Of a stretch of DNA of 64,000 bases, positions 1-64,000 are shown piece by piece. Made by a program: the position numbers and the translations under genes. The notes under the pieces were generated by a model, which searched no databases, had not been told where the DNA came from, and saw only the letters and a list, made by a program, of their open reading frames with translations. The DNA comes from Brasilonema sp. UFV-L1 (GTDB lineage: Bacteria; Cyanobacteriota; Cyanobacteriia; Cyanobacteriales; Nostocaceae): assembly GCF_012912105.1 (NCBI RefSeq), contig NZ_QMEA01000012.1, forward strand, positions 1-64,000. The letters run 5' to 3'. Each line of letters begins with the position of its first letter. Positions within the stretch are counted from its first letter, which is position 1.

Positions 1-1776
1 CCCCCATCCTCCCCAACCCCCTCATCTCCTCCTGCTACTGACAATAACTTAGTAGTCAGTGCGACAGAAGTTAAGATAGTAGGAGCAAATGAAGAATTGC
101 AGCAAGTGATTCGCGGTGTGATCAAAACTCAAGTCGGTGGAGAAACTAGTCAAAGTCAGTTACAGCAAGATGTCGCAGCAATTTTGGAGACTGGTTTATT
201 TACAAATGCTCGTGTCAATAGCCGCTCTACACCAACTGGCTTAAGTGTAGAATACCAAGTACAACCAGTCGTTGTGCGTTCTCTACAACTTTTAGGAGCA
301 AAGGCGCTAACTTATCAAGTCGCCTGGGAACGTTTTCAACCTCAAGTCGGAAAAGCTATCAGTCCCAATGCTCTTAAAGAAGCAGTACAACAAATTAATA
401 AATGGTACACTGACAAAGGTTATAAAGTTGCACGAGTTGTATCAATCAGACCCAGCACTGAAGGAATCCTAACTTTGAATGTTGCTGAAGGTATAGTCAA
501 TAATATCAAGTTTCGTTTTGTTAACGACGAAGGCAAAACAGTTGATAGCAAGGGTAAACCAGTAACAGGGCGTACAAAAACTGATTTCTTGCAGCAACAA
601 ATCAAGCTTAAGCCAGGACAAATCTATCAAGAAAATTTAGTCAGACAAGACTTACAGCAACTGTATAGAACAGGATTATTTCAGAACGTCAACATTGCTT
701 TTGAAGGGGATGCAACCAAACTGGATGTGATTTACGAAGTCAAAGAAATAGGGGCGCGTTCTGTCAATTTGGGTGGGAATTATAACGCCGACCAAGGAAT
801 AGTTGCTACTTTATCTTACCGAGATCAAAATGTCGGTGGCGTTAACAATAATTTAGGTTTGAATCTTGAAGTCGGTCGTCGTGACTTTCAATTTGATAGT
901 AAATTTACGAGTCCCTACCGGGAAACGAATCCAAGCGGCTTTGGTTATAGTGTGAATGCATTCCGCAAGCGAGGACTTTCTGACACTTTTGATGGTGACA
1001 TCAAGTTGGCAAATGGCGATCGCGTTCGTGAAGCCCGAATTGGAGGAGGTGTGAGTTTAGAACGCCCAATAGATGGTTGGGATACTTCATTAGGATTTAA
1101 CTATACTCGTGTCAGTCTTCGCGATCGCGACGGGACAATTGTCCGAACTGATGAAAAGGGAAATCCTCTGTCTTTTAGTGGAACTGGTATTGATGATCTG
1201 ACAACTGTATCCTTAAGCGCCAGCAAAGACGAACGGGATAATCCTTTCAACCCAACTCAAGGTACTATTCTCAAACTCAGTACCGAACAATCGATTCCTA
1301 TTGGGGAAGGACAAATTTCTATGAACCGCATCAAGGCAAATTATAGCCAATTTATGCCAGTGCAATTATTTGAGTCTAAAAAACCACAAGTCTTTGCCTT
1401 GAACGTCCAAGCTGGTACAGTTCTTGGTGATTTACCACCTTATGAAAGTTTTAACTTGGGCGGTCCCAATTCAGTTAGGGGTTACGATGGTGGTGATGTC
1501 GGTAGTGGTCGTAGTTATGTGTTAGCGTCGGCAGAATACCGCTTTCCTATTATCCAAGCATTAGGAGGTGTCGTGTTTACTGATTTTGCCTCAGACTTGG
1601 GTTCTGGTGAAAGTATATTGGGCAACCCTGGAGGAGTTCGTGGTAAACCTGGTACTGGTTTTGGTTATGGTGCCGGGGTGCGCTTTGATTCACCTTTAGG
1701 CTTAATTAGGGCTGACTTTGGGCTCAATGATCAAGGAGAAAGCCGACTTCATTTTGGTATTGGTCATCGCTTTTAA
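1..1776 (+). CDS. Omp85/BamA-family outer-membrane protein (5' end outside window)
   Basis: The frame is open from base 1 through the proline-rich stretch before the first in-window start (TTG at 97), so the true start lies upstream. The visible part begins with a Pro/Ser-rich linker. POTRA-type repeats follow (beta-strand and helix patterns such as ILETGLF and LYRTGLFQNVN), and the C-terminal ~320 residues form a barrel ending in aromatic Phe (GIGHRF), the usual outer-membrane insertion signature. The barrel carries the family-typical GGPNSVRGYDGG element. Proteins of this family insert or translocate beta-barrel proteins at the outer membrane; the cyanobacterial branch also resembles chloroplast Toc75. 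I am sure of the family, but cannot say which paralogue it is. Confidence 0.93.
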   Translation, partial: PPSSPTPSSPPATDNNLVVSATEVKIVGANEELQQVIRGVIKTQVGGETSQSQLQQDVAAILETGLFTNARVNSRSTPTGLSVEYQVQPVVVRSLQLLGAKALTYQVAWERFQPQVGKAISPNALKEAVQQINKWYTDKGYKVARVVSIRPSTEGILTLNVAEGIVNNIKFRFVNDEGKTVDSKGKPVTGRTKTDFLQQQIKLKPGQIYQENLVRQDLQQLYRTGLFQNVNIAFEGDATKLDVIYEVKEIGARSVNLGGNYNADQGIVATLSYRDQNVGGVNNNLGLNLEVGRRDFQFDSKFTSPYRETNPSGFGYSVNAFRKRGLSDTFDGDIKLANGDRVREARIGGGVSLERPIDGWDTSLGFNYTRVSLRDRDGTIVRTDEKGNPLSFSGTGIDDLTTVSLSASKDERDNPFNPTQGTILKLSTEQSIPIGEGQISMNRIKANYSQFMPVQLFESKKPQVFALNVQAGTVLGDLPPYESFNLGGPNSVRGYDGGDVGSGRSYVLASAEYRFPIIQALGGVVFTDFASDLGSGESILGNPGGVRGKPGTGFGYGAGVRFDSPLGLIRADFGLNDQGESRLHFGIGHRF

Positions 1777-2001
1777 AAGTGCAGAGTTCACAGTCATGAG
1801 TATATGATGAGGAAAAACAAGAATGATCTGTGAGGTGAAATCCTTGAGAAATCTTTCATACCAGACTTGATTTGATATTACTCAAAATTCAGGTTAGACT
1901 CAAAACTTAAAATGGGAGCTTTCACAGTTTCCGCTTCTGTTTAGAAGAAAGCAGTACTAATATATTTACTTGACTTTGCACCTCAATACTCAGGATTGTC
2001 T

Positions 2002-3690
2002 ATGCTAGCTGGTAAAACTTTGCAGGGTAGTAAATACACCATTGATCAAGAAATCGGTCGAGGTGGCTTTGGCGTTACGTTCAAAGCAACTCACCACTTC
2101 CTCAATCAGGTTGTGGTGATTAAAACTCTCAATGAAAAGCTGCGACAGCATCCTGATTTTGTAAAGTTTGAGCGCCAATTCCAGGATGAAGCAAGACGAT
2201 TAGCAACTTGTATCCACCCCAATATAGTTAGAGTCAGCGACTTTTTTGTTGAAGACGGACTACCCTACATGGTGATGGAATATATCAGGGGTGAAACTTT
2301 AGCAGAGGCATATGTCTTACCAGGAAGACCTTTGCCAGAAGAGACAGCAATTCACTATATCCGTCAAGTCGGAGCAGCGTTGCAAGTCGTACATCAAAAT
2401 GGGTTACTGCACAGGGATGTCAAACCAGAGAATATCATCCTTCGTCAAGGAACTCAAGAGGTGGTACTCATTGATTTTGGAATTGCGCGAGAATTTAACA
2501 ATGGAGTCAAGCAAACTCACACGGGTATAGTTTCTGAGGGGTATTCCCCAATAGAACAGTATTTATCGCAAGCAACCCGCACCCCTGCAACTGATATTTA
2601 TGGTTTATCAGCAACACTGTATGCATTGTTGACAGCACAAGTACCTATGCCCTCACTGCTACGCGATCGCGAGCAAATGCCAACTCCGCGCGAGTTACAA
2701 CCTCATTTGAGTGCTGCTATCAATCAAGCTATCATGCGTGGTATGGCAATAGAGGCTCGCTTTCGTCCGCAAACAGTTGCAGAATGGTTGCTGTTGTTAC
2801 CTGAAAATAAAGAAAGTGGTACACACAAATCAGTCGTTACAAAAGTCGTACCAACTATTGATTTATCTGCTCAACCATATCCAGATTTGCCAAAAGAAGT
2901 GGCGGCTGTCAGCGCGCCAACCTCAACACCTTCAAAGAATGTCAAATTCAACAAAATTATCTCGTCACCTAAGGTACTCATTGCTATGGGTATAGCCCTG
3001 ATGGCTACAACAGGTGGTTTTGCTGTCACAAGTTTGTTGACTAAAACTCAGACACGCTCATTACCACAGCCTGTTGTCGAAAAGCCTGATGCTAAACCTG
3101 ATGCTAAGCCTGATGCTAACGAGGAACAACCTGTAGTAAACCTCACACCATCGCCTTCAAGTAAAGAAACAAACACTCCACAGAAAGAGAACAAGACTTC
3201 GCCACAAGTTGAATCTGCACCGACTTCCACTTCAACACGGCGTAGGCGTATCCGTCGTGTATCAACTCAAGAAACTCGCGATCGCACTAATGTGACACAA
3301 GAATCCGATAGCAGCAATGTGACAAAAGAATCGCCTCGAACCTACTCCAGAAGATCCCGCTATCGTCGATACCAACAAGACTCTTATCAACAAGACTCTC
3401 AGGAAACTCCTCAGCCTCGTACAACTTCATCGCCGTCACTCACAGAACGACTCCGGGCAATCCGCGAATCTCGCAGAACATCCTCACCAGCTTCAAGAAA
3501 TAACTCACCATCTTCTGTTGGCGCTTCTGACTCGTCACAACCAGCGAACCAATCAAATAACGCTCCTGTTATTATACCAGTACAGCCACCAACTGGAGAA
3601 TCAAAGCAGTCTGATTCTCCTGATCTTGTCGTTCCCACAGAAGAAAAGAAATTAGAGAAGGAATTGGGAAATTCAATTGAGAAGAATTAA
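2002..3690 (+). CDS. Membrane-anchored Ser/Thr protein kinase with low-complexity tail
   Basis: The N-terminal ~270 residues are a Hanks-type kinase domain: glycine loop GRGGFG, catalytic HRDVKPEN, and DFGIA in place of DFG-x-A. A hydrophobic segment near residue 325 (ending [11 protein letters not shown]) is a probable single membrane span. The remaining ~220 residues are Ser/Thr/Pro/Arg/Gln-rich, with a short tandem of DAKP units just after the membrane. I chose ATG 2002 over TTG 1996 because AGGA lies 6 bases before the ATG. The kinase would face the cytoplasm and the disordered tail the periplasm. Cyanobacteria encode many such kinases, usually with unknown targets. The gene stands alone between Omp85 and a convergent hydrolase. 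Confidence 0.92.
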
Positions 3691-3711
3691 TTCATCGTCA
3701 ATAGTCAGAAC

Positions 3712-4860
3712 TCAATATTCCAAAGTTTTTTCAAGATTGACTAATTCTTTCTCATGAACGTCATATTCTGATTCATCTAGTAGCGATCGCCATAAGTCAT
3801 AACCTGCCTGACTCAAATGTAGTCCGTCTGTAGTCAATTCTATGCGCAAGTTATCTTTAACATCTGCAAACTTATCATAAAGATTTAAATAATAAGCTCC
3901 TTCTTGTCTAGCAATAAGGGAAAGTTGATGATTCAGGTGACGAATGCGAGTATTAGGGATTGCAGATAAACGAGTTGGTAAAATCGATTGAATAAAAATT
4001 ATAGTTTTTGGATGAGTCTGTCGCAGCTTGCGAACAATTTGGCGGTGATTGCGTAGAATGATTTCATCTGCCGTACCCTTTCGCAAGTCATTAATTCCAG
4101 CCATAATATAAATAAAATTCGGTCTGGTTTTACTTAAAATCCATACTCTTTTTAAAATCCCACCGGAAGTATCTCCAGATATTCCTTGATTCAGCCACAA
4201 TCTATCTACAGAAAAATTTTCTTGAGGAAACCACAAACTTAAAGAATCACCCAATAGAATTCCGAGACGATTCTCATCTTGACTTTGAGCCATTGCTTCA
4301 GCTTCCATCACTAACAAGCTTTTCCAATCCTCATATGTCAGTTGAGTTTTCGTCGTCGAAATTAACGATGACTTTGTACTGTTTTCCGGTGAACTTGGAT
4401 ATATCTGACCAGATTTCAGCGCAGCTAACCTGTCGTAGTAAAGTTGATTTCCTGATGTAATTTGATGAGAAACGAATTGAGTATTTGGATCTTGATACGA
4501 TTCAATGGAATTTGACGACGACAAAGAGGGACTCAACTCTGGTGAAACGATTTCTGCACTATAAATTTTTTGGCTACTAATATTTGACTTGAAAGCATCT
4601 TTTAAATTTGAGATGAATTTACTATTTCCTGAGTTGACATTGGACAGATGTGCAAGAGCAAATGCTGGTATTACCAATCCTGTTAACAAACTTGCTGTCA
4701 ACAAACAAAGGCTCTTCGTCTTTACATTTCTTCTTGGCACACTGCTTTTTATAATTGACAGCATTAATTCTTTGAATTCAGGAAAGTTTTTAGAGAATTG
4801 TTTCATTATTGTTCTCGATACCCGCATTTTTGTAAAGTCTAGTGAGATGGTATTTATCAT
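3712..4860 (-). CDS. SGNH/GDSL-type hydrolase, exported or membrane-anchored
   Basis: The SGNH blocks can be read in order: LLGDSLSLWF (nucleophile Ser), a Gly in GISGDTSGG, Asn in MAGINDLRKG, and DGLHLSQAGY giving the Asp-x-x-His pair near the C terminus. Upstream is a hydrophobic stretch (LCLLTASLLTGLVIPAFALA, about residues 50-70) that acts as a signal anchor or signal peptide, followed by a ~110-residue low-complexity linker. The family cleaves esters of lipids, acetylated sugars or peptidoglycan; the substrate here cannot be told. Several ATGs precede the signal segment (4860, 4827, 4806) and none has a strong ribosome site, so the start is uncertain. It is convergent with the kinase, 21 bases away. 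Confidence 0.85.
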   Translation of the reverse strand: MINTISLDFTKMRVSRTIMKQFSKNFPEFKELMLSIIKSSVPRRNVKTKSLCLLTASLLTGLVIPAFALAHLSNVNSGNSKFISNLKDAFKSNISSQKIYSAEIVSPELSPSLSSSNSIESYQDPNTQFVSHQITSGNQLYYDRLAALKSGQIYPSSPENSTKSSLISTTKTQLTYEDWKSLLVMEAEAMAQSQDENRLGILLGDSLSLWFPQENFSVDRLWLNQGISGDTSGGILKRVWILSKTRPNFIYIMAGINDLRKGTADEIILRNHRQIVRKLRQTHPKTIIFIQSILPTRLSAIPNTRIRHLNHQLSLIARQEGAYYLNLYDKFADVKDNLRIELTTDGLHLSQAGYDLWRSLLDESEYDVHEKELVNLEKTLEY

Positions 4861-5575
4861 CTCTTTAAATTTTTGACCTATTGCTTATGGCAGTTTTCAA
4901 GAAAAATGAAAACTGCTTAAATCAATGGAGGCTGCTTATCTGGGGAAAAGACTGCTTTCTATGAAGCGCTAAGAGCAATTAAAATGTCATGCTTCTACCC
5001 AGAGTATGAATTGAATTAAGCTTTACCGCCTCGTACCATAGTTAAATCCATTTACTCAAAATTTATACTGAAGTGTTCATCGTTTTTGAGTTCAGCCATA
5101 TCATATAGGTGAGAGCCTTTTGAAATTGGAAATTCCAATCATAAAATATGATCACCTGTCAAGTCAATTATAAAAATGCAAGATTAGAGAAAGCATCCCA
5201 AATGTGCAGTTTGACTATCGTGCTGAGTGAAGCGTAAGCGCGCACGCCGGATATGTTCTCCTCAGCTTGACATGAGTGGTTTTTCTAGTTTGATGTGTGC
5301 ATCTTATCAACGAGCGTGCTGCTGACTAAACTCCAGTCTAAGCTGTTGCGCTTATAAAATGCATTTTTTGACTTTGAATAAAACCGTCAAATGCTTTCTT
5401 TCAGTCTGTCACTCCCCATAGTGGACTTGTAAGTGTAGGGGGGACCACAAAAATAAAATACCAGCCGTCAGACCTAGATCCCTCGACACCAACCCGTTAC
5501 CGTTAAACACGGCTGGTATTTTATTTCCAGGCAAATGCCGTAACAGCTTACTGTTCTGTGTCTTTGACGGTTCAT
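4861..5575. other. Intergenic region, 715 bp, with one large hairpin
   Basis: No convincing open reading frame was seen. The region holds a short GC-rich patch around 5230-5250 (AGCGTAAGCGCGCACGC), of the type scattered through this genome, and the large inverted repeat at 5451-5526 listed separately. The rest is AT-rich and unremarkable. Confidence 0.6.
5451..5526. terminator. Large-loop hairpin with perfect 18-bp arms
   Basis: AAATAAAATACCAGCCGT (5451-5468) and its exact reverse complement (5509-5526) enclose a 40-base loop. It lies 49 bases past the stop codon of the minus-strand methyltransferase, and the minus-strand right arm ends in a T/A-rich run, so it could act as a transcription terminator. 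The loop is far longer than in a normal intrinsic terminator, so a structured RNA or mobile-element end is an alternative. Confidence 0.5.
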
Positions 5576-6490
5576 TTAAATTTCTAAATCTTCAAATCTA
5601 TATCGACTACCGATAATATAATTTTCATTGATTTCAAAAGCAATCCATCGGCGTTGTAAAATTTCTGCCACAAAACCCGTTGTGTTGGAACCCGCGAATG
5701 AATCTAAAACAACATCACCTTCATCAGTCAAAAATTTGATGAAAAATTCTGCAAAACCTTGAGGAAAACGTGCAGGATGAGGTTGAATTCCTGCTGCTTT
5801 ACAACGCCGTAGATAAGCACTATTAGATTCTGTATTAGCAATTTCTAGTAAATTTGGTGGAATAGCACCCTGATTATCTTTTTGAAATTTATCAGAAATA
5901 TCATGACCACTGGGGCGTACTTTTGCTTTATAGCCATTTTTCAGTAATTGTTTCATACTTTGGCTATAAGGCTTTAAAACTTTTCTATTGTCAGCTTTTG
6001 GGTGAGGTGTTTTAGACAACCACCAAACCATATTCACTGAATCTTTTACACGAATTCGCCTGATTGTCACCCATTCAGCAGGAGTTGGTAGTCGTGCTGG
6101 ATTATAGTGATAAAATTCTTGAGCAAGAAAGAAGCCGACTTCTTTACACAACCTCACTAAAAGCTCGTATTGATAAATACTCCGCACTGGAGAACCTGGC
6201 AGATAAGCACCACCTAAATCTAAAACAAAAGAGCCATTATCTGTTAAAACTCTTTTAAATTCATAAGCAAAAGGCAGAAACCATTCTATATATTTTTCAG
6301 CACTTTCATTGCCATATTCTTTTTTACGTGTGAGCGCAAATGGAGGTGAGGTCAGAATTAAGTTAATGCTGTTATCCTCTATAAATGTCAGTAGTTGTAG
6401 GCTATCACCTAGATATGCTTTTCCATTTTTTTGAGAATAGTAAGGAGAAAAATCTAGTATTTTTTGTGGTATTTGTTGTTCGTGTATCAA
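5576..6490 (-). CDS. Orphan type II DNA methyltransferase, PvuII-like (likely N4-cytosine)
   Basis: Catalytic motif IV reads TSPPFALTRKKEYGN, the form found in N4-cytosine methyltransferases of the M.PvuII group, and comes near the N terminus (about residue 47). The AdoMet-binding motif I (VVLDSFAGSNTTG) is near the C terminus, giving the beta-class motif order. Blocks such as RIRVKDSVNMVWWLSKT, RPSGHDIS and HPARFP also match that group as I remember it. Length (304 aa) is normal. No restriction endonuclease lies next to it, so it looks like a solitary methylase for regulation or protection. The start is odd: an in-frame stop lies two codons before TTG 6490, and there is no ATG until deep inside the protein. 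Target sequence not assigned. Confidence 0.88.
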   Translation of the reverse strand: MIHEQQIPQKILDFSPYYSQKNGKAYLGDSLQLLTFIEDNSINLILTSPPFALTRKKEYGNESAEKYIEWFLPFAYEFKRVLTDNGSFVLDLGGAYLPGSPVRSIYQYELLVRLCKEVGFFLAQEFYHYNPARLPTPAEWVTIRRIRVKDSVNMVWWLSKTPHPKADNRKVLKPYSQSMKQLLKNGYKAKVRPSGHDISDKFQKDNQGAIPPNLLEIANTESNSAYLRRCKAAGIQPHPARFPQGFAEFFIKFLTDEGDVVLDSFAGSNTTGFVAEILQRRWIAFEINENYIIGSRYRFEDLEI

Positions 6491-6882
6491 GAGTTATAAC
6501 GTTTTAGCAATACGATGATAGGTTTATTTTTATTTTAGGCGATACGCACAAGCTAAAGCCTCCGGCTTATCGCCCTTTAATTTCTGAGGGAGCATCGCCC
6601 TTTGAGGCGGGCGCTCTGCATTTATTTCCCTTAGACGACTCGCTCCAAAAGCATCGCTTCTGAGCTAAAACGTAATCACACTTTTCGGAAAATTAACTCA
6701 TAACAAGAATTTGACTTTTAGCATTTAGGACTTACGCAAAAACTCTTTTAAACTCTCTTAACTTCGTGCTCTATGCCCTGCGGGCACGCTACGCTAATGC
6801 GTCCTACCCTGCGGGAAGCCGCTGCGCGTCTATGCGGTTTATTTTTTCATTATTTTGCGTAAGTCCTGGCATTGATGAAACA
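6491..6882. other. Intergenic region containing a MITE-like element
   Basis: Coding potential is absent. The left half (6540-6660) carries GC-rich repeat fragments such as GGGCGCTCTGC. The right half is the 143-bp inverted-repeat element at 6726-6868, described separately. Confidence 0.6.
6726..6868. mobile_element. MITE-like element with 15-bp terminal inverted repeats
   Basis: AGGACTTACGCAAAA at 6727-6741 is exactly complementary to 6853-6867. Outside the repeats GCATT occurs on both sides (6721-6725 and 6869-6873), a plausible 5-bp target duplication. The 110-bp interior has palindromic GC-rich patches (CCCTGCGGGCACGC, CCCTGCGGGAAGC) and no reading frame. Sequences resembling its right end recur at about 53921-53947 and 57427-57443. 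Confidence 0.7.
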
Positions 6883-7323
6883 TTACCACTTTTTGTATGG
6901 TAAAAATTTGCCAGACATAATCACTTTTACGCGATCGCCTTTAGGATCTTCTTCTTTTTGAATATTCAAGGTAAAGTCTATTGCACTCATAATTCCATCG
7001 CCAAACTTCTCGTGAATAACCGTTTTTATCGGCATTCCATAGACCTGCATAATTTCGTAGAAACGATAAATTAAGGGGTCAGTAGGAACAACAGGACCCA
7101 AACCTTTTACTGGGTAATCAGTTAATTCTTCAATAGAATTCGCATCAACTCCCAATGCTTCAACCAATAATTTCGCCTCTTCCTCAGAAGCACTAGCTTG
7201 ACGGTAGAAAACAGATGCAATCCACACTTCGTCACGTCCCAAAACCTTTTCCAAATCAGCAAAGGTCAGTCCTTTTTCCTTTTTAGCAGCCAAAAGCTTT
7301 TGAGTAATTTCAGGGATGGACAC
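6883..7323 (-). CDS. cynS: Cyanate hydratase (cyanase)
   Basis: Cyanase converts cyanate plus bicarbonate to carbamate and CO2; carbamate decays to ammonia, giving cyanate detoxification and a nitrogen source in the cytoplasm. At 146 residues it has standard length. The active-site residues known from E. coli (Arg96, Glu99, Ser122) fall at R87, E90 and S113 with one constant offset, within [11 protein letters not shown] and DGIMSAIDF. The N-terminal helix-turn-helix-like part ([16 protein letters not shown]) is also present. The start is GTG with AGGAG 7 bases upstream. In cyanobacteria cynS often sits in the cynABD-S operon with a transporter; here it stands alone, with an MITE-like element just downstream. 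Confidence 0.96.
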
Positions 7324-7508
7324 TTGATAACTCCTGTAGTTATTTTCTTGATTTTGTAGAAAAGGTTTGTCGCTTTTTCACAGTTTATTATTGTCTCATA
7401 AGTTTGGCTTGGAAATTTGAAAATACCACTGCTCAAGAAAACATGAAAAAATTATGAGTTAGGAACTATTCATTAATAATTCCTAACTCATAACTCTGAA
7501 CTACGATA

Positions 7509-8792
7509 TTATGCTAAAGCTGGTACAGGAATCATGATGTGAGGGTACAAAGGAAAGCGATCGCACAACGCTTTGACTCGTCGCCGACAATCTTCAGCAA
7601 TGTCTGGTGAATCTGGATTTAACAGACGATCTGCAATAATATTGCCAATCTCCGTAAATTCTTCGACTCCCAAGCCCCGCGTTGTCATTGCTGGAGAACC
7701 CAACCTCAAACCACTGGTCACAAATGGTGATTCTGGATCGAACGGTACTGTATTCTTGTTGGCAGTAATATTTACACCACTTACCAACTGATCTGCTTGC
7801 TTACCTGTCATACCAATAGTTCGTAAGTCTACTAGCATCAGATGATTGTCAGTGCCATTAGAGACTAACTTTAAACCTCGGTTTTGAAGTTGGGTAGCCA
7901 AGGCGCGAGCATTGTCAATCACCTGAGCAGAGTATGTTTTAAACTCTGGCTTGAGGGCTTCAGCGAAAGCAACAGCTTTAGCAGCAATCACGTGTTCTAA
8001 TGGTCCACCTTGATTACCAGGGAAAACTGATTTATCCAGCTTTTTACCGAGTTCTGGGTCACGTGTTAAGATTAAGCCAGCCCTTGGACCACGTAAAGTT
8101 TTGTGTGTGGTTGTGGTGACAACATCACAATAAGGGATAGGGTCTGGATGCAGACCGCTAGCAACCAATCCGGCAATATGCGCAATATCTGCCAATAAGT
8201 AAGCACCGACTTCATCAGCGATACTGCGGAACTTTTCAAAATCAATAAAGCGGGAATATGCAGAATAACCGCAAATCAAGAGCTTTGGACGCTCCCTAAG
8301 CGCCAGCTCCCGAATTTGGTCGTAGTCTAGCTGTTCTGTTTCTTGGCTGACACCGTAGTGGCAAGCCTGGAACCACTTTCCAGAGACATTGACAGGTGAA
8401 CCGTGGGTCAGGTGTCCCCCGTGAGACAAATCCATTCCCATGAATTTATCACCTGGTTCCAGCAACGTCAAAAACACTGCAAAATTTGCTTGTGCGCCAG
8501 AATGAGGTTGTACATTAGCATGAGCAGCACCAAACAACTGTTTAGCACGGTCAATTGCCAATTGTTCAATTTTGTCTATGAACTCACAGCCACCGTAGTA
8601 ACGTTTACCGGGTAATCCTTCTGCATATTTGTTTGTCAGTACGGAACCTTGAGCCGCAAGAACAGCAGCAGAAGTGAAGTTTTCACTTGCAATCAATTCC
8701 AAGTGATCACGTTGACGCTGTAGTTCTTGGTTGATTAACTCCGCGACAGCAGGGTCGCTAGAGGTGAGAAAATCTGAGTTAGTCAGAGTCAC
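7509..8792 (-). CDS. glyA: Serine hydroxymethyltransferase
   Basis: A PLP enzyme that interconverts serine and glycine while charging tetrahydrofolate with a one-carbon unit. Hallmarks: [10 protein letters not shown] near the N terminus, [25 protein letters not shown], and the PLP-lysine motif [14 protein letters not shown]. Length is about 427 residues. The frame extends to a GTG at 8819, but I take GTG 8792 (protein starting with VTLTNSDF) because AAGGA lies 8 bases before it and the extra residues are not family-like. It is monocistronic. GlyA feeds purine, thymidylate and methionine synthesis and also handles photorespiratory glycine in cyanobacteria. Confidence 0.96.
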
Positions 8793-9217
8793 TTGAGCTA
8801 TCCTTATGGAAACTTGCACAACAGTCGGTAACTGTCTGAAGGCATGAGTCTATAGTCTAAGAGTTGTTGACTAATGACTCATAACTCATGACATTTATTT
8901 ATCCCGACTTACTTAATTATTGAATGTTAGCCCAAGAAATGGTTATCAAAACTTTGATATTTTTACCTATTTCAACAAGAAGGCTCACATCCTACCGGGA
9001 GGGAGTGAAGCGCGTTTGCGCAGCGCCTCCGAACGGGGCTAGCGTTAACGAAGTGGATCGTAGGTCGCCGTAGACTGGGAGTGAGTCAAGCTTTCAATCG
9101 CCTGTGTCGGGTTTTTCATGATGATTTGTTGCTCAAAGTTTTTTAAAAACCGGGCTTTCGCTAAAGCACTGCTCATCTATCCGTGATATAAGAAAAATGT
9201 CATGTGCAACTTAGCGT
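8793..9217. other. Intergenic region, 425 bp, with a GC-rich repeat patch
   Basis: No gene was found. From about 8990 to 9085 there is a GC-rich, partly palindromic block (for example GCGCGTTTGCGCAGCGCC and GGGGCTAGCGTTAACG), of the dispersed palindromic repeat type common in this genome. The rest is AT-rich and would hold the promoters of glyA and of the gene at 9218. Confidence 0.5.
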
Positions 9218-9838
9218 ATGTCAATTCTTGACTCCAATCAAAGTTATACTTTCAGCCGATACTTTGAGCTTGGTTTTGAAGCGAGCGAACTCGCTCAAGA
9301 ATTTGGCTATAGTTTAACTCGAAAAATGCTCAATTTACCCCAGTTTTCTGATGAACTTGACCGTTTGGGAGAATTGCGCGATCGCCTTGAGGAAGTATTA
9401 CCATTTGTACCGTTGACTAACGAACTCGCAAGACGAGAAATTCTCATCTCGCGGGTGGTGACGGAGTTAATCCATTACACACAGGCGGAATTACGAATTG
9501 AATATACTTTGAAGGTTTCTAATTGGCTTCAGGGCAATTTAGATTATTTACTCAGAGCAAATTCTGTTAATCAACTCTTAGTCATTGAGGCGAAATATGA
9601 GGATTTAACGCGAGGTTTTACGCAGTTAGTCGCCGAATTGGTAGCACTCGATCAGTGGGACAGAGCCACTACAGTTGACCAACAGCCAATTTTCATTGGT
9701 GTTATTTCTACAGGCACAATATGGCAATTTGCTAGGCTCGACCGCAACACAAAGCATTTTGAACAGGGGATAAATAGCTATCGAGTTCCTGAAGATTTAG
9801 AGCAAGTCATGCGAATTTTAGTAGCAGCTTTGAAATAA
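9218..9838 (+). CDS. Hypothetical protein, PD-(D/E)XK nuclease-like
   Basis: This 206-residue protein has no name I recognise. Its centre reads GNLDYLLRA, then LLVIEAKYEDLTRGFTQLVAEL. The spacing of an Asp, a beta-strand ending in E-x-K, and a following helix with Gln fits the PD-(D/E)XK nuclease-like fold, seen in many cyanobacterial proteins described as Uma2-like or type I R-subunit-like. The N-terminal part is helical (FGYSLTRKMLNLPQF) and could bind nucleic acid. There is no signal peptide, no membrane segment and no clear operon partner. A DNA-processing role is inference only. Confidence 0.6.
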   Translation: MSILDSNQSYTFSRYFELGFEASELAQEFGYSLTRKMLNLPQFSDELDRLGELRDRLEEVLPFVPLTNELARREILISRVVTELIHYTQAELRIEYTLKVSNWLQGNLDYLLRANSVNQLLVIEAKYEDLTRGFTQLVAELVALDQWDRATTVDQQPIFIGVISTGTIWQFARLDRNTKHFEQGINSYRVPEDLEQVMRILVAALK

Positions 9839-9981
9839 AATCATCAAAGAAGCACCAAGAGTGTCACGTTATTACTTTTCACTCTCCTCTAATTTATGAG
9901 TCGCGTAAAAACGTTGCACTGCAATGTCTTTACAAATGTCAATCTTCCAAATAAATACCACTATCAGGAACTGTTTTGAGT

Positions 9982-10413
9982 ATGGATGAGTTTATGCAAG
10001 CTGCGATCGCACAAGCAAAAAAAGGTAGACTTGAAGGTGGAATTCCCATCGGTTCTGTTCTCGTCAAAGATGGCGAGATTATCGGTAAAGGACACAACAA
10101 GCGCGTGCAAGATTCCGATCCAGTCACCCACGCCGAAATCGATTGCCTTCGCAATGCTGGTAGAATCGGCAGCTACAGGGGGACAACACTTTATTCAACT
10201 TTAATGCCGTGTTATCTATGCGCTGGGGCGGTTGTACAATTTGGGATTAAAAAAGTCATCGCTGGAGAATCAAGAACTTTCCCAGGTGCCAAAGAATTTA
10301 TGGTATCCCACGGCGTGGAAGTTATTGATCTTAATCTGAATGAATGCGAACAAATGATGAGCGAGTTTATTGAAGAAAAGCCCGAACTGTGGAACGAGGA
10401 TATTGGTAAATAA
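9982..10413 (+). CDS. Nucleoside/cytosine deaminase resembling fungal Fcy1
   Basis: This is a zinc-dependent deaminase of the CDA fold. The zinc ligands are in HAEIDCLRNAG (His-x-Glu) and MPCYLCAGAV (Pro-Cys-x-x-Cys). The match extends past the active site into features I associate with yeast cytosine deaminase: GGIPIGSVL, GKGHNKR, and a C terminus of FIEEKPELWNEDIG. So cytosine to uracil is the most likely reaction, with guanine or tRNA-adenosine deamination less likely. ATG 9982 is preferred over TTG 9976. Convergent with rbsK, 11 bases away. Uracil produced here could feed Upp and the URC genes at 39-42 kb, although they are not linked. Confidence 0.85.
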   Translation: MDEFMQAAIAQAKKGRLEGGIPIGSVLVKDGEIIGKGHNKRVQDSDPVTHAEIDCLRNAGRIGSYRGTTLYSTLMPCYLCAGAVVQFGIKKVIAGESRTFPGAKEFMVSHGVEVIDLNLNECEQMMSEFIEEKPELWNEDIGK

Positions 10414-10424
10414 TCAAGCAGTTG

Positions 10425-11345
10425 CTAAACTTTTTCCTTAAGAAACGCATCAAACGTCATCCTCTGGGGAAGTGAAGGTTGCGCCCCTAATTTGGTTGCA
10501 GCTAAAGCGCCTGCTGCTGCACCCCAAACCACCGCTTGACGCAAAGAAAGTCCCTCACAAAGCGCCGCAGCCAAACCCCCATTAAACGCATCGCCTGCAG
10601 CAGTTGTGTCAACCGTATGAACTGGAAACGCTGGTATAAAAAAGCTGGCTTCGGATGTGGCACACAGAGCACCTTTGGCTCCCAGTTTCACAATGACATT
10701 TTTCACACCTCGTTGTCGTAACACCTGGGTTGCCTTTGTTGCTGACTCTTCTCCATCTACAGGAAAACCCACCAGTTGTCCTGCTTCTACCTCATTTGGT
10801 GTGATAATATCTACCAAAGGGTAAAGTTCATCTGGCACATCCTTCTGCGCAGGCGCTGGGTCAAGAATGACTGTAACTCCAGCTTTTTGTGCAGCTTTGG
10901 CAGCCCAAACAACCGTAGCCATAGGGATTTCAAATTGTAAAAGTAGCGCCTTAGCTGTTGGTAATAAATGTGATAATCGTTCCACATCTTGTTGATTGAC
11001 ATGTCCATTCGCACCAGGAACGACAATAATTTGATTTTCACCCTTCACATCTACAATAATGATGGCAACACCAGAACTAACAGTTTCATCTACAAACACG
11101 TTATCTGTTTGGACACCTGAAGATTGGAGACTGTTGACAAGTTCTGCACCAAAACTGTCTGCGCCTACGCGTCCTACAATATACGTTGAAACTCCCAATC
11201 GTGCTGATGCGACTGCTTGATTAGCACCTTTACCGCCTGGTGCTTGCAAAAAACTTTGTCCTAGCAGCGTTTCTCCTGCAACTGGTAAGCGGGGTGCTGT
11301 TGCTACTAAATCTATGTTAATGCTGCCAAAGACGATTATGGTCAT
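10425..11345 (-). CDS. rbsK: Ribokinase (PfkB family)
   Basis: Phosphorylates D-ribose to ribose-5-phosphate using ATP. The N-terminal PfkB signature is clear (GGKGANQAVASARLG), as is the second, catalytic signature (DTTAAGDAFNGGLAAAL, with the Asp base in GD). SINIDLV and PGANGHVN match ribokinases rather than fructokinases. The 306-residue length is normal. The gene starts at ATG 11345 with no obvious operon partner; no ribose transporter is nearby. It may recycle ribose from nucleosides. Confidence 0.93.
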   Translation of the reverse strand: MTIIVFGSINIDLVATAPRLPVAGETLLGQSFLQAPGGKGANQAVASARLGVSTYIVGRVGADSFGAELVNSLQSSGVQTDNVFVDETVSSGVAIIIVDVKGENQIIVVPGANGHVNQQDVERLSHLLPTAKALLLQFEIPMATVVWAAKAAQKAGVTVILDPAPAQKDVPDELYPLVDIITPNEVEAGQLVGFPVDGEESATKATQVLRQRGVKNVIVKLGAKGALCATSEASFFIPAFPVHTVDTTAAGDAFNGGLAAALCEGLSLRQAVVWGAAAGALAATKLGAQPSLPQRMTFDAFLKEKV

Positions 11346-11474
11346 AAATTGCTTAAGTCAAATGACTAGTGTGCATCAACAAAGGCGATCGCCCGACTGT
11401 TATTTATTCTCCCACAAGTTGAATCGGAAGACGGCGTCATCGATTGTGATACCTTCACGCGATGTGCTAAAAAA

Positions 11475-12032
11475 TTACAATTCCCGAATCACTCTACATG
11501 GATTACCAACAGCAACAACATTTGCAGGTATATTTTTAACAACGATACTACCAGCACCAATGGTCGTATTCTCACCAATTGTGACACCTGGACAAATAAT
11601 TGCACCGCCACCAATCCAGACATTATTACCAATGCTAATTGGCGCAGCAAATTCTCTACCAGAAAGGCGAATTTCTGGATCTGTTGGGTGAGATGCCGTG
11701 TACATTTGAACGTAAGGACCACACAATACATTGTCACCAATATGAACTGTATTGCAGTCTAAAATGACACAGCCAAAATTCATATACAATCCGTCACCGG
11801 CATAAATATTTTTACCATAATCACACTGAAAAGGTGGAAAAATCTTAGGGTTTTGTCCTACTTGACCAAATAATTTCTGTAAGATTTGTGTTCGCTGCTC
11901 TAGTTGTTCTTCGGTTGTAGAGTTATACATTCTCAATAAATGAAGTGCAAACTGTTTTTCAGTAATTAATTCCATATCGGTAGAAAAATACAGTTTGCCT
12001 GCCAGCATTTTTTGTTTTTCTGTTTCTTGCAT
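11475..12032 (-). CDS. Maltose/galactoside O-acetyltransferase-like (left-handed beta-helix)
   Basis: An acetyl-CoA-dependent O-acetyltransferase of the Maa/LacA/NodL group. The N-terminal helical cap reads KMLAGKLYFSTDMEL, and a hexapeptide-repeat region follows with YGKNIYAGDGLYMNFGC, the catalytic His in MYTASHPTD, and IGNNVWIGGGAIICPGVTIG. Length (185-187 aa) matches. The start is ambiguous: TTG 12038 has AAGGA 7 bases upstream, while ATG 12032 is 13 bases from it; I list the ATG. The natural acceptor sugar is unknown. Confidence 0.9.
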   Translation of the reverse strand: MQETEKQKMLAGKLYFSTDMELITEKQFALHLLRMYNSTTEEQLEQRTQILQKLFGQVGQNPKIFPPFQCDYGKNIYAGDGLYMNFGCVILDCNTVHIGDNVLCGPYVQMYTASHPTDPEIRLSGREFAAPISIGNNVWIGGGAIICPGVTIGENTTIGAGSIVVKNIPANVVAVGNPCRVIREL

Positions 12033-12319
12033 AATCAATTATTTTTCCTTGAGATAATGAGCGGATTTGATTCTCATGAATATCCAAAAATGGGAAGAAA
12101 TGGTTTCATAATTATTAGATGATTAATCAGGTTAACAAATTAACGAGTTAATTTGACTAATATAGAAGAACTTACCTATGACTCAAAGAAGATATATGAT
12201 TCATTCTATATTTTTCTTTTTGTCTTCACTGAAAAGAAATCAAACTCTCCTTTTTAATTATACAAAGACTAGTTTTCAATATCTGTGCTTGCCTAGAGTC
12301 GGTCACAGACTTGTACTTG

Positions 12320-13645
12320 CTATTTATGAACATGTCTAGTCGTATCATATGACTTTTGAGAATCAAAGACAACATAACGAGCTTTCCCCTGTTGTTTTGC
12401 ATCATACATAGCGATATCAGCATCCCGTAGCAGATTTTCTGGTTTTTCATAACTACTACAATTTAAAGCAATACCAATGCTGGCTGAAATGCATATTTGA
12501 TGTTCATTCACGTAAATTGGTAAATCCAAGCTTTCTTGAATACGTTTAGCAACGTTTGTCGTATCGGAAATATCTTTTATATCTTTAATGAGAATAGCAA
12601 ACTCATCACCACCAAATCGTGCAACTGTATCGCCACTGCGTAAGCATAATTCTAAACGTCGAGCAATCTCTATCAACAAATTATCACCGACAGTATGTCC
12701 AAAGCTATCGTTAATTGTTTTAAAACCATCCACATCCAAAAACAAGACAGCATAGCGGTCATTTTTTCGTCTTTTTCCACGCTCAAACACTTGGCTTAGT
12801 CTCTCAAATAATAAAACTCTATTGGGCAGTCCTGTAAGTGCATCGTAAAAAGCATTCCGAAAAAGTTTTGCTTCTGTTTGTTTACGTTGCGTGATGTCTT
12901 GAAAAACTAAAACTGTCCCGATAAGATTAGCCTCATCATCATAGATAGGTGCAATACTTCCCCCAATTTGGATTTCTCCACCATCTTTAGCAATTAATGT
13001 TAAGGTTTCTGGTAAATTCAAAACGACACCCGTCTCTATAGTTTGTTGCGCCAAATCTTTGATAATTACTCCTGTATCTTTGTCAACTAATCTTAATATT
13101 TCTGTTAAACTTTTCCTAACCGCTTCATCTTGCTTCCATGCTGTGAGTGCTTCTGCTACTGGATTCATCATATAAATACAACCACAGGTATCTGTGATCA
13201 TCACTGCACAGCCCATACTTTTTAGAACTGCTATCCACTTTTGCATTTCTCTTTGTAACTTCCTTTTTGTTTGGTGCTTATAAAGAGTCATTTCAATAGC
13301 AATATATAAGTCTTGCTCAGCGACTGGTTTAGTAATGTAGCTAAAAGGTTCTGTTAATTGATTTTGAGCTATATTTTTTACTTCTGAGCAATTTTCTGTT
13401 AAATATAAAACTGGAACTTGAAAATTATTCATAATAAGATCTCCAACCTCTACACCATCAATTCTTTCTGAAAAACAAATATCAACTAAGACTATATTTG
13501 GATTAATCTCTTCCATTCTTTTGATCGCATCCTCTCCAGAGTTAGTGATTTCGGGAACAGAATAACCTAGGTTGTGCAATGTCTTTTTTAGATCTAATGC
13601 TAGTTTGTTTTCTTTCTCAACTACTAATATTTTTGGATTAGACAT
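12320..13645 (-). CDS. Response regulator with PAS and GGDEF domains (diguanylate cyclase)
   Basis: Three domains appear in order. A REC domain (about 1-125) has the phospho-acceptor Asp in IVLVDICFS and the conserved Lys in YITKPVAE; the acidic pocket is unusual (VEKE instead of DD). A PAS domain (about 140-260) ends in the typical VFQDITQRKQ. The GGDEF domain (about 270-430) keeps GGDEF intact, with a preceding RSGD that matches the RxxD inhibitory site, so it is likely an active, feedback-inhibited c-di-GMP synthase. No EAL domain is present. The cognate histidine kinase is not adjacent. Upstream is a 1.2-kb gap without genes. Confidence 0.93.
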   Translation of the reverse strand: MSNPKILVVEKENKLALDLKKTLHNLGYSVPEITNSGEDAIKRMEEINPNIVLVDICFSERIDGVEVGDLIMNNFQVPVLYLTENCSEVKNIAQNQLTEPFSYITKPVAEQDLYIAIEMTLYKHQTKRKLQREMQKWIAVLKSMGCAVMITDTCGCIYMMNPVAEALTAWKQDEAVRKSLTEILRLVDKDTGVIIKDLAQQTIETGVVLNLPETLTLIAKDGGEIQIGGSIAPIYDDEANLIGTVLVFQDITQRKQTEAKLFRNAFYDALTGLPNRVLLFERLSQVFERGKRRKNDRYAVLFLDVDGFKTINDSFGHTVGDNLLIEIARRLELCLRSGDTVARFGGDEFAILIKDIKDISDTTNVAKRIQESLDLPIYVNEHQICISASIGIALNCSSYEKPENLLRDADIAMYDAKQQGKARYVVFDSQKSYDTTRHVHK

Positions 13646-14009
13646 TTGAAATATTCCTATGAATAGGGTTATATTTTTTCATGTTATGGATAATCCTCAA
13701 AACCACTGTATTTTAATCTCGAATACTTAGAGAATATTTGGAAACTATTGGACGAATAGAATTCGCTACTACACAAACAAAGCTCACCTCTGTGACCTAA
13801 ACCTAAAACTAGTACAGCGCGACCCAAATAAAGCTACCATTAAGAATTACCAAAAAGCTTATGTTATAAGTCTTTTGACTTACTCGGTAGCGGTACTAGG
13901 CTTTTCAAAGCTACTGGTTAAGGTTTTATTTGTCTAGCCGCAACTTACACTCATCGAGTTGAGTATAAAATCAGACTTTTTAAACATCCTCTTAAGCACA
14001 TAGCGCGTC

Positions 14010-14086
14010 AAATAAATCTCCACACGAGCGTAGTTTCACTGTGAGCGTAGTCGGTTATTTGTTTTAATAAACCTGGAGATTTATTT
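14010..14086. repeat. Large-loop hairpin, 13-bp perfect arms
   Basis: AAATAAATCTCCA (14010-14022) pairs exactly with 14074-14086 around a 51-base loop. The design (AAATAAA-type base, long loop) resembles the hairpin at 5451-5526. It could be a small RNA, a terminator-like structure or a non-autonomous element; no gene ends close to it. Confidence 0.5.
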
Positions 14087-14574
14087 TTATGGATCTCCCT
14101 TAGGAAGGATTATTTGTTAACTGAAATCTTTTTCAAATCACATTTTTTTACTTGATGAGCAAAAGAATTTCATTTTTTGTACTTTTCATGTCAAGCTAAT
14201 ACCTTGATATTTAAATAACGATAAAACCAGTAGGTGCCAAAGAAATTTTATCTAGAAAATAGAGCAGTTTTTGAAAGTCGCAACATTCTAAATCTAAAAA
14301 TAAATAAGTAGCAAAAATCAATTGAGACATATTGTAGTCTATCTATATATGTGTTTTTAAGCAAGCTCATAACTGAAATTTAATACTATGTATAGCAGTC
14401 CTGTTTCAAAGGAACTGCCAAAATGCCAACTTTAAAAACTACGAAAAAATAATAAATTTGCTACGCTCAATTGATTGCTACAGATACTGCGTTTTGGTAT
14501 CACATTCAGTAGGTAAAGAAACAGGAAATTGCCTTATAAATCAACCGATTCAACTCAGATATTCGGGGTCAGGG

Positions 14575-14639
14575 AAAAAGGTGTTTGTTTCATTTGTAGC
14601 GGGTGGCGCGCCGCTAGTCGGGCTGCTCACATCTTGCAT
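14575..14639 (+). repeat. Solo copy of the repeat arm found at 18957-19024
   Basis: The stretch shares GTTTCATTTGT (with TTTCATTTGT in the other), GCCGCTAGTCGG and CTCACATCTTGCAT (CTCATATCTTGCAT) with the left arm of the inverted-repeat element at 18957-19220, in the same order and spacing. No partner arm is seen here. Confidence 0.6.
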
Positions 14640-14824
14640 GAAGTGAAAAACCAGGTTTCTTGAGAATGCCTGCTCGTCAAAACCTTAATATATGGTTATC
14701 CAAACCCGGTTTTTGGACTCTTGTTGAGAATAGTCCAAGATATTTACTTACCGCTTTCAAAAATCAATTCTCCCATTTTAGGCGTGTAAGTGTAGGTAGT
14801 CTTGACAAAAAAAATTAATTGTGG

Positions 14825-15196
14825 TTAAACAGCATGAGATTTAGTTCTAGTTAATTCAATGCTGATTGTGCCATCAAAGTCTGGAATAGGTGCAGCAGGT
14901 TTCCTCAAAATAACTTGAACTTGTGTCACGCGATCGCCCGATTCTAATATAGAATCAGCAATAGTGCTTGCTAATCGTTCTATCAGAGAAAACTTTGATG
15001 TCTTTACCAAATGTTTCACCAAGCTGATAGTGCTACGGTAATCGATAGTATCTTCTATCGCGTCAGTTTTGGCAGCTTTTGAGATATCCAGCCATAATCT
15101 CAAATCTACCTCAAACCATTGTCCTAGCACCTGTTCTTCTTGCAGATAGCCAGTGTAGCCATAGCAGCGAATTCCCGTCAAATGAATGCAGTCCAT
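14825..15196 (-). CDS. folB: Dihydroneopterin aldolase
   Basis: Catalyses dihydroneopterin to 6-hydroxymethyl-dihydropterin plus glycolaldehyde in folate synthesis. It starts MDCIHLTGIRCYGYTGYLQEE (the catalytic Tyr region, usually G-x-H/Y-G). It contains DTIDYRSTISLVK and the Glu-containing FSLIERLASTIAD, both family landmarks, and ends with VILRKPAAPIP, including the catalytic Lys. Its 123 residues are a normal length. It is divergent from menD, with a 184-bp gap holding both promoters. Confidence 0.93.
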   Translation of the reverse strand: MDCIHLTGIRCYGYTGYLQEEQVLGQWFEVDLRLWLDISKAAKTDAIEDTIDYRSTISLVKHLVKTSKFSLIERLASTIADSILESGDRVTQVQVILRKPAAPIPDFDGTISIELTRTKSHAV

Positions 15197-15383
15197 AAAA
15201 AAACAGTCCTGAGTTAGTACTTTCTGTATTCAGTAGCGTATTGGCTTTCCTGATTAATCTACGATAGAAAGGTTGGTTGAAATATACCAGAAAATGAGAA
15301 TGATGAGATAACTCACCAGACAATTTCAAATAACACCCTCTTCTTAGAACTGAAAACTCAGGACATTTAGACTTTCAAGGTTG

Positions 15384-17231
15384 ATGGCAATTGATTTTAG
15401 AAACATTAACACTGTATGGGCGTCGATTGCTACCCAGACATTAAAGCGCCTAGGATTAACTTGTGTCGTGATTTGTCCGGGTTCCCGTTCCACACCTCTA
15501 GCAGTCGCCTTTGCCCAACAATCACCCGATATTGAAGCAATTTCGATTCTTGATGAACGATCCGCAGCTTTTTTTGCCTTGGGTCAAGCAAAAGTGACCG
15601 GACGCCCTACGCTACTTGTTTGCACCTCTGGGACAGCAGGAGCGAATTTTTACCCAGCGGTGATTGAAGCAAAAGAAAGTCGCGTACCTCTGTTGGTGTT
15701 TACCACAGATAGACCGCCTGAGTTACGAGATTGCCATTCTGGTCAAACCATAACCCAAGTAAAATTATACGGCAATTATCCAAATTGGCAGACAGAGTTA
15801 GCAATTCCTTCTGTGGATATAGGAATGCTGGCTTATCTACGACAAATGATGATTTATGCCTGGGAACGTTCACAAACTCCTGTACCTGGGGCGGTGCATC
15901 TCAATGTTCCGTTTCGCGATCCCCTCGCACCCATCCCTGATGTAGAAATGTTGCATACAACGTCTCTACAATTATTACAGTCTCAATTTGACACAGAAGA
16001 TTTCTTCTCTCACATCACAAGCACTTCGCAATCTTCCTACATTCCCATTTCTTCACCTCTAGCTTTTCAAGAGTGGTTACAATTTCAACGAGGAATTATC
16101 ATCGCTGGTGTTGCGAAACCACAAAAACCACAAGAGTATTGTCGTGCGATCGCCCAACTCTCCAAAACCTTAAAATTTCCAGTTTTGGCAGAAGGACTCT
16201 CTCCTGTGAGAAACTATGCTGACCTTAATCCTTATATCATTTCTACCTATGACCTGATTTTACGCAATCAGGAATTTGCAAAACAGCTCGCACCAGAAGT
16301 CGTGATTCAAATTGGTGAATTACCCACAAGTAAGGAATTACGTAACTGGTTAACTTCTACCCAAGCACAACGCTGGATCATTGACAACAGCGACCAAAAT
16401 CTCGACCCTCTTCATGGTAAGACAATTCACTTACGAATGAGCATAGAAGAATTGGGGAGATGGGGAGAAAACAATTCAAAATGGACTGCGTCCCGCTGCG
16501 CTAACAAAATTCAAAATGGACTGCGTCCCGCTGCGCTAACAAAATTAGGAGTTGCTTCCTCATCTTCTTGTGAGTATCTTCAACTGTGGTGTACAGCAGA
16601 AGCAAAAGTTAGAGCAAGTGTTGATCAAACTTTGGCAACAATAGAGGAGTTATTTGAAGGCAAAGCTGCTTGGTTACTTTCTCAGACTTTACCACCAAGA
16701 ACACCCTTTTTTATTGCCAATAGTATGCCGGTGCGGGATGTTGAATTTTTCTGGAAACCAACTCACTCACAAGTGCAACCCTTTTTTAACCGAGGTGCGA
16801 ATGGCATTGATGGCACATTGTCCACTGCTTTGGGGATTGCTCATCACCAACAAAGTAGTGTCATGTTGACAGGTGATTTAGCCTTATTACATGATACCAA
16901 TGGTTTTTTAATCAGAAATAAGTTTGTTGGACATTTAACTATTGTGTTGATTAACAACAATGGTGGTGGAATTTTTGAAATGTTATCTATTTCCAAATTT
17001 GAGCCACCATTTGAAGAATTTTTTGCAACTCCGCAAGATATTGATTTCGCTCAACTCTGTGCGACTTACAATGTTGAGCATGAATTGATAACTTCTTGGG
17101 AGCAGTTGCTCTCTAGATTAAACCCACTCCCAAGCAAAGGAATTCGAGTTTTAGAGTTGCGGACAAATCGTAAAGCAGATGCTAAGTGGCGCAAGGAAAA
17201 TTTAGGGAAATTTTCAGTGGATTTAGGTTAG
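15384..17231 (+). CDS. menD: SEPHCHC synthase of phylloquinone/menaquinone pathway
   Basis: A thiamine-diphosphate enzyme joining isochorismate and 2-oxoglutarate. In cyanobacteria the pathway makes phylloquinone for photosystem I. Landmarks: VICPGSRSTPLAVAF, ISILDERSAAFFALG (catalytic Glu), LVCTSGTAGANFYPA, and the ThDP/Mg region LTGDLALLHDTNG to NNNGGGIFEML. ATG 15384 is chosen over TTG 15381. Residues around 365-390 are unlike the family: a perfect 35-bp tandem duplication (16474-16543) is translated in two frames, as WTASRCANK and then IQNGLRPAALTK. The frame survives, so the gene is probably functional with a linker insertion. Confidence 0.94.
   Translation: MAIDFRNINTVWASIATQTLKRLGLTCVVICPGSRSTPLAVAFAQQSPDIEAISILDERSAAFFALGQAKVTGRPTLLVCTSGTAGANFYPAVIEAKESRVPLLVFTTDRPPELRDCHSGQTITQVKLYGNYPNWQTELAIPSVDIGMLAYLRQMMIYAWERSQTPVPGAVHLNVPFRDPLAPIPDVEMLHTTSLQLLQSQFDTEDFFSHITSTSQSSYIPISSPLAFQEWLQFQRGIIIAGVAKPQKPQEYCRAIAQLSKTLKFPVLAEGLSPVRNYADLNPYIISTYDLILRNQEFAKQLAPEVVIQIGELPTSKELRNWLTSTQAQRWIIDNSDQNLDPLHGKTIHLRMSIEELGRWGENNSKWTASRCANKIQNGLRPAALTKLGVASSSSCEYLQLWCTAEAKVRASVDQTLATIEELFEGKAAWLLSQTLPPRTPFFIANSMPVRDVEFFWKPTHSQVQPFFNRGANGIDGTLSTALGIAHHQQSSVMLTGDLALLHDTNGFLIRNKFVGHLTIVLINNNGGGIFEMLSISKFEPPFEEFFATPQDIDFAQLCATYNVEHELITSWEQLLSRLNPLPSKGIRVLELRTNRKADAKWRKENLGKFSVDLG
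16474..16543 (+). repeat. 35-bp tandem duplication inside menD
   Basis: Two identical 35-bp units (16474-16508, 16509-16543) contain GGACTGCGTCCCGCTGCGC, a palindromic GC-rich repeat of the dispersed type. Because 35 is not a multiple of 3, the two copies are read in different frames, both open. Confidence 0.9.
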
Positions 17232-17416
17232 ATTTTACCATCTTTTCTACTGGTTATTAATGGCTTACAAAAGGGTTCGTATATTCCTGTTCTGCTCATT
17301 CTGGAACTCCTTACAAAGAGCGAGAGAAGTAAAGCAGGGTCATACAATGAACTATCGAATCCACAAAACTGAAAGCCAACGCTAGTATAAAATACCCTTT
17401 CATGCAGCTGTTTAGA

Positions 17417-18559
17417 CTAGTGCTTAAAAATTTTCCATCTTGTACCTGTATGGTCATTTCCTATGCGAGGAGCTAAATTAACAGAGCCGTTCTCTGTTAA
17501 ACCATTTAACCATCTTGATTCTCCCTGATTATCTAAGGCAACTTCTCCATCACCAATTATATTGATTCTCCATTTTGTGCCTGTATAGCCACCTTCTGTG
17601 TTAGGAGCTAAATTAACAGAGTCGTTGTGTGTTATACCATCTAACCATTTTGAACCATTAATTACTCCCTGGTTTTCTAAGGCAACTACTTCATCATTAA
17701 TAACGTGTACCTTCCATTTAGTATGAGCATCAATATTAGAAGCTAAGCTTACATTATTATTTTTTATGCGAGAATCTAAAAATTTAAAACCAGTATGCAG
17801 GTTCCCTAGACATTCTAATGAAATAATATTACCATCTTGTAGAAGTGAAGAAGTTTTGGTAATCCAATCACGAATCGAATTTAATTTTTCTCCCTTTTCT
17901 AACAAATCAACATAGTACTTACCCTCAGAATCTGTAGGTTCTCGTCCAAGCACGTCTTGATAAATACCGCTGATTTGAGGCTGGTCTTTAGATCCATTCA
18001 AAGGCTTCTTCTTTAAAGTTGGGGTTAGTTGCTCTGGAATACCTGCTAACCTAATTGCAGCACAACCAAATTTGTAGGCAAATTCAACAGGCTTTCCTGC
18101 TCCTAGAGCATCGTAAAAGCCCACAGCAAATTCAATTGCAGCTCTATCTCCGATTGCCTTGCTCATACCAATCACATAGTTAATGTGTTGAGCGATCGCG
18201 TTTGCCTGTACCTCTGAGTAACAGCCATTAAGAACAACACACTCAATTTGCTCTGCAAATAGCTCAAACAATCCCGCTAGAGCTTCTCCATCAACTAGCT
18301 TTGCCGAACCTGTTTCGTCTTCAAATACCAGACCTTCATCTCCCGTCCCATGCCCAGAAAAATGAATAATCTGCGGATTAATATCCAGCATCGCTCGCTG
18401 AATATCTCTCGGTCGCACTGCCCACTTCTGCTCTAAGAAAAACTGATCGCGATGCAACGCTCGCTTAAGTCCAGCATCGATTTCACGCACCTCCTCATCC
18501 AAACGCAACGGTGTTGTGCCTTTAGGATTTGCTGCTAAAATCAAGATTTTTTGCTGCAT
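17417..18559 (-). CDS. CHAT-domain caspase-like protease fused to DUF4214 and a beta-trefoil
   Basis: The first ~185 residues form a CHAT (caspase-like, HetF-associated) domain, with the His of the dyad in IIHFSGHG (H70) and the Cys in LNGCYS (C113). Residues ~196-238 (IYQDVLGREPTDSEGKYYV) read as a DUF4214 helical module. The last ~140 residues contain three and a half repeats of ~43 residues with the pattern KWLDGIT...SVNLAPN...TGTKW...VALDNQG, which fits a fascin- or ricin-like beta-trefoil that binds a ligand. There is no signal peptide, so it is cytoplasmic. Most cyanobacterial CHAT proteins carry TPRs instead. A ligand-triggered protease, possibly a cell-death or defence effector, is inference. 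No clear partner gene adjoins it. Confidence 0.85.
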   Translation of the reverse strand: MQQKILILAANPKGTTPLRLDEEVREIDAGLKRALHRDQFFLEQKWAVRPRDIQRAMLDINPQIIHFSGHGTGDEGLVFEDETGSAKLVDGEALAGLFELFAEQIECVVLNGCYSEVQANAIAQHINYVIGMSKAIGDRAAIEFAVGFYDALGAGKPVEFAYKFGCAAIRLAGIPEQLTPTLKKKPLNGSKDQPQISGIYQDVLGREPTDSEGKYYVDLLEKGEKLNSIRDWITKTSSLLQDGNIISLECLGNLHTGFKFLDSRIKNNNVSLASNIDAHTKWKVHVINDEVVALENQGVINGSKWLDGITHNDSVNLAPNTEGGYTGTKWRINIIGDGEVALDNQGESRWLNGLTENGSVNLAPRIGNDHTGTRWKIFKH

Positions 18560-18876
18560 AAATTAATTAGCTCCAGTTATATTATATTTCTCTTGAAAAG
18601 TTTTTATGACATAATTAACTTTGTTATTTGCGAGGTTATTCAACAGGATTTAGGTGGTAACTTCTTACCTATTTCACTATCAGTTTGTAAAACTTCGTTT
18701 GCCCTAAGCCATTGCTGGATTAACGATAGGGACGACCTGATTCATCTTTTTCCCCTGCATAACGCAGGTAGTATGAAACTGCTTTTTCAAATTATCTGAA
18801 ATGTTAATGTGCATTTCTTTAGTTGTTTTCACATTCATGAAATTCACTCAGACATGGATAAAGCTACAAAAGTAAA

Positions 18877-18902
18877 AATGGCATTTCCGAAAAAATGCCA
18901 TT
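18877..18902. terminator. Short hairpin AATGGCATTT/AAATGCCATT
   Basis: Perfect 10-bp arms with a 6-base loop (18877-18886, 18893-18902). It could be a terminator, though it is not close to the 3' end of a gene and lies upstream of the CHAT gene on that strand. Confidence 0.4.
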
Positions 18903-18956
18903 AACTCCTAAGATACACATCCTATCACCCTTATGTAGCAAGGCTTCCAGAAAGTG

Positions 18957-19220
18957 AAAAAAATGTGCTTCTTTCATTTGTTATTAGCAGCCAAAATCGC
19001 CGCTAGTCGGAGGCTCATATCTTGCATCTACACCCTATTCGTGTAAATATACACAAACAAAACCGTGATGTTAAGACTAATAATCCTTATTTTTTGTTTA
19101 TTTGAAAAAAATATATGTTTATTAAAAACGTAAAATTCCAGTATTAACACGTTAGTAAAAGATATGAGCCTTTAATTAGCGGCTGACATCGCTAGCAACA
19201 TATGAAAAGAACACATTTTG
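18957..19220. mobile_element. Non-coding element with ~65-bp imperfect inverted arms
   Basis: The left arm (18957-19024) and the complement of the right arm (about 19157-19220) share, in order, AAATGTG, TTCATTTGTT (TTCATATGTT), GCCGCTA and GGCTCATATCTT. They enclose ~130 bp of AT-rich sequence without a reading frame. A third arm copy lies alone at 14575-14639. The pattern fits a foldback MITE or a large structured RNA. Confidence 0.65.
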
Positions 19221-19225
19221 GAACC

Positions 19226-21319
19226 CTATACAAGAGCTATTGCTCTTCTCACAGCAGCATCAGCATTCACAAACCCAGAACCGTACTCTGTATCATAGCC
19301 CCGTGTACCTAAGTCGTAAGCTGTTTGTGACAAAATCGACTTGATTTGAGTCGCAGTGAGATTTGAATTCACACTCCATACTAATGAAGCAACTCCTACC
19401 ACATTTGGCACTGCTGCAGAAGTGCCAAAGAAACGCTCATCATTATTAGTAAAACCGAACTCAAAACCATTAGAGGACTTAGTAGCTTTTGTTGTAATAT
19501 ACTCAGATGCAGCTGTCAGAGTTAAACCACTTCCTGTGTTGGAACCCCATGCTCCTTGATAAGAGATACGTGTTCCAGGTGTTGTTGAATTTCCATTCCA
19601 GTCTTTGAGTCCCCAAGAAGCACCTACCGCCACAACATTACTATACTTTGTCGCTAAGTTGGCAGGACTTTCAAGAGTATTACCATTATTATTTCCCGCA
19701 GCAATGACAAACAAGGCTGTATCTTTGTTCTTGTCAATCAATTCCTCAAATTGCGCTGAGTTACCACCAGTCAAGCTGAGGTTCACAACCAGACGCTGAT
19801 TTTTACTCTTTGCTTGATTAATCAATGCTTGTGTCGCACTCACCAAATTGTAATCTCCAGTGTTACCACCCATAACATCGATATGGAAAACATCAGAATA
19901 CCAGTTGATACCACTTATCCCAACGCCATTATTGCTTGTCGCAGCAATCACTCCTTGAATTGAAGTACCATGAGCTGTGGTGTAACTCATTTCATCCAAG
20001 TAGTTATTACTTAATAAATTTGGGGAACGTAAATCGGGGTGAATATTATTACCATTCGCAGCCAAACCCGTATCTTCAATTCCAATCAGTACATTGTTGG
20101 AACCTTTCGTCAAACGCCACGCACTTTGAACACCCATCATATGTAGATTCCATTGCTGTCCAAACAGAGGATCGTTAGGTGTCACTGATAAGTTGATTGT
20201 TTTGTCTTTAAATTGAATGGCTTCAATGCCCTCAAACAAAATTTCTTTGCCGTTGCTTAATCTTATGGCATCAAATCGGCGATCGCCATTACCTGAGTTA
20301 TACTTGACACCCCCCGTATACACACCTCCTGTATACTCTACCAACTTAATTGTGGCGTCCGCAGAAGAAAATGTAGATAGATTCAGTAAGTCTCGCCCTC
20401 CGCTACCATAGTCAACGTTGCTATTGCCAGAGTATACCGTCCGATTATATGCAGATTGATAAGTAAAGGTATCTGCCCGGAGAGTTCCTTTAACATATTG
20501 CGTTTTGCTATCAAGGAGTTGGTATGTGATCACACAAGGAGTCAGCTGCTGTGTACCCCCAGAACTGGAGGATGATGTGCTAGTGGGAGTCGGTGTTGTT
20601 TGACTATCGGATACGCGGGTTGCTGACAAGCTTATTTTGTAGAAAGTCTCACTGTTCTCGTACGAGTTGACTTGTATATAGTATGTACCTGCGTTTAAGG
20701 TGAGATTTATTGGTTCATTTGTGCTGCCAACGTTCAGGGACGTTGTGAGTCTGTTGCCATTGCTATCTAGTAATTGCAGCGCTGCATCATCATTGTGACT
20801 GCTAAGTCCCAATTTTAAAGCACTGGTGGTTTTCAGTTTCAATCTGTAGTAATCATTTGTATCTGATAAACCTACCCAGTCATCATAATTTTTCGTTTTG
20901 GACTTAGCACTAATATATCGTGCAGCTTGCAAGGAATCTCCAGCATAGTCAATCGGCGTTGCTGAAAAAGCCAATTTGTAATCAGTTTCTAAACCTTCAT
21001 CAACAGAGACTCGGATATAATACAAACCCGCATCTAAGGTTTGGTTAATTGCTTGAGCGTTTATGGTACTAAAAATAGAGCTATTTATGACTTCATCGTC
21101 ATCTACCAAACTATTACTATTTTGATCTCGAATCAAATCTACTTGTGCATTTTCGTGCAAATCTTCTAAATCAAGGTTAAAACTACTACGACCTTTCAGA
21201 GTAAAGCTGTAGAAATTGCTATGACCAGGAATTAATGTATCACTAGATACTTGAAGATTGACACCTATATTTAAGTTTTGAGCAGTTTCTAAAAAGCCTT
21301 TAGAAAAAGTCGTTAACAT
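19226..21319 (-). CDS. Subtilisin-like serine protease (S8) with PPC domains
   Basis: The catalytic triad can be placed: Asp416 (GIEDTGL), His450 (TAHGTSIQG), Ser634 (FGTSAAVPN), with oxyanion Asn543 (AAGNNNG). Ahead of the protease are two pre-peptidase C-terminal (PPC) beta-sandwich domains (about 17-120 and 125-235), a Thr/Ser/Gly linker, and a ~100-residue beta-rich module resembling RTX-adjacent domains (TFTYQSAYN, YGSGGRDLLN). No Sec signal peptide is seen, which is usual for type I secreted cyanobacterial proteins. The parvulin/HlyB-like exporter genes begin 1.5 kb away on the other strand, so export by them is conceivable but unproven. Confidence 0.92.
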   Translation of the reverse strand: MLTTFSKGFLETAQNLNIGVNLQVSSDTLIPGHSNFYSFTLKGRSSFNLDLEDLHENAQVDLIRDQNSNSLVDDDEVINSSIFSTINAQAINQTLDAGLYYIRVSVDEGLETDYKLAFSATPIDYAGDSLQAARYISAKSKTKNYDDWVGLSDTNDYYRLKLKTTSALKLGLSSHNDDAALQLLDSNGNRLTTSLNVGSTNEPINLTLNAGTYYIQVNSYENSETFYKISLSATRVSDSQTTPTPTSTSSSSSGGTQQLTPCVITYQLLDSKTQYVKGTLRADTFTYQSAYNRTVYSGNSNVDYGSGGRDLLNLSTFSSADATIKLVEYTGGVYTGGVKYNSGNGDRRFDAIRLSNGKEILFEGIEAIQFKDKTINLSVTPNDPLFGQQWNLHMMGVQSAWRLTKGSNNVLIGIEDTGLAANGNNIHPDLRSPNLLSNNYLDEMSYTTAHGTSIQGVIAATSNNGVGISGINWYSDVFHIDVMGGNTGDYNLVSATQALINQAKSKNQRLVVNLSLTGGNSAQFEELIDKNKDTALFVIAAGNNNGNTLESPANLATKYSNVVAVGASWGLKDWNGNSTTPGTRISYQGAWGSNTGSGLTLTAASEYITTKATKSSNGFEFGFTNNDERFFGTSAAVPNVVGVASLVWSVNSNLTATQIKSILSQTAYDLGTRGYDTEYGSGFVNADAAVRRAIALV

Positions 21320-21645
21320 AGGTTAATGGGTATACCAACTGTATATATTGCATCAACCTTACTATCGTATTTCTTTTCAGGTAAAAATTTTATTTATGTA
21401 GAAATTTACTGAAAAAATAGAAAAAATTTACTGATTCTTCATAGATTGAAATCGATTTAAAGAGTGTTTTTGCTGAAAAATTAATAGAATTTGTCTCTTC
21501 AAAAAAGAGTAAAATATGATACTTTGATTGTACGGTAGTTAACAAGGTGGAAAACAAAGATTGTAGTCAGTCATCAAACTTGCTCTAAATTAGTTATTCT
21601 ATTGGTACTTTGACAAAATACTCATAACAAAGATTAGTTGCTACA
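21320..21645. other. AT-rich divergent intergenic region
   Basis: This 326-bp AT-rich gap lies between two divergent genes and must hold both promoters. I see no repeat, hairpin or clear operator in it. Confidence 0.5.
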
Positions 21646-22437
21646 ATGTTTTTCCCTATGAATTCTTTGAGTCCTTGGCTAGTTGGAGTAGGATTGAACT
21701 CTATTTTGCTACTGTTGGCTTGGATTGTGCCCAAAAAGCTGCTGACTCCAGCCGGATTATTTCACGCTGTTGTACTTGGCGTCTTGATTTGGGGAACACT
21801 CGGATGGCAGGGATATGTAGTTGTTATGTTCTACTTTCTTGTTGGTTCTTTGATCACGCGCGTAGGTATGGCGCAAAAAGAAGCACAGGGAATAGCAGAA
21901 AAACGTTCTGGTGCTAGAGGACCAGAAAATGTCTGGGGTTCTGCTTTAACTGCGGCTTTGTGTGCGTTAGGAGTATGGGTGATCAGTTCGGGAATTCTTC
22001 CTATGTCTCAAAATCAATATTCCACATTTGTTACCCTGTTGTTGCTAGGTTACGTAGCGAGTTTTAGTACAAAGCTTTCTGATACCTGTGCCAGCGAAAT
22101 AGGTAAAGCTTATGGTAAAAGCACTTTTCTGATTACCACACTACAACCAGTACCACGGGGAACAGAAGGAGCTGTTAGTTTGGAGGGAACTTTAGCTGGT
22201 GCGATCGCGTCACTTGCCCAGGCACTCCTCGGTTGGGGAGTGGGTTTGATAGATTTGTTCGGCGTCCTTTGGTGTGTTGTAGCGGCGTTTATTGCCACTA
22301 ATTTGGAAAGTGTGATTGGTGCAACACTACAATCCCGCTATACCTGGCTGACGAATGAAGTGGTGAACATTTTCAACACATTAATAGGTGCAAGTACAGC
22401 AATTTTATTTGCCTGGATATGGGCAAATATCATTTAA
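21646..22437 (+). CDS. DUF92/TIGR00297 membrane protein, VTE6-like (phytyl-phosphate kinase family)
   Basis: A polytopic membrane protein of 263 residues with about seven hydrophobic segments. It shows the DUF92 landmarks: TRVGMAQKEAQGIAEKRSGARGPENV, the conserved FSTKLSDTCASEIGKAYG, and PVPRGTEGAVSLEGTLAGA. Plant VTE6 and its cyanobacterial relatives phosphorylate phytyl phosphate to phytyl diphosphate, linking chlorophyll breakdown to tocopherol and phylloquinone synthesis; this assignment rests on family knowledge. It could start at ATG 21646 or 21658. Single gene, no operon. Confidence 0.88.
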   Translation: MFFPMNSLSPWLVGVGLNSILLLLAWIVPKKLLTPAGLFHAVVLGVLIWGTLGWQGYVVVMFYFLVGSLITRVGMAQKEAQGIAEKRSGARGPENVWGSALTAALCALGVWVISSGILPMSQNQYSTFVTLLLLGYVASFSTKLSDTCASEIGKAYGKSTFLITTLQPVPRGTEGAVSLEGTLAGAIASLAQALLGWGVGLIDLFGVLWCVVAAFIATNLESVIGATLQSRYTWLTNEVVNIFNTLIGASTAILFAWIWANII

Positions 22438-22873
22438 TTTGTTTTTAAAATCTTGAGTTTTTTCTCGTGCAGGACAACAGAAATCACTAGTACCACTATC
22501 GAGTCAGTCAAAATTCGCAATCCGGAGAAATTCAACAAGTTTGATAAGCAAGGGTTTTGACTTTTCTGGATAGTAGCTTTATTTGGAGGCGCTGTACTAG
22601 ACTCTTCAAAAGAGCACTGGCTCTGCAAGGCGCTGCTCTGTGCTCAAAGTTCTCTCTATTTATAAGGATGTATTCTGACTTGGTGCGTTCTGATTTATGT
22701 GTTCTTCTGATTTCTGAGTTCTTGCACTAGTCATCTTACCGTCGAATAATCACCTTGACTTAAGACTACTGAGGATGACCGCACAATATTTTCTCCAAAA
22801 ATGTCAACTAAAATGCAATTTCTTTTTAAGAAAAGCTGTATGTTGTTTTTTCGTTCATTAACTTTTTAAGTTC
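22438..22873. other. Intergenic region, 436 bp
   Basis: No gene or strong repeat was found. It is moderately AT-rich and should contain the promoter of the parvulin-ABC transporter operon at its right end. Confidence 0.45.
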
Positions 22874-23632
22874 ATGGAATTTTCATCGTTTTTAACCATA
22901 GATGACAAACCAATTGCTTATGGACAGGCAGTAAAATATTTGCAAGCATCAGGAAAATTAGGGCAATTTATAGGAGACATTCTTCGCCAATACATTATCG
23001 AACAAGAACTACAAACACGAGAAGATATACTCATTAGTTCTGCGTTAACCGAACAGACAATAATTGATTTCCGGCTCAAAAAGAAATTGACAAACCCTGA
23101 AAAATTTCAAGAATGGTTACTAAGTAATGGAACGAATTATGATACCTTTCACTCATCAGTTGCTTATAGTTTTAAGGTAGAAAAGCTAAAAGCTATTATC
23201 ACAGAATCAAAGCTACAAGAATACTTCATTGAACGTAAAATTTATTTAGATAGAGTGGTAGTTTCGCGAATTCTTGTTGAAAGTCAGGAATTGGCTGAAG
23301 AACTACAGACTCAAATCGAAGAAGGAGCAAGCTTTGAGCAACTCGCTCGAGAATATTCACTTGCAGATGACAAAATTGTGAACGGTATGATGGGACCAGT
23401 AAGTCGGGGAACAATGCCAGATAGACTAAGAGCAGTTATTGATATCGCCAGTCCCCAACAGTTGGTAGGACCAATAGAACTGGAAGGACGTTATGGATTG
23501 TTTCGTGTGGAACAATTTCTGCCAGCATCGTTGGAAGATACTCAACTAAAGCAAGCACTACAAAATGAGTTGTTTGAGAAATGGCTAGCAGAGAAAATTC
23601 AAAAACTAACGGTAAAATTGCAGGTGAATTAA
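22874..23632 (+). CDS. Parvulin-type peptidyl-prolyl isomerase of a secretion operon
   Basis: The 252-residue protein has a helical SurA-like N-terminal part and a parvulin (PpiC) domain from about residue 118: RVVVSRILVES, LAREYSLADDK, GMMGPVSRGTMPD, and VGPIELEGRYGLFRVEQ. No signal peptide is present, so it appears cytoplasmic. Its 3' end overlaps the ABC transporter by 52 bp in another frame, implying translational coupling. In cyanobacteria such parvulins commonly precede HlyB-like exporters, presumably as chaperones for the exported protein; that role is inference. Confidence 0.87.
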   Translation: MEFSSFLTIDDKPIAYGQAVKYLQASGKLGQFIGDILRQYIIEQELQTREDILISSALTEQTIIDFRLKKKLTNPEKFQEWLLSNGTNYDTFHSSVAYSFKVEKLKAIITESKLQEYFIERKIYLDRVVVSRILVESQELAEELQTQIEEGASFEQLAREYSLADDKIVNGMMGPVSRGTMPDRLRAVIDIASPQQLVGPIELEGRYGLFRVEQFLPASLEDTQLKQALQNELFEKWLAEKIQKLTVKLQVN

Positions 23633-26280
23633 AACTTTTAGATGAGGAATCTTCAAAAAATAGCGTGCTAGCATCTTTACCTTGGAATCAACCACCACTG
23701 TGCTGGCTAACTCCTGAACACCAAAGCCAAATGCAACAGGTGTCAGAAACTCTTCGCTACAAATTGGGAGAAAAAATCTGGTCACAAGAAACGGGTGGTT
23801 TCCAGTTCTTGATTATTTCTGGTAAGATCCGTTTGCGGGAAGAAAGCGTCGGTAAGTCTTTGGTAACGCTACAGCCAGGAGATTGGTTCGGTGACTTAAA
23901 CAAGTTTTCTGTAGAGTGCAAAGCTATTGCCGCTAGCAAAGAAGTCGTCGTGGTGCGCTGGACAACAGCTACATGGGCAGAACTTTCCACGCCACAAATT
24001 GAAGGATTTTGGTTAGGGAATCAAGAAGACAAGAAGGACAATGGGAGTAAAAGAGCCTCTGAGGGAGGAAGAGAAGAAAAATCTTCCCAGCCTACAGCTC
24101 GCTTGGCTAACACTCTTTCACTTTCTCACTCTCCCACTCTCTCTTCTGCTGTGTCAACATACCCATTCGTCTCTAACTGGAACACGGGTGCTGCGTGTTT
24201 AACAATGGTGGCGCAACAGTTAGACAATCCTGTACAACTGGAATGGGTACAACGTCAACTGCGAGGACAGCAACCAAAACATCTTGTGGAAGCCGCAGAA
24301 AAGTTAGGATTTGTGCTGCGACGCCTGCAAGTCAGTTGGAGTGAATTACGACAATTATCATTTCCAGCTTTACTACGCTGGGAAACATCAGAAGAGAAAG
24401 AAGGAAGTTGGGTGGTAGCGTATGCGATTAAAGGCGATCGCCTGATTGTCGCAAATCCCCTAAATCCGAACAATACCTGCGAAAGCTTACCACGCTCAGT
24501 TGTTGAGTCTAGCTGGAATGGGCAGTTATGGCAAGTAGAAGTCATTCAAAAGCAAGAAAAATTTAACCTCAACTGGTTTACCCCAGCCGTTTGGCAGTAC
24601 CGAGGATTATTGACAGAAGTGTTGCTGGCGTCTTTCACATTACAGCTTTTGGGGTTAGCAACACCACTGATTACTCAAGTCGTCATTGATAAGGTGATGG
24701 TGCAGGAGAGTTTGCCAACTCTTGATGTTATGGCGATCGCACTTCTGCTTACAGCAATTTTCGAGGCAATTCTCGGCATTCTGCGACTATTTATTTTTAC
24801 CCATACCGCCCGTCGCCTAGATTTAAGTTTATCAGCACAGCTGTTTCGCCATCTGATGCGGTTACCTTTAGCTTATTTTGAATCTCGCCGCGTAGGAGAT
24901 ACAGTTGCAAGAGTTCAGGAACTCGAACAAATCCGCCAGTTTCTCACAGGTACGGCGTTAACTGTGGTTTTGGATAGCATTTTTGCTGTGGTTTACTTGG
25001 GGTTAATGTTTTACTACAATATCCCGTTGACGTTTGTAGCCTTGGCAGTTCTACCATTATTTGCCACTTTGACGGTTGTTGCAACGCCAATCCTTCGTAA
25101 CTGGTTGAACGAAACTTTTAACCGCAGTGCTGATAGTCAATCATTTCTTGTCGAAACAATTACCGGAATTCATTCAGTTAAAGCACATACAGCAGAACCA
25201 GCAGCACGCGATCGCTGGGAAGGTTTATTTGCTCGCTTCGTCCGCACAGGTTTTAAAGCCTCTACCACCTCTAACATCAGCAGCAACATCGCTGACTTCC
25301 TCACGAATTTTTCTAACTTGCTGATTCTTTGGTTTGGAGCCAAGTTTGTTATAGATCAAAAGTTAACAGTCGGTCAACTGGTAGCATTTCAAATGCTTTC
25401 AGGTAGAGTCACAGCACCACTTTTACGCCTTGTGCAGCTTTGGCAAACTTTTCAACAAGTGCTGCTTTCGGTAGACCGGATTGGTGATATTCTGAACGTA
25501 GCCCCAGAAGCTGAACCAGGCACTGGTTTAGTTTTACCATCCCTCAAAGGTCAAGTCAGCTTTGAGCAAGTTTTCTTCCGCTACCGACAAAGTACAGAAC
25601 CTGTCTTAAAAGGAATTTCCTTCTCAGTTCAATCAGGACAGTTTGTTGGTATTGTTGGACGCAGTGGTTCTGGCAAAAGTACCCTTTCTAAATTGTTGCA
25701 ACGCCTTTATCAAATTGAATCAGGACGCATCCTCATTGATGGTTTCGATATTAAAAGCGCTGATTTAGCTTCACTGCGCCAACAAATTGCTGTTGTTCTG
25801 CAAGAAGACTTTTTATTCAACGGTTCTATTTTAGATAACATAACTCTTGGTAATCCCGACATCACCTCAGAACAAGTCGTAGAAGCTGCAAGAAATGCCG
25901 TTGCTCACGACTTTATCAGTGAATTACCCCACGGATACGAAACCAATGTCGGGGAACGAGGTACAGCTTTATCTGGCGGACAACGTCAACGTATAGCTTT
26001 GGCAAGATTATTTCTCTGCCAAGCACCAATTCTAATTTTAGACGAAGCAACCAGTGCTTTAGATAGCGAAACAGAACAGCAAGTGCTGGCAAACTTACAA
26101 AAAGTTTCCGCTAACCGCACCGTGTTTCTCATCGCCCACCGTTTTGCCCCTCTCAAGCGGGCTGATTTAATTTTAGTCTTAGAAAAGGGAATTATTGCTG
26201 AGCGCGGAAACCATTTGGATTTATTGCGACAAAAAGGTTTGTACTGGTCATTGTATCAAAGGCAGCAGGCAAATATCTAA
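23581..26280 (+). CDS. HlyB-like ABC exporter with cNMP-like and inactive C39-like domains
   Basis: 899 residues in four parts. Residues ~35-140 resemble a cyclic-nucleotide-binding cupin (GEKIWSQ, LQPGDWFGDL). A variable linker (~145-192) follows. Residues ~193-320 form a C39-peptidase-like domain in which the catalytic Cys position is Thr202 (WNTGAACLTMV, usually DCGAACL), so it should bind but not cut its substrate, as in HlyB. Residues ~340-620 are the membrane domain and ~640-899 the ATPase (Walker A GRSGSGKST, signature LSGGQRQR, Walker B LILDEATSALD). It is a dimeric inner-membrane exporter for a type I secretion system. The usual HlyD partner does not follow; an accessory island starts immediately after the stop codon. 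Confidence 0.93.
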   Translation: MASRENSKTNGKIAGELKLLDEESSKNSVLASLPWNQPPLCWLTPEHQSQMQQVSETLRYKLGEKIWSQETGGFQFLIISGKIRLREESVGKSLVTLQPGDWFGDLNKFSVECKAIAASKEVVVVRWTTATWAELSTPQIEGFWLGNQEDKKDNGSKRASEGGREEKSSQPTARLANTLSLSHSPTLSSAVSTYPFVSNWNTGAACLTMVAQQLDNPVQLEWVQRQLRGQQPKHLVEAAEKLGFVLRRLQVSWSELRQLSFPALLRWETSEEKEGSWVVAYAIKGDRLIVANPLNPNNTCESLPRSVVESSWNGQLWQVEVIQKQEKFNLNWFTPAVWQYRGLLTEVLLASFTLQLLGLATPLITQVVIDKVMVQESLPTLDVMAIALLLTAIFEAILGILRLFIFTHTARRLDLSLSAQLFRHLMRLPLAYFESRRVGDTVARVQELEQIRQFLTGTALTVVLDSIFAVVYLGLMFYYNIPLTFVALAVLPLFATLTVVATPILRNWLNETFNRSADSQSFLVETITGIHSVKAHTAEPAARDRWEGLFARFVRTGFKASTTSNISSNIADFLTNFSNLLILWFGAKFVIDQKLTVGQLVAFQMLSGRVTAPLLRLVQLWQTFQQVLLSVDRIGDILNVAPEAEPGTGLVLPSLKGQVSFEQVFFRYRQSTEPVLKGISFSVQSGQFVGIVGRSGSGKSTLSKLLQRLYQIESGRILIDGFDIKSADLASLRQQIAVVLQEDFLFNGSILDNITLGNPDITSEQVVEAARNAVAHDFISELPHGYETNVGERGTALSGGQRQRIALARLFLCQAPILILDEATSALDSETEQQVLANLQKVSANRTVFLIAHRFAPLKRADLILVLEKGIIAERGNHLDLLRQKGLYWSLYQRQQANI

Positions 26281-26339
26281 TACCACGTTTTCGCTGATTT
26301 GTCAAATTATATAGAACCGGCGTGCGTGCAGATGTTGAG

Positions 26340-27242
26340 TTAGATGAAGCGCCAATCGAACTGATCGCCCTTGCGCGTCACAAGCCCGGCAGAACTCTTG
26401 GGGAAGTGGGTGCTGAAGAAGGTAGCGCCCCGTTGGGCGGCATATTCGAGTGCCCAGAGCCGCGAGGCGCGTGCTTGGTCAGCAAATTCGCAGAAAACAG
26501 AGTTCCATTCCGGGCGGTAGACTTGAATCGGGTGGTGCATCACGTCACCACTGAACAGCGCTTCTTCCCCGCGCGATGTAAGACTGATCGACATGTGCCC
26601 GATGCTGTGTCCGGGTGTGGGGAGAAACGACAGTCCATCGATAAACTCACCGCCGCCACTGCTGATCGTCTCGGTCAGCCCGGCCTCAATAACAGGCAGA
26701 ACGCTGTCTTCGTAAACGCCGAGGCTCGGTATATTAACGTCGTTATGGCTGGCGGGGCTGGAGTAATAGTCTTGCTCCACTTTCGGGAACACATATTTGG
26801 CATTTGGGAACGTCGGAACCCAGCGACCATCGACGAGCCGCGTGTTCCAGCCGACATGATCCACATGCAAATGCGTCAGGAGGACATAGTCAACGGCTTC
26901 TGGCGTGACACCAGCAGCCTCAAGCCGCTCCAGATAGGGCAGCTGAAGATGGTGAAAAATCGGATTGAGCGGACGTTCCTTGTCGTTGCCGGAAGCAGTA
27001 TCGATCAGGATCGTATGACGTTGGGTCTTTACCACCCAAGTGTGAATGCTCAGAATAAAATGTTCATGAGTCTCGTCCATGCAGCCCGGAACCAGCCAGT
27101 CTTGATGTTCCTGCACCACTGCTGGGTTCCAATCAGGCAAAAGAACTTCCGGTGCAAGATTGATTACCTGCTCGGTAACACGAGTAATGGTGACATCACC
27201 CACCTTGTAAGTTTTGGAATGAACGTTCATAGTGTTAACCAT
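26340..27242 (-). CDS. Metallo-beta-lactamase-fold hydrolase
   Basis: The zinc motif THLHVDHVGWN (HxHxDH) is present, with later metal ligands in PTPGHSIGHM and FSGDVMHHP, giving a complete dinuclear site. The 300-residue length and layout resemble the AHL-lactonase/methyl-parathion-hydrolase branch. The substrate is unknown. It starts at ATG 27242 with AGGAGG 9 bases upstream. The base composition is clearly more GC-rich than the cyanobacterial genes around it, and the opposite strand is open over most of its length, both consistent with acquisition from a GC-rich donor. It is last in the row of minus-strand island genes and is 20 bases from the NmrA-like gene, so probably cotranscribed. Confidence 0.88.
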   Translation of the reverse strand: MVNTMNVHSKTYKVGDVTITRVTEQVINLAPEVLLPDWNPAVVQEHQDWLVPGCMDETHEHFILSIHTWVVKTQRHTILIDTASGNDKERPLNPIFHHLQLPYLERLEAAGVTPEAVDYVLLTHLHVDHVGWNTRLVDGRWVPTFPNAKYVFPKVEQDYYSSPASHNDVNIPSLGVYEDSVLPVIEAGLTETISSGGGEFIDGLSFLPTPGHSIGHMSISLTSRGEEALFSGDVMHHPIQVYRPEWNSVFCEFADQARASRLWALEYAAQRGATFFSTHFPKSSAGLVTRKGDQFDWRFI

Positions 27243-27262
27243 AACGCTGAACCTCCTGATTA

Positions 27263-28159
27263 TTAGGTAGTGGCATTGAGAAGATTGTTTGGAAATAGTT
27301 TGTTTTTTACAAACTGCTCAAACGTCGTTGGTGTCACTGCTTCAGGTGTTCGTACTGTCGCATAAACTCCATCAGGATTGCCAAGGGCACGAAACAGATT
27401 GCTCAACTCTCGTTGTACATCAGGCGTTGCGCCCCTCAATGCAAGGCGCTGCTGGATCGATTCAATAGTCACCTGGACATATTTGATCGGGCGATTGAGC
27501 ACTTGTGAAAGAACAGCAGTTGTTTCAGACAGCGTTAAATTTTCCGGTCCCATTAAATTCCGAGTCCAATGACCTGCCCAACCATCATTGAGTAGATATT
27601 TTGCTGCCTCATCGCCGATATCGTCAGTAGTAATCCAGGGAATATCGTGGTCACTGGCATAGGGAAAGTAGACGGTATCGTCTCGCCGAATGAATTCAAC
27701 TTGATCTAGAAAATTCTCCATGAAATAGCCGGGACGTAAATGCACCACATTTGCTGTAGTTTGGTTGAAGATCGATTCGACGTTTCCACCAAATGAAACT
27801 GTACCCAAGTTTGATGCTGAACCCGCACCAATGCCAGAAATGTTGACGACTCGCTTGACACCGTTTTCACGCACTGCTTTAGCTGCAGCCATTGCGGTCT
27901 GAATACACCAGTCGCGTAAGCTTGGTGCATCGAGTTTTGGTGGAGTCAGCCAAAACAAAGCATCCGCATTTTGCGTTGCCTCGATTAACCCTTGAGTATC
28001 ATCGCTGCTGATTGGCTTCACCGTGGCACCTTGAGCCACTAAATCAGTCAACTTCTCTGGATGTCGTGCTAGAAGAATAGTTTCAGCTCCAGCCTGGATG
28101 ATTTTCTCTGCGGTGCGTCGTCCAATATTGCCGGATGCGGCTGCAATCACAATTTTCAT
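27263..28159 (-). CDS. NmrA-like NAD(P)-binding protein
   Basis: An atypical short-chain-dehydrogenase fold. The protein begins MKIVIAAASGNIGRRTAEKI (Rossmann loop with GxxGxxG-like spacing), and ARHPEKL suggests NADPH preference. It matches NAD(P)H-quinone-oxidoreductase/NmrA-type proteins of ~290 residues. The frame is open to 28279, but ATG 28159 with GGAGAGGAT just upstream is the natural start. The SnoaL-like gene ends 19 bases upstream and the MBL gene follows at 20 bases, so the three form an operon. A redox or sensing role is inferred from the family only. Confidence 0.87.
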   Translation of the reverse strand: MKIVIAAASGNIGRRTAEKIIQAGAETILLARHPEKLTDLVAQGATVKPISSDDTQGLIEATQNADALFWLTPPKLDAPSLRDWCIQTAMAAAKAVRENGVKRVVNISGIGAGSASNLGTVSFGGNVESIFNQTTANVVHLRPGYFMENFLDQVEFIRRDDTVYFPYASDHDIPWITTDDIGDEAAKYLLNDGWAGHWTRNLMGPENLTLSETTAVLSQVLNRPIKYVQVTIESIQQRLALRGATPDVQRELSNLFRALGNPDGVYATVRTPEAVTPTTFEQFVKNKLFPNNLLNATT

Positions 28160-28178
28160 ATCTATCCTCTCCTCTGCA

Positions 28179-28649
28179 TTACTCTGCATGAAAAGATTGA
28201 CGCAAATTTTGTGTGCTACCGAACGTATCAAGAACGGGGACAGGATTCCAGTATTCACGGTAGTGGATGATCTTGCCATCCTTGGTTTCCAGTCGCATCA
28301 CATAATCTTGCTGATAGTGACGACCTGTAGCGACAATTACGGCTTCCCCATGCACCTCAGCAAATAGAACATTAGGGTTTGACGTTGGGTAGGCACGAAT
28401 GTTCGTGAATACCAAATTTTGCATCTGTCCTAAAGCGTCTTTCATATAGTTGTAGATGGCAAGTTTGCCTATCTTACGTTCTGGTAAACCGAGAGCAGAA
28501 GCATACGGAAATTCAACGACTGCATTTTCGGCAAATAGGTCTACCCAGGCTTGAATATCCTTTGTAATCAGTGCGAGATGGTCAGCAAAAACCTGAGCCG
28601 CCGTAGATTGTTCTGTAGATTGTTCTTTTGTTTCACCTAAAAATTGCAT
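28179..28649 (-). CDS. SnoaL/NTF2-like protein
   Basis: 156 residues with the NTF2-like alpha+beta barrel pattern: FADHLALITKDIQAWVDLFAENAVVEFPYA at the start and KIIHYREYWNPVPV at the end, typical of SnoaL/PhzA-B-like proteins. The start ATG 28649 has AGGAGG 9 bases upstream. It is the first gene of a three-gene operon with the NmrA-like and MBL genes and sits directly behind a copy of a duplicated promoter segment (28667-28736). Members include isomerases, hydrolases and non-catalytic binders, so activity is open. Confidence 0.85.
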   Translation of the reverse strand: MQFLGETKEQSTEQSTAAQVFADHLALITKDIQAWVDLFAENAVVEFPYASALGLPERKIGKLAIYNYMKDALGQMQNLVFTNIRAYPTSNPNVLFAEVHGEAVIVATGRHYQQDYVMRLETKDGKIIHYREYWNPVPVLDTFGSTQNLRQSFHAE

Positions 28650-28666
28650 CGCTAAAAACCTCCTAA

Positions 28667-28736
28667 TGAAGCGTTGAAGGAACGGGCAAGGAAGCTATAG
28701 TGGTTTATTCCTCAGATGTCTAAAAATGTCCTATCT
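28667..28736 (-). promoter_or_regulatory. Copy A of a duplicated 70-bp promoter segment
   Basis: On the minus strand TAGACA (28717-28722) and TATAGC (28694-28699) are separated by 17 bases, a sigma-70-like spacing, and GCCCGTTCCTTCAAC follows. 64 of 70 bases match copy B at 29480-29549. Located just upstream of the SnoaL-like gene. Confidence 0.65.
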
Positions 28737-28985
28737 TTTGACCGCTTCGTCGAAATATTTGCGGTCGAACTGCGATCGTTCTGCATTGGCAGGATTAAGC
28801 CAAAAATCGACATCAGACTTGCCGACATAGACCGTGGCAGCAGGAAACATCAGTTGACCGCCTTCGACCAGACTGCCGATGTGATCAGTATGGATATGGG
28901 TAATCAGAACCAGATCGATCTCGTTGAGTGCATAGCCCGGTGCCTTTAACAACACTTGTAGCTTGCCATCTAAATAAACACGAAT
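28731..28985 (-). pseudogene. Metallo-beta-lactamase fragment
   Basis: About 85 residues of an MBL-fold protein remain, with ITHIHTDHIGSLVEGG (HxHxDH) and FPAATVYVGKSDVDFW. Both the N-terminal strand region and the whole C-terminal half with the remaining metal ligands are missing. It ends at a stop (TAG at 28731-28733) right where promoter copy A begins, which suggests the gene was cut by the rearrangement that brought in that copy. The left boundary is approximate; it begins just after the RidA stop codon. Confidence 0.8.
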
Positions 28986-29001
28986 TTCGGAAATCAGTTG
29001 G

Positions 29002-29400
29002 TCACTTAAGTGCTGCTGTTGCCTCAATTTCAACCAATGTTTCTGGAGAGGCAAGTGAGGAAACACCAATGCCAGTAAGAGCGGGGCGCGATTCTGCCAG
29101 AAATTGCGCGATAATTGGTGCGATAGTCCCCATAAATTCTCCAAGTTCACCACGAACATAGATGCGAAGGCTAAGCAGATTCTCTACGGAGCTTCCCGAT
29201 GCATCTAGGACGACCTTTAGGTTCGTTAGCACGTTCGAGAGTTGCCCCTCGACGGTATGGCATGAGACTTGATAGTTCACGTCCCAGTCAACTTGACCAG
29301 AAATGTAAACGGTAGCCGATGCGGTATCGATAACAGCATGGGACATTCCGTGTGGTCTTCCATCATAGAGTTGTGGCGGATTAATAAGTTGCTTTCTCAT
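29002..29400 (-). CDS. RidA/YjgF-family protein
   Basis: 132 residues with the RidA layout: VYISGQVDWD in the N-terminal part, QLSNVLTNLKVVLDASGSSVENLLSLRIYV, and a C-terminal ALTGIGVSSLASPETLVEIEATA. RidA proteins hydrolyse reactive enamine/imine intermediates. The canonical Arg in the RxxxE-type site of true RidA is not obvious (here ESRPALTGIG), so it may belong to a divergent Rid subfamily acting on another substrate. It is first behind promoter copy B and downstream of the AraC gene, on the same strand. Confidence 0.87.
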   Translation of the reverse strand: MRKQLINPPQLYDGRPHGMSHAVIDTASATVYISGQVDWDVNYQVSCHTVEGQLSNVLTNLKVVLDASGSSVENLLSLRIYVRGELGEFMGTIAPIIAQFLAESRPALTGIGVSSLASPETLVEIEATAALK

Positions 29401-29479
29401 TATGTCTAAGTCCTTACTGCGGTTATAACAGCTAAAATTAGTTTAAAAAACATGGCGGATGTATTCCATAACCTTGTTA

Positions 29480-29549
29480 TGAAGAGTTGAAGGAACGGGC
29501 AAGGAAGCTACAGTGGTTTATTCCTGAAATGTCTAACAATGCCCTATCT
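29480..29549 (-). promoter_or_regulatory. Copy B of the duplicated promoter segment
   Basis: Minus-strand TAGACA (29530-29535) and TGTAGC (29507-29512), 17 bases apart, followed by GCCCGTTCCTTCAAC. It lies between the AraC-family gene and the RidA gene. The conserved part outside the -35/-10 boxes could hold the AraC-family operator. Confidence 0.65.
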
Positions 29550-29622
29550 GTCTGAAGTGTACTGAGTTCCAATGCTCGACTTCTTTCAGATTCTTACAAC
29601 GCTTTATCAGATTCTTATGGTT

Positions 29623-30528
29623 TTAGCGAACCTGTTTCGGTGTCATTCTAGTGAGGCGTTTAAAGTGTTGAGTCAGATGGCTTTGACTGGAAAAACCCAC
29701 TTGTAATGCAATGTCGGCGATCGCCAAATCCGTTGTCAACAGCAGCAGCTTTGCCTGGTCCACCCGCTGTTTAATGACATACTGATGAGGAGAAATACCT
29801 GTGGCGCGTTTGAACAAACTGGCAAAGTAAGTGGGGCTGATATTAATGACTCCTGCAATTTCAACCAGTGATAAATCTCGGTCAAGGTGAGTGTGAATAT
29901 AGTCGATCGCTTGCTGCAATTGAGCGTGAGTTAAGCTTCTGTTCTGGGACGTAATTGTCTGCGTGAAGGTGGAATAATGTCGTAGAAGATGAATGACTAA
30001 TACCTGAGTCAATGATTCCACATATAATTGACCCATCATCCCGCCTGACTTTAACTCAGCCAAGAGCAGCATAGCGACATGCTGAAGGTGTAAATCCTGC
30101 TTAGAGAAACAGTTCACGAGGTTGATCCCATCCCTATCAAACTCAGATGTTTCTGCAACTTGCGTGATCAACTCCGGTTTCAAGTGAATGTGCAGCGCTG
30201 GCTGGTAGGTACCACTTCCCCGACAGCGCCAGTAGCTGGGTTGTCCAGCAGGAACAAAGATGCTGTCACCCTTTTGAACGATTGATTCATGCAGGCAATC
30301 GTCACGCTTTTGGGTCAAATGGACGGGGTGTCCCAGGGGTAAGTTGAGCCAATGATCTGACAGGGCAGGAAGTTCAGTTTCACTTGGAGTCGGAGGATTC
30401 TGATACTGTTCAACCAAGATCCCTTTCCAGCCAATTTGCCGACTGGATAACACCAGAGATTTATTCAACCGTTGGTTGAGTTCGCTCGGGCTGATAAGGT
30501 TGGTTGTCACAGGTTTTGTTTTCAGCAT
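29623..30528 (-). CDS. AraC-family transcriptional regulator
   Basis: 301 residues. The C-terminal ~100 residues have two helix-turn-helix motifs: DLSLVEIAGVINISPTYFASLFKRATG, and ADIALQVGFSSQSHLTQHFKRLTRMTP, the AraC signature. The N-terminal part is a cupin-like sensor region (VQKGDSIFVPAGQPSYWRC). It lies upstream of and codirectional with the RidA and SnoaL-NmrA-MBL genes. The duplicated 70-bp segment in front of each of these is the natural candidate target. The inducer is unknown. Confidence 0.92.
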   Translation of the reverse strand: MLKTKPVTTNLISPSELNQRLNKSLVLSSRQIGWKGILVEQYQNPPTPSETELPALSDHWLNLPLGHPVHLTQKRDDCLHESIVQKGDSIFVPAGQPSYWRCRGSGTYQPALHIHLKPELITQVAETSEFDRDGINLVNCFSKQDLHLQHVAMLLLAELKSGGMMGQLYVESLTQVLVIHLLRHYSTFTQTITSQNRSLTHAQLQQAIDYIHTHLDRDLSLVEIAGVINISPTYFASLFKRATGISPHQYVIKQRVDQAKLLLLTTDLAIADIALQVGFSSQSHLTQHFKRLTRMTPKQVR

Positions 30529-30902
30529 TTAACTCATCCATTTGACCCAGCACCACTCCTAGATTAGCAAAATGGCGATCTGATATAGCAATTCTATTTG
30601 ATTTGTGAAAAAGATTTTGATTTAATGAACCGCACGCCTTTGCAGAGGGCGCACAGGAGAATAAAAGAGTTTGACTTAGTTTCACGGAGCGCGTAGCGTG
30701 CCCGTAGGGCATATGATTTAGGACTGCTATAGGTGATGTTAAAACCCACACACAAGCTGTCTCTGAGTGCGAATGCCCAACGCCAGATGCTTATGGCGTC
30801 AGCCATAGGGTTTTGAGAATGATGCAAGATCTTAGATGGGCATTGCCTATATATGTAGTAGACCTTTGAGATATTGGTGACCAATGCCACCCTACAAAAA
30901 AC
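30529..30902. other. Intergenic region with a MITE-like repeat
   Basis: Several short frames overlap here, but none resembles a protein. Imperfect terminal inverted repeats bound about 30580-30732: TATAGCAATTCTATTTGAT on the left, and a right end whose complement reads TATAGCAGTCCTAAATCAT. The interior has the palindromic GC-rich block GCGCGTAGCGTGCCCGTAGGGC. Confidence 0.55.
30580..30732. mobile_element. Degenerate MITE-like element
   Basis: Imperfect ~20-bp inverted termini (30584-30602 and 30713-30731) surround ~110 bp of non-coding sequence with a GC-rich palindrome. The family of TATAGCAGTCCTAAAT-ended elements is common in filamentous cyanobacteria as far as I recall. Confidence 0.5.
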
Positions 30903-31193
30903 TCAAGCAGCTAAGGGTTGCAATTGTTTCGTCAGAAAGTTGGTGATAAGCATTGCAATGGTTTCACCGTCTTCCTCAAGAGCAAAATGTCCTGTGTTAA
31001 GCAAGTGGAATTCAATATTTTTCAAATCCCGTAGGTAAGGATAAGCACCATCGGCAGGAAAAATCTGGTCATTCTTGCCCCAAACGACTAATGTTGGAGG
31101 TTGATACTTGCGGAAGTACTCTTGCCATTGGGGATACAACGGTGGATTAGAACCGTAGCTATAGAACAGCGCCAACTGAATGTCACTATTACC
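30903..31193 (-). pseudogene. 3' fragment of an alpha/beta hydrolase
   Basis: The C-terminal ~97 residues of the hydrolase encoded at 33667-34536 are repeated here ([11 protein letters not shown] to TKQLQPLAA), with a few substitutions. The His motif (TGHFALEE) and the acid motif (GKNDQIFP) are present, but the nucleophile half is absent. The homology stops at about 31193, where the 3' end of an ABC exporter gene on the other strand begins. Confidence 0.88.
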
Positions 31194-31292
31194 AAAAAGG
31201 GAGTTATCGCTGAACGCGGAAATCATTTGGATTTGTTGCGGCAAAAAGGTTTGTACTGGTCATTGTATCAAAGGCAGCAGGCAAATATCTGA
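31194..31292 (+). pseudogene. 3' fragment of a HlyB-like ABC exporter gene
   Basis: The last ~31 codons match the 3' end of the exporter gene at 26190-26280 (shared protein tail [14 protein letters not shown]), with silent differences at several third codon positions. So it is an older or paralogous copy, not a fresh duplicate. No start or upstream part is present; it abuts the hydrolase fragment. Confidence 0.88.
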
Positions 31293-31342
31293 TATCAATA
31301 AAGTCTAGACTATTAAGAATTCTTAGACAAATAGGATGTGCC

Positions 31343-33187
31343 ATGCCGACCTATCGATCCAAAACCTCCACCCAGGGACGCAATATGGCCGGTGCCCGCG
31401 CACTCTGGCGCGCCACCGGAATGCACACTGCGGATTTCGAGAAGCCAATCATTGCGATCGCCAACTCCTTTAGCCAATTCGTACCCGGCCACGTTCACCT
31501 GAAGGATCTGGGCCAATTGGTGTGCCGTGAGATTGAAGCCGCCGGTGGTGTCGCCAAGGAATTCAACACCATCGCAGTGGACGATGGCATCGCTATGGGC
31601 CATGACGGGATGCTCTACAGTCTGCCCTCGCGCGAGATCATCGCCGATTCAGTCGAGTACATGGTCAACGCCCATTGTGCCGACGCCCTGGTCTGCATTT
31701 CCAACTGTGATAAAATCACCCCCGGTATGTTGATGGCAGCCCTGCGTCTCAACATTCCCGCAGTATTCGTCTCCGGCGGTCCCATGGAAGCTGGCAAGAC
31801 GAAGCTCTCGGAGCACAAACTGGACTTGGTGGACGCCATGGTGGTTGCCGCAAACGACACTATCAGCGACGAGGTTGTCGAAGAATATGAGCGTTCTGCG
31901 TGCCCGACCTGTGGCTCTTGCTCCGGCATGTTCACCGCCAACTCAATGAACTGTCTAACCGAAGCCATCGGTCTGGCTTTGCCAGGCAACGGCACCGTGC
32001 TTGCGACCCATTTCGACCGTAAGGATCTGTTCCTCAACGCCGCGCGAACCATTGTCAGCATTACCCGCCGCTACTACGAGCAGGACGATGAATCGATACT
32101 ACCACGCTCCGTGGCCAGTTTCAAAGCGTTTGAAAATGCCATGATGCTGGACATCGCCATGGGCGGTTCCACCAACACCATTCTGCACTTGCTGGCCGCC
32201 GCCACCGAAGCTGATGTCAATTTCACCTTGACCGACATTGATCGCCTCTCGCGCAAGGTTCCACAACTGTGCAAGGTAGCACCCAACACACCCCAATATC
32301 ATATCGAGGATGTCCACCGTGCCGGCGGCATCCTCAGTATTCTCGGGGAGCTGGATCGTGCCGGACTGCTCCACACGGACGTGCCGACAGTCCACAGTAA
32401 AACGCTGAAGGAAGCGCTCGCTCACTGGGATGTTATGTGTACCGATGACGAAGCCGTCCACACCTTCTTCAAAGCCGGTCCTGCGGGTATTCCAACTCAG
32501 CAAGCTTTCAGTCAATCGACCCGGTGGCCCTCACTCGATCTGGATCGGGAAAACGGCTGTATCCGCCGCCTCGAAAACGCCTACAGCACCGAGGGCGGAC
32601 TTGCTGTGCTATACGGCAACCTAGCTGAGCGCGGTTGTATTGTCAAGACCGCAGGCGTAGACGAAAGCATTCATGTGTTTGAAGGTCGGGCGCGCATTTA
32701 TGAAAGTCAGGATGCCGCTGTCAAAGGAATTCTTAGGGATGAAGTGGAACCAGGCGACGTGGTGATCATTCGCTATGAAGGTCCGCGTGGTGGGCCTGGT
32801 ATGCAGGAAATGCTCTATCCAACCAGTTACCTTAAATCCAAGGGTCTGGGCAAGGTTTGTGCATTATTGACCGACGGCCGCTTCTCAGGCGGTACTTCGG
32901 GACTCTCGATTGGTCATGCCTCTCCGGAGGCGGCAGCGGGCGGCAACATTGCTCTGGTCAAGGACGGCGATCGCATCCGGATCGACATCCCCAATCGCAG
33001 CATCAATGTGGATCTATCGGCGGAGGAATTAGCCAACCGTCGTGTTGCAATGGAAGCGAAGGGCAAAGATGCCTGGAAGCCTGCGCTGCCCCGGCAGCGT
33101 CGGGTGAGTGCGGCGCTCAAGGCTTATGCACTGCTGGCGACTAGCGCGGATACTGGCGCGGTACGAAACCTGAAAATGCTTGAGTAG
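31343..33187 (+). CDS. ilvD: Dihydroxy-acid dehydratase, proteobacterial type
   Basis: Dehydrates 2,3-dihydroxy-isovalerate and its methyl homologue in valine/isoleucine synthesis, using an Fe-S cluster. The 614-residue length is the long form typical of gammaproteobacteria (cyanobacterial enzymes are near 560). Cluster cysteines: C122 in [10 protein letters not shown] and the [11 protein letters not shown] run (C187-C193). [20 protein letters not shown] is the C-terminal signature. The region [22 protein letters not shown] is an insert typical of the long form. GC content is well above that of its neighbours, yet it already carries HIP1-like GCGATCGC sites, suggesting acquisition followed by some residence. 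Probably a second ilvD; the native one would be elsewhere. Confidence 0.94.
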
Positions 33188-33666
33188 AGAAATACGTAGA
33201 CACAAAAACGAGGGTTGTGTCGCTTGCAACAGATCAATGACGAGAAGGCAGAAGTACGTGCAGCAGAAGTGACAAGTGAAACCGTTAACCTAAGCATGGG
33301 AGTCACCCCCCATGCTCGGCTTCAGAAGTCTAAGGGTTACGCTGAGTCCCAAGGGGACACGCTGCGCGTACCCCTTGCGGGGTTGGGCTTTTACCTAGAA
33401 AAATCTGCCAGCCTCCGGAAAAATCGCCCCATGAAAAGTTGTGATTTTTGTATACCAGTTGACAATTTGGGCGATTTTTCCGCTTCAACGTTGACTCTAA
33501 ACCCGTTACTTGTAATGAGGCACCGCAGTTTTTCCGGGTTTGATGAAACGGGCGCTTTGCGCTTACGCGAACAGCACGCATCTGTTTTTTCTACTTTCTT
33601 CTTATGCACTTATTGTCTTTCCTGTCAATACGTAAGTTGTAATACTGTTCCGGTAGAGAGTGAAAA
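33188..33666. other. Intergenic region, 479 bp, with structured repeat element
   Basis: No gene was seen. It holds a short hairpin GCATGGG-AGTCACCC-CCCATGC (33294-33315), a GC-rich palindromic patch (33345-33385), and the ~120-bp hairpin element at 33398-33516 that recurs at 43031-43150. Confidence 0.6.
33398..33516 (-). repeat. Dispersed hairpin element, copy 1
   Basis: On the minus strand it runs from ATTACAAGTAAC to GGCAGATTTTTC and aligns over its full length with 43031-43150. Its core is a 13-bp perfect stem, GGAAAAATCGCCC with GGGCGATTTTTCC (33417-33429 and 33468-33480 on the plus strand), and the loop contains AATTGTCAACTGG. Non-coding. Confidence 0.75.
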
Positions 33667-34536
33667 TTAAGCAGCTAAGAGTTGCAGTTGTTTCGTCAAA
33701 AAATTGGTAATCAGCAAAGCAATGGTTTCACCGTCTTCCTCTAGAGCAAAATGCCCTGTATTAAGCAAATGAAATTCAATATTTTTCAAATCCCGTAGGT
33801 AAGGATAAGCACCATCAGCAGGAAAAATCTGGTCATTCTTGCCCCAAACGACTAATGTTGGAGGTTGATAATTGCGGAAGTACTCCTGCCATTGGGGATA
33901 CAACGGTGGATTAGAACCGTAACTGTAGAATAGCGCCAACTGAATGTCACGATTTCCAGGTCGGTCAAGTAACGGCTGGTCGATATTCCAGTTGTCAGGA
34001 CTAATCGATTCAGGATTGCGGACTCCGTGAGTATATTGCCATTGGGTTGCATCCAAGGTGAGAAGTTGTCTCAAATTGTCAGCATTCTCAGGTGTACGTT
34101 CTTTCCAATAAGCCTTAAGCGGTTCCCAGAACTCGCGAAGTCCTTCTTCATAAGCATTTCCATTTTGCACAATGAGCGCTTCAACTTGCTCTGGATGCTT
34201 AGCTGCAATTCTATATCCAATTGGGGCACCATAATCCATTAGATAAAGGCTATACTTTTTCAATCCAAGCGCTTCAATAAATTTCTCCATCACCTCAGCC
34301 AAATGATCAAAGGTGTATTCAAACTCATCTACCGTTGGCATCGAACTGTTACCAAAGCCAGGGTAATCAGGTGCAACCAGATGGAACTTGTCGGCTAAAG
34401 CACCCATCAAATTACGAAACATATGCGATGAAGTTGGAAAGCCATGAAGCAAAACGATTGTTGGAGATAGTGGTGAACCTGCTTCACGGTAGGAAATATG
34501 GAGACTATCAATCTCAATTGTGCGATATGTGGACAT
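33667..34536 (-). CDS. Alpha/beta hydrolase with Asp nucleophile (dehalogenase/epoxide-hydrolase-like)
   Basis: The order of motifs is oxyanion [12 protein letters not shown], nucleophile elbow [11 protein letters not shown] (Asp rather than Ser), acid [11 protein letters not shown], and base [11 protein letters not shown]. An Asp nucleophile points to the haloalkane/fluoroacetate dehalogenase or epoxide hydrolase branch. ~290 residues, full length. The frame also has TTG 34545, but ATG 34536 is more natural. It is divergent from a TetR gene with palindromic sites between them, so probably repressed by that regulator. A 3' fragment of the same gene lies at 30903-31193. Confidence 0.9.
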
Positions 34537-34576
34537 AGCTCTCAAATTCTCCTGATTTCAAATTTTTAATATAACG

Positions 34577-34708
34577 TTCGGTACAATAACAGGACACACA
34601 ACAAAATATTGCTTGGAAATAAATGTTTTCCGCAATGTGCTTGATATCTTTATCTTTTTGTACCAAACATTCAGTACAATTCTACTGTACCGATTATTCG
34701 GTATAATG
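34577..34708. promoter_or_regulatory. Probable TetR operator sites
   Basis: Related motifs occur three times in the divergent gap: TTCGGTACAAT (34577-34587); a palindrome TCAGTACA-N7-TGTACCGA (34672-34694, arms matching at 7 of 8 bases); and ATTCGGTATAAT (34697-34708). Spacing and repetition suit binding by the adjacent TetR-family protein. Confidence 0.6.
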
Positions 34709-34732
34709 TCAACAGGTTAAAGAAAAAATTCG

Positions 34733-35281
34733 ATGGACAAAATTGAAGCGTCTCGGCGATTAGTCAACGTGTTTCGTCAGTATGGTTATGAAGGAGCAAC
34801 CTTGTCTCGAATCTCTCAAGCAACTGGGTTAGGTAAAGCAAGCTTATACCATCACTTCCCCAAAGGAAAACAGGAGATGGCAGAGGCGGTGCTGGAATAT
34901 GTGAGTCAGTGGTTTGGAGTAGCAATCCTCGAACCGTTACACCGTTCGGGTGAACCAAGAAAGCGCATTCAGGCTATGAATGAAAGTCTCAAGCAATTTT
35001 ACAATTGTGGGCGCGATGCGTGTCTGTTAGCGATATTTAGTCTTGGCGATTCCAACGATTTATTTCATGAGCAAGTAAATCAAATGCTTAATGCTTGGAT
35101 TGATGGTTTAGCGCAGGTGTTAGAAGAAGCAGGTTTGCCTAAAACACAAGCACGTCAACGAGCAGAGGATGCGGTGATCCAAGTTCAAGGTGCGCTCGTT
35201 TTAACGCGGGGACTCAATAACACCGTGCCATTTGAAAGGGTTTTGCAGCAACTTCCAGATCAGCTTTTGCACAATGAATAG
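34733..35281 (+). CDS. TetR-family transcriptional regulator
   Basis: 182 residues with the N-terminal TetR helix-turn-helix (YGYEGATLSRISQATGLGKASLYHHFPKGKQEM). The helical C-terminal domain (RDACLLAIFSLGD, VNQMLNAWIDGLAQVLEEAGL) resembles the LmrA/YxaF branch. Divergent from the alpha/beta hydrolase across a gap with repeated TTCGGTACAAT-type sites. The natural reading is a repressor of that hydrolase and of itself, released by a small molecule. The tsf-like gene starts 117 bp downstream on the same strand and may have its own promoter. Confidence 0.92.
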   Translation: MDKIEASRRLVNVFRQYGYEGATLSRISQATGLGKASLYHHFPKGKQEMAEAVLEYVSQWFGVAILEPLHRSGEPRKRIQAMNESLKQFYNCGRDACLLAIFSLGDSNDLFHEQVNQMLNAWIDGLAQVLEEAGLPKTQARQRAEDAVIQVQGALVLTRGLNNTVPFERVLQQLPDQLLHNE

Positions 35282-35398
35282 AACTTGCATTTCGCACAAA
35301 GCAAATACATTGGAAAATTGGTGTTGAGGTTAAACTGAGTAAAGAGTGCCTTTTCACAAAACTATATTTGTGAGCGTAATGGTAGGAATTGGGGCAAC

Positions 35399-36400
35399 AT
35401 GGCGGAAATATCTGCAAAACTCGTCCAAGAGCTACGCCAAAAAACTGGTGCTGGTATGATGGACTGCAAAAAGGCACTGCGACAAACTGATGGTGACATG
35501 GAAGAAGCTATTGAGTGGCTGCGACAAAAGGGCATCGCCAAAGCCGATAAGGGCGCAGGACGTATTGCAGCAGAGGGTCTGGTGGATAAATACATTCAAC
35601 CCGGAGGTCGGGTTGGTGTGCTCATAGAAGTCAACTGCCAAACAGATTTTGTTGCTCGTAACGAAGCATTCAAAGGTCTGGTTCAAAATCTGGCGAAGCA
35701 AGCAACGACTGCTGAGAGTGTTGAGGCCATGCTTGCTCAACCTTACATTGAAGATGAAAGTGTTAAGGTAGAAGATTTCATCAAGCAAACTAGTGGTCAA
35801 CTTGGTGAAAATATCCAACTGCGTCGCTTCGCCAAATTTGCACTGGCAGAAGGTACAAAAGGGGTAGTAGACAGCTATATCCATACTGGTGGTCGAGTTG
35901 GTGTGTTAGTCGAACTGAACACTGAGAATGATTCAGTCGCAGATCGTAGCGAGTTTCAAACTCTGGCACGGAATGTAGCCATGCAAGTTGCAGCTTGCCC
36001 AAACGTTGAGTACGTGAACGTAGACGAAATTCCCGCTCAAGTTGCTCAAAAGGAAAAGGATATCGAAATGGGGCGGGATGATTTGGCAAACAAGCCACAG
36101 AACATCAAAGAAAAGATTGTTCAAGGACGAATTGAAAAACGTCTACAAGAAATGAGTTTGCTAGATCAACCTTACATTCGCGATCCTCATATCACAGTCA
36201 AAGATCTGCTACAGCAGAACACAGCCCAACTCGGTAGTTTCATTCAAGTTCATCGTTTCAGGCGTTTTATATTGGGCGAAGGTATTGATAACAAAGATGA
36301 CAGTGGCGGTTCTTCCCCAAGTCCTATTCCACTCAGACCAAGTCCCAAACCATCCAGCGATGATATAGCCGAATTACCACCAGCAGCAAACCTATCATAA
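35399..36400 (+). CDS. tsf: Elongation factor Ts, stand-alone paralogue with Ser/Pro tail
   Basis: EF-Ts exchanges GDP for GTP on EF-Tu. The N-terminal UBA-like part is canonical ([21 protein letters not shown]), followed by the core [18 protein letters not shown] and the cyanobacterial inner repeat ([16 protein letters not shown]). The conserved block [14 protein letters not shown] is present. Two oddities: rpsB, the usual upstream partner, is absent, and the protein ends with a ~33-residue Ser/Pro/Asp-rich tail ([20 protein letters not shown]). At 333 residues it is longer than the ~313 I expect for cyanobacteria. This suggests a second tsf copy, perhaps with altered role. Confidence 0.9.
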
Positions 36401-36408
36401 GGGTAGTC

Positions 36409-36552
36409 ATGGGAGAAGCGAAACGTGGTCGTCAACAAAATCCAAACTACGGAAATAATCGAAGTGATACACCATTAGTGCTTACTTTCACTCTTGTAGA
36501 ACCCTTGCCTGATGGAACATATTTAGGTATTGAGAAAATATGTGGCAATTAA
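36409..36552 (+). CDS. Small hypothetical protein (47 aa)
   Basis: ATG 36409 opens a 47-codon frame beginning MGEAKRGRQQNPNYG, a start seen on several small conserved proteins, and ending EKICGN. It begins 8 bases after tsf ends and overlaps the next ORF by 13 bp, so the three may be cotranslated. Function unknown; short length makes it uncertain. Confidence 0.5.
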   Translation: MGEAKRGRQQNPNYGNNRSDTPLVLTFTLVEPLPDGTYLGIEKICGN

Positions 36553-36794
36553 CAGATCCTACAACTAGAAAAGCAGAATTGGACTTTACATCTTCTGGTC
36601 AGTCTGTAGTTTCCGTTACACAACTGTGGGATGGTAGTGTTCAGCTTATCAATGCAATTGAGTTTGTAAATTGGGGAGATTTACCCCTTCAATTTGTTGT
36701 TTGTGAAGCTTGTGGGTTTGTGAGGTGTCAACCTCAGGGTTGGGTTGAGCTGAAACGAGATATCTTGAACCTGGATACATTATTAACTGATTAG
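36540..36794 (+). CDS. Hypothetical protein (84 aa) with Cys-x-x-Cys
   Basis: This 84-residue soluble protein contains VVCEACGFVRCQPQGWVELK, with a CxxC that may bind a metal, and beta-rich N-terminal sequence (SVTQLWDGSVQLINA). It starts within the end of the upstream 47-codon frame, suggesting coupled translation. I do not recognise the family, although it has the look of a conserved cyanobacterial small protein. Confidence 0.6.
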   Translation: MWQLTDPTTRKAELDFTSSGQSVVSVTQLWDGSVQLINAIEFVNWGDLPLQFVVCEACGFVRCQPQGWVELKRDILNLDTLLTD

Positions 36795-36890
36795 GCTGCA
36801 TTAGGCGATTGGTGCAACACCATTGAATTAATGAGTAAGTGATTCCACAAAATGTCCCAAAATGTAGACCAATCTTAACCCACACAAGCA

Positions 36891-37322
36891 ATGAACCAAA
36901 CGTTATTCCATCTAGCCTTTCCCGTCACAGATATTGCCCAAGCAAAAGCATATTATGTCGATGGTTTAGGCTGCACTCCTGGACGGGAAAACCGCAACGC
37001 CTTAATTCTCAATCTCTACGGTCATCAACTAGTCGCTCATGTTACAAAAGAACCACTGACACCTCAGCGTGGAATATACCCAAGACACTTTGGGATAATT
37101 TTTACTTCAGAACATGATTGGGAGGACTTACTAGCAAGGGCGCAACAGCGACAACTCCTTTTTAAAGAAGAACCCAAACACCGCTTTGTCGATTCTCCCT
37201 TAGAGCATCGCACTTTCTTTTTAGAAGATCCTTTTTACAACTTCATGGAGTTTAAGTATTATCGTCACCCTGAAGCAATTTTTGGCAGTGCCGAGTATAC
37301 ACAAATTGGCGATCGCCTTTAA
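36891..37322 (+). CDS. VOC-superfamily (glyoxalase/dioxygenase-like) protein
   Basis: 143 residues with two beta-alpha-beta-beta-beta halves. HLAFPVTDIAQAKAYYVDGLGC gives the first His ligand, RHFGIIF the second-half His, and FFLEDPFYNFMEFKYY the terminal Glu ligand. The DPFYNFMEFK end is typical of cyanobacterial VOC proteins annotated as glyoxalase-like. The metal site seems intact; the substrate is unknown. Convergent with the lipase gene, 28 bases away. Confidence 0.88.
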   Translation: MNQTLFHLAFPVTDIAQAKAYYVDGLGCTPGRENRNALILNLYGHQLVAHVTKEPLTPQRGIYPRHFGIIFTSEHDWEDLLARAQQRQLLFKEEPKHRFVDSPLEHRTFFLEDPFYNFMEFKYYRHPEAIFGSAEYTQIGDRL

Positions 37323-37350
37323 GCTGTTAATGCATTTTCATCCCATTTTG

Positions 37351-38034
37351 TCAAGAGACAGAATACTTTCTAGTACTCAATTGTGTCTTTTGAATTAGAT
37401 CCTTCGCTTCGCGATAGATCCTGCGCGATTTTGAATTTTGAATTGTCAACGCCTCTGCTACCGCAGCCAAACTTCTTGAATCGCTCAGCATCCAAGAGTG
37501 ATTCAAAACTGGCACTATCACCTCGCGTCCTACAGGCATTTGCGAACTATTTGCAGGGACAATCATTAAGTCATAAGGTGTCCAGATAGAGGTAAAATTA
37601 ATCTGTCTTAACATATCAGCATCCTGATTCAAGTCTTGTAACAAAACACTATCAGGACGCATTTGAATGCAGCCAACACCTTGACGACAGTAGGCGATCC
37701 AAGTCCCATGATGGGGAGCTGAGATGGTAACAAACCGCTGTACGCGGTTGATTCCTCCCAGTCGTTGGACGTAATAGCGGCTGACGATACCTCCCATGCT
37801 GAAGCCTACTAAATCCAGGGATTGTTCTGGTTCAAAAGTGGCATCGACATAATCAGCAACTTGCTCAGCTAACGTGTCAAGACCTAAATTGCCATTATTT
37901 GGTATTAAATCTAGGTCATACACCATCCAACCTCTTTGCTTGAGATAAGCAATCATCTGATCGAAAACTCTACCTGTATCAAAAATACCGTGTACTAACA
38001 GCACGGGATTTCGTTTTTCCTCGATATGATTCAT
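37351..38034 (-). CDS. Lipase-like alpha/beta hydrolase (EstA/LipB type)
   Basis: 227 residues. The oxyanion motif is VLLVHGIFDTGRVFD, the nucleophile elbow LVGFSMGGIVSRYY (GxSxG), and a probable catalytic His lies in VLNHSWMLSD near the C terminus. This matches bacterial triacylglycerol lipase/esterase proteins. There is no signal peptide, so it is likely cytoplasmic or membrane-peripheral. It starts at ATG 38034. Confidence 0.88.
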   Translation of the reverse strand: MNHIEEKRNPVLLVHGIFDTGRVFDQMIAYLKQRGWMVYDLDLIPNNGNLGLDTLAEQVADYVDATFEPEQSLDLVGFSMGGIVSRYYVQRLGGINRVQRFVTISAPHHGTWIAYCRQGVGCIQMRPDSVLLQDLNQDADMLRQINFTSIWTPYDLMIVPANSSQMPVGREVIVPVLNHSWMLSDSRSLAAVAEALTIQNSKSRRIYREAKDLIQKTQLSTRKYSVS

Positions 38035-38461
38035 TTACAAAATAATGTTAAGTTCTATCTTTACCTAATTTAGTCAAGTATCATGACCTTTACCAAAAGG
38101 CTATGACACTCCCCGCGCTGGTTTGAGCAACACTGCTTTCAAAACTCAATACGCATATCTGAAAGTACAAGTTAACTTTTGTGAAGCACACTCTCAAAAT
38201 ATTGCCTCAAGTTACGGTAAAATTTAATAATTAAGTCTGACTGTTTACAAGTGGCGAGTGTGTGAGAGTAAAGAGTTAAGAGCATTTGCACGCTGGCGTC
38301 AAAGCTACTTTGTTAAGAAATAAACCTATGAAAGCTGTCACCGTAACTGGTTTACAGGCAAATAGGAAAATCAAGAAAATCTTGATAAAAATTAAAAATA
38401 TTCCGTGATTTTCTAAGAATTGCGGTCACGTTCCTAAGTATAAGAGGCAGGAGAAGTTGTA
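38035..38461. other. Intergenic region, 427 bp
   Basis: No gene, strong hairpin or repeat was recognised. It should contain the promoters of the divergent lipase and repeat-protein genes. Confidence 0.45.
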
Positions 38462-39040
38462 ATGATCGGTTTTATCAAAAATTTAATCAATGGGATTGTG
38501 AATTTCATTACTGGGCTTTTCGGTAAGAAGAAGAACGGCGGCTACTACCTAGAATTTGATGAAGCAGCCGAAGCAACAAAACAAGCAGCTAAACAAGCAG
38601 CGTCAAAAGCTAAAGAAGCGGCTGAATCAGTAGTATCGAAAGCTCAAGAAGTGGTTGAACCAGTAGTATCGAAAGCTCAAGAAGTGGTTGAACCAGCAGC
38701 ATCGAAAGCTCAACAAGCAGTTAAACCAGCAGCATCGAAAGCAAAGAAAGCGGCTAAGTCTGTGGCCACACAAGCAGCAGACAATAATGGAACAAAAGAT
38801 GCTGCAACTGCTACTAAGTCAAAACCAGCTAAAGTTGAGCTAGTACAAACTGCAAGTGGTGTCAAGCCAGAACCTGCTAAACCAGAAAAAGCCAAAGCAG
38901 TGATTCAACAGCAACCAGCTGAAAGCACTTTTGCGCCAAAATATCTCGCTGTACCTAATAGTACCAATGGTCGCCGACGTCCAGGAGCAAATATGACTTC
39001 TTTCCTAGACATGGCGCGTCAAGTGAAAACCTCTAAGTAG
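38462..39040 (+). CDS. Ala/Lys-rich repeat protein of unknown function
   Basis: 192 residues. An amphipathic or membrane-associating N terminus (IKNLINGIVNFITGLFGKKK) is followed by GGYYLEFDEA, and then a long helical region of near 11-residue repeats built on ASKAKEAAES/VSKAQEVVEPV, resembling LEA or apolipoprotein-like helices. The C terminus is conserved-looking (RRRPGANMTSFLDMARQVK). AGGAG lies 8 bases before the ATG. I have seen similar cyanobacterial proteins only as hypothetical. Membrane attachment is inferred from the N terminus. Confidence 0.8.
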   Translation: MIGFIKNLINGIVNFITGLFGKKKNGGYYLEFDEAAEATKQAAKQAASKAKEAAESVVSKAQEVVEPVVSKAQEVVEPAASKAQQAVKPAASKAKKAAKSVATQAADNNGTKDAATATKSKPAKVELVQTASGVKPEPAKPEKAKAVIQQQPAESTFAPKYLAVPNSTNGRRRPGANMTSFLDMARQVKTSK

Positions 39041-39209
39041 CTTTTTGATACTCTTTTCGTAAATGTTGCTCCACGGTCTTCCAAACCCTGGAGCAATATT
39101 CTTTTAGCATCCCCCTTCCGGGAGAAATGTCAAAATTTCTTCAATCAAATTCTTGACGAATTGTGGAGTTTTCTTTCAGTAGGGTGAGATAATAGTTAAC
39201 CACGTTAGC

Positions 39210-39845
39210 TTATCTTGTTCCAAACAACCTGTCCCCTGCATCTCCCAATCCTGGAATAATGTAACCATTTTCATCTAAATAATCGTCGATAGCAGTTGTA
39301 TAAATAGGTACATCTGGATGAACTTCAGTGAAATGCTCAAGACCTTCTGGTGCAGCTAGTATGCAAATAAACTTAATCGACATTGGATTCGTTGATTTAA
39401 GCCGTTCAACTGCTGCGACAGCTGAGTTACCAGTCGCTAACATCGGATCAACCACCAGCACATCTCGCTTGTCTATATCCTGAGGAACCTTAAAATAGTA
39501 CTCGACAGGAATCAGAGTTTTAGGCTCGCGGTACAATCCAATATGTCCTACTCTTGCTGATGGCATGAGTTCGAGCATTCCATCTAAAATCCCTTGTCCT
39601 GCGCGTTGGATGGAAACAATAACCAGCTTTTTTTCAGGAGCAAGCATTGGGGCTTTCATTGGCGCAAGAGGAGTTTCAATCTCTTCATATTTCACAGGCA
39701 AATCTCGCGTTATTTCATACGCCAGGAGCAGGCTAATTTCTTTGAGAAGAACTCGAAATTTTACCGTACTAGTTTCGGCTTTACGCATCAATGTCAGTTT
39801 GTGTTGAATCAATGGATGCTTGATGACGATAATTTGACTGTGCAT
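39210..39845 (-). CDS. upp: Uracil phosphoribosyltransferase
   Basis: Converts uracil plus PRPP to UMP. The PRPP-binding loop [17 protein letters not shown] and the uracil-binding C-terminal region [12 protein letters not shown] are complete, as is the N-terminal [16 protein letters not shown]. The frame is open to 39935, but ATG 39845 gives the standard ~211-residue protein. It is codirectional with the URC4-like and URC1-like genes upstream, and UPRT is the third component (URC6) of the URC uracil-degradation route, so it may act in catabolism as well as salvage. Confidence 0.95.
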
Positions 39846-40081
39846 ATGTCTTAGATGTTTTATTATGTTGTGAGCTAAAAAGGACTTGACAGACAAAATC
39901 TCTGCCCCATAAGACGCAGAGAAAAGAGGTCTCATTCAAAAGAATGCAGAATTCAGTTGGGATCCTAGAGAATTAGGTTGCTTTTTCCAAAGCTGATGAA
40001 CGCCACTTGCACCAACTGTTGGCAAAGCGCTTTCTTCGCAGTGGCTCCTAATAACCACCAATGACCAATGACTGCTGACAC

Positions 40082-41341
40082 CTAGAATACTGTGCCGTCG
40101 CTTTCTATTTGTATGGGGGGTGTACCACCCTTTCTGTGTTCAGCCGCAATCTTGCGCCCAGCTGTCCAAGTTCCACCTTGCAAGATTTTTACCAGTGGTA
40201 GTTCTTTGGCACTCATACCCAACTTGTCGCGTACTGTTGCGGCGATGCGATCCAACAGTATCACGGTGAGGGCACGCCATTCAACGATGATCTCTGATGC
40301 AACTGAATGAGACTGTAGCAATATTTCCGGACGCTTAGGGCTAATAAGTCCCAAATCAAGGCATAATCCACCGTTACGATATTCTGCCAATCCAGTCAAA
40401 GCATCCAAACCAGTTATTTCTAAGCCAAGTTCTTGTAAAGGTTCAAGCAGAGAATAAGTTAACCATTGAGACAGCTTGTGAAATGGTACTAAGCCATCAT
40501 CAGCAACACGTGAGTGAAACCAAACATCCCCCAAATTAATCCCAGCAATCTCAATTCGTCCAGACCAAATATCACCTATCCCTTCTAACACTGCACCCAA
40601 CACAGTTGCTGCAGCTACTTGCTGATTGCTTGAGTTTTCTATAAAGTAATTTACCAAATTCCCTGGGCGAGGATTTTGTTTGCCAAATAGATGAGGTGAA
40701 GAAAGTAGAACTTGACCCAATTTTTGCAACAATTTTAATCGCCCATTAATACCCACCAAAGGATTCTCTGCATTCACACCAAAACCATCTGCCAATTCTT
40801 TTTCTGTTAAGGCTTGCAATCTTTGAGCATTGACTTGCAAAGGTGCTGTTTGCTTATCATCAGAAAAAGTTCCATTACAAAACATTTGGAAACTGGCAAC
40901 TGCCAAACCTTCAGAACGCTTAAAATCTAGATGAGTATCTGATTCATGATAAGACCAATTTTCCCCCGCACCAGCATCTAGTAAAACACTGATAACCGCC
41001 AAATCAAACTTAGCAACAGCTTTTTGTTGAGGTGTGAGTTTTGCTAATTTCTTATCCAACTCAAACAGACGCTGCACATTCCCAGCCTCAAAATGTCGCC
41101 ACCGGCTGTGAAATGGAATCTGTAAATTTGGGTATTCTTCCCGCATGACTTCAATAACATACTCAGCCACTTTTGGCAACAGTGTCAAATCACAACTAAA
41201 GTGATGCGACTGACCTTCAATAGCCAACTCAAATAATTGGTGACAACGCTCCCGGATAGAACCAGGCGATCGCAAATAAGCAACCAACTCTTTGCCTTCT
41301 TTCCTCTGCTTACTCTGCGCCTCTGTTGTTTCTATCTCCAT
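40082..41341 (-). CDS. URC4-like uracil-catabolism protein (DUF1688)
   Basis: 419 residues matching DUF1688, the family of yeast URC4/Urg3. Recognisable blocks are FHSRWRHFEAGNVQR, VSVLLDAGAGENWSY (here VISVLLDAGAGENW), RSEGLAVASFQMFCNG, and LTGLAEYRNGGLCLDLG. URC4 is required for the URC route of uracil breakdown in Lachancea kluyveri; its exact reaction is not settled. Start ATG 41341 with GGAG upstream. It lies between the URC1-like gene (103 bp away) and upp. Confidence 0.88.
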   Translation of the reverse strand: MEIETTEAQSKQRKEGKELVAYLRSPGSIRERCHQLFELAIEGQSHHFSCDLTLLPKVAEYVIEVMREEYPNLQIPFHSRWRHFEAGNVQRLFELDKKLAKLTPQQKAVAKFDLAVISVLLDAGAGENWSYHESDTHLDFKRSEGLAVASFQMFCNGTFSDDKQTAPLQVNAQRLQALTEKELADGFGVNAENPLVGINGRLKLLQKLGQVLLSSPHLFGKQNPRPGNLVNYFIENSSNQQVAAATVLGAVLEGIGDIWSGRIEIAGINLGDVWFHSRVADDGLVPFHKLSQWLTYSLLEPLQELGLEITGLDALTGLAEYRNGGLCLDLGLISPKRPEILLQSHSVASEIIVEWRALTVILLDRIAATVRDKLGMSAKELPLVKILQGGTWTAGRKIAAEHRKGGTPPIQIESDGTVF

Positions 41342-41443
41342 TCTGACTCACTCCTGTATTGATACACCCCGTAAGAGGAGGGGGAGATGGGGAGATAGAA
41401 GAAAGTTCTTCTCCTTGTCCCCCCTATCCCCTTGGAACTCAAT

Positions 41444-42703
41444 TTACTCTGCTAAAGAACGTCCTTTAACAGCACTCAAACTGTTGGTGTCCAACACCTC
41501 TCCTGTTGTGTAATAACCAGCTGCCTTTTTCGCCTCGATCTCCACCCGCGCATCTTCGGGAATTAACTCTTCTGGAATTGGTATTCGTTCTACAATCTCT
41601 ATTCCCGACTGAGTAATGGCGTTGTACTTCATATTACTCATTGATACCATACGGTCGATACGAGTAATGCCCAACCAGTGCAACACATCGGGCATCAGTT
41701 CTTGAAACCGCATGTCTTCCACGCCAGCCACACACTCAGTGCGGGTAAAGTAGGCATCAGCGCGATCGCCACCCTCTTGACGCTTGCGGGCGTTGTAAAC
41801 GAGGAATTTCGTCACTTCTCCCAAAGCACGCCCTTCTTTACGACAGTAAATAATAACACCTACACCCCCTTCTTGTGCGGTTTGTACGCAGACTTCAATA
41901 CCATGTACCAGATAGGGGCGACAGGTGCAAATATCCGACCCAAACACATCAGAACCATTACATTCATCATGTACTCGCACTGCCAAAGGCTTATCCGGGT
42001 CAGTAATAGCTGCGACATCTCCAACGATATACACACTCAGACCTCCGATTGGTGGTAAAAACACCTCCAAATCAGATCGTGTCACTAATTCTGGAAACAT
42101 TCCTCCAGTTTGTTCAAATAAGGCGCGGCGTAACTCTCCTTCTTTAATATTAAATCGTTTGGCAATTCCTGGTAAGTACCAAACTGGCTCAATTGCAGCT
42201 TTTGTGACTACTAAATCGCCAGTCGGTTTCATAATCTTGCCATCAACTTGCAAGCGTCCTGCAATCACTGCCTCTTGTAATTCAGGGATGTTGATGTGCG
42301 CCTTTGTGATGGCGATTGTGGGACGAATGTCATATTCCTGTGTGTAGTATGATGCAAAAACCTCACCAACAGTCGCCCCAAACGGGTCAAGCGAGACAAT
42401 TTTATCTGGGTCAGCCCAGCTTGGGTGTGGTCCAATATGTTCTACTGGAGATGTGTTGGTAAGATCAGCCTTGTGATCTGACTGAAGAACTCCGCTAGCC
42501 ACCGCTAAGGCACGATAAATCGCATAACCACCAGAATGGGTACCAATCACATTCCGATGTCCCTGCTTGGCCAGCGTAGCAATGACTGGACCACGTTGCA
42601 TCGGATCCGCTGCTCCCCATTGGATGGGAATAGGTTTAGGACCAAAGCGAGTAGGATGCGAAGTGAGAACAATATGCCCGGAAACGCTTTTTTGCTTTGG
42701 CAT
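41444..42703 (-). CDS. URC1-like GTP cyclohydrolase II homologue
   Basis: 419 residues, in two parts. The N-terminal ~200 residues are specific to the URC1/Urg1 type (GHIVLTSHPTRFGPKPIPIQW, GPVIATLAKQGHRNVIGTHSG). The C-terminal half is the GTP cyclohydrolase II fold, with VHDECNGSDVFGSDICTCRPYL, which carries the zinc cysteines in a variant spacing, and YCRKEGRALGE. No DHBP-synthase domain is present, so it is not RibBA. In L. kluyveri, URC1 acts in uracil degradation rather than riboflavin synthesis. Context with the URC4-like gene and upp strongly supports the same role here. Confidence 0.9.
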   Translation of the reverse strand: MPKQKSVSGHIVLTSHPTRFGPKPIPIQWGAADPMQRGPVIATLAKQGHRNVIGTHSGGYAIYRALAVASGVLQSDHKADLTNTSPVEHIGPHPSWADPDKIVSLDPFGATVGEVFASYYTQEYDIRPTIAITKAHINIPELQEAVIAGRLQVDGKIMKPTGDLVVTKAAIEPVWYLPGIAKRFNIKEGELRRALFEQTGGMFPELVTRSDLEVFLPPIGGLSVYIVGDVAAITDPDKPLAVRVHDECNGSDVFGSDICTCRPYLVHGIEVCVQTAQEGGVGVIIYCRKEGRALGEVTKFLVYNARKRQEGGDRADAYFTRTECVAGVEDMRFQELMPDVLHWLGITRIDRMVSMSNMKYNAITQSGIEIVERIPIPEELIPEDARVEIEAKKAAGYYTTGEVLDTNSLSAVKGRSLAE

Positions 42704-43030
42704 AGTCGTTTCTTTTTCTCTTACTTTTTCTCAATTTTTAGTCATTAGCGATTTCTCTACAACTACTACCAGAGTTGTGACTTGTAAAAGTATGGCACAT
42801 TTATGAGCTATTACTAAAGACTCTAAATATCAAGTTAGGTATTAATCGTATTACAGACTACAGAAGCTCGGAAATTAATTGCTAATTTGAATTAACAAGT
42901 TTTATTTTTTGACTAATGAATACTGATTAAGAAAAACACATAGGTCAGAACTCCGCAGCTAGAAATGCATCCCTATACTTCCTTGAGGAATTCAAAATAT
43001 ATCCAGAGGATTTGCCGAGTTAGCTACCTG

Positions 43031-43150
43031 ATTACAAGTAACAGGTTTAGAACCAACTTATTGATGGAAAAATCGTTCTAATTGTCAACTGGAATACAAT
43101 GTTAAGATTTTTCACAGAGGCGATTTTTCCTCTGGCTAGGCAGATTTTTC
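43031..43150 (+). repeat. Dispersed hairpin element, copy 2
   Basis: Aligns end to end with the complement of 33398-33516. Shared blocks: ATTACAAGTAAC, GGTTTAGA, GGAAAAATCG, AATTGTCAACTGG, GGCGATTTTTCC and GGCAGATTTTTC, in the same order and spacing. The stem GGAAAAATCG/CGATTTTTCC is kept while the inner pairs have changed. Confidence 0.75.
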
Positions 43151-43355
43151 AATCGTTGTGACTTAACCCTCAAAAATAAATTCTTGAATTCCAACGAGTG
43201 GGTGATAGCGTCCCAACCGCTGTGTCCCCTTGGGACGAGCGCGTGGGCCAACGCCATAGGTGTCTGGTTTTTTCTAAGATTTCACCTCCTGAATCAAGCG
43301 CAGCCTTACATAGAATTGGTATGAGTTCTTTTTTCGGTTATTTTTGAAAAATTTA

Positions 43356-43388
43356 CTTAATAGTCACCACTTTATAGTGACTATTAAG
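43356..43388. promoter_or_regulatory. Perfect 12-bp palindrome upstream of the TPR gene
   Basis: CTTAATAGTCAC (43356-43367) and its exact complement (43377-43388) with a 9-base spacer, 52 bases before the TPR start codon. It may be an operator or a terminator-like hairpin; no regulator is identified. Confidence 0.45.
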
Positions 43389-43439
43389 ATAATAATGTGC
43401 GAAATTTGATCCAAAGCAACTATCAATGGCCTTGAATTC

Positions 43440-43910
43440 ATGGATTCTTTATTTATCAGTTCCTTACTTGAAGACTTAAAAAATCCCGATGAAACCGTCC
43501 GTGACGAAGCGACTAGGAAAATCTGGCGTATTTGGTTTCAGCAAAAGGGAGCTCGTGGACTGGAAATGATTGAACGCAGTCAAAAGTTAATAGACTCTGG
43601 AAAAATAACCCAAGCTGAAGCTGTACTGACAGAACTTATCAACGATCAACCTGATTTTGCCGAAGCTTGGAATCGTCGTGCTTTTCTTTACTACACTAAC
43701 AGCGAATATCGAAAGTCTCTAGCGGACTGTCAAATGGTTGTCAAGATTAATCCAGTACATTTCGGCGCACTTCATGGTATGGGTTTGTGTTTTGCCGCAA
43801 TGGGAGAGTATGTTGAAGCTATCAGAGCATTCCACCGTGCTTTGGAAATTCAGCCTTATTCTCAAGTCAATCAAAAATTGATTTTGGAATGCACTCTCCG
43901 ATTGAACTAA
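43440..43910 (+). CDS. TPR-repeat protein
   Basis: 156 residues. About three tetratricopeptide repeats follow an N-terminal ~45-residue helical part: ITQAEAVLTELINDQPDFAEAW, RRAFLYYTNSEYRKSLADCQ, and LHGMGLCFAAMGEYVEAIRAFHRALEIQP. There is no signal peptide. It is 31 bp from the first substrate-binding-protein gene on the same strand and could be cotranscribed. A scaffold or adaptor role is inferred from the fold. Confidence 0.88.
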   Translation: MDSLFISSLLEDLKNPDETVRDEATRKIWRIWFQQKGARGLEMIERSQKLIDSGKITQAEAVLTELINDQPDFAEAWNRRAFLYYTNSEYRKSLADCQMVVKINPVHFGALHGMGLCFAAMGEYVEAIRAFHRALEIQPYSQVNQKLILECTLRLN

Positions 43911-43941
43911 GACAACAAATAGGAGAAAGCAAAATGATGAT

Positions 43942-45021
43942 ATGAATTTATCACCACGCTCATCAACAACAATTCATACCTTAACTCGTCGCCAGTTGGT
44001 TCAGTACGGTTCGGTGTTAATCAGTAGTAGCATGATTGCTGCTTGTACTAATAGTAACCAAGCAAATAGTAACCAATCAAAGCCTAAAGACTCTGGCTTG
44101 GATAAAGTCACTTTTGGCACTAATTGGGTAGCGGAAGCAGAACATGGGGGATTTTATCAGGCGATCGCCACCGGCATCTACAAAAACTACGGTCTTGATG
44201 TCACCATTAAAATGGGCGGTCCCCAAGTTCCCAGTGGAACTCAGTTGTTGATGGGTGGTGCGGTAGATTTCTTTATGGGTACTGGGATTGATGCTATCAA
44301 TGCCATTGCTCAACAAATCCCCAAAATGACAGTAGCGGCAATCTTTCAAAAAGACCCTCAATGTATAATTGTTCACCCTAACAGAAAAGTGAAGACTCTT
44401 GCCGACCTCAAAGGCAAGCCTATATATCTGAGTGCTGCTGCCAATGTCACCTTTTGGCCCTTTCTCAAAGCTAAGTACGGTTTTACCGACGAACAAAAAC
44501 GCCCTTATAATTTCAATCCAGGACCTTTTCTGGTTGACAAAAACTCTGCCCAGCAGGGCTATGTGACTTCAGAACCCTTCGCCATTGAAAAGCAGGGTGG
44601 GTTCAAGCCGGTGGTGTTTTTATTAGCAGATTATGGTTATACAAACTACGCCACAACAATTGAGACAAAAAAAGAACTCGTCCAGAAAAATCCAGATTTA
44701 GTGCAGCGGTTTGTCGATGCCTCAATTAAGGGATGGTATAGCTACTTAGATAACCCAACTCCTGGTAACGAACTTATCAAAAAAGATAACCCAGAGATGA
44801 CTGACGAGCAGCTTACTTATGGCATAACAAAGCTTAAAGAATACGGCGTGATCATTTCTGGTGAAGCTCAAAAGCAAGGAATTGGGGCGATGACAGAAGA
44901 AAATTGGAAGTCATTTTTTGACAAAATGGTCAGTGTAGGAATTTATCAGCCAAACGTGAATTATAAAGATGCATTTACACTGCAATTTATTAACAAAGGT
45001 GTGGCATTCTACAAGTTATGA
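43942..45021 (+). CDS. ABC importer substrate-binding lipoprotein, NMT1/THI5-like (copy 1)
   Basis: 359 residues of the NMT1/THI5/SsuA family. The N terminus has twin Arg (TRRQLVQYG) and a lipobox (MIAAC), so it is a lipid-anchored protein possibly exported by Tat. Mature-domain features are FGTNWVAEAEHGGFYQAIATGIY, the family's entry motif, and LADLKGKPIY. Ligands in the family include thiamine-pyrimidine precursors, sulfonates, nitrate and riboflavin; none can be singled out. It has a close paralogue at 47229. AGGAG precedes the start. The ATPase and permease are after the second copy. Confidence 0.9.
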   Translation: MNLSPRSSTTIHTLTRRQLVQYGSVLISSSMIAACTNSNQANSNQSKPKDSGLDKVTFGTNWVAEAEHGGFYQAIATGIYKNYGLDVTIKMGGPQVPSGTQLLMGGAVDFFMGTGIDAINAIAQQIPKMTVAAIFQKDPQCIIVHPNRKVKTLADLKGKPIYLSAAANVTFWPFLKAKYGFTDEQKRPYNFNPGPFLVDKNSAQQGYVTSEPFAIEKQGGFKPVVFLLADYGYTNYATTIETKKELVQKNPDLVQRFVDASIKGWYSYLDNPTPGNELIKKDNPEMTDEQLTYGITKLKEYGVIISGEAQKQGIGAMTEENWKSFFDKMVSVGIYQPNVNYKDAFTLQFINKGVAFYKL

Positions 45022-45038
45022 GCAATTTTGCGCTGGCT

Positions 45039-47024
45039 TTAGGGCGAGTGCCACACCTTGATTGTATCGTCTGCACTGCCACTGACAAGGGTCTGTCCAT
45101 CCTGACTGATAGCTAGGGAGACAACTTGCTTTGTATGTCCGGCGATTGTGTGCAGTAGTTTTCCCGTCTCCAGATTCCACAGTCGGATTTCCCCATTCAA
45201 ACCACCAGTGGCGGCGATTTGACCATCCGGACTGATCGCAACAGATAAAACTGAGTATGAATGCCCTGATAAAGTCCGGAGTAATGCCCCAGTCTTGATG
45301 TCCCATGTTTTTATTGTTTTGTCAAGACTACCACTCACAACGGTTTGATTATCGGGGCTGACGGCAAGACAAGTTACCCAACCTGTATGTCCAGACAAGG
45401 TGTGTAATTGCTCACCAGTGCTGAGATTCCACAAACGAATGGTTTTGTCTGTACTACCACTGACAAGGGTCTGTCCACTGGGACTGATGGCGACCGCTAA
45501 AACCGGGAGTGAATGCCCATAAAAAGTGCGTAACCTTTGACCATTGGTGAAATTCCATAACCGAATGGTCTTATCTGCACTACCACTGGCAAGGTTCTGT
45601 CCATCTTTACTAATGGCTATGGCATTATTCCAGGCGACATAGCCATCTGCCTTGATGCTACGAACCTGCTGACCATTACCGAGATTCCACTGCTTGATTG
45701 TTTCATCAAGACTACCGCTGACAAGGTTTTGCCCATCGGGGCTGATAGCGAGAGATAAAACTGGGAGTGAATGCCCATAAATGGTGCGGATGAGTTTGCC
45801 TGTTTGCGGATTCCACAACTTGATAGTTTTATCATGACTCGCGCTGGCGAGAATTTGTTCGTTGGGAGCAATCGCCACAGACGAAACTGCTTCTGAATGA
45901 CTCCTCAACGTATTGACCAAAGAAAGATTTTTAGCCCATTGTTCTGCTGAGTTGGATTTTCCGGATTTTCCGAACGGAATTAGCAACATAATCACTGCAC
46001 TAGCAGCAATGACTCCGACAATGACCATCACCAGAGATTTGTTGCCAAAACTCAAGTTAAAACGACGGTGTGTCTGTATTGTTCTCGATTTTGAGAAATT
46101 TTTGCTAGATCCTGACTTTGCTTGCTTTTTCAACGCGCCTTCAATATCTGCTAAGCGTTGCAAAATCACATCGGTTTTTTGGGGACGTTGACTAGGCGAT
46201 CGCCTCATCAAATCATCAATTAAATCTGCTAATAAGGGCGAAGTGCCAGGGGCATAATTGCGCCAGTGTACCTCATCAGTGTTAGGATCATAAATATCCT
46301 GGTCATTTGGTGCCTTGCCTGTCACCAAATAGACAAAGGTGCGACCCGTGGCAAAGAAATCCGATGTCAGAACGGCTTGACCATTAAGTTGCTCTGGTGG
46401 CGTGTAGCCAGGGGAATTAATGCCTGTTACCTGCCCTAAAGGCTGCTTTGCTATGTAAGTTGGGGTAACTCCCCTTGCCGTCCCAAAGTCAATTAATACC
46501 AGTTGCCCATCCGCCTTAAGCATAATATTGGATGGTTTGATATCCCGATGAAAAAAGTTCTGCTGATGCACTTGATGCAGAATAGTCATCAATTGGGTCA
46601 ACCATTCAAGTGCTAAGTCTTGATTAATGGGGCGATAGCTGCGCTGTTGGAGATATTGCTCTAGATTCAGTCCCTCAATTTTCTCCATAATCAGGCAGTG
46701 TAAAGGCTCCTGACTGTTATTTGGCAAAAAGGTGAAGTATCCATTTCCCCTGGGAATTCCTGGATGATCCAGCTGACTCAAGACTTGGGCTTCTTGCTGA
46801 AACAGGGATACTGCCTTGGGCAAATCGAGATGGAGAACCTTCAAAACTTTTACTGTACCGTTGCGTTCAATCACCTCGTAAGTCTTTGCAAAGCCGCCAC
46901 CCCCCAAAAGGCGAACTACTCGATAACGCCCTTCCAACAGCAATTCAGAACCACAATTCTGACAAAATAATTGAGTGTCAGCATTTGAGGGGTTTGAGCA
47001 GTGGCGATTGATACAGAGACTCAT
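45039..47024 (-). CDS. Ser/Thr protein kinase with C-terminal WD40 propeller
   Basis: 661 residues. It opens with a zinc-ribbon-like start (MSLCINRHCSN, LFCQNCGSEL), then a kinase domain (~33-295) with LGGGGFAKTYEV, FHRDIKPSNIM and LIDFGTARG. A membrane span (VMVIVGVIAASAVIMLLI, ~330-350) follows. The rest is seven WD40 repeats (for example LASASHDKTIKLWN and LVSGSADDTIKVW), forming a complete propeller outside the membrane. It is encoded on the opposite strand between two paralogous binding-protein genes; regulation of the importer is possible but unproven. Confidence 0.95.
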   Translation of the reverse strand: MSLCINRHCSNPSNADTQLFCQNCGSELLLEGRYRVVRLLGGGGFAKTYEVIERNGTVKVLKVLHLDLPKAVSLFQQEAQVLSQLDHPGIPRGNGYFTFLPNNSQEPLHCLIMEKIEGLNLEQYLQQRSYRPINQDLALEWLTQLMTILHQVHQQNFFHRDIKPSNIMLKADGQLVLIDFGTARGVTPTYIAKQPLGQVTGINSPGYTPPEQLNGQAVLTSDFFATGRTFVYLVTGKAPNDQDIYDPNTDEVHWRNYAPGTSPLLADLIDDLMRRSPSQRPQKTDVILQRLADIEGALKKQAKSGSSKNFSKSRTIQTHRRFNLSFGNKSLVMVIVGVIAASAVIMLLIPFGKSGKSNSAEQWAKNLSLVNTLRSHSEAVSSVAIAPNEQILASASHDKTIKLWNPQTGKLIRTIYGHSLPVLSLAISPDGQNLVSGSLDETIKQWNLGNGQQVRSIKADGYVAWNNAIAISKDGQNLASGSADKTIRLWNFTNGQRLRTFYGHSLPVLAVAISPSGQTLVSGSTDKTIRLWNLSTGEQLHTLSGHTGWVTCLAVSPDNQTVVSGSLDKTIKTWDIKTGALLRTLSGHSYSVLSVAISPDGQIAATGGLNGEIRLWNLETGKLLHTIAGHTKQVVSLAISQDGQTLVSGSADDTIKVWHSP

Positions 47025-47228
47025 AGTATTTTAAATGTTAATTTTTAATACAAGAAAATATAAGTCAAATAACACATTATTTAAGTGATCATCTCTTCAG
47101 TAAAATATTAACCACACAGAGGAAACATAGAAAAAATATTAGCAGATATGTATAAAAATCCTAGAATATAATCAATAAAAACCTATGTATATTGAAATAC
47201 TCTCAACAACCAGAGTGAGAAGGCTTAG

Positions 47229-48311
47229 ATGAGTAAGCAACATGTATCTGAAAGCGTAAATGGCATGAATCGCCGTAAATTCATTAAATATAGCTCAATG
47301 TCAGTTGGTACTGGAATGCTGGTAGCTTGTACAAATAATAATAAACAATCAACCGTAACTTCCGCTTCTAACTCCAAAACCAACACTAATTTAGATAAAG
47401 TCACTTTTAGCATCCACTGGGTGGCAGAAGCAGAGTATGGTGGATTTTATCAAGCTGTTGCCACAGGCATTTATAGAGATCATGGCTTGGATGTGATCAT
47501 CAAACCGGGTGGACCAAGGGGAAATTACACTTTATTATTGATGGGGGGATCTGTTGATTTAATCATGGGGCATAGTGGTGATGCCATTGGAGCCATCAGA
47601 GATGGTGTTCCCATGATTACAGTCGCTGCTATTTTCCAAAAAGACCCTCAAGTTTTAATCACTCACCCAGGTAAGGGCTACGACTCTATAGAAAAACTTA
47701 AAGGAAAGCCGATTCTTGTTGGTTCTGGCGGCGAAGCCACATACTGGCCATTTTTGAAGGCGAAGTACGGTTTTACAGATGACCAAAAGCGCCCTTACAA
47801 CTTTAACGTTCAACCATTCCTTAAAGATAAAAACATAATTCAACAAGGTCTTTTAACAGCTGAACCCTTCGAGATAAAAAAGAAAGGAGGGTTTGACCCA
47901 GTAGTTCTGCTGTTAGCAGATTATGGTTATAATGCCTATTCTTTTACGATTGAAACGACAAAAAAACTGGTAGAAACAAACCCGGATTTGGTACAAAGAT
48001 TTGTGGATGCTTCAATTAAAGGCTGGTATAGCTACCTTGAAGAACCAATTCCGGGTAATAATCTCATTAAAAAAGATAATCCAGACATGACTGATGAGCA
48101 ATTAAGCTTTACGCTTAAGAAGCTCAAAGAAAATGTCATAATCACTGGAGGTGATGCACAACAGCTGGGCATCGGTGCAATGTCGCACGAACGATGGCAA
48201 TTGTTGTTCGACAATTTGGTCAAAACAGGTGTTTACGATGCTAACCTTAACTATAAAGACGCCTTCACCTTGCAATTCGTCAATAAAGGGGTTGAATATT
48301 ACAAGTCATAA
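47229..48311 (+). CDS. ABC importer substrate-binding lipoprotein, NMT1/THI5-like (copy 2)
   Basis: 360 residues, closely related to the protein at 43942 (shared KYGFTDDQKRPYNFN, RFVDASIKGWYSYL, NYKDAFTLQF). The leader has MNRRKFIKYS and lipobox MLVAC, so Tat-type export and lipidation are likely. The mature part keeps FSIHWVAEAEYGGFYQAVATGIY. It directly precedes the ATPase gene (30 bp), making it the main binding protein of this operon; copy 1 may provide a second specificity. Confidence 0.9.
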   Translation: MSKQHVSESVNGMNRRKFIKYSSMSVGTGMLVACTNNNKQSTVTSASNSKTNTNLDKVTFSIHWVAEAEYGGFYQAVATGIYRDHGLDVIIKPGGPRGNYTLLLMGGSVDLIMGHSGDAIGAIRDGVPMITVAAIFQKDPQVLITHPGKGYDSIEKLKGKPILVGSGGEATYWPFLKAKYGFTDDQKRPYNFNVQPFLKDKNIIQQGLLTAEPFEIKKKGGFDPVVLLLADYGYNAYSFTIETTKKLVETNPDLVQRFVDASIKGWYSYLEEPIPGNNLIKKDNPDMTDEQLSFTLKKLKENVIITGGDAQQLGIGAMSHERWQLLFDNLVKTGVYDANLNYKDAFTLQFVNKGVEYYKS

Positions 48312-48341
48312 GCACTATCAGACATAGATCCAAAATGCCAC

Positions 48342-49121
48342 ATGAATAACCCCCCTGCTATTACTTTAAGTCATGTTAGTAAGGTCTATGCCAATGGCAC
48401 CCTTGCCTTGCAAGATGTAAACGTCGTTATCCACCAGTCACAGTTCGTCAGCATCGTTGGTCCCTCTGGGTGCGGTAAAAGTACCGTGTTACGGCTTATT
48501 GCAGGACTAGGGCGTGTGAGTTCTGGTCATTTTGATTGGGGTATCCCTCAGCAAGCACGAAAACTAGCCTTTGTGTTTCAAGACGCCTCACTTATGGCTT
48601 GGGCAAATGTTAGAGAAAATGTACGCCTACCGTTGAAATTAGCAGGAATACCCAAGAAAGATGCAATGTCTCTGGTGCAGAACACGCTTGCACTGGTTGG
48701 GTTAGAAGGATTTGAAAAAAGCTATCCCCGCGAGTTATCGGGTGGAATGAAAATGCGAGTTTCAATTGCGAGGGCATTAGTCACTCAGCCGAATATCCTA
48801 CTACTGGATGAACCATTTGGGGCATTAGATGAAATCACCCGCAGCAAACTCAACCGCGACTTATTAGATTTGTGGTCTCTGTACAATTGGACAGTCCTTT
48901 TTGTGACTCACAATATTTATGAAGCAGTCTATCTATCAAATAGAGTACTTGTTATGGGAACCAGTCCCGGGCGAATTGTGGCAGATATTATGATTGATGC
49001 ACCATACCCGCGTAGTGAAGCGTTTCGGATGTCGTTAGCATACAACGAATATTGCCGCCTAGTGGCTAAACATTTAGCAGCAGCGATGGGCAACCCCAAA
49101 AATTCAATCTTACAGTTTTGA
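48342..49121 (+). CDS. ABC importer ATP-binding protein (SsuB/ThiZ/TauB type)
   Basis: 259 residues: Walker A GPSGCGKST, Q-loop FVFQDASLMAWANV, signature LSGGMKMRVSIARAL, Walker B ILLLDEPFGALDEITR, and H-loop FVTHNIYEAVYL. The sequence type is that of taurine/nitrate/sulfonate importers. It overlaps the upstream limit of the permease gene and follows the binding-protein gene by 30 bp, so it works with both. Confidence 0.93.
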   Translation: MNNPPAITLSHVSKVYANGTLALQDVNVVIHQSQFVSIVGPSGCGKSTVLRLIAGLGRVSSGHFDWGIPQQARKLAFVFQDASLMAWANVRENVRLPLKLAGIPKKDAMSLVQNTLALVGLEGFEKSYPRELSGGMKMRVSIARALVTQPNILLLDEPFGALDEITRSKLNRDLLDLWSLYNWTVLFVTHNIYEAVYLSNRVLVMGTSPGRIVADIMIDAPYPRSEAFRMSLAYNEYCRLVAKHLAAAMGNPKNSILQF

Positions 49122-49147
49122 ATTTTCATTTGAATTTTCAATTGCTT

Positions 49148-49975
49148 ATGCTATTTATCCGTCGCTTTCAGATACAAAAAAAACTCGTAAAATTAATTTC
49201 TATTGATGTTTTAGCACCAGTAGTTGTTGGCTTATTGGCACTGCTTCTGTGGGATATCTTTGTACGGCTCATAAATTTGCCTCCATATATTCTTCCTGGT
49301 CCAATATTAGTATTTCAAACCCTAATTACTGATTGGAATGAGCTTTTTTCCTCTTTACTCATTACACTGCAAATTACTGTTGTTGCCTTCATTGCTGCCG
49401 CCATTTCTGGCTTACTGATTGCAATTTTATTCGCACAAAGCAAGTGGATTGAGAGAAGTTTATTCCCTTACGCAGTGATTTTACAAACAACACCAATTGT
49501 GGCGATCGCCCCTCTCATTATCATATGGCTAAAAAATAATACTTTCGCCGCCCTAGTCGTTTGTGCTTGGATAGTTGCCTTGTTTCCCATCATTTCTAAC
49601 ACCACACTAGGACTCAATAGCGTTGACCGCAACTTGCTTGATGTGTTTCAACTTTACAAAGCTTCACGCTGGCAAACACTTCTGTATCTTCGCTTACCCA
49701 GTGCCATGCCCTATTTTCTAGGTGGATTAAAAATCAGCGGTGGCTTAGCATTAATTGGTGCAGTCGTGGCTGAATTTGTTGCTGGTACAGGTGGGGCAAA
49801 AGCGGGAATTGCCTATCGCATTCTCATCTCCAGTTACAATTTACAAATTCCCCGGATGTTTGCCGCACTATTTCTCACAACAGGCTTAGGTGTTCTGATT
49901 TTTGTGAGCTTGAGTGTTTTATCTGACCTTATATTAAGTAAATGGCACGAAAGTGCAGTTAGACATGACAATTAA
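49148..49975 (+). CDS. ABC importer permease (SsuC/ThiX type)
   Basis: About 275 residues with six hydrophobic segments and the EAA-type coupling loop (DVFQLYKASRWQTLLYLRLPSAMPYFLGGLK). ATG 49148 is preferred over TTG 49118, which would add ten residues not needed for the first span. With the ATPase and the two NMT1-like lipoproteins it forms an importer. Its 3' end is close to a transposase remnant. Confidence 0.92.
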   Translation: MLFIRRFQIQKKLVKLISIDVLAPVVVGLLALLLWDIFVRLINLPPYILPGPILVFQTLITDWNELFSSLLITLQITVVAFIAAAISGLLIAILFAQSKWIERSLFPYAVILQTTPIVAIAPLIIIWLKNNTFAALVVCAWIVALFPIISNTTLGLNSVDRNLLDVFQLYKASRWQTLLYLRLPSAMPYFLGGLKISGGLALIGAVVAEFVAGTGGAKAGIAYRILISSYNLQIPRMFAALFLTTGLGVLIFVSLSVLSDLILSKWHESAVRHDN

Positions 49976-50037
49976 AACTATAGATGAACAAAGATAAACA
50001 CAAATGGCATTTATCTGTGTGCATCTGTGGTTTTTTT

Positions 50038-50240
50038 ATGAAAATCTATACAACGATATTACAAGCTTATACAGGAGCATCAGATGCAGAGGCAATAGAA
50101 GCATTAATAATGGATAGACGTTGGCAATTGGTAGTTGATTGTCTTGATTGTGAACAGGCACCATTTTCTCAAGCAACATTGGTGAGATTTCGTAATGCGC
50201 TAATTATCCAAGGTCTTGACCGTAGGTTAATTGAAGCAAT
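50038..50240 (+). pseudogene. N-terminal remnant of a DUF772-type transposase
   Basis: ATG 50038 begins MKIYTTILQAYTGASDAEAIEALIMDRRWQ, followed by VVDCLDCEQAPFSQATLVRFRNALI, which matches the N-terminal helical (DUF772) part of IS1182/IS5-like transposases. The catalytic DDE domain is missing; the frame runs into unrelated sequence and meets the end of the ABC gene at 50306. The sequence just before it (ATCTGTGTGCATCTGTGG) is a common cyanobacterial dispersed motif. Confidence 0.75.
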
Positions 50241-50305
50241 AGCACCTGAATTTATTTATGGGGATTCTCTTTTTATTTTTGACTTTTTACTTGTGAATGT
50301 ATTTA

Positions 50306-51010
50306 TTATCCAACACTAGCAGGGGCTTTTGCTAACTTACCGTCTTCCATGTAAACAATGCGATCGGCTATATCTAAGATCCGATTATCATGAGTCACCA
50401 ACAAAATCGTACAAAATTGCTCTTTCGCCAAATTATGCATCAAGTTCACCACATCTCGACCTGACTTACTATCAAGAGCAGCAGTCGGTTCGTCTGCGAG
50501 AACAATTTTGGGGTGACCCACCAGCGCACGGGCGATCGCAACCCGTTGTTTTTGTCCCCCTGACAAATCATCTGGGTAGTAATTCAGACGCTTCCCTAAT
50601 CCTACCACCTCTAGCATCTCGGCTGAACGTCTTTTCATTTCTGCTGGAGTTATACCTTTGTGGAGTTCCAAGCCCATCCTGACGTTTTGCAGTGCGCTTA
50701 AGCTACCATGCAGGTTGTGTGCTTGGAAAATATAGCCGTTACTGCGTCGCGCTAGTGTGAGTTGTTCTGCACTCGCACCACAGAGTTCTCGTCCTAAAAC
50801 TCGCAAATGACCTTCCTGGGCAGAACGCAGCCCACCTACTAAGGTCAGAAGTGTGGTTTTCCCAGAACCAGAGGGACCGGTCATAATGATAATTTCACCG
50901 GCGTTAATCTCTAAGTTGATGTCATGTAGCACTTGTTTGCGGAGTTGACCTTTACCAAAGTAGTGGTTGAGATTTTGAATAGAGATAACAGGCTCATTCA
51001 TCATGATCAT
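50306..51010 (-). CDS. devA: DevA-like ABC exporter ATP-binding protein
   Basis: 234 residues: GPSGSGKTT (Walker A), YIFQAHNLHGSLSAL (Q-loop), LSGGQKQRVAIARAL (signature), VLADEPTAALD (Walker B) and LVTHDNR (H-loop), in the LolD/MacB-like style. It is last in a three-gene devBCA-type operon. DevBCA in Anabaena exports heterocyst glycolipids with TolC; filamentous cyanobacteria have several paralogous DevBCA sets, so the exported compound here is not certain. Confidence 0.9.
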   Translation of the reverse strand: MIMMNEPVISIQNLNHYFGKGQLRKQVLHDINLEINAGEIIIMTGPSGSGKTTLLTLVGGLRSAQEGHLRVLGRELCGASAEQLTLARRSNGYIFQAHNLHGSLSALQNVRMGLELHKGITPAEMKRRSAEMLEVVGLGKRLNYYPDDLSGGQKQRVAIARALVGHPKIVLADEPTAALDSKSGRDVVNLMHNLAKEQFCTILLVTHDNRILDIADRIVYMEDGKLAKAPASVG

Positions 51011-51052
51011 GAGTAAAAACTTTTGAATGCGTAAATGCGTGAATGCGTGAAT

Positions 51053-52237
51053 TTAAAACATGTCAGCAGGATCAGCAGATTGGACTTTACGAGTGGCGAT
51101 CGTCCCAGAAATTATACACATGATGATGGTCAGTATCTGTACTTGAATAGCTCGTGCTATTGTCATGAACAGTGGTAAACTAGTGGCGTTCCGAGTAAGA
51201 GCATAAAGGCCTACAGATACACCTATACCAGGTAGAAAACCTAACACTGCCATAATGATTGCTTCTTCAAACACCACTCCCAGCAAGTAGGCGTTTCTAT
51301 ACCCCATTGCTTTGAATGTGGCGTATTCTTTCATATGTGCATTCACATCGGTGGAAAGGACTTGATAGACAATAATCACCCCCACCATAAATCCCATTGC
51401 TGCACCTAAGCTAAAGATAAAACCGATGGGAGTACTTTTTTGCCAGTGGTCTTTCTCAAATTGAATAAATTCTTCTTTTGTAAAGACTTTGACATCCTGA
51501 TTGTTTCCTAAATAAGATTTTAAAAGATTTGACACTTTCTGTGGATCAGAACCTGGTTGTAACTGAATTAAACCAAGATTCACGCTATTTGCTTGTTGTC
51601 TAGGAAATAGTCGCAAAAAATTCTGGTCGCTGGTTATCAAACTACCATCAGCAATAAAGGAAGCCCCGACTTTATATAAACCACTTACAGTGATTGTTCT
51701 TCGTTCTATTTCGGTGGTAACAGATTTGCCTTCGTCAATTTGGGCTATGATCTTGGCGTAATCTCCTTGAGAACCACGATCAAATAAAACTGTATCTGGT
51801 AGCTTCACAACATTTAATTGACGGTTAACCTCTGGTAAATCAAAGGCTGGCTGATTAGGGTTAATTCCAATCACGAGTAGTCCAGTCTTCTTAGACGTTT
51901 GGGGATTCTTCCAGTCGATAATGCCAATATACATTCCCTCCGCTGACTTTACCCCTGGTATATCCATCGCCTGAAATAGTCGCCGCCGAGGAAATGTTGT
52001 CAAATATGCCAGGTTACGTGCTTGGGGACTGACTAAAAAAATGTCTGCCTGCATAGCAATATGCAGTCTAGTATTACTATTGAACAGGGCAGCTTGAAAC
52101 CCCAGTTGCAAAAACATGAGAACATCGGCAAAGGCAATTCCTGCTAATGCGACTAAAAAGCGTCCCTTTTGATGACTTAGTTGTAGCCATCCGAGTGGTG
52201 TTCGCCGGCGTAGTTGTTGGGTTATGAGTCCAATCAC
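51053..52237 (-). CDS. devC: DevC-like ABC exporter permease
   Basis: 394 residues, an FtsX/MacB-fold permease. The N terminus, RRRTPLGWLQLSHQKGRFLVALAGIAF, is highly typical of DevC. One N-terminal span, a large periplasmic domain, and three C-terminal spans (FIFSLGAAMGFMVGVIIVYQVLS, EEAIIMAVLGFLPGIGVSVG, IQVQILTIIMCIISGTIA) are visible. It starts at GTG 52237, overlapping the devB stop by 4 bp (GTGA), so translation is coupled. Confidence 0.93.
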   Translation of the reverse strand: MIGLITQQLRRRTPLGWLQLSHQKGRFLVALAGIAFADVLMFLQLGFQAALFNSNTRLHIAMQADIFLVSPQARNLAYLTTFPRRRLFQAMDIPGVKSAEGMYIGIIDWKNPQTSKKTGLLVIGINPNQPAFDLPEVNRQLNVVKLPDTVLFDRGSQGDYAKIIAQIDEGKSVTTEIERRTITVSGLYKVGASFIADGSLITSDQNFLRLFPRQQANSVNLGLIQLQPGSDPQKVSNLLKSYLGNNQDVKVFTKEEFIQFEKDHWQKSTPIGFIFSLGAAMGFMVGVIIVYQVLSTDVNAHMKEYATFKAMGYRNAYLLGVVFEEAIIMAVLGFLPGIGVSVGLYALTRNATSLPLFMTIARAIQVQILTIIMCIISGTIATRKVQSADPADMF

Positions 52238-53538
52238 AGTTCAATCACCGCCTTGACTTGCAAGTTAGAGAATTTAGCAGCTTTCTGGCTAGATGGTACA
52301 TTAAGTCGTACATGGACTTCCACGATTCTGGAGTCTATATTGCTTGTGGGATCGCTGTTGAGGATATTCTGCCGTTGCACTTGCGAGTCAAGGCGATCCA
52401 CAGTTCCGAATAATTCACCACTTATGGAATCACTCATTAGCCGCACTCGTTGTCCTAAACGTACTTTGTTGATATCACTTTGGTAAACTTCTGCGACAGC
52501 ATACATCTGACTGTTTTGCCCAATCTCGACGATACCATTATCAGACACTAACTCTCCAGGACGGGTATGAATTTTGAAGATTTCGCCTTTTTGGGGCGAT
52601 CGCACGAAAGCTTGTCTTAAATTTGCCTCTGCTTTTTTGACAGATGCTATAGCACGATTAACTTCTGCTTGTGCTGCTGCAACATCTACAGAGCGAACTT
52701 CTGCTATTTTATCTAAGGTTGCTCTACCTTCTTTGAGTTGTTGGTCTTTGGATGCTTGAATGCGTCTGAGGTTTGCTTTTGCTTCTGTGAGTTGTTGGTC
52801 TTTGGATGCTTGAATGCGTCTGAGGTTTGCTTTTGCTTCGGCTTGTTGTTGCTGTGCAGTCGCAAGAGTTAAGCGCTTGCTATCCAGTGATGATATGGCG
52901 ATCGCCCCTTGTTGATACAGTTTGTCATAGCGTTGGTATTCCGCTTCGGCGTTGTTTACTTGTGCCTCTAAACGAGCTATAGTAGCTTGTTGTGCTTCTG
53001 CTTCCGTATTCTTTTCTACCTCTAAACGGGCAATCGTTGCTTGTTGTGCTTGAATTTCTGTGTCTTGTTCTGCTTGCAGGCGAGCGATCGCTGCTTTTTG
53101 CGCGTCTATTTCACCTTTTTTTGCACCCGCTTTTATCTTGCCAAGATTTGCTTGGGCGACTCGTACCTCTTCTTGTGCTTCTGCTAGTGCTGCTGTTAGG
53201 CGATCGCGACTATCTAAAATCGCAACCAATTGCCCTTCCTTCACCTGAGTTCCTTCCCGAACAAGCAATTGTTCCACCCGACTCCCTTCTGCTGATGATG
53301 GTGCAGAAAGTTTAACAATTTCTCCCTTGGGTTCTAATCGCCCCAAAGCTGTCACTGTTTTTACTTGTACGACTGGGGCCACCTGCTCTTTTGTCGCTGC
53401 TGCCTGACTCTGAATTTTTTTTATCGTGTATAGACCGATGCCACCTGATATGACAGTTGCCAGTATCACGATCAGAAAAGGTGGACGAAATATCGGTTTT
53501 AGGGGAGATGAACCTTCTAGATGGGAGTGTTCTAACAT
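52234..53538 (-). CDS. devB: DevB-like HlyD-family membrane fusion protein
   Basis: 434 residues: an N-terminal membrane anchor (PFLIVILATVISGGIGLYTI), lipoyl/barrel-sandwich halves (TALGRLEPKGEIVKLSAP, VRSPQKGEIFKIHTRPGE), and a long alpha-helical hairpin with internal repeats (AKANLRRIQASKDQQLTEA twice; QKAAIARLQAEQ/QQATIARLE units). It links the DevCA pump to a TolC-like outer-membrane channel. First gene of the operon; palindromic sites for the divergent TetR gene lie just upstream. Confidence 0.93.
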   Translation of the reverse strand: MLEHSHLEGSSPLKPIFRPPFLIVILATVISGGIGLYTIKKIQSQAAATKEQVAPVVQVKTVTALGRLEPKGEIVKLSAPSSAEGSRVEQLLVREGTQVKEGQLVAILDSRDRLTAALAEAQEEVRVAQANLGKIKAGAKKGEIDAQKAAIARLQAEQDTEIQAQQATIARLEVEKNTEAEAQQATIARLEAQVNNAEAEYQRYDKLYQQGAIAISSLDSKRLTLATAQQQQAEAKANLRRIQASKDQQLTEAKANLRRIQASKDQQLKEGRATLDKIAEVRSVDVAAAQAEVNRAIASVKKAEANLRQAFVRSPQKGEIFKIHTRPGELVSDNGIVEIGQNSQMYAVAEVYQSDINKVRLGQRVRLMSDSISGELFGTVDRLDSQVQRQNILNSDPTSNIDSRIVEVHVRLNVPSSQKAAKFSNLQVKAVIEL

Positions 53539-54000
53539 AGTATGCTTCCATTCTGCGTCAAACTAAACCGTTTAGTCTTATAATAAATCTAAACTAAACC
53601 GATTAGTTTAGTTTTGCTCCTAGCAGTTTTTCTTTGTATATATCAACGCACAACAAGCTTGTGCTCCTGATTTTTCAAATTGTGATCAAATGAGAAACTG
53701 CTTATTCTGAATACACAATGGAAATATAGATTATCTGAAAAATAAGTGAAAAACTTTGTCCGAAGAAAGAACTCAGCCACTCTTTACTAAGTATTTACTC
53801 GTAATAAGAAGCAACTAATGATACAAATATAAGCATTGTTCACGCCGTTGTCCCCCGTACCCAAAATTAATTTATGGAAAACAAACAGCTTAAGCGTAGA
53901 GCGCAGGAATCAGACGAACGTTTTTTCATGACTTTGCGTAAGTTGTGTATTTATTAGGATTGTTTATCGGACATTGTTTTTTAAAAAAGTGTTTAAAAAA
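53539..54000. other. Divergent devB/tetR intergenic region
   Basis: Holds the two palindromes at 53562-53609 near devB. A copy of an MITE-like right end (TTTTTTCATGACTTTGCGTAAGTTG) lies at about 53921-53945. Otherwise AT-rich without a gene. Confidence 0.55.
53562..53609. promoter_or_regulatory. Two TetR-type operator palindromes upstream of devBCA
   Basis: ACTAAACCGTTTAGT (53562-53576) is a near-perfect palindrome, and 29 bases further AAACTAA-N5-TTAGTTT (53591-53609) repeats the theme. Both share ACTAAACCG. Their position 24-71 bases before devB and the divergent TetR gene suggest repression of devBCA. Confidence 0.7.
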
Positions 54001-54618
54001 ATGGTAAATCAAAGAGTTACTGAGATTGAGCGTGACAGTTCATTAGATAAGGTTGAACAAATCCTGCAAGGAGCGATGCATGAATTTCTCCTTCATGGCT
54101 ACGCTGGTACTAGCATGGATAGGATAGCAGTGTGTGCTGGGGTTTCAAAAGCCACGGTATACAGCCACTTTCAAGACAAACAAGGTCTTTTTAAAGCACT
54201 GATAGAAAAACTAGCTCAACAACGGTTTCACTCTATCTTTGGAACAGAACGGCTTGAGGGAGACCCGAAAAGAGTACTACGCCGATTGTTAACCAAAGCA
54301 TTGAATCAGATGCTCAAAGATGAAGAGTTTCATGCGTTTAAGCGAGTCATCATTGGAGAGTCTGGTCGTTTTCCTGAGTTAGCCCGGCTTTGTACAATTT
54401 CCTTAGTAAAGCCGACAATTGAAACTTTAGGCCAGTACCTGGCGTTTCATCCTGAACTAAAGATACCAGATCCTGAGGCAACGGCGCGAATTATTGTTGG
54501 GTCATTGGTTCATTTTGTGATGACTCAGGAAATGATGGGCGCAAAGGAAATGATACCAATGGAGAGCGATCGCCTGATTGATGCTTTGATACATTTAATT
54601 CTAAAGTCGGCTGATTGA
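54001..54618 (+). CDS. TetR-family regulator (AcrR-like)
   Basis: About 205 residues, with the TetR helix-turn-helix ILQGAMHEFLLHGYAGTSMDRIAVCAGVSKATVYSHFQDKQ and a helical ligand domain resembling the AcrR/TetR_C group (FHAFKRVIIGESGRFPELA). ATG 54001 is chosen over TTG 53974. Divergent from devBCA, with palindromes near devB; TetR regulators are often paired with such exporters and release DNA on binding an exported compound. That regulation is inference. Confidence 0.92.
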   Translation: MVNQRVTEIERDSSLDKVEQILQGAMHEFLLHGYAGTSMDRIAVCAGVSKATVYSHFQDKQGLFKALIEKLAQQRFHSIFGTERLEGDPKRVLRRLLTKALNQMLKDEEFHAFKRVIIGESGRFPELARLCTISLVKPTIETLGQYLAFHPELKIPDPEATARIIVGSLVHFVMTQEMMGAKEMIPMESDRLIDALIHLILKSAD

Positions 54619-54638
54619 CTTGCATCAGTTGTCAGTTA

Positions 54639-55709
54639 TCAGTTATCAGTACACTTTCGGTGTTGTTGATCAATCCAATCTAAAATCCGATTCCACGCCC
54701 ACCACTGATCGGGATCTTGTGCTTGACGCTGACAGTTTTGACCACTGATATAGCCAACATGACCGCCATCATGAGTCAGTAACAAGTCTATCGCGGGATT
54801 TTTTGCACAGGCAGCTTGTAAATCAGGTATAATAGCGGGATCAAAAAATGGGTCGTCTTCAGCGTAGATAAGCAAAGTTGGTTTAGAAAGACTAGGCAAC
54901 AGCGATAAAGCGCTACTGACGTCGTAGTAAGCTTCCACTGTGGGAAAACCCAAGCGTGAAATCACGAGTTCATCATCAAAACCCCAGATACTGTTCGCTC
55001 TTTCAATCGCTTCAGGATCAATAGTTCCAGGATGAGCATCATGAATTTGCCAGGCGAGTTTTTTCAACTGCCGTGCGATCGCCTTCTCAAAATATTTTCC
55101 CACAGGATGTGTGACTAGAAACTGGAGCGATCGCCGGGAGTCCAAACTCGGACAAATGACAGCACTACCGCCGATCTCACTATCTTCTAGTCCTAAATCC
55201 GCATCCTCTGTTGTGACTTCCACTGCAGCTTTTAAAGCCCATAGCGCCAATTGTCCACCCAGAGAATACCCTGTAAACCAAAACTTCCCTGGGCATCCTA
55301 TTGCTTTAGCACTTGCTGCAATGCGAACAAAATCTTCTCCCTCGTACAGTCCATCACTTGTTAACGTTGGTGAGAGCTGAGCTGTTTTACCGTGGGCACG
55401 CCAATCAAACAGAACCACAGCATAGCCTTGAGCATATGCTTTACGTCCCAGCAGCCTGAGGTACCATTGGTTGTCCAAATCGCCTGTAATGCCGTAAGTG
55501 CCGACAATTGTGCCATGAGCATCCTTAGGGATGGCTACCAAAGCAAAAATAGGAACCCCTTTGGCACCCGTAAAGATTTGCTCCTTGTAAGGCGGCTCAG
55601 GGTTTTGTGTTGTACGTTCCCAATGACGACTAGCCCACAAAGCGGTGTAGACAGTCTGGACGATGCCGTTTTGCAAAAACCACGGTGGACTGTAAGAGGG
55701 GTAACACAT
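54639..55709 (-). CDS. YheT-like alpha/beta hydrolase
   Basis: 356 residues of the COG0429 type. Oxyanion/strand region IVGTYGITGDLDNQW, the family motif VLFDWRAHGKTAQLSPTLTSDGLYEGEDF, nucleophile elbow FTGYSLGGQLALW, acid YAEDDPFFDP and base THDGGHVGYISG. YheT-like proteins are esterases of uncertain substrate. No signal peptide. ATG 55709. It is divergent from rpaA and convergent with the TetR gene, with 20 bases between stops. Confidence 0.9.
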   Translation of the reverse strand: MCYPSYSPPWFLQNGIVQTVYTALWASRHWERTTQNPEPPYKEQIFTGAKGVPIFALVAIPKDAHGTIVGTYGITGDLDNQWYLRLLGRKAYAQGYAVVLFDWRAHGKTAQLSPTLTSDGLYEGEDFVRIAASAKAIGCPGKFWFTGYSLGGQLALWALKAAVEVTTEDADLGLEDSEIGGSAVICPSLDSRRSLQFLVTHPVGKYFEKAIARQLKKLAWQIHDAHPGTIDPEAIERANSIWGFDDELVISRLGFPTVEAYYDVSSALSLLPSLSKPTLLIYAEDDPFFDPAIIPDLQAACAKNPAIDLLLTHDGGHVGYISGQNCQRQAQDPDQWWAWNRILDWIDQQHRKCTDN

Positions 55710-55866
55710 TCAGACCGATATTTAGTATAGTTTGGGTTTAGTCCTACAATCCTTCAATTTTAATCTTTATGTTAGATTTAAAATATTTTTTATAATCAAT
55801 ACAGCAATCTTTGTATCTACCAAAGGTTCTTATTTATCCTTAATAAGTAGTAATAAACTTTTAATA

Positions 55867-56613
55867 ATGCCGAGGATTCTTGTCATAGACGATGACGCCG
55901 CAATTTCAGAACTCGTTGCCGTCAACCTAGAAATGGCTGGTTATGATGTCAGCCAAGCTGAAGATGGCATCAAAGGTCAGGCGCTTGCTCTCCAGCTACA
56001 GCCAGATTTGATTATGCTCGACTTGATGCTGCCTAGGGTAAATGGATTTACTGTTTGCCAACGGCTGCGGAGAGATGAGCGTACTGCCGAGATTCCCGTG
56101 TTGATGTTAACGGCTTTGAGTCAAACTCAGGATAAAGTCGAAGGCTTTAACGCTGGGGCGGATGATTATCTCACCAAACCCTTTGAAGTTGAAGAAATGC
56201 TGGCACGAGTGCGGGCACTCTTGCGACGTACCGACCGAATTCCTCAAGCTGCAAAGCACAGTGAGATTCTAAACTACGGACCAATGACTTTGGTTCCAGA
56301 ACGGTTTGAGGCGATATGGTTCACTCAGACTGTGAAACTGACTCATCTAGAGTTTGAACTTCTGCACTGCTTACTTCAACGCCACGGTCAGACAGTTTCC
56401 CCAAGTGAAATTCTCAGGGAAGTCTGGGGTTATGATCCAGATGATGATATCGAAACCATTCGCGTACACATCCGTCACCTGAGAACCAAACTAGAACCAG
56501 ACCCGCGCCATCCCCGCTACATTAAAACGGTATACGGTGCGGGTTACTGCTTGGAGTTGCCCACCTTACCTCAATCCACCGAAGGTGCTTCAACAACATC
56601 AACAGTTGAGTAA
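55867..56613 (+). CDS. rpaA: Response regulator RpaA
   Basis: OmpR/PhoB-type regulator of ~248 residues. The receiver has VIDDD at the start, phospho-acceptor Asp in [14 protein letters not shown] and Lys in [13 protein letters not shown]. The DNA-binding winged helix runs from [26 protein letters not shown] to [10 protein letters not shown]-like [29 protein letters not shown]. The near-complete match to cyanobacterial RpaA as I recall it makes this one of the firmest calls. RpaA receives the circadian output signal via SasA and governs night/day gene expression. The frame extends to 55732, but ATG 55867 is the conserved start. Confidence 0.94.
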
Positions 56614-56938
56614 CAATAGCCAAATCAGAGCCAAATCACAAAAGCGCTGATCCTGTGCAAAGTCGCAACGTGTCTCATGCAGTCTTGTATGCTACCGATA
56701 GACCGACCCGCTGCAACGTGTCTTAAAATATCGGTTTCTAAGCAAGTCAAAAGGGAGCGTGGTTTTAGTTCATAGAGCCTAAACTTATTCTTGCGCTCCC
56801 GAGATTGATTGTGGATCTTAGGCCACTTATCATTTGCGTTCATTCACACAATTGACACTCTACGCTACGGAAAATGAAAGAGTGTCAATAGTTATAGAGT
56901 GTACCCAATACGGTTTGGTTAAGGGTAGTTCGGTGCTT

Positions 56939-56971
56939 AGAAACCCGGTTTCTAGGAAAAACCGGGTTTCT
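56939..56971. terminator. 13-bp perfect hairpin with 7-base loop
   Basis: AGAAACCCGGTTT (56939-56951) and AAACCGGGTTTCT (56959-56971) are exact complements. Sequences of this kind are scattered through filamentous cyanobacteria; it may terminate rpaA transcription 330 bp downstream of its stop or be a small dispersed repeat. Confidence 0.5.
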
Positions 56972-57022
56972 GTTCGGGTGCTTATCACCAAGCGTATTGA
57001 GAGATGACAGCAAAAGATTTTA

Positions 57023-57274
57023 CTCACGAACAAGTGTTTTTAACTTACGAACAAGTGTTTTTAACTTACGAACAAGCGTTTGTAACTCACGAACAAGCGT
57101 TTGTAACTCACGAACAAGTGTTTGTAACTTACGAACAAGCGTTTTTAACTCACGAACAAGTGTTTGTAACTTACGAACAAGCGTTTTTAACTTACGAACA
57201 AGTGTTTGTAACTTACGAACAAGTGTTTGTAACTCACGAACACTTGTTTGTAACTTACGAACAAGCGTTTTTAA
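57023..57274 (+). repeat. Tandem array of twelve 21-bp units
   Basis: Twelve contiguous units with consensus CTYACGAACAAGYGTTTKTAA start every 21 bases from 57023. The unit starting at 57233 has AACACTTGTTTG in place of AACAAGTGTTTG. Because 21 is a multiple of 3, two forward frames stay open and give artificial heptad peptides; there is no spacer, so it is not CRISPR. Confidence 0.9.
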
Positions 57275-57454
57275 CTCGCGATACTCCTTCTCCTACTGGA
57301 GACGCTGCGCGTTGGCTGCGCCTGCGCTTTGCGCTTACGGAGTCGCCAAAAGCGATCAACAAAAAAAACGACGCTACACTCCGTTTCGCACCCTGCGTGA
57401 AGCCGCAAAGTGTCTACAGTAGACATTATCGACTTTGCGTAAGTCTTGCTGAAT

Positions 57455-57640
57455 TTATTCAGCGTCAAAACCTCTTGCCCATATTTCAATCAACTCACTC
57501 ACGCTAACACCTTGCTGTTTAGCCTTATTCTGTAATTTCTGCCATGCCGTAGGAGTGAACATTAATTCATGAACTTTTTTCAACTCATCGTAAAAAGCTG
57601 GTGAATTCCTAACTCTTTTTTGACCTTTTCCAGTAGCCAT
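57455..57640 (-). CDS. Small ribbon-helix-helix-like protein divergent from tnpB
   Basis: 61 residues from ATG 57640 (MATGKGQKRVRNSPAFYDELKK), ending SVSELIEIWARGFDAE. The pattern of a basic N terminus, a short strand (HELMFTPTAWQKL) and then KAKQQGVSVSELIEIWAR resembles ribbon-helix-helix DNA-binding proteins. It is divergent from tnpB with 60 bp between starts, so it may autoregulate the element. The frame is open further upstream, but only through a TTG. I do not recognise a named family. Confidence 0.6.
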   Translation of the reverse strand: MATGKGQKRVRNSPAFYDELKKVHELMFTPTAWQKLQNKAKQQGVSVSELIEIWARGFDAE

Positions 57641-57700
57641 TATAAAATATCCAGGATATACTAAATAAAGACTAGCAAACAAACGGGAGGTGATGTCAAG

Positions 57701-59227
57701 GTGATTCGGAGTTCAACTTTATCGTTCATTACAGAAGTACCGTTAATTGTAGATAGCAAACAAGAGGCAGAATTGCTGTCTCGTTTTCAAGCTGGTAGAC
57801 AGCTATACAATGCTTGTTTGAATGAAGCGATGAAGCGATTGGAATTAGTGCGTAACTCCGAACTATACCAGGCAGCTAGACAATTGCCCAAGGCAGAAAA
57901 GAAAGAACGTAGCGACGCATTCAAAAAAGCACGTGAACAGTACCGATATTCCGAGTATGACTTGCATTCATTTGCAAGTTTGACAAGTAAAAATGCCAAG
58001 TGGATAGCTGAAAAGATTGATTCTAATACTCAACAGAAATTAGCTACAAGGGCATTTAAAGCTAGTGAGCGAGTTATGCTGGGTTTCGCGAAAGACGTGC
58101 GGTACAAAGTACCAAGCCGATTTCGCTCGGTAGAAGGTAAGACCAACAAGCAAGGTCTTAGATGGAAAGACGATTGTTTGGTATGGGGCAAGCTCGTCAT
58201 TCAACCAATCATCGACTCAACAAATCCAGTTATTAAGCATGGTCTTGAATCTCCAGTTAAGTATGTTCGTTTATTGTGGCGGATTCTGAATGGTAAACGC
58301 CGTTGGTACGCCCAGCTAGTTAATGAAGGCAGTCCTTATCAGAAGCCTCAAAACTACGTTGCTGATGGATTGGTCGGTCTAGACCTCAACATAAGTAATA
58401 TTGCATATGTCGGTGATAACCATGCTGGTTTGTTGCCTTTTGCGGAACTTGTCCCAATCTTCCAGTCTGAGATAACCAAGCTGCAACAAAAAATGCAGCG
58501 CTCCCAACGTACCAACAATCCTGATAACTTTGAACCCAACTTTGATTCAAGAAAAGGTCGAAAGACCATCGTCAAGAAAGGTAAGGTCAAGAAAGGTAAA
58601 GCGCAATGGAAGAAATCAAGCAACTACCTCAAAGCCGCAAACAAGAAACGCGAATTAGAACGTCGCAAAGCTGCTTATGCTAAAGCTCAAAATCGGCGTG
58701 TTGTTAACGAAATTCTTCGACATGGCAAGCACATAAAAACCGAGAATGTTTCAGTGAAGGGATGGCAGAAAAGATACGGTAAAGCCATCTCTGCCAAGTC
58801 TCCAGGTTTTGTACAATCCGAACTGCTCCGTAAAGCCGAGAATGCTGGCGGGTCAGTTATCAAGTTTTCTACTCAAACAACTGCGCTAAGCCAAACTCAT
58901 TTGGACGGGTCGCGCATCAAAAAAACCTTGTCTCAACGAGTTCATCGGGATGTAACGGGTCTTCCAGAACATCATCGTGATTTGTTCAGTGCATTTTTGA
59001 GTAGACATGTTAATCAGAACAAGCTGGTATTGCAAAGTGCTCAGAACGAGTACTTGGGGTTGGAACCAATCCTGTTGGAAGCGTACCAGCAAAAAATAAT
59101 CCGCGAACAAGTAGGCAAGCCTGAAAGTACGCAGTCTGATTCTCCGTCAGAGCGGGTTTCCAACGAACCACTAACCGTTAGCCAGATAGTCATTAAGGAC
59201 GAAAAGCTAAACGGGGATGTGGCGTGA
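57701..59227 (+). CDS. TnpB-like RNA-guided nuclease homologue without zinc ribbon
   Basis: 508 residues of the IS200/IS605 OrfB family. The RuvC residues appear intact: Asp228 (GLVGLDLNISNIAYV), Glu348 (IKTENVSVKGWQ) and Asp427 (HHRDLFSAFLSRHV). Where the four-Cys zinc ribbon should be (about 397-425), it reads LSQTHLDGSRIKKTLSQRVH, with no Cys; the whole protein has only two Cys (39 and 159). GTG 57701 has GGGAGGT 9 bases upstream. There is no TnpA. A hairpin resembling the IS605 right end follows the stop. It could be an immobile or domesticated TnpB, or a cyanobacterial zinc-free lineage. Confidence 0.88.
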   Translation: MIRSSTLSFITEVPLIVDSKQEAELLSRFQAGRQLYNACLNEAMKRLELVRNSELYQAARQLPKAEKKERSDAFKKAREQYRYSEYDLHSFASLTSKNAKWIAEKIDSNTQQKLATRAFKASERVMLGFAKDVRYKVPSRFRSVEGKTNKQGLRWKDDCLVWGKLVIQPIIDSTNPVIKHGLESPVKYVRLLWRILNGKRRWYAQLVNEGSPYQKPQNYVADGLVGLDLNISNIAYVGDNHAGLLPFAELVPIFQSEITKLQQKMQRSQRTNNPDNFEPNFDSRKGRKTIVKKGKVKKGKAQWKKSSNYLKAANKKRELERRKAAYAKAQNRRVVNEILRHGKHIKTENVSVKGWQKRYGKAISAKSPGFVQSELLRKAENAGGSVIKFSTQTTALSQTHLDGSRIKKTLSQRVHRDVTGLPEHHRDLFSAFLSRHVNQNKLVLQSAQNEYLGLEPILLEAYQQKIIREQVGKPESTQSDSPSERVSNEPLTVSQIVIKDEKLNGDVA

Positions 59228-59229
59228 TT

Positions 59230-59260
59230 CCCCGTACCGCGATAGTCGGGGAGGGTTCAA
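59230..59260 (+). mobile_element. IS605-like right-end hairpin
   Basis: CCCCG (59230-59234) and CGGGG (59247-59251) pair around a small bulged stem, then GGGTTCAA follows. IS200/IS605 right ends have such a hairpin and a cleavage site ending TCAA (here 59257-59260). The TnpB guide RNA would be expected to end here. The left end was not located. Confidence 0.6.
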
Positions 59261-59287
59261 AAAAGATAGATGACTGTAGACTATATA

Positions 59288-60049
59288 TCAGCCTATTCTT
59301 TTTTTCGCAATCAAGGATTTCTTATTAGTAATAAAGTAGATGCCTAGAAGTGATAACCCAACAAAACTTGCTGGTTCAGGAACTTGTTGCGGTGGTGTTA
59401 CCCGAGTGATTGTGGCATAAATACCTGCCGTAGTTCTCTGATCTTCAATAACGCTAAATTTGTTAACACTTGTATTCCCACCGTCTTGACTAAAACCAAT
59501 TAAATTCAGTAAATACTCATTCCCATCAAACTTAAAACTGCGAGTGCCAAAGTTGTCCTTGATGTAGACAATATCTGCATCCTCTTCAGGAGAGTTTCCT
59601 AAGTTCGGTGTATTCACTAGCTGAAAACCAAAGTTGAAAACTTCGCTGAAAGTATTGGGATTAGTGAATGGTAGAGTGAGCTTTAAAGGTACGGAATCAA
59701 CGTTTGTATCTCCCTCAACCTTGCCATTGTAATACTCTAAATCGCCTATTTTAAACAGCGAACCAACGTCATCTGCGGAAAAGGAATTTCCAGTAAAGGT
59801 TAGCTGATTTGCAGCAGTTCCATAGTTGTTCTCACGATCATCTGGACGAGAACGTCCCCAAGTAAATTTGTTCGTTTCCACCCCAGAAAAAACGGGTTCG
59901 GTATTGCTCCCTGGATCAGGTGTTCCCCAGATACCACTCGAATTGCCTAAAAAAGTTAGACCCTGAGCTTGACTGGAAAAACCCAGTGCTGTAAGAAAAG
60001 TCACAATAGAAGTTGATAAAACAGTAGCAAAAACTGAACTTAGTTTCAT
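59288..60049 (-). CDS. PEP-CTERM-sorted exported protein
   Basis: 253 residues. A signal peptide is visible (VLSTSIVTFLTALGFSSQAQG, about 8-30). The mature part is beta-rich with a choice-of-anchor look (TFLGNSSGIWGTPDPGSN, FTWGRSRPDD, NYGTAANQLTFTGNSF). The C-terminal sorting segment reads QVPEPASFVGLSLLGIYF then basic residues, the PEP-CTERM pattern. Such proteins are delivered to the surface or matrix. Function unknown. A single gene, with AT-rich upstream sequence. Confidence 0.88.
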   Translation of the reverse strand: MKLSSVFATVLSTSIVTFLTALGFSSQAQGLTFLGNSSGIWGTPDPGSNTEPVFSGVETNKFTWGRSRPDDRENNYGTAANQLTFTGNSFSADDVGSLFKIGDLEYYNGKVEGDTNVDSVPLKLTLPFTNPNTFSEVFNFGFQLVNTPNLGNSPEEDADIVYIKDNFGTRSFKFDGNEYLLNLIGFSQDGGNTSVNKFSVIEDQRTTAGIYATITRVTPPQQVPEPASFVGLSLLGIYFITNKKSLIAKKRIG

Positions 60050-60590
60050 AGCTAGGCTTTCACTCCTATCCAGGAGTTAGTCTCAAATAAGTACCCAGTC
60101 CACATTAGTAAATCTATAAAAGATTTGCCAATAAATTCATCAAGTTTTCATGAAACCTTTGTATAAACTTTGCAAAATTTTCTTCAACCAAAGTTATTTG
60201 AAAATTTTGTATAACGACCTTATTCTAAGGGTTTCACAAGATAATTAGTATTAAAAATAAATGATATAATCTAAAAGATATTAGTTTGTTTTTAAAGAAA
60301 ATAAAGATTCGTATATTATGTGCATTGCAGATGAAAGTGAACAGTTATCTGTTATCAATTTAATCAGATTTTTTTGATTTATCCACGAATTAATTCATGA
60401 ACAATTTGCTGACTTTTTCGTTGATTGTCAATCCGTACAAATACTATATGTAATATATAAATTTGTGGATGACATGAGAACTACTTACAGATAACAGGTA
60501 ACTGTTCATTGTTAAAGTGACGCAGAAGAGCGGAGTTTTTTGAGAACTTAAGCCCGTCTGTTTGTCACTCAGCAGGTTTGCGTGTTCCTT
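60050..60590. other. Intergenic region, 541 bp, with a nested inverted-repeat element
   Basis: AT-rich without a gene. It contains an MITE-like element with nested inverted repeats at 60338-60509, described separately. Confidence 0.6.
60338..60509. mobile_element. MITE-like element with nested inverted repeats
   Basis: The outer arms TGAACAGTTATCTGTTATC (60338-60356) and GATAACAGGTAACTGTTCA (60491-60509) match at 18 of 19 bases. Inside, ATCCACGAATT (60381-60391) pairs with AATTTGTGGAT (60460-60470) at 10 of 11. The whole 172 bp could fold into one long hairpin; no reading frame. Confidence 0.65.
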
Positions 60591-61811
60591 TTATGGAGCA
60601 AGGGCGTTACCGCGAAGTAAGCTACCAATCGTCTTGGCAGTAATTTTCATCTGAGTGATGGGATTAGCTGGTACAACTGTCTTGTAGAGATAGCTGTCAA
60701 AAGTGAGCCTTTGAACATCGCGATCGCCACACATTTCTACAAAAGCTTCACGGGTGGCATCAGAACGATAAAATACGGTTTGCAGAAGGTCTAAGACCTT
60801 GTAAGTGAGTCCGTATTTCCGATCCCAGCGCTTCAAGTACACTTTGAGATCAGCCTCTGTAGGAATGCGGCTACCACCGTTGGACATTTCTACGATTGTT
60901 TCAGCACACATCCGTCCGGACTTCGCAGCAAAATAAATGCCTTCACCAGACGATTTCGTCACATAGCCAGCAGCATCACCCACCAAAGCGATTCTTCCGA
61001 CAACGCGACGGGGACGAGGATGTTCTGGGATGGGGTGTGCTTCTACTTTGATAATTTGACCACCAATGAGTTTACGAGCTGCACGGGCACGAATGCCAGC
61101 TTGCAATTGTTTAATGCTCGCTTTATTCACGTGCATTGTACCAGTGCCGACTGCGACGTGGTCGTATTTCGGGAACACCCAAGCGTAGAAGTCAGGGGAC
61201 ACATCGTCACCGACATACATTTCCGCGAGGTCTTCGTAGTAGACCATTTTATCTTGGGGTAGGCGAATGCGTTCTTGGAAGGCGATCGCATAATTATAAT
61301 CTCCAGCATCCATTTCTTTGGCAATGCGGGAATTTGCGCCATCTGCCCCAATAATCAGATCAACTTTTAGAGTTTTCGCAATACCCTGAGCACCACCTTC
61401 TGTATGATCTAGGTAATTAATGGTGTAGGGGTCTGTATTGTTAGTGGGAAAATTGAGTTTATGAACAGTGGCATTGATTAAATTAGCCCCCAGTTTTGCC
61501 GCACGGTTCCGCAGGTAACCATCCAGCACCTCACGGCGGCACATTCCTATATATTCAGCTTCGTTTACTAGATTGATATCAACCTCACGATTAGAGGGCG
61601 AAATCATTTTCATCTTCCGCACTTGACGATCAATGATATCCGGCGGCAAGTCAAATTCACTCACCATACACAGGGGAATTGCACCGCCACATGGCTTAGC
61701 ATTGTCTAGCTTGCGTTCAAAGAGGTAAGTTTCGATTCCAGCTTTGGCAAGCGTTTCTGCAGCTGATGAACCTGCTGGGCCCGACCCAACAACAGCAACC
61801 CGTAGTGTCAA
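60591..61811 (-). CDS. chlP: Geranylgeranyl diphosphate/chlorophyllide reductase
   Basis: 406 residues. An FAD/NADPH enzyme that reduces geranylgeranyl groups to phytyl for chlorophyll, tocopherol and phylloquinone. The FAD-binding start is VAVVGSGPAGSSAAETLAKAG, followed by KPCGGAIPLCMVSEF, a ChlP signature; the second FAD motif is RIALVGDAAGYVTKSSGEGIYFAAKSGR. The start is TTG 61811 with GGGAG 7 bases upstream. No operon. Together with the DUF92 protein at 21.6 kb it touches phytol metabolism. Confidence 0.96.
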   Translation of the reverse strand: MTLRVAVVGSGPAGSSAAETLAKAGIETYLFERKLDNAKPCGGAIPLCMVSEFDLPPDIIDRQVRKMKMISPSNREVDINLVNEAEYIGMCRREVLDGYLRNRAAKLGANLINATVHKLNFPTNNTDPYTINYLDHTEGGAQGIAKTLKVDLIIGADGANSRIAKEMDAGDYNYAIAFQERIRLPQDKMVYYEDLAEMYVGDDVSPDFYAWVFPKYDHVAVGTGTMHVNKASIKQLQAGIRARAARKLIGGQIIKVEAHPIPEHPRPRRVVGRIALVGDAAGYVTKSSGEGIYFAAKSGRMCAETIVEMSNGGSRIPTEADLKVYLKRWDRKYGLTYKVLDLLQTVFYRSDATREAFVEMCGDRDVQRLTFDSYLYKTVVPANPITQMKITAKTIGSLLRGNALAP

Positions 61812-62141
61812 AGGTTTTCTCCCAATCTTGACATTTACCGAAAGAATGGTATCACGCTCTTTTGGCTAATTTCGCGCTCTCGCTGCGAGATTTGATAGAA
61901 ATGCAATGTTCCTTAATATTTCGCAAGAGTGTGACGCAGCAATTCTGGTTGCAGCTTTGGAGTCATATCATGTCCACCTAATGACAAATTAATTCAAAAC
62001 TCTCCGCGTCCGGTGTGTCCGGTGTGTCATCCCTTCTTATAAGTGTTCATTCGGACATGATATAAGCAGGGGGAACACTCCTGACGGGCGTGAGTTCTTT
62101 CGTGTTAAAGTGAAATGGTATTAAATAGCACTACAAGTTTA
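61812..62141. other. Intergenic region, 330 bp
   Basis: Contains a 9-bp tandem CGGTGTGTC twice at about 62011-62028 and nothing else notable. It holds the chlP promoter and the 3' end of the histidine kinase gene. Confidence 0.45.
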
Positions 62142-64000
62142 TTAACCAGCTATCCCTGATTGTGAAAGCGGCACAATGATGAGAAATGTTGTTCCTTGAA
62201 CTGGGTTAGAACTCACTTCAATTTTGCCTTTATGCTTCTGAATAATTTGATAACAAATCCACAGTCCTAAACCAGTCCCTTTACCTACAGCTTTTGTCGT
62301 GAAGAAAGGGTCAAATATTTTATCTTTAAATTTTGACTGTATTCCCAAACCATTATCAATAATGTTGATGCAAACACATGGAATAGAGTTTTTCTCAGAG
62401 CTAACAAAAGTCCTAATTTCAGTTTGAATTATAATTGTAGGAGTCGGCAATCCTTCTTTTACAATTGCTGACTTCTTCTTTTCCATTTTCTCCTCTAAAG
62501 CATCTATTGCATTGCTCAGTATATTCATAAATACTTGATTGAGTTGTGCCGGATAGCACTCAACCAAGGGTAAATTCCCATATTTTTTAATAACTTGAAT
62601 TCCCTCTTTAATGCGATGATTGAGGATTAATAAAGTGCTGTCAATTCCTTCATGGATATTTACAGCTTTCATTTCAGCTTCATCAAGACGTGAGAAATTT
62701 CTTAATGATAAAACAATATCTTGGATACGTTGAGCACCCATTTGCATTGAAGACATGAGTTTGGGTAAATCCTCACGGATAAAATCAATATCCATTTCAC
62801 CGAGTTGGTTTTGAATAACAGCACTTGGTTGTGGATATTCGTTTTGGTAAAAAAACAGTAATTTCAAAAGTTCTTCCGTGTACTGTTTAGCATAAGTTAT
62901 ATTGCCAGAGACAAAATTGATAGGATTATTTATTTCATGAGCGACTCCTGCTACCATATTACCCAGCGAAGACATTTTTTCAGTCTGAATTAATTGTGCT
63001 TGAGTTTGCTGAAGTTCGTTTAGTGCTTGGCTGAGTTGTTCATAAGCTTGATTCAATTCCTGATTTTTTTGCAGAAGTTGCTGAGTCCGTTCTTGAACTC
63101 GTTTTTCTAAAGTTTGTCGTGCTAACTCTAATTGCTTGGTATATTCTGCAACTCTGCTAATGAGGCTGTTGAGAGAAGTTGCTAATATCCCCATTTCATC
63201 ATAACTACTCACAGGAATTTGCAAATCAAAATTTGATTCTATTGTGACTTTTTGCGCGACTTGAGCTAAAGCTAATACAGGGTCAGAAATTTTTCGGGCT
63301 ATCTTCCTACCAATAAAAATTGTCAGCAGACCTTTTAATACAAAAAAACCCCATAGTGCTAACCACAAAAACTGTAGTTTTTTGTTCAAAGCAAAAAGTG
63401 ACTTCAACACTACAACAGTAAACAAAGTATTGCTCAAGCCTGGAAGAGTTACTCTTTTAGCTAAGTAATCTTCACCCGCAATGATCAGACGTTGTGGCGC
63501 TTGGAAAGCTAAGGGTAATTCCCAATGAGTTTCACAAGCTTCTGGTAAAGTAGAAGCATAAACACATATTAAATCTTGGTTATCTAATATTGCTGTTTTG
63601 TCTATGTTGAATGCAACAATATGTTCGCTGTTTGTAGTATCTAGGTGTTGAAACAATTCTTGTTTAATAACAATACCAATTTCAATTGCGCCAATCACTT
63701 CTTCTTTGAACTTAACAGGTGCTAGTCCAACAAGAACTGACTGCATTTGTCCTTTTGTCGTAGAGAAGTTAATGACATCCGAAGGATACAAACCGCTCAG
63801 TGCTTGAGAAAAGATTCTTTTATCTTCTAGAATTGAATTTTCTAATTCTGGCTGTCCTAAATCCAGCAGAACGCCGCCATTTTGATTAACAATTTTGAGT
63901 ATATCAAGTTCTAAAGTTGTTTTTTGTGGTAATAGCAACTTCAGCAGTGGTAAAGTATTTGCCTGCTTGAGTGCGAGGCGCACGTCATCTCGATCTGCCA
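62142..64000 (-). CDS. Sensor histidine kinase (5' end outside window)
   Basis: The frame stays open to the right edge of the window, so the N terminus is missing. The visible part has a periplasmic sensor region (Cache-like, ~190 residues), a membrane span (WLALWGFFVLKGLLTIFIGR), a HAMP linker, and a coiled coil rich in Gln/Leu (QELNQAYEQLSQALNELQQ). The HisKA H-box follows (SSLGNMVAGVAHEINNP). The HATPase domain has N-box FMNILSNAIDALE, G1 INIIDNGLGI, F-box FDPFFTTKAVG and G2 GTGLGLWICYQII. The form resembles hybrid-free, HAMP-containing cyanobacterial kinases; no response regulator adjoins it here. Confidence 0.93.
   Translation of the reverse strand, partial: ADRDDVRLALKQANTLPLLKLLLPQKTTLELDILKIVNQNGGVLLDLGQPELENSILEDKRIFSQALSGLYPSDVINFSTTKGQMQSVLVGLAPVKFKEEVIGAIEIGIVIKQELFQHLDTTNSEHIVAFNIDKTAILDNQDLICVYASTLPEACETHWELPLAFQAPQRLIIAGEDYLAKRVTLPGLSNTLFTVVVLKSLFALNKKLQFLWLALWGFFVLKGLLTIFIGRKIARKISDPVLALAQVAQKVTIESNFDLQIPVSSYDEMGILATSLNSLISRVAEYTKQLELARQTLEKRVQERTQQLLQKNQELNQAYEQLSQALNELQQTQAQLIQTEKMSSLGNMVAGVAHEINNPINFVSGNITYAKQYTEELLKLLFFYQNEYPQPSAVIQNQLGEMDIDFIREDLPKLMSSMQMGAQRIQDIVLSLRNFSRLDEAEMKAVNIHEGIDSTLLILNHRIKEGIQVIKKYGNLPLVECYPAQLNQVFMNILSNAIDALEEKMEKKKSAIVKEGLPTPTIIIQTEIRTFVSSEKNSIPCVCINIIDNGLGIQSKFKDKIFDPFFTTKAVGKGTGLGLWICYQIIQKHKGKIEVSSNPVQGTTFLIIVPLSQSGIAG

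Follow-up and report, generated by a model that had tools for sequence, protein, structure and literature searches.

The 64-kb window, the whole stretch of DNA analyzed here, contains two copies of a hairpin-forming sequence, neither of which lies within a recognized gene. The genes on either side of copy 1, ilvD and an alpha/beta-hydrolase gene, face it with their 3' ends, and the neighbors of copy 2, a GTP-cyclohydrolase II gene and a TPR gene, face it with their 5' ends. These positions agree with a preliminary description of the locus, made from the sequence alone, in which both copies were called non-coding. On its two sides ilvD (31343-33187) is flanked by hydrolase sequences on the minus strand (30903-31244 and 33667-34545), one the complete gene and the other a truncated duplicate that comprises its last ~96 codons, 92/96 of them identical. 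A short GC-rich repeat with TGTCCCCTTGGGAC is found near both window copies (33340-33365 and 43215-43235); a more general palindrome pattern gave no match, and only the shared stretch is noted.

The minus strand of 33398-33516 had been aligned end to end with 43031-43150, and this pairing was borne out in a search of the host genome, where the two copies match with 78% identity (E = 2.4e-17). The pair reaches a local alignment score of 103, and none of 20 shuffled windows scored above 30. Both features that had been singled out, the stem GGAAAAATCG...CGATTTTTCC and the loop AATTGTCAACTGG, are found in copy 1 and copy 2. The coordinates of that alignment, however, cover only the core of each copy, and the whole elements are longer (Table 1). 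Read on its own strand, copy 1 is a 169-bp element that begins at its conserved left end, passes through a long nested hairpin, and finishes at a right end with CC. Copy 2 is a decayed relative of copy 1, with a barely recognizable left end and a still readable right end of a different but known type.

Table 1. Features of the two copies in the window, and copies of the element that carry nested repeats
Feature	Position or locus	Strand	Basis or remark
Copy 1, whole element, including one CC at the right end	33381..33549	-	Junction rule for left and right ends, 35 sites; covariance model match 33398-33549, E = 8e-35 (copy 1 is itself a training sequence)
Target dinucleotide CC beside the left end (GG on the plus strand)	33550..33551	-	CC at 34/35 left junctions
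Left end GTTTCATCAAACCC, unpaired, conserved among copies	33536..33549	-	
Outer stem P1, 5' arm, allele CTGCGGTGCC	33517..33534	-	
Inner stem P3, 5' arm CGGAAAAATCGCCC	33469..33482	-	
Loop motif AATTGTCAACTGG	33456..33468	-	Repeat B inserted here in other copies, in either orientation
Inner stem P3, 3' arm GGGCGATTTTTCCG	33416..33429	-	
Outer stem P1, 3' arm, other allele (reverse complement of TCTGCCAGCC)	33398..33415	-	Chimeric copy
Right end TAGGTAAAAGCCCAACC, last CC mirrors the target	33381..33397	-	
Copy 2, decayed; right end AATCGTTGTGACTTAACC at 43151-43168	~42989..43168	+	Covariance model match 42989-43149, E = 8e-11 (copy 2 is absent from the model)
Copies with repeat B	L007/L008/L006 (host contigs C166, C65, C286), L037, L016/L034, L062, L213, L221		
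Copies with repeat C	L003, L036, L067, L078, L016		

Many further copies of the element, referred to here as A, exist in the host genome, in other genomes of the genus, and in at least four further genera of filamentous cyanobacteria. The host genome (8.3 Mb, 337 contigs) yielded 59 blast pieces, several of them near-identical over the whole length, the best at 1.6e-49 besides the self-match. The left-end pattern has at least 24 exact matches in this genome, versus 0 for a reversed-pattern control. With a covariance model built from 20 copies, 23 loci were identified in the host genome; each of the six other genus genomes also has copies, Scytonema hyalinum, which belongs to the same family as the host, has eight, and two more genera gave weak matches. 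In a scan of one genome per species, exact left ends occur in Brasilonema, Scytonema, Tolypothrix, Rhizonema, and Pelatocladus, and the few matches outside the cyanobacteria look like chance; the covariance model also matched sequences in Scytonema NIES-4073, Tolypothrix campylonemoides, Rhizonema, and Pelatocladus. A copy on a Brasilonema octagenarum plasmid is 94% identical to one from the genus genomes, and several assembly contigs terminate within copies of the element. Some insertion sites are common to several species, and the elements there have diverged (L273/L274/L275 and L277/L280). This indicates that the family holds old insertions besides the near-identical, presumably recent ones. 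The preliminary description recognized no named family, and Rfam, at both gathering and permissive thresholds, matched none in the window and gave only chance matches in five element loci. No description of a ~170-bp element family of this kind was found in the open literature.

The junction rule of the element was drawn from 35 distinct insertion sites. The element starts with G(T/C)TTCA and ends, few variants aside, with CCCAACC. The last two bases of the left flank are CC at 34/35 sites, a count with a chance probability of ~6e-45 for the composition of the window when the sites are treated as independent. The base after the right end is C at 28 sites and G at 7, and never A or T. Other flank positions are not fixed, although A/T is somewhat favored at -4 and T/C at +2. 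The left end GTTTCATC... is unrelated to the inward-read right end GGTTGGGC..., so terminal inverted repeats are absent, and duplication is limited to the ambiguous CC, which can be assigned to neither side. In many copies a motif, GGAAAAATC(T/C)GCC, appears to occur twice toward each end. A preference for hairpin targets found no support (mean z of -0.5 over the 35 sites).

Gene interruptions show that the element moves. In the genome G006, trpG is split by a copy of the element and aligns as two pieces around it; in the congeners G003 and G001 the gene is uninterrupted at the same point. Removal of the element with a single CC left behind restores the reading frame (...FRNDKIT/VEEIRALKPNG..., with the slash at the junction), and there is no target duplication. 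A copy on the Brasilonema plasmid pBOCT2 interrupts a tyrosine-integrase gene, and in Tolypothrix a reading frame interrupted by a copy is restored without it. The ~170-bp hairpin element is a mobile DNA element. A mobile element had been one of two initial readings of the two copies, and the empty trpG site together with a single junction rule over 35 insertions supports it.

The fold of the element is nested. It consists of an outer stem P1 (16–18 bp), which begins 14–15 nucleotides from the left end and ~17–19 nucleotides from the right end, a small side hairpin P2, and an inner stem P3 (14 bp). Among 20 copies from several genera, 88% of the pair cells are standard pairs, and both partners have changed in 14 pairs, of which ten belong to P1. 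In none of 500 shuffles was the pairing or the number of double changes matched, a figure that is not a probability because the sequences are related. Structures slid by one to three columns score far worse, and P1 was recovered independently by RNAalifold. The predicted fold as RNA reaches about -72 kcal/mol per 170 nucleotides in some copies. Covariation is present in the outer stem, where 10/16 pairs of P1 carry compensatory changes; like the many further copies and the lack of an Rfam match, it speaks in favor of the preliminary description. The inner GGAAAAATCG stem, which had been highlighted at first, is indeed conserved but covaries little; most of the covariation resides in the outer GGAAAAA.../...TTTTTC stem.

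P1 occurs in a few block versions, among them CTGCGGTGCC, TCTGCCAGCC, TCCGGCAGCC, and TCCGGCAACC. Because these versions change as blocks, there are fewer change events than changed cells, and the compensatory changes in P1 may stem from copying of arms and not from selection acting on numerous individual changes. The outer arms of copy 1 come from two P1 versions, and 7/10 variable positions are mismatched. Chimeric arms that pair poorly in this region are also found in L006/L047, L066, and L077. Both the chimeras and the block versions would arise if copies exchanged sequence and their arms were later matched to each other again. Two distant matches of the covariance model, L276 in Scytonema NIES-4073 and L281 in S. 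hyalinum, have the same nested P1/P3 layout with different stems (GACAAAGCCGGACAACCTT / ... and GGTCATACCGCCCC / ..., respectively). As judged by reading the sequences, they are perhaps sister families, which suggests a wider class of this architecture.

Two smaller repeats are inserted within copies of A (Table 1). Repeat B (~108–190 bp, GTCTTACACG...GGGGACAATGCG, with a GGCAGCC/GGCTGCC stem) sits exactly at the loop AATTGTC^A in some copies, in both orientations and apparently with a duplication of 2–4 bp, and next to P3 in others. After its 5' stem B has the TYATTAC motif that also occurs in A. Repeat C (CTTCGGG...GACTCACC) lies in A between GCC and T(C/T)ATTAC, and in B at the corresponding position. 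Like A, it follows a CC and ends in CC.

No gene was found inside any of the complete copies, so the enzyme that moves the element would have to act in trans. A search for this mobilizer showed that none of the 12 Y1 transposase genes of the host genome has element ends within 1.5 kb. Each of the five A-bearing genomes searched has IS607 tnpA genes, as do most relatives, and none of the TnpA loci checked carries element ends (12/13 host matches, 8 from congeners, and 30 from five other genomes, the last including several weaker recombinase matches). The mobilizer may be absent from these assemblies, diverged, or of another kind. Several candidates for an autonomous version were rejected. A left end beside a tnpB fragment (C222) looks like a chance juxtaposition, as does a right-end fragment beside an N-terminal tnpB fragment (L085, host C155:58000-62000), within a group II intron-like region that contains a reverse-transcriptase open reading frame. 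Most further matches to a short left end are unrelated sequences, and L152 is a ~396-bp variant of the element without a gene. Matches to the right end only are contig ends, nested copies, or chance. A link to the tyrosine-recombinase trio on pBOCT2 was also discarded, because the copy there disrupts the third of these genes and the trio is not flanked by another. An IS110/bridge-RNA element was rejected because near-identical copies have unrelated flanks.

The target rule matches that of IS607. Elements of this type have GG at their ends and insert at GG, preferably after a further G; they lack inverted repeats and cause no duplications (PMC6188088). Element A has GG (CC on the strand read here) at both junctions, and its target on the bottom strand is (G)GG, with the preceding base being G at 28/35 sites and C at 7/35. 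The published GG insertion rule, taken on the opposite strand, is identical to the junction rule of A (PMC6188088). A non-autonomous IS607-type element, whose ends would be bound by an IS607 serine transposase that exchanges the GG/CC dinucleotide and inserts precisely without duplication, is a tentative possibility that falls short of being probable. It accords with the CC at the left junctions and the right end, with the absence of inverted repeats and duplication, with the presence of tnpA genes in the A-bearing genomes, and with the doubled motif that appears toward each end. However, A has neither tnpA nor tnpB, and the IS607 copies examined (host, congeners, and five further genomes) share neither its ends nor a repeated GGAAAAA end motif. 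Most outer-stem positions past AAAAA vary, unlike those of a protein-binding site. A long hairpin is not a known trait of IS607 ends, so IS607 leaves the conserved fold unexplained.

The anatomy of A matches that of the archaeal PATEs (palindrome-associated transposable elements). The PATEs of Haloquadratum walsbyi lack inverted repeats, have palindromes near their termini, cause no duplication, and serve as hosts for the insertion of small repeats. They have a conserved terminal oligonucleotide and a variable stretch ahead of the palindrome, and they are too short to encode a transposase; their ends match those of IS605-type transposons, with one palindrome at each end (PMC3119063). Each of the structural traits in this description recurs in A, which has no inverted repeats, a palindrome near its termini, no target duplication, a conserved terminal oligonucleotide, a variable stretch, insufficient length for a transposase, and the small repeats B and C inserted inside. 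A HUH (Y1) transposase would in this case recognize a single-stranded hairpin, cut after CC at both ends, and paste the element 3' of CC. Enzymes of this type act on single-strand hairpins. The pairing of the outer stem is maintained despite changes in its sequence, the CC before the left end recurs at the right end, and the host genome has Y1 genes. In contrast to PATEs, the ends of A are unmatched at all 12 host Y1 loci, and a single nested hairpin joins both ends, whereas each end of a PATE or IS605 element has its own palindrome. Known Y1 targets comprise 4–6 nucleotides, so the strict CC/CC identity is not easily accounted for by a Y1 enzyme. REPs, small palindromes that occur dispersed, are presumably moved in trans, and are known from filamentous cyanobacteria, measure 20–40 bp, bear a GTAG or CGTC tag, and are associated with RAYT (Y1) transposases (PMC3733652). 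Element A is ~170 bp and nested, and the alignment has no GTAG or CGTC at the foot of P1. Taken together, a PATE- or REP-like origin is doubtful.

The SMRs (small mobile repeats) of Haloquadratum are free of transposase, have terminal inverted repeats, cause no duplication, and insert into other repeats (PMC3119063). A is likewise transposase-free and without duplication, and B and C resemble SMRs in their insertion places inside A, but A has no terminal inverted repeats. From classical MITEs it differs in lacking both terminal inverted repeats and a target duplication. Short cyanobacterial repeats are a known parallel to SMRs.

A structured RNA had been the other initial reading, and a functional non-coding RNA, a riboregulator or terminator whose dispersal would be incidental, would account for the very stable predicted fold and for the covariation of P1 and P2. 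It is improbable, given that copies occur in unrelated contexts, including within trpG and an integrase gene, that copies at shared ancient sites have decayed, that the outer arms of copy 1 and others are mismatched, and that Rfam gave no match. RNA-mediated spread, in which a reverse transcriptase such as that of a group II intron would copy a structured transcript and template switching would make the chimeras, is very improbable: the host genome has group II intron reverse-transcriptase open reading frames and chimeric arms occur, but recombination between copies accounts equally for the chimeras, no tail or bias toward truncation at one end was noted, and this route is not known to leave a strict CC on each side.

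Copy 1 is very probably a member of a ~170-bp family of transposase-free mobile DNA with a nested hairpin body, moved in trans. A transposase supplied in trans would move the element, which joins its target after CC and has CC as its own last bases. Joining in this way yields a clean insertion, without inverted repeats and without duplication beyond the ambiguous CC. For this enzyme, whose trans action and identity we infer, an IS607-like serine transposase with a 2-bp GG/CC core approaches an even chance; a HUH/Y1 enzyme (IS200/IS605 or REP-type) acting on a single-stranded hairpin is a substantial but lesser possibility, and some other enzyme a small one. Because shared ends with a parent transposon were found for neither system, the element is classed neither as a PATE nor as an IS607 element. 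It is a new family among the transposase-free mobile hairpin repeats, unusual in combining a covarying nested hairpin with a strict core of two bases.

It is also conceivable, though quite unlikely, that a single-stranded DNA (or RNA) form held by the nested hairpin is the substrate of some transposase that also enforces the GG/CC core. If so, this would be a mobile-hairpin mechanism distinct from those of IS607 and IS200/IS605, possibly common to a wider set with different stems and the same nested architecture, as in L276 and L281. Short repeats abound in cyanobacterial genomes; here the exact ends, the two-base target rule, the empty site, and the covarying fold make a candidate enzyme directly testable. 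Insertions of the element can break genes such as trpG, and the presence of B and C within A means that one class of hairpin repeat serves as a landing pad for others, which parallels the description from the haloarchaeon.
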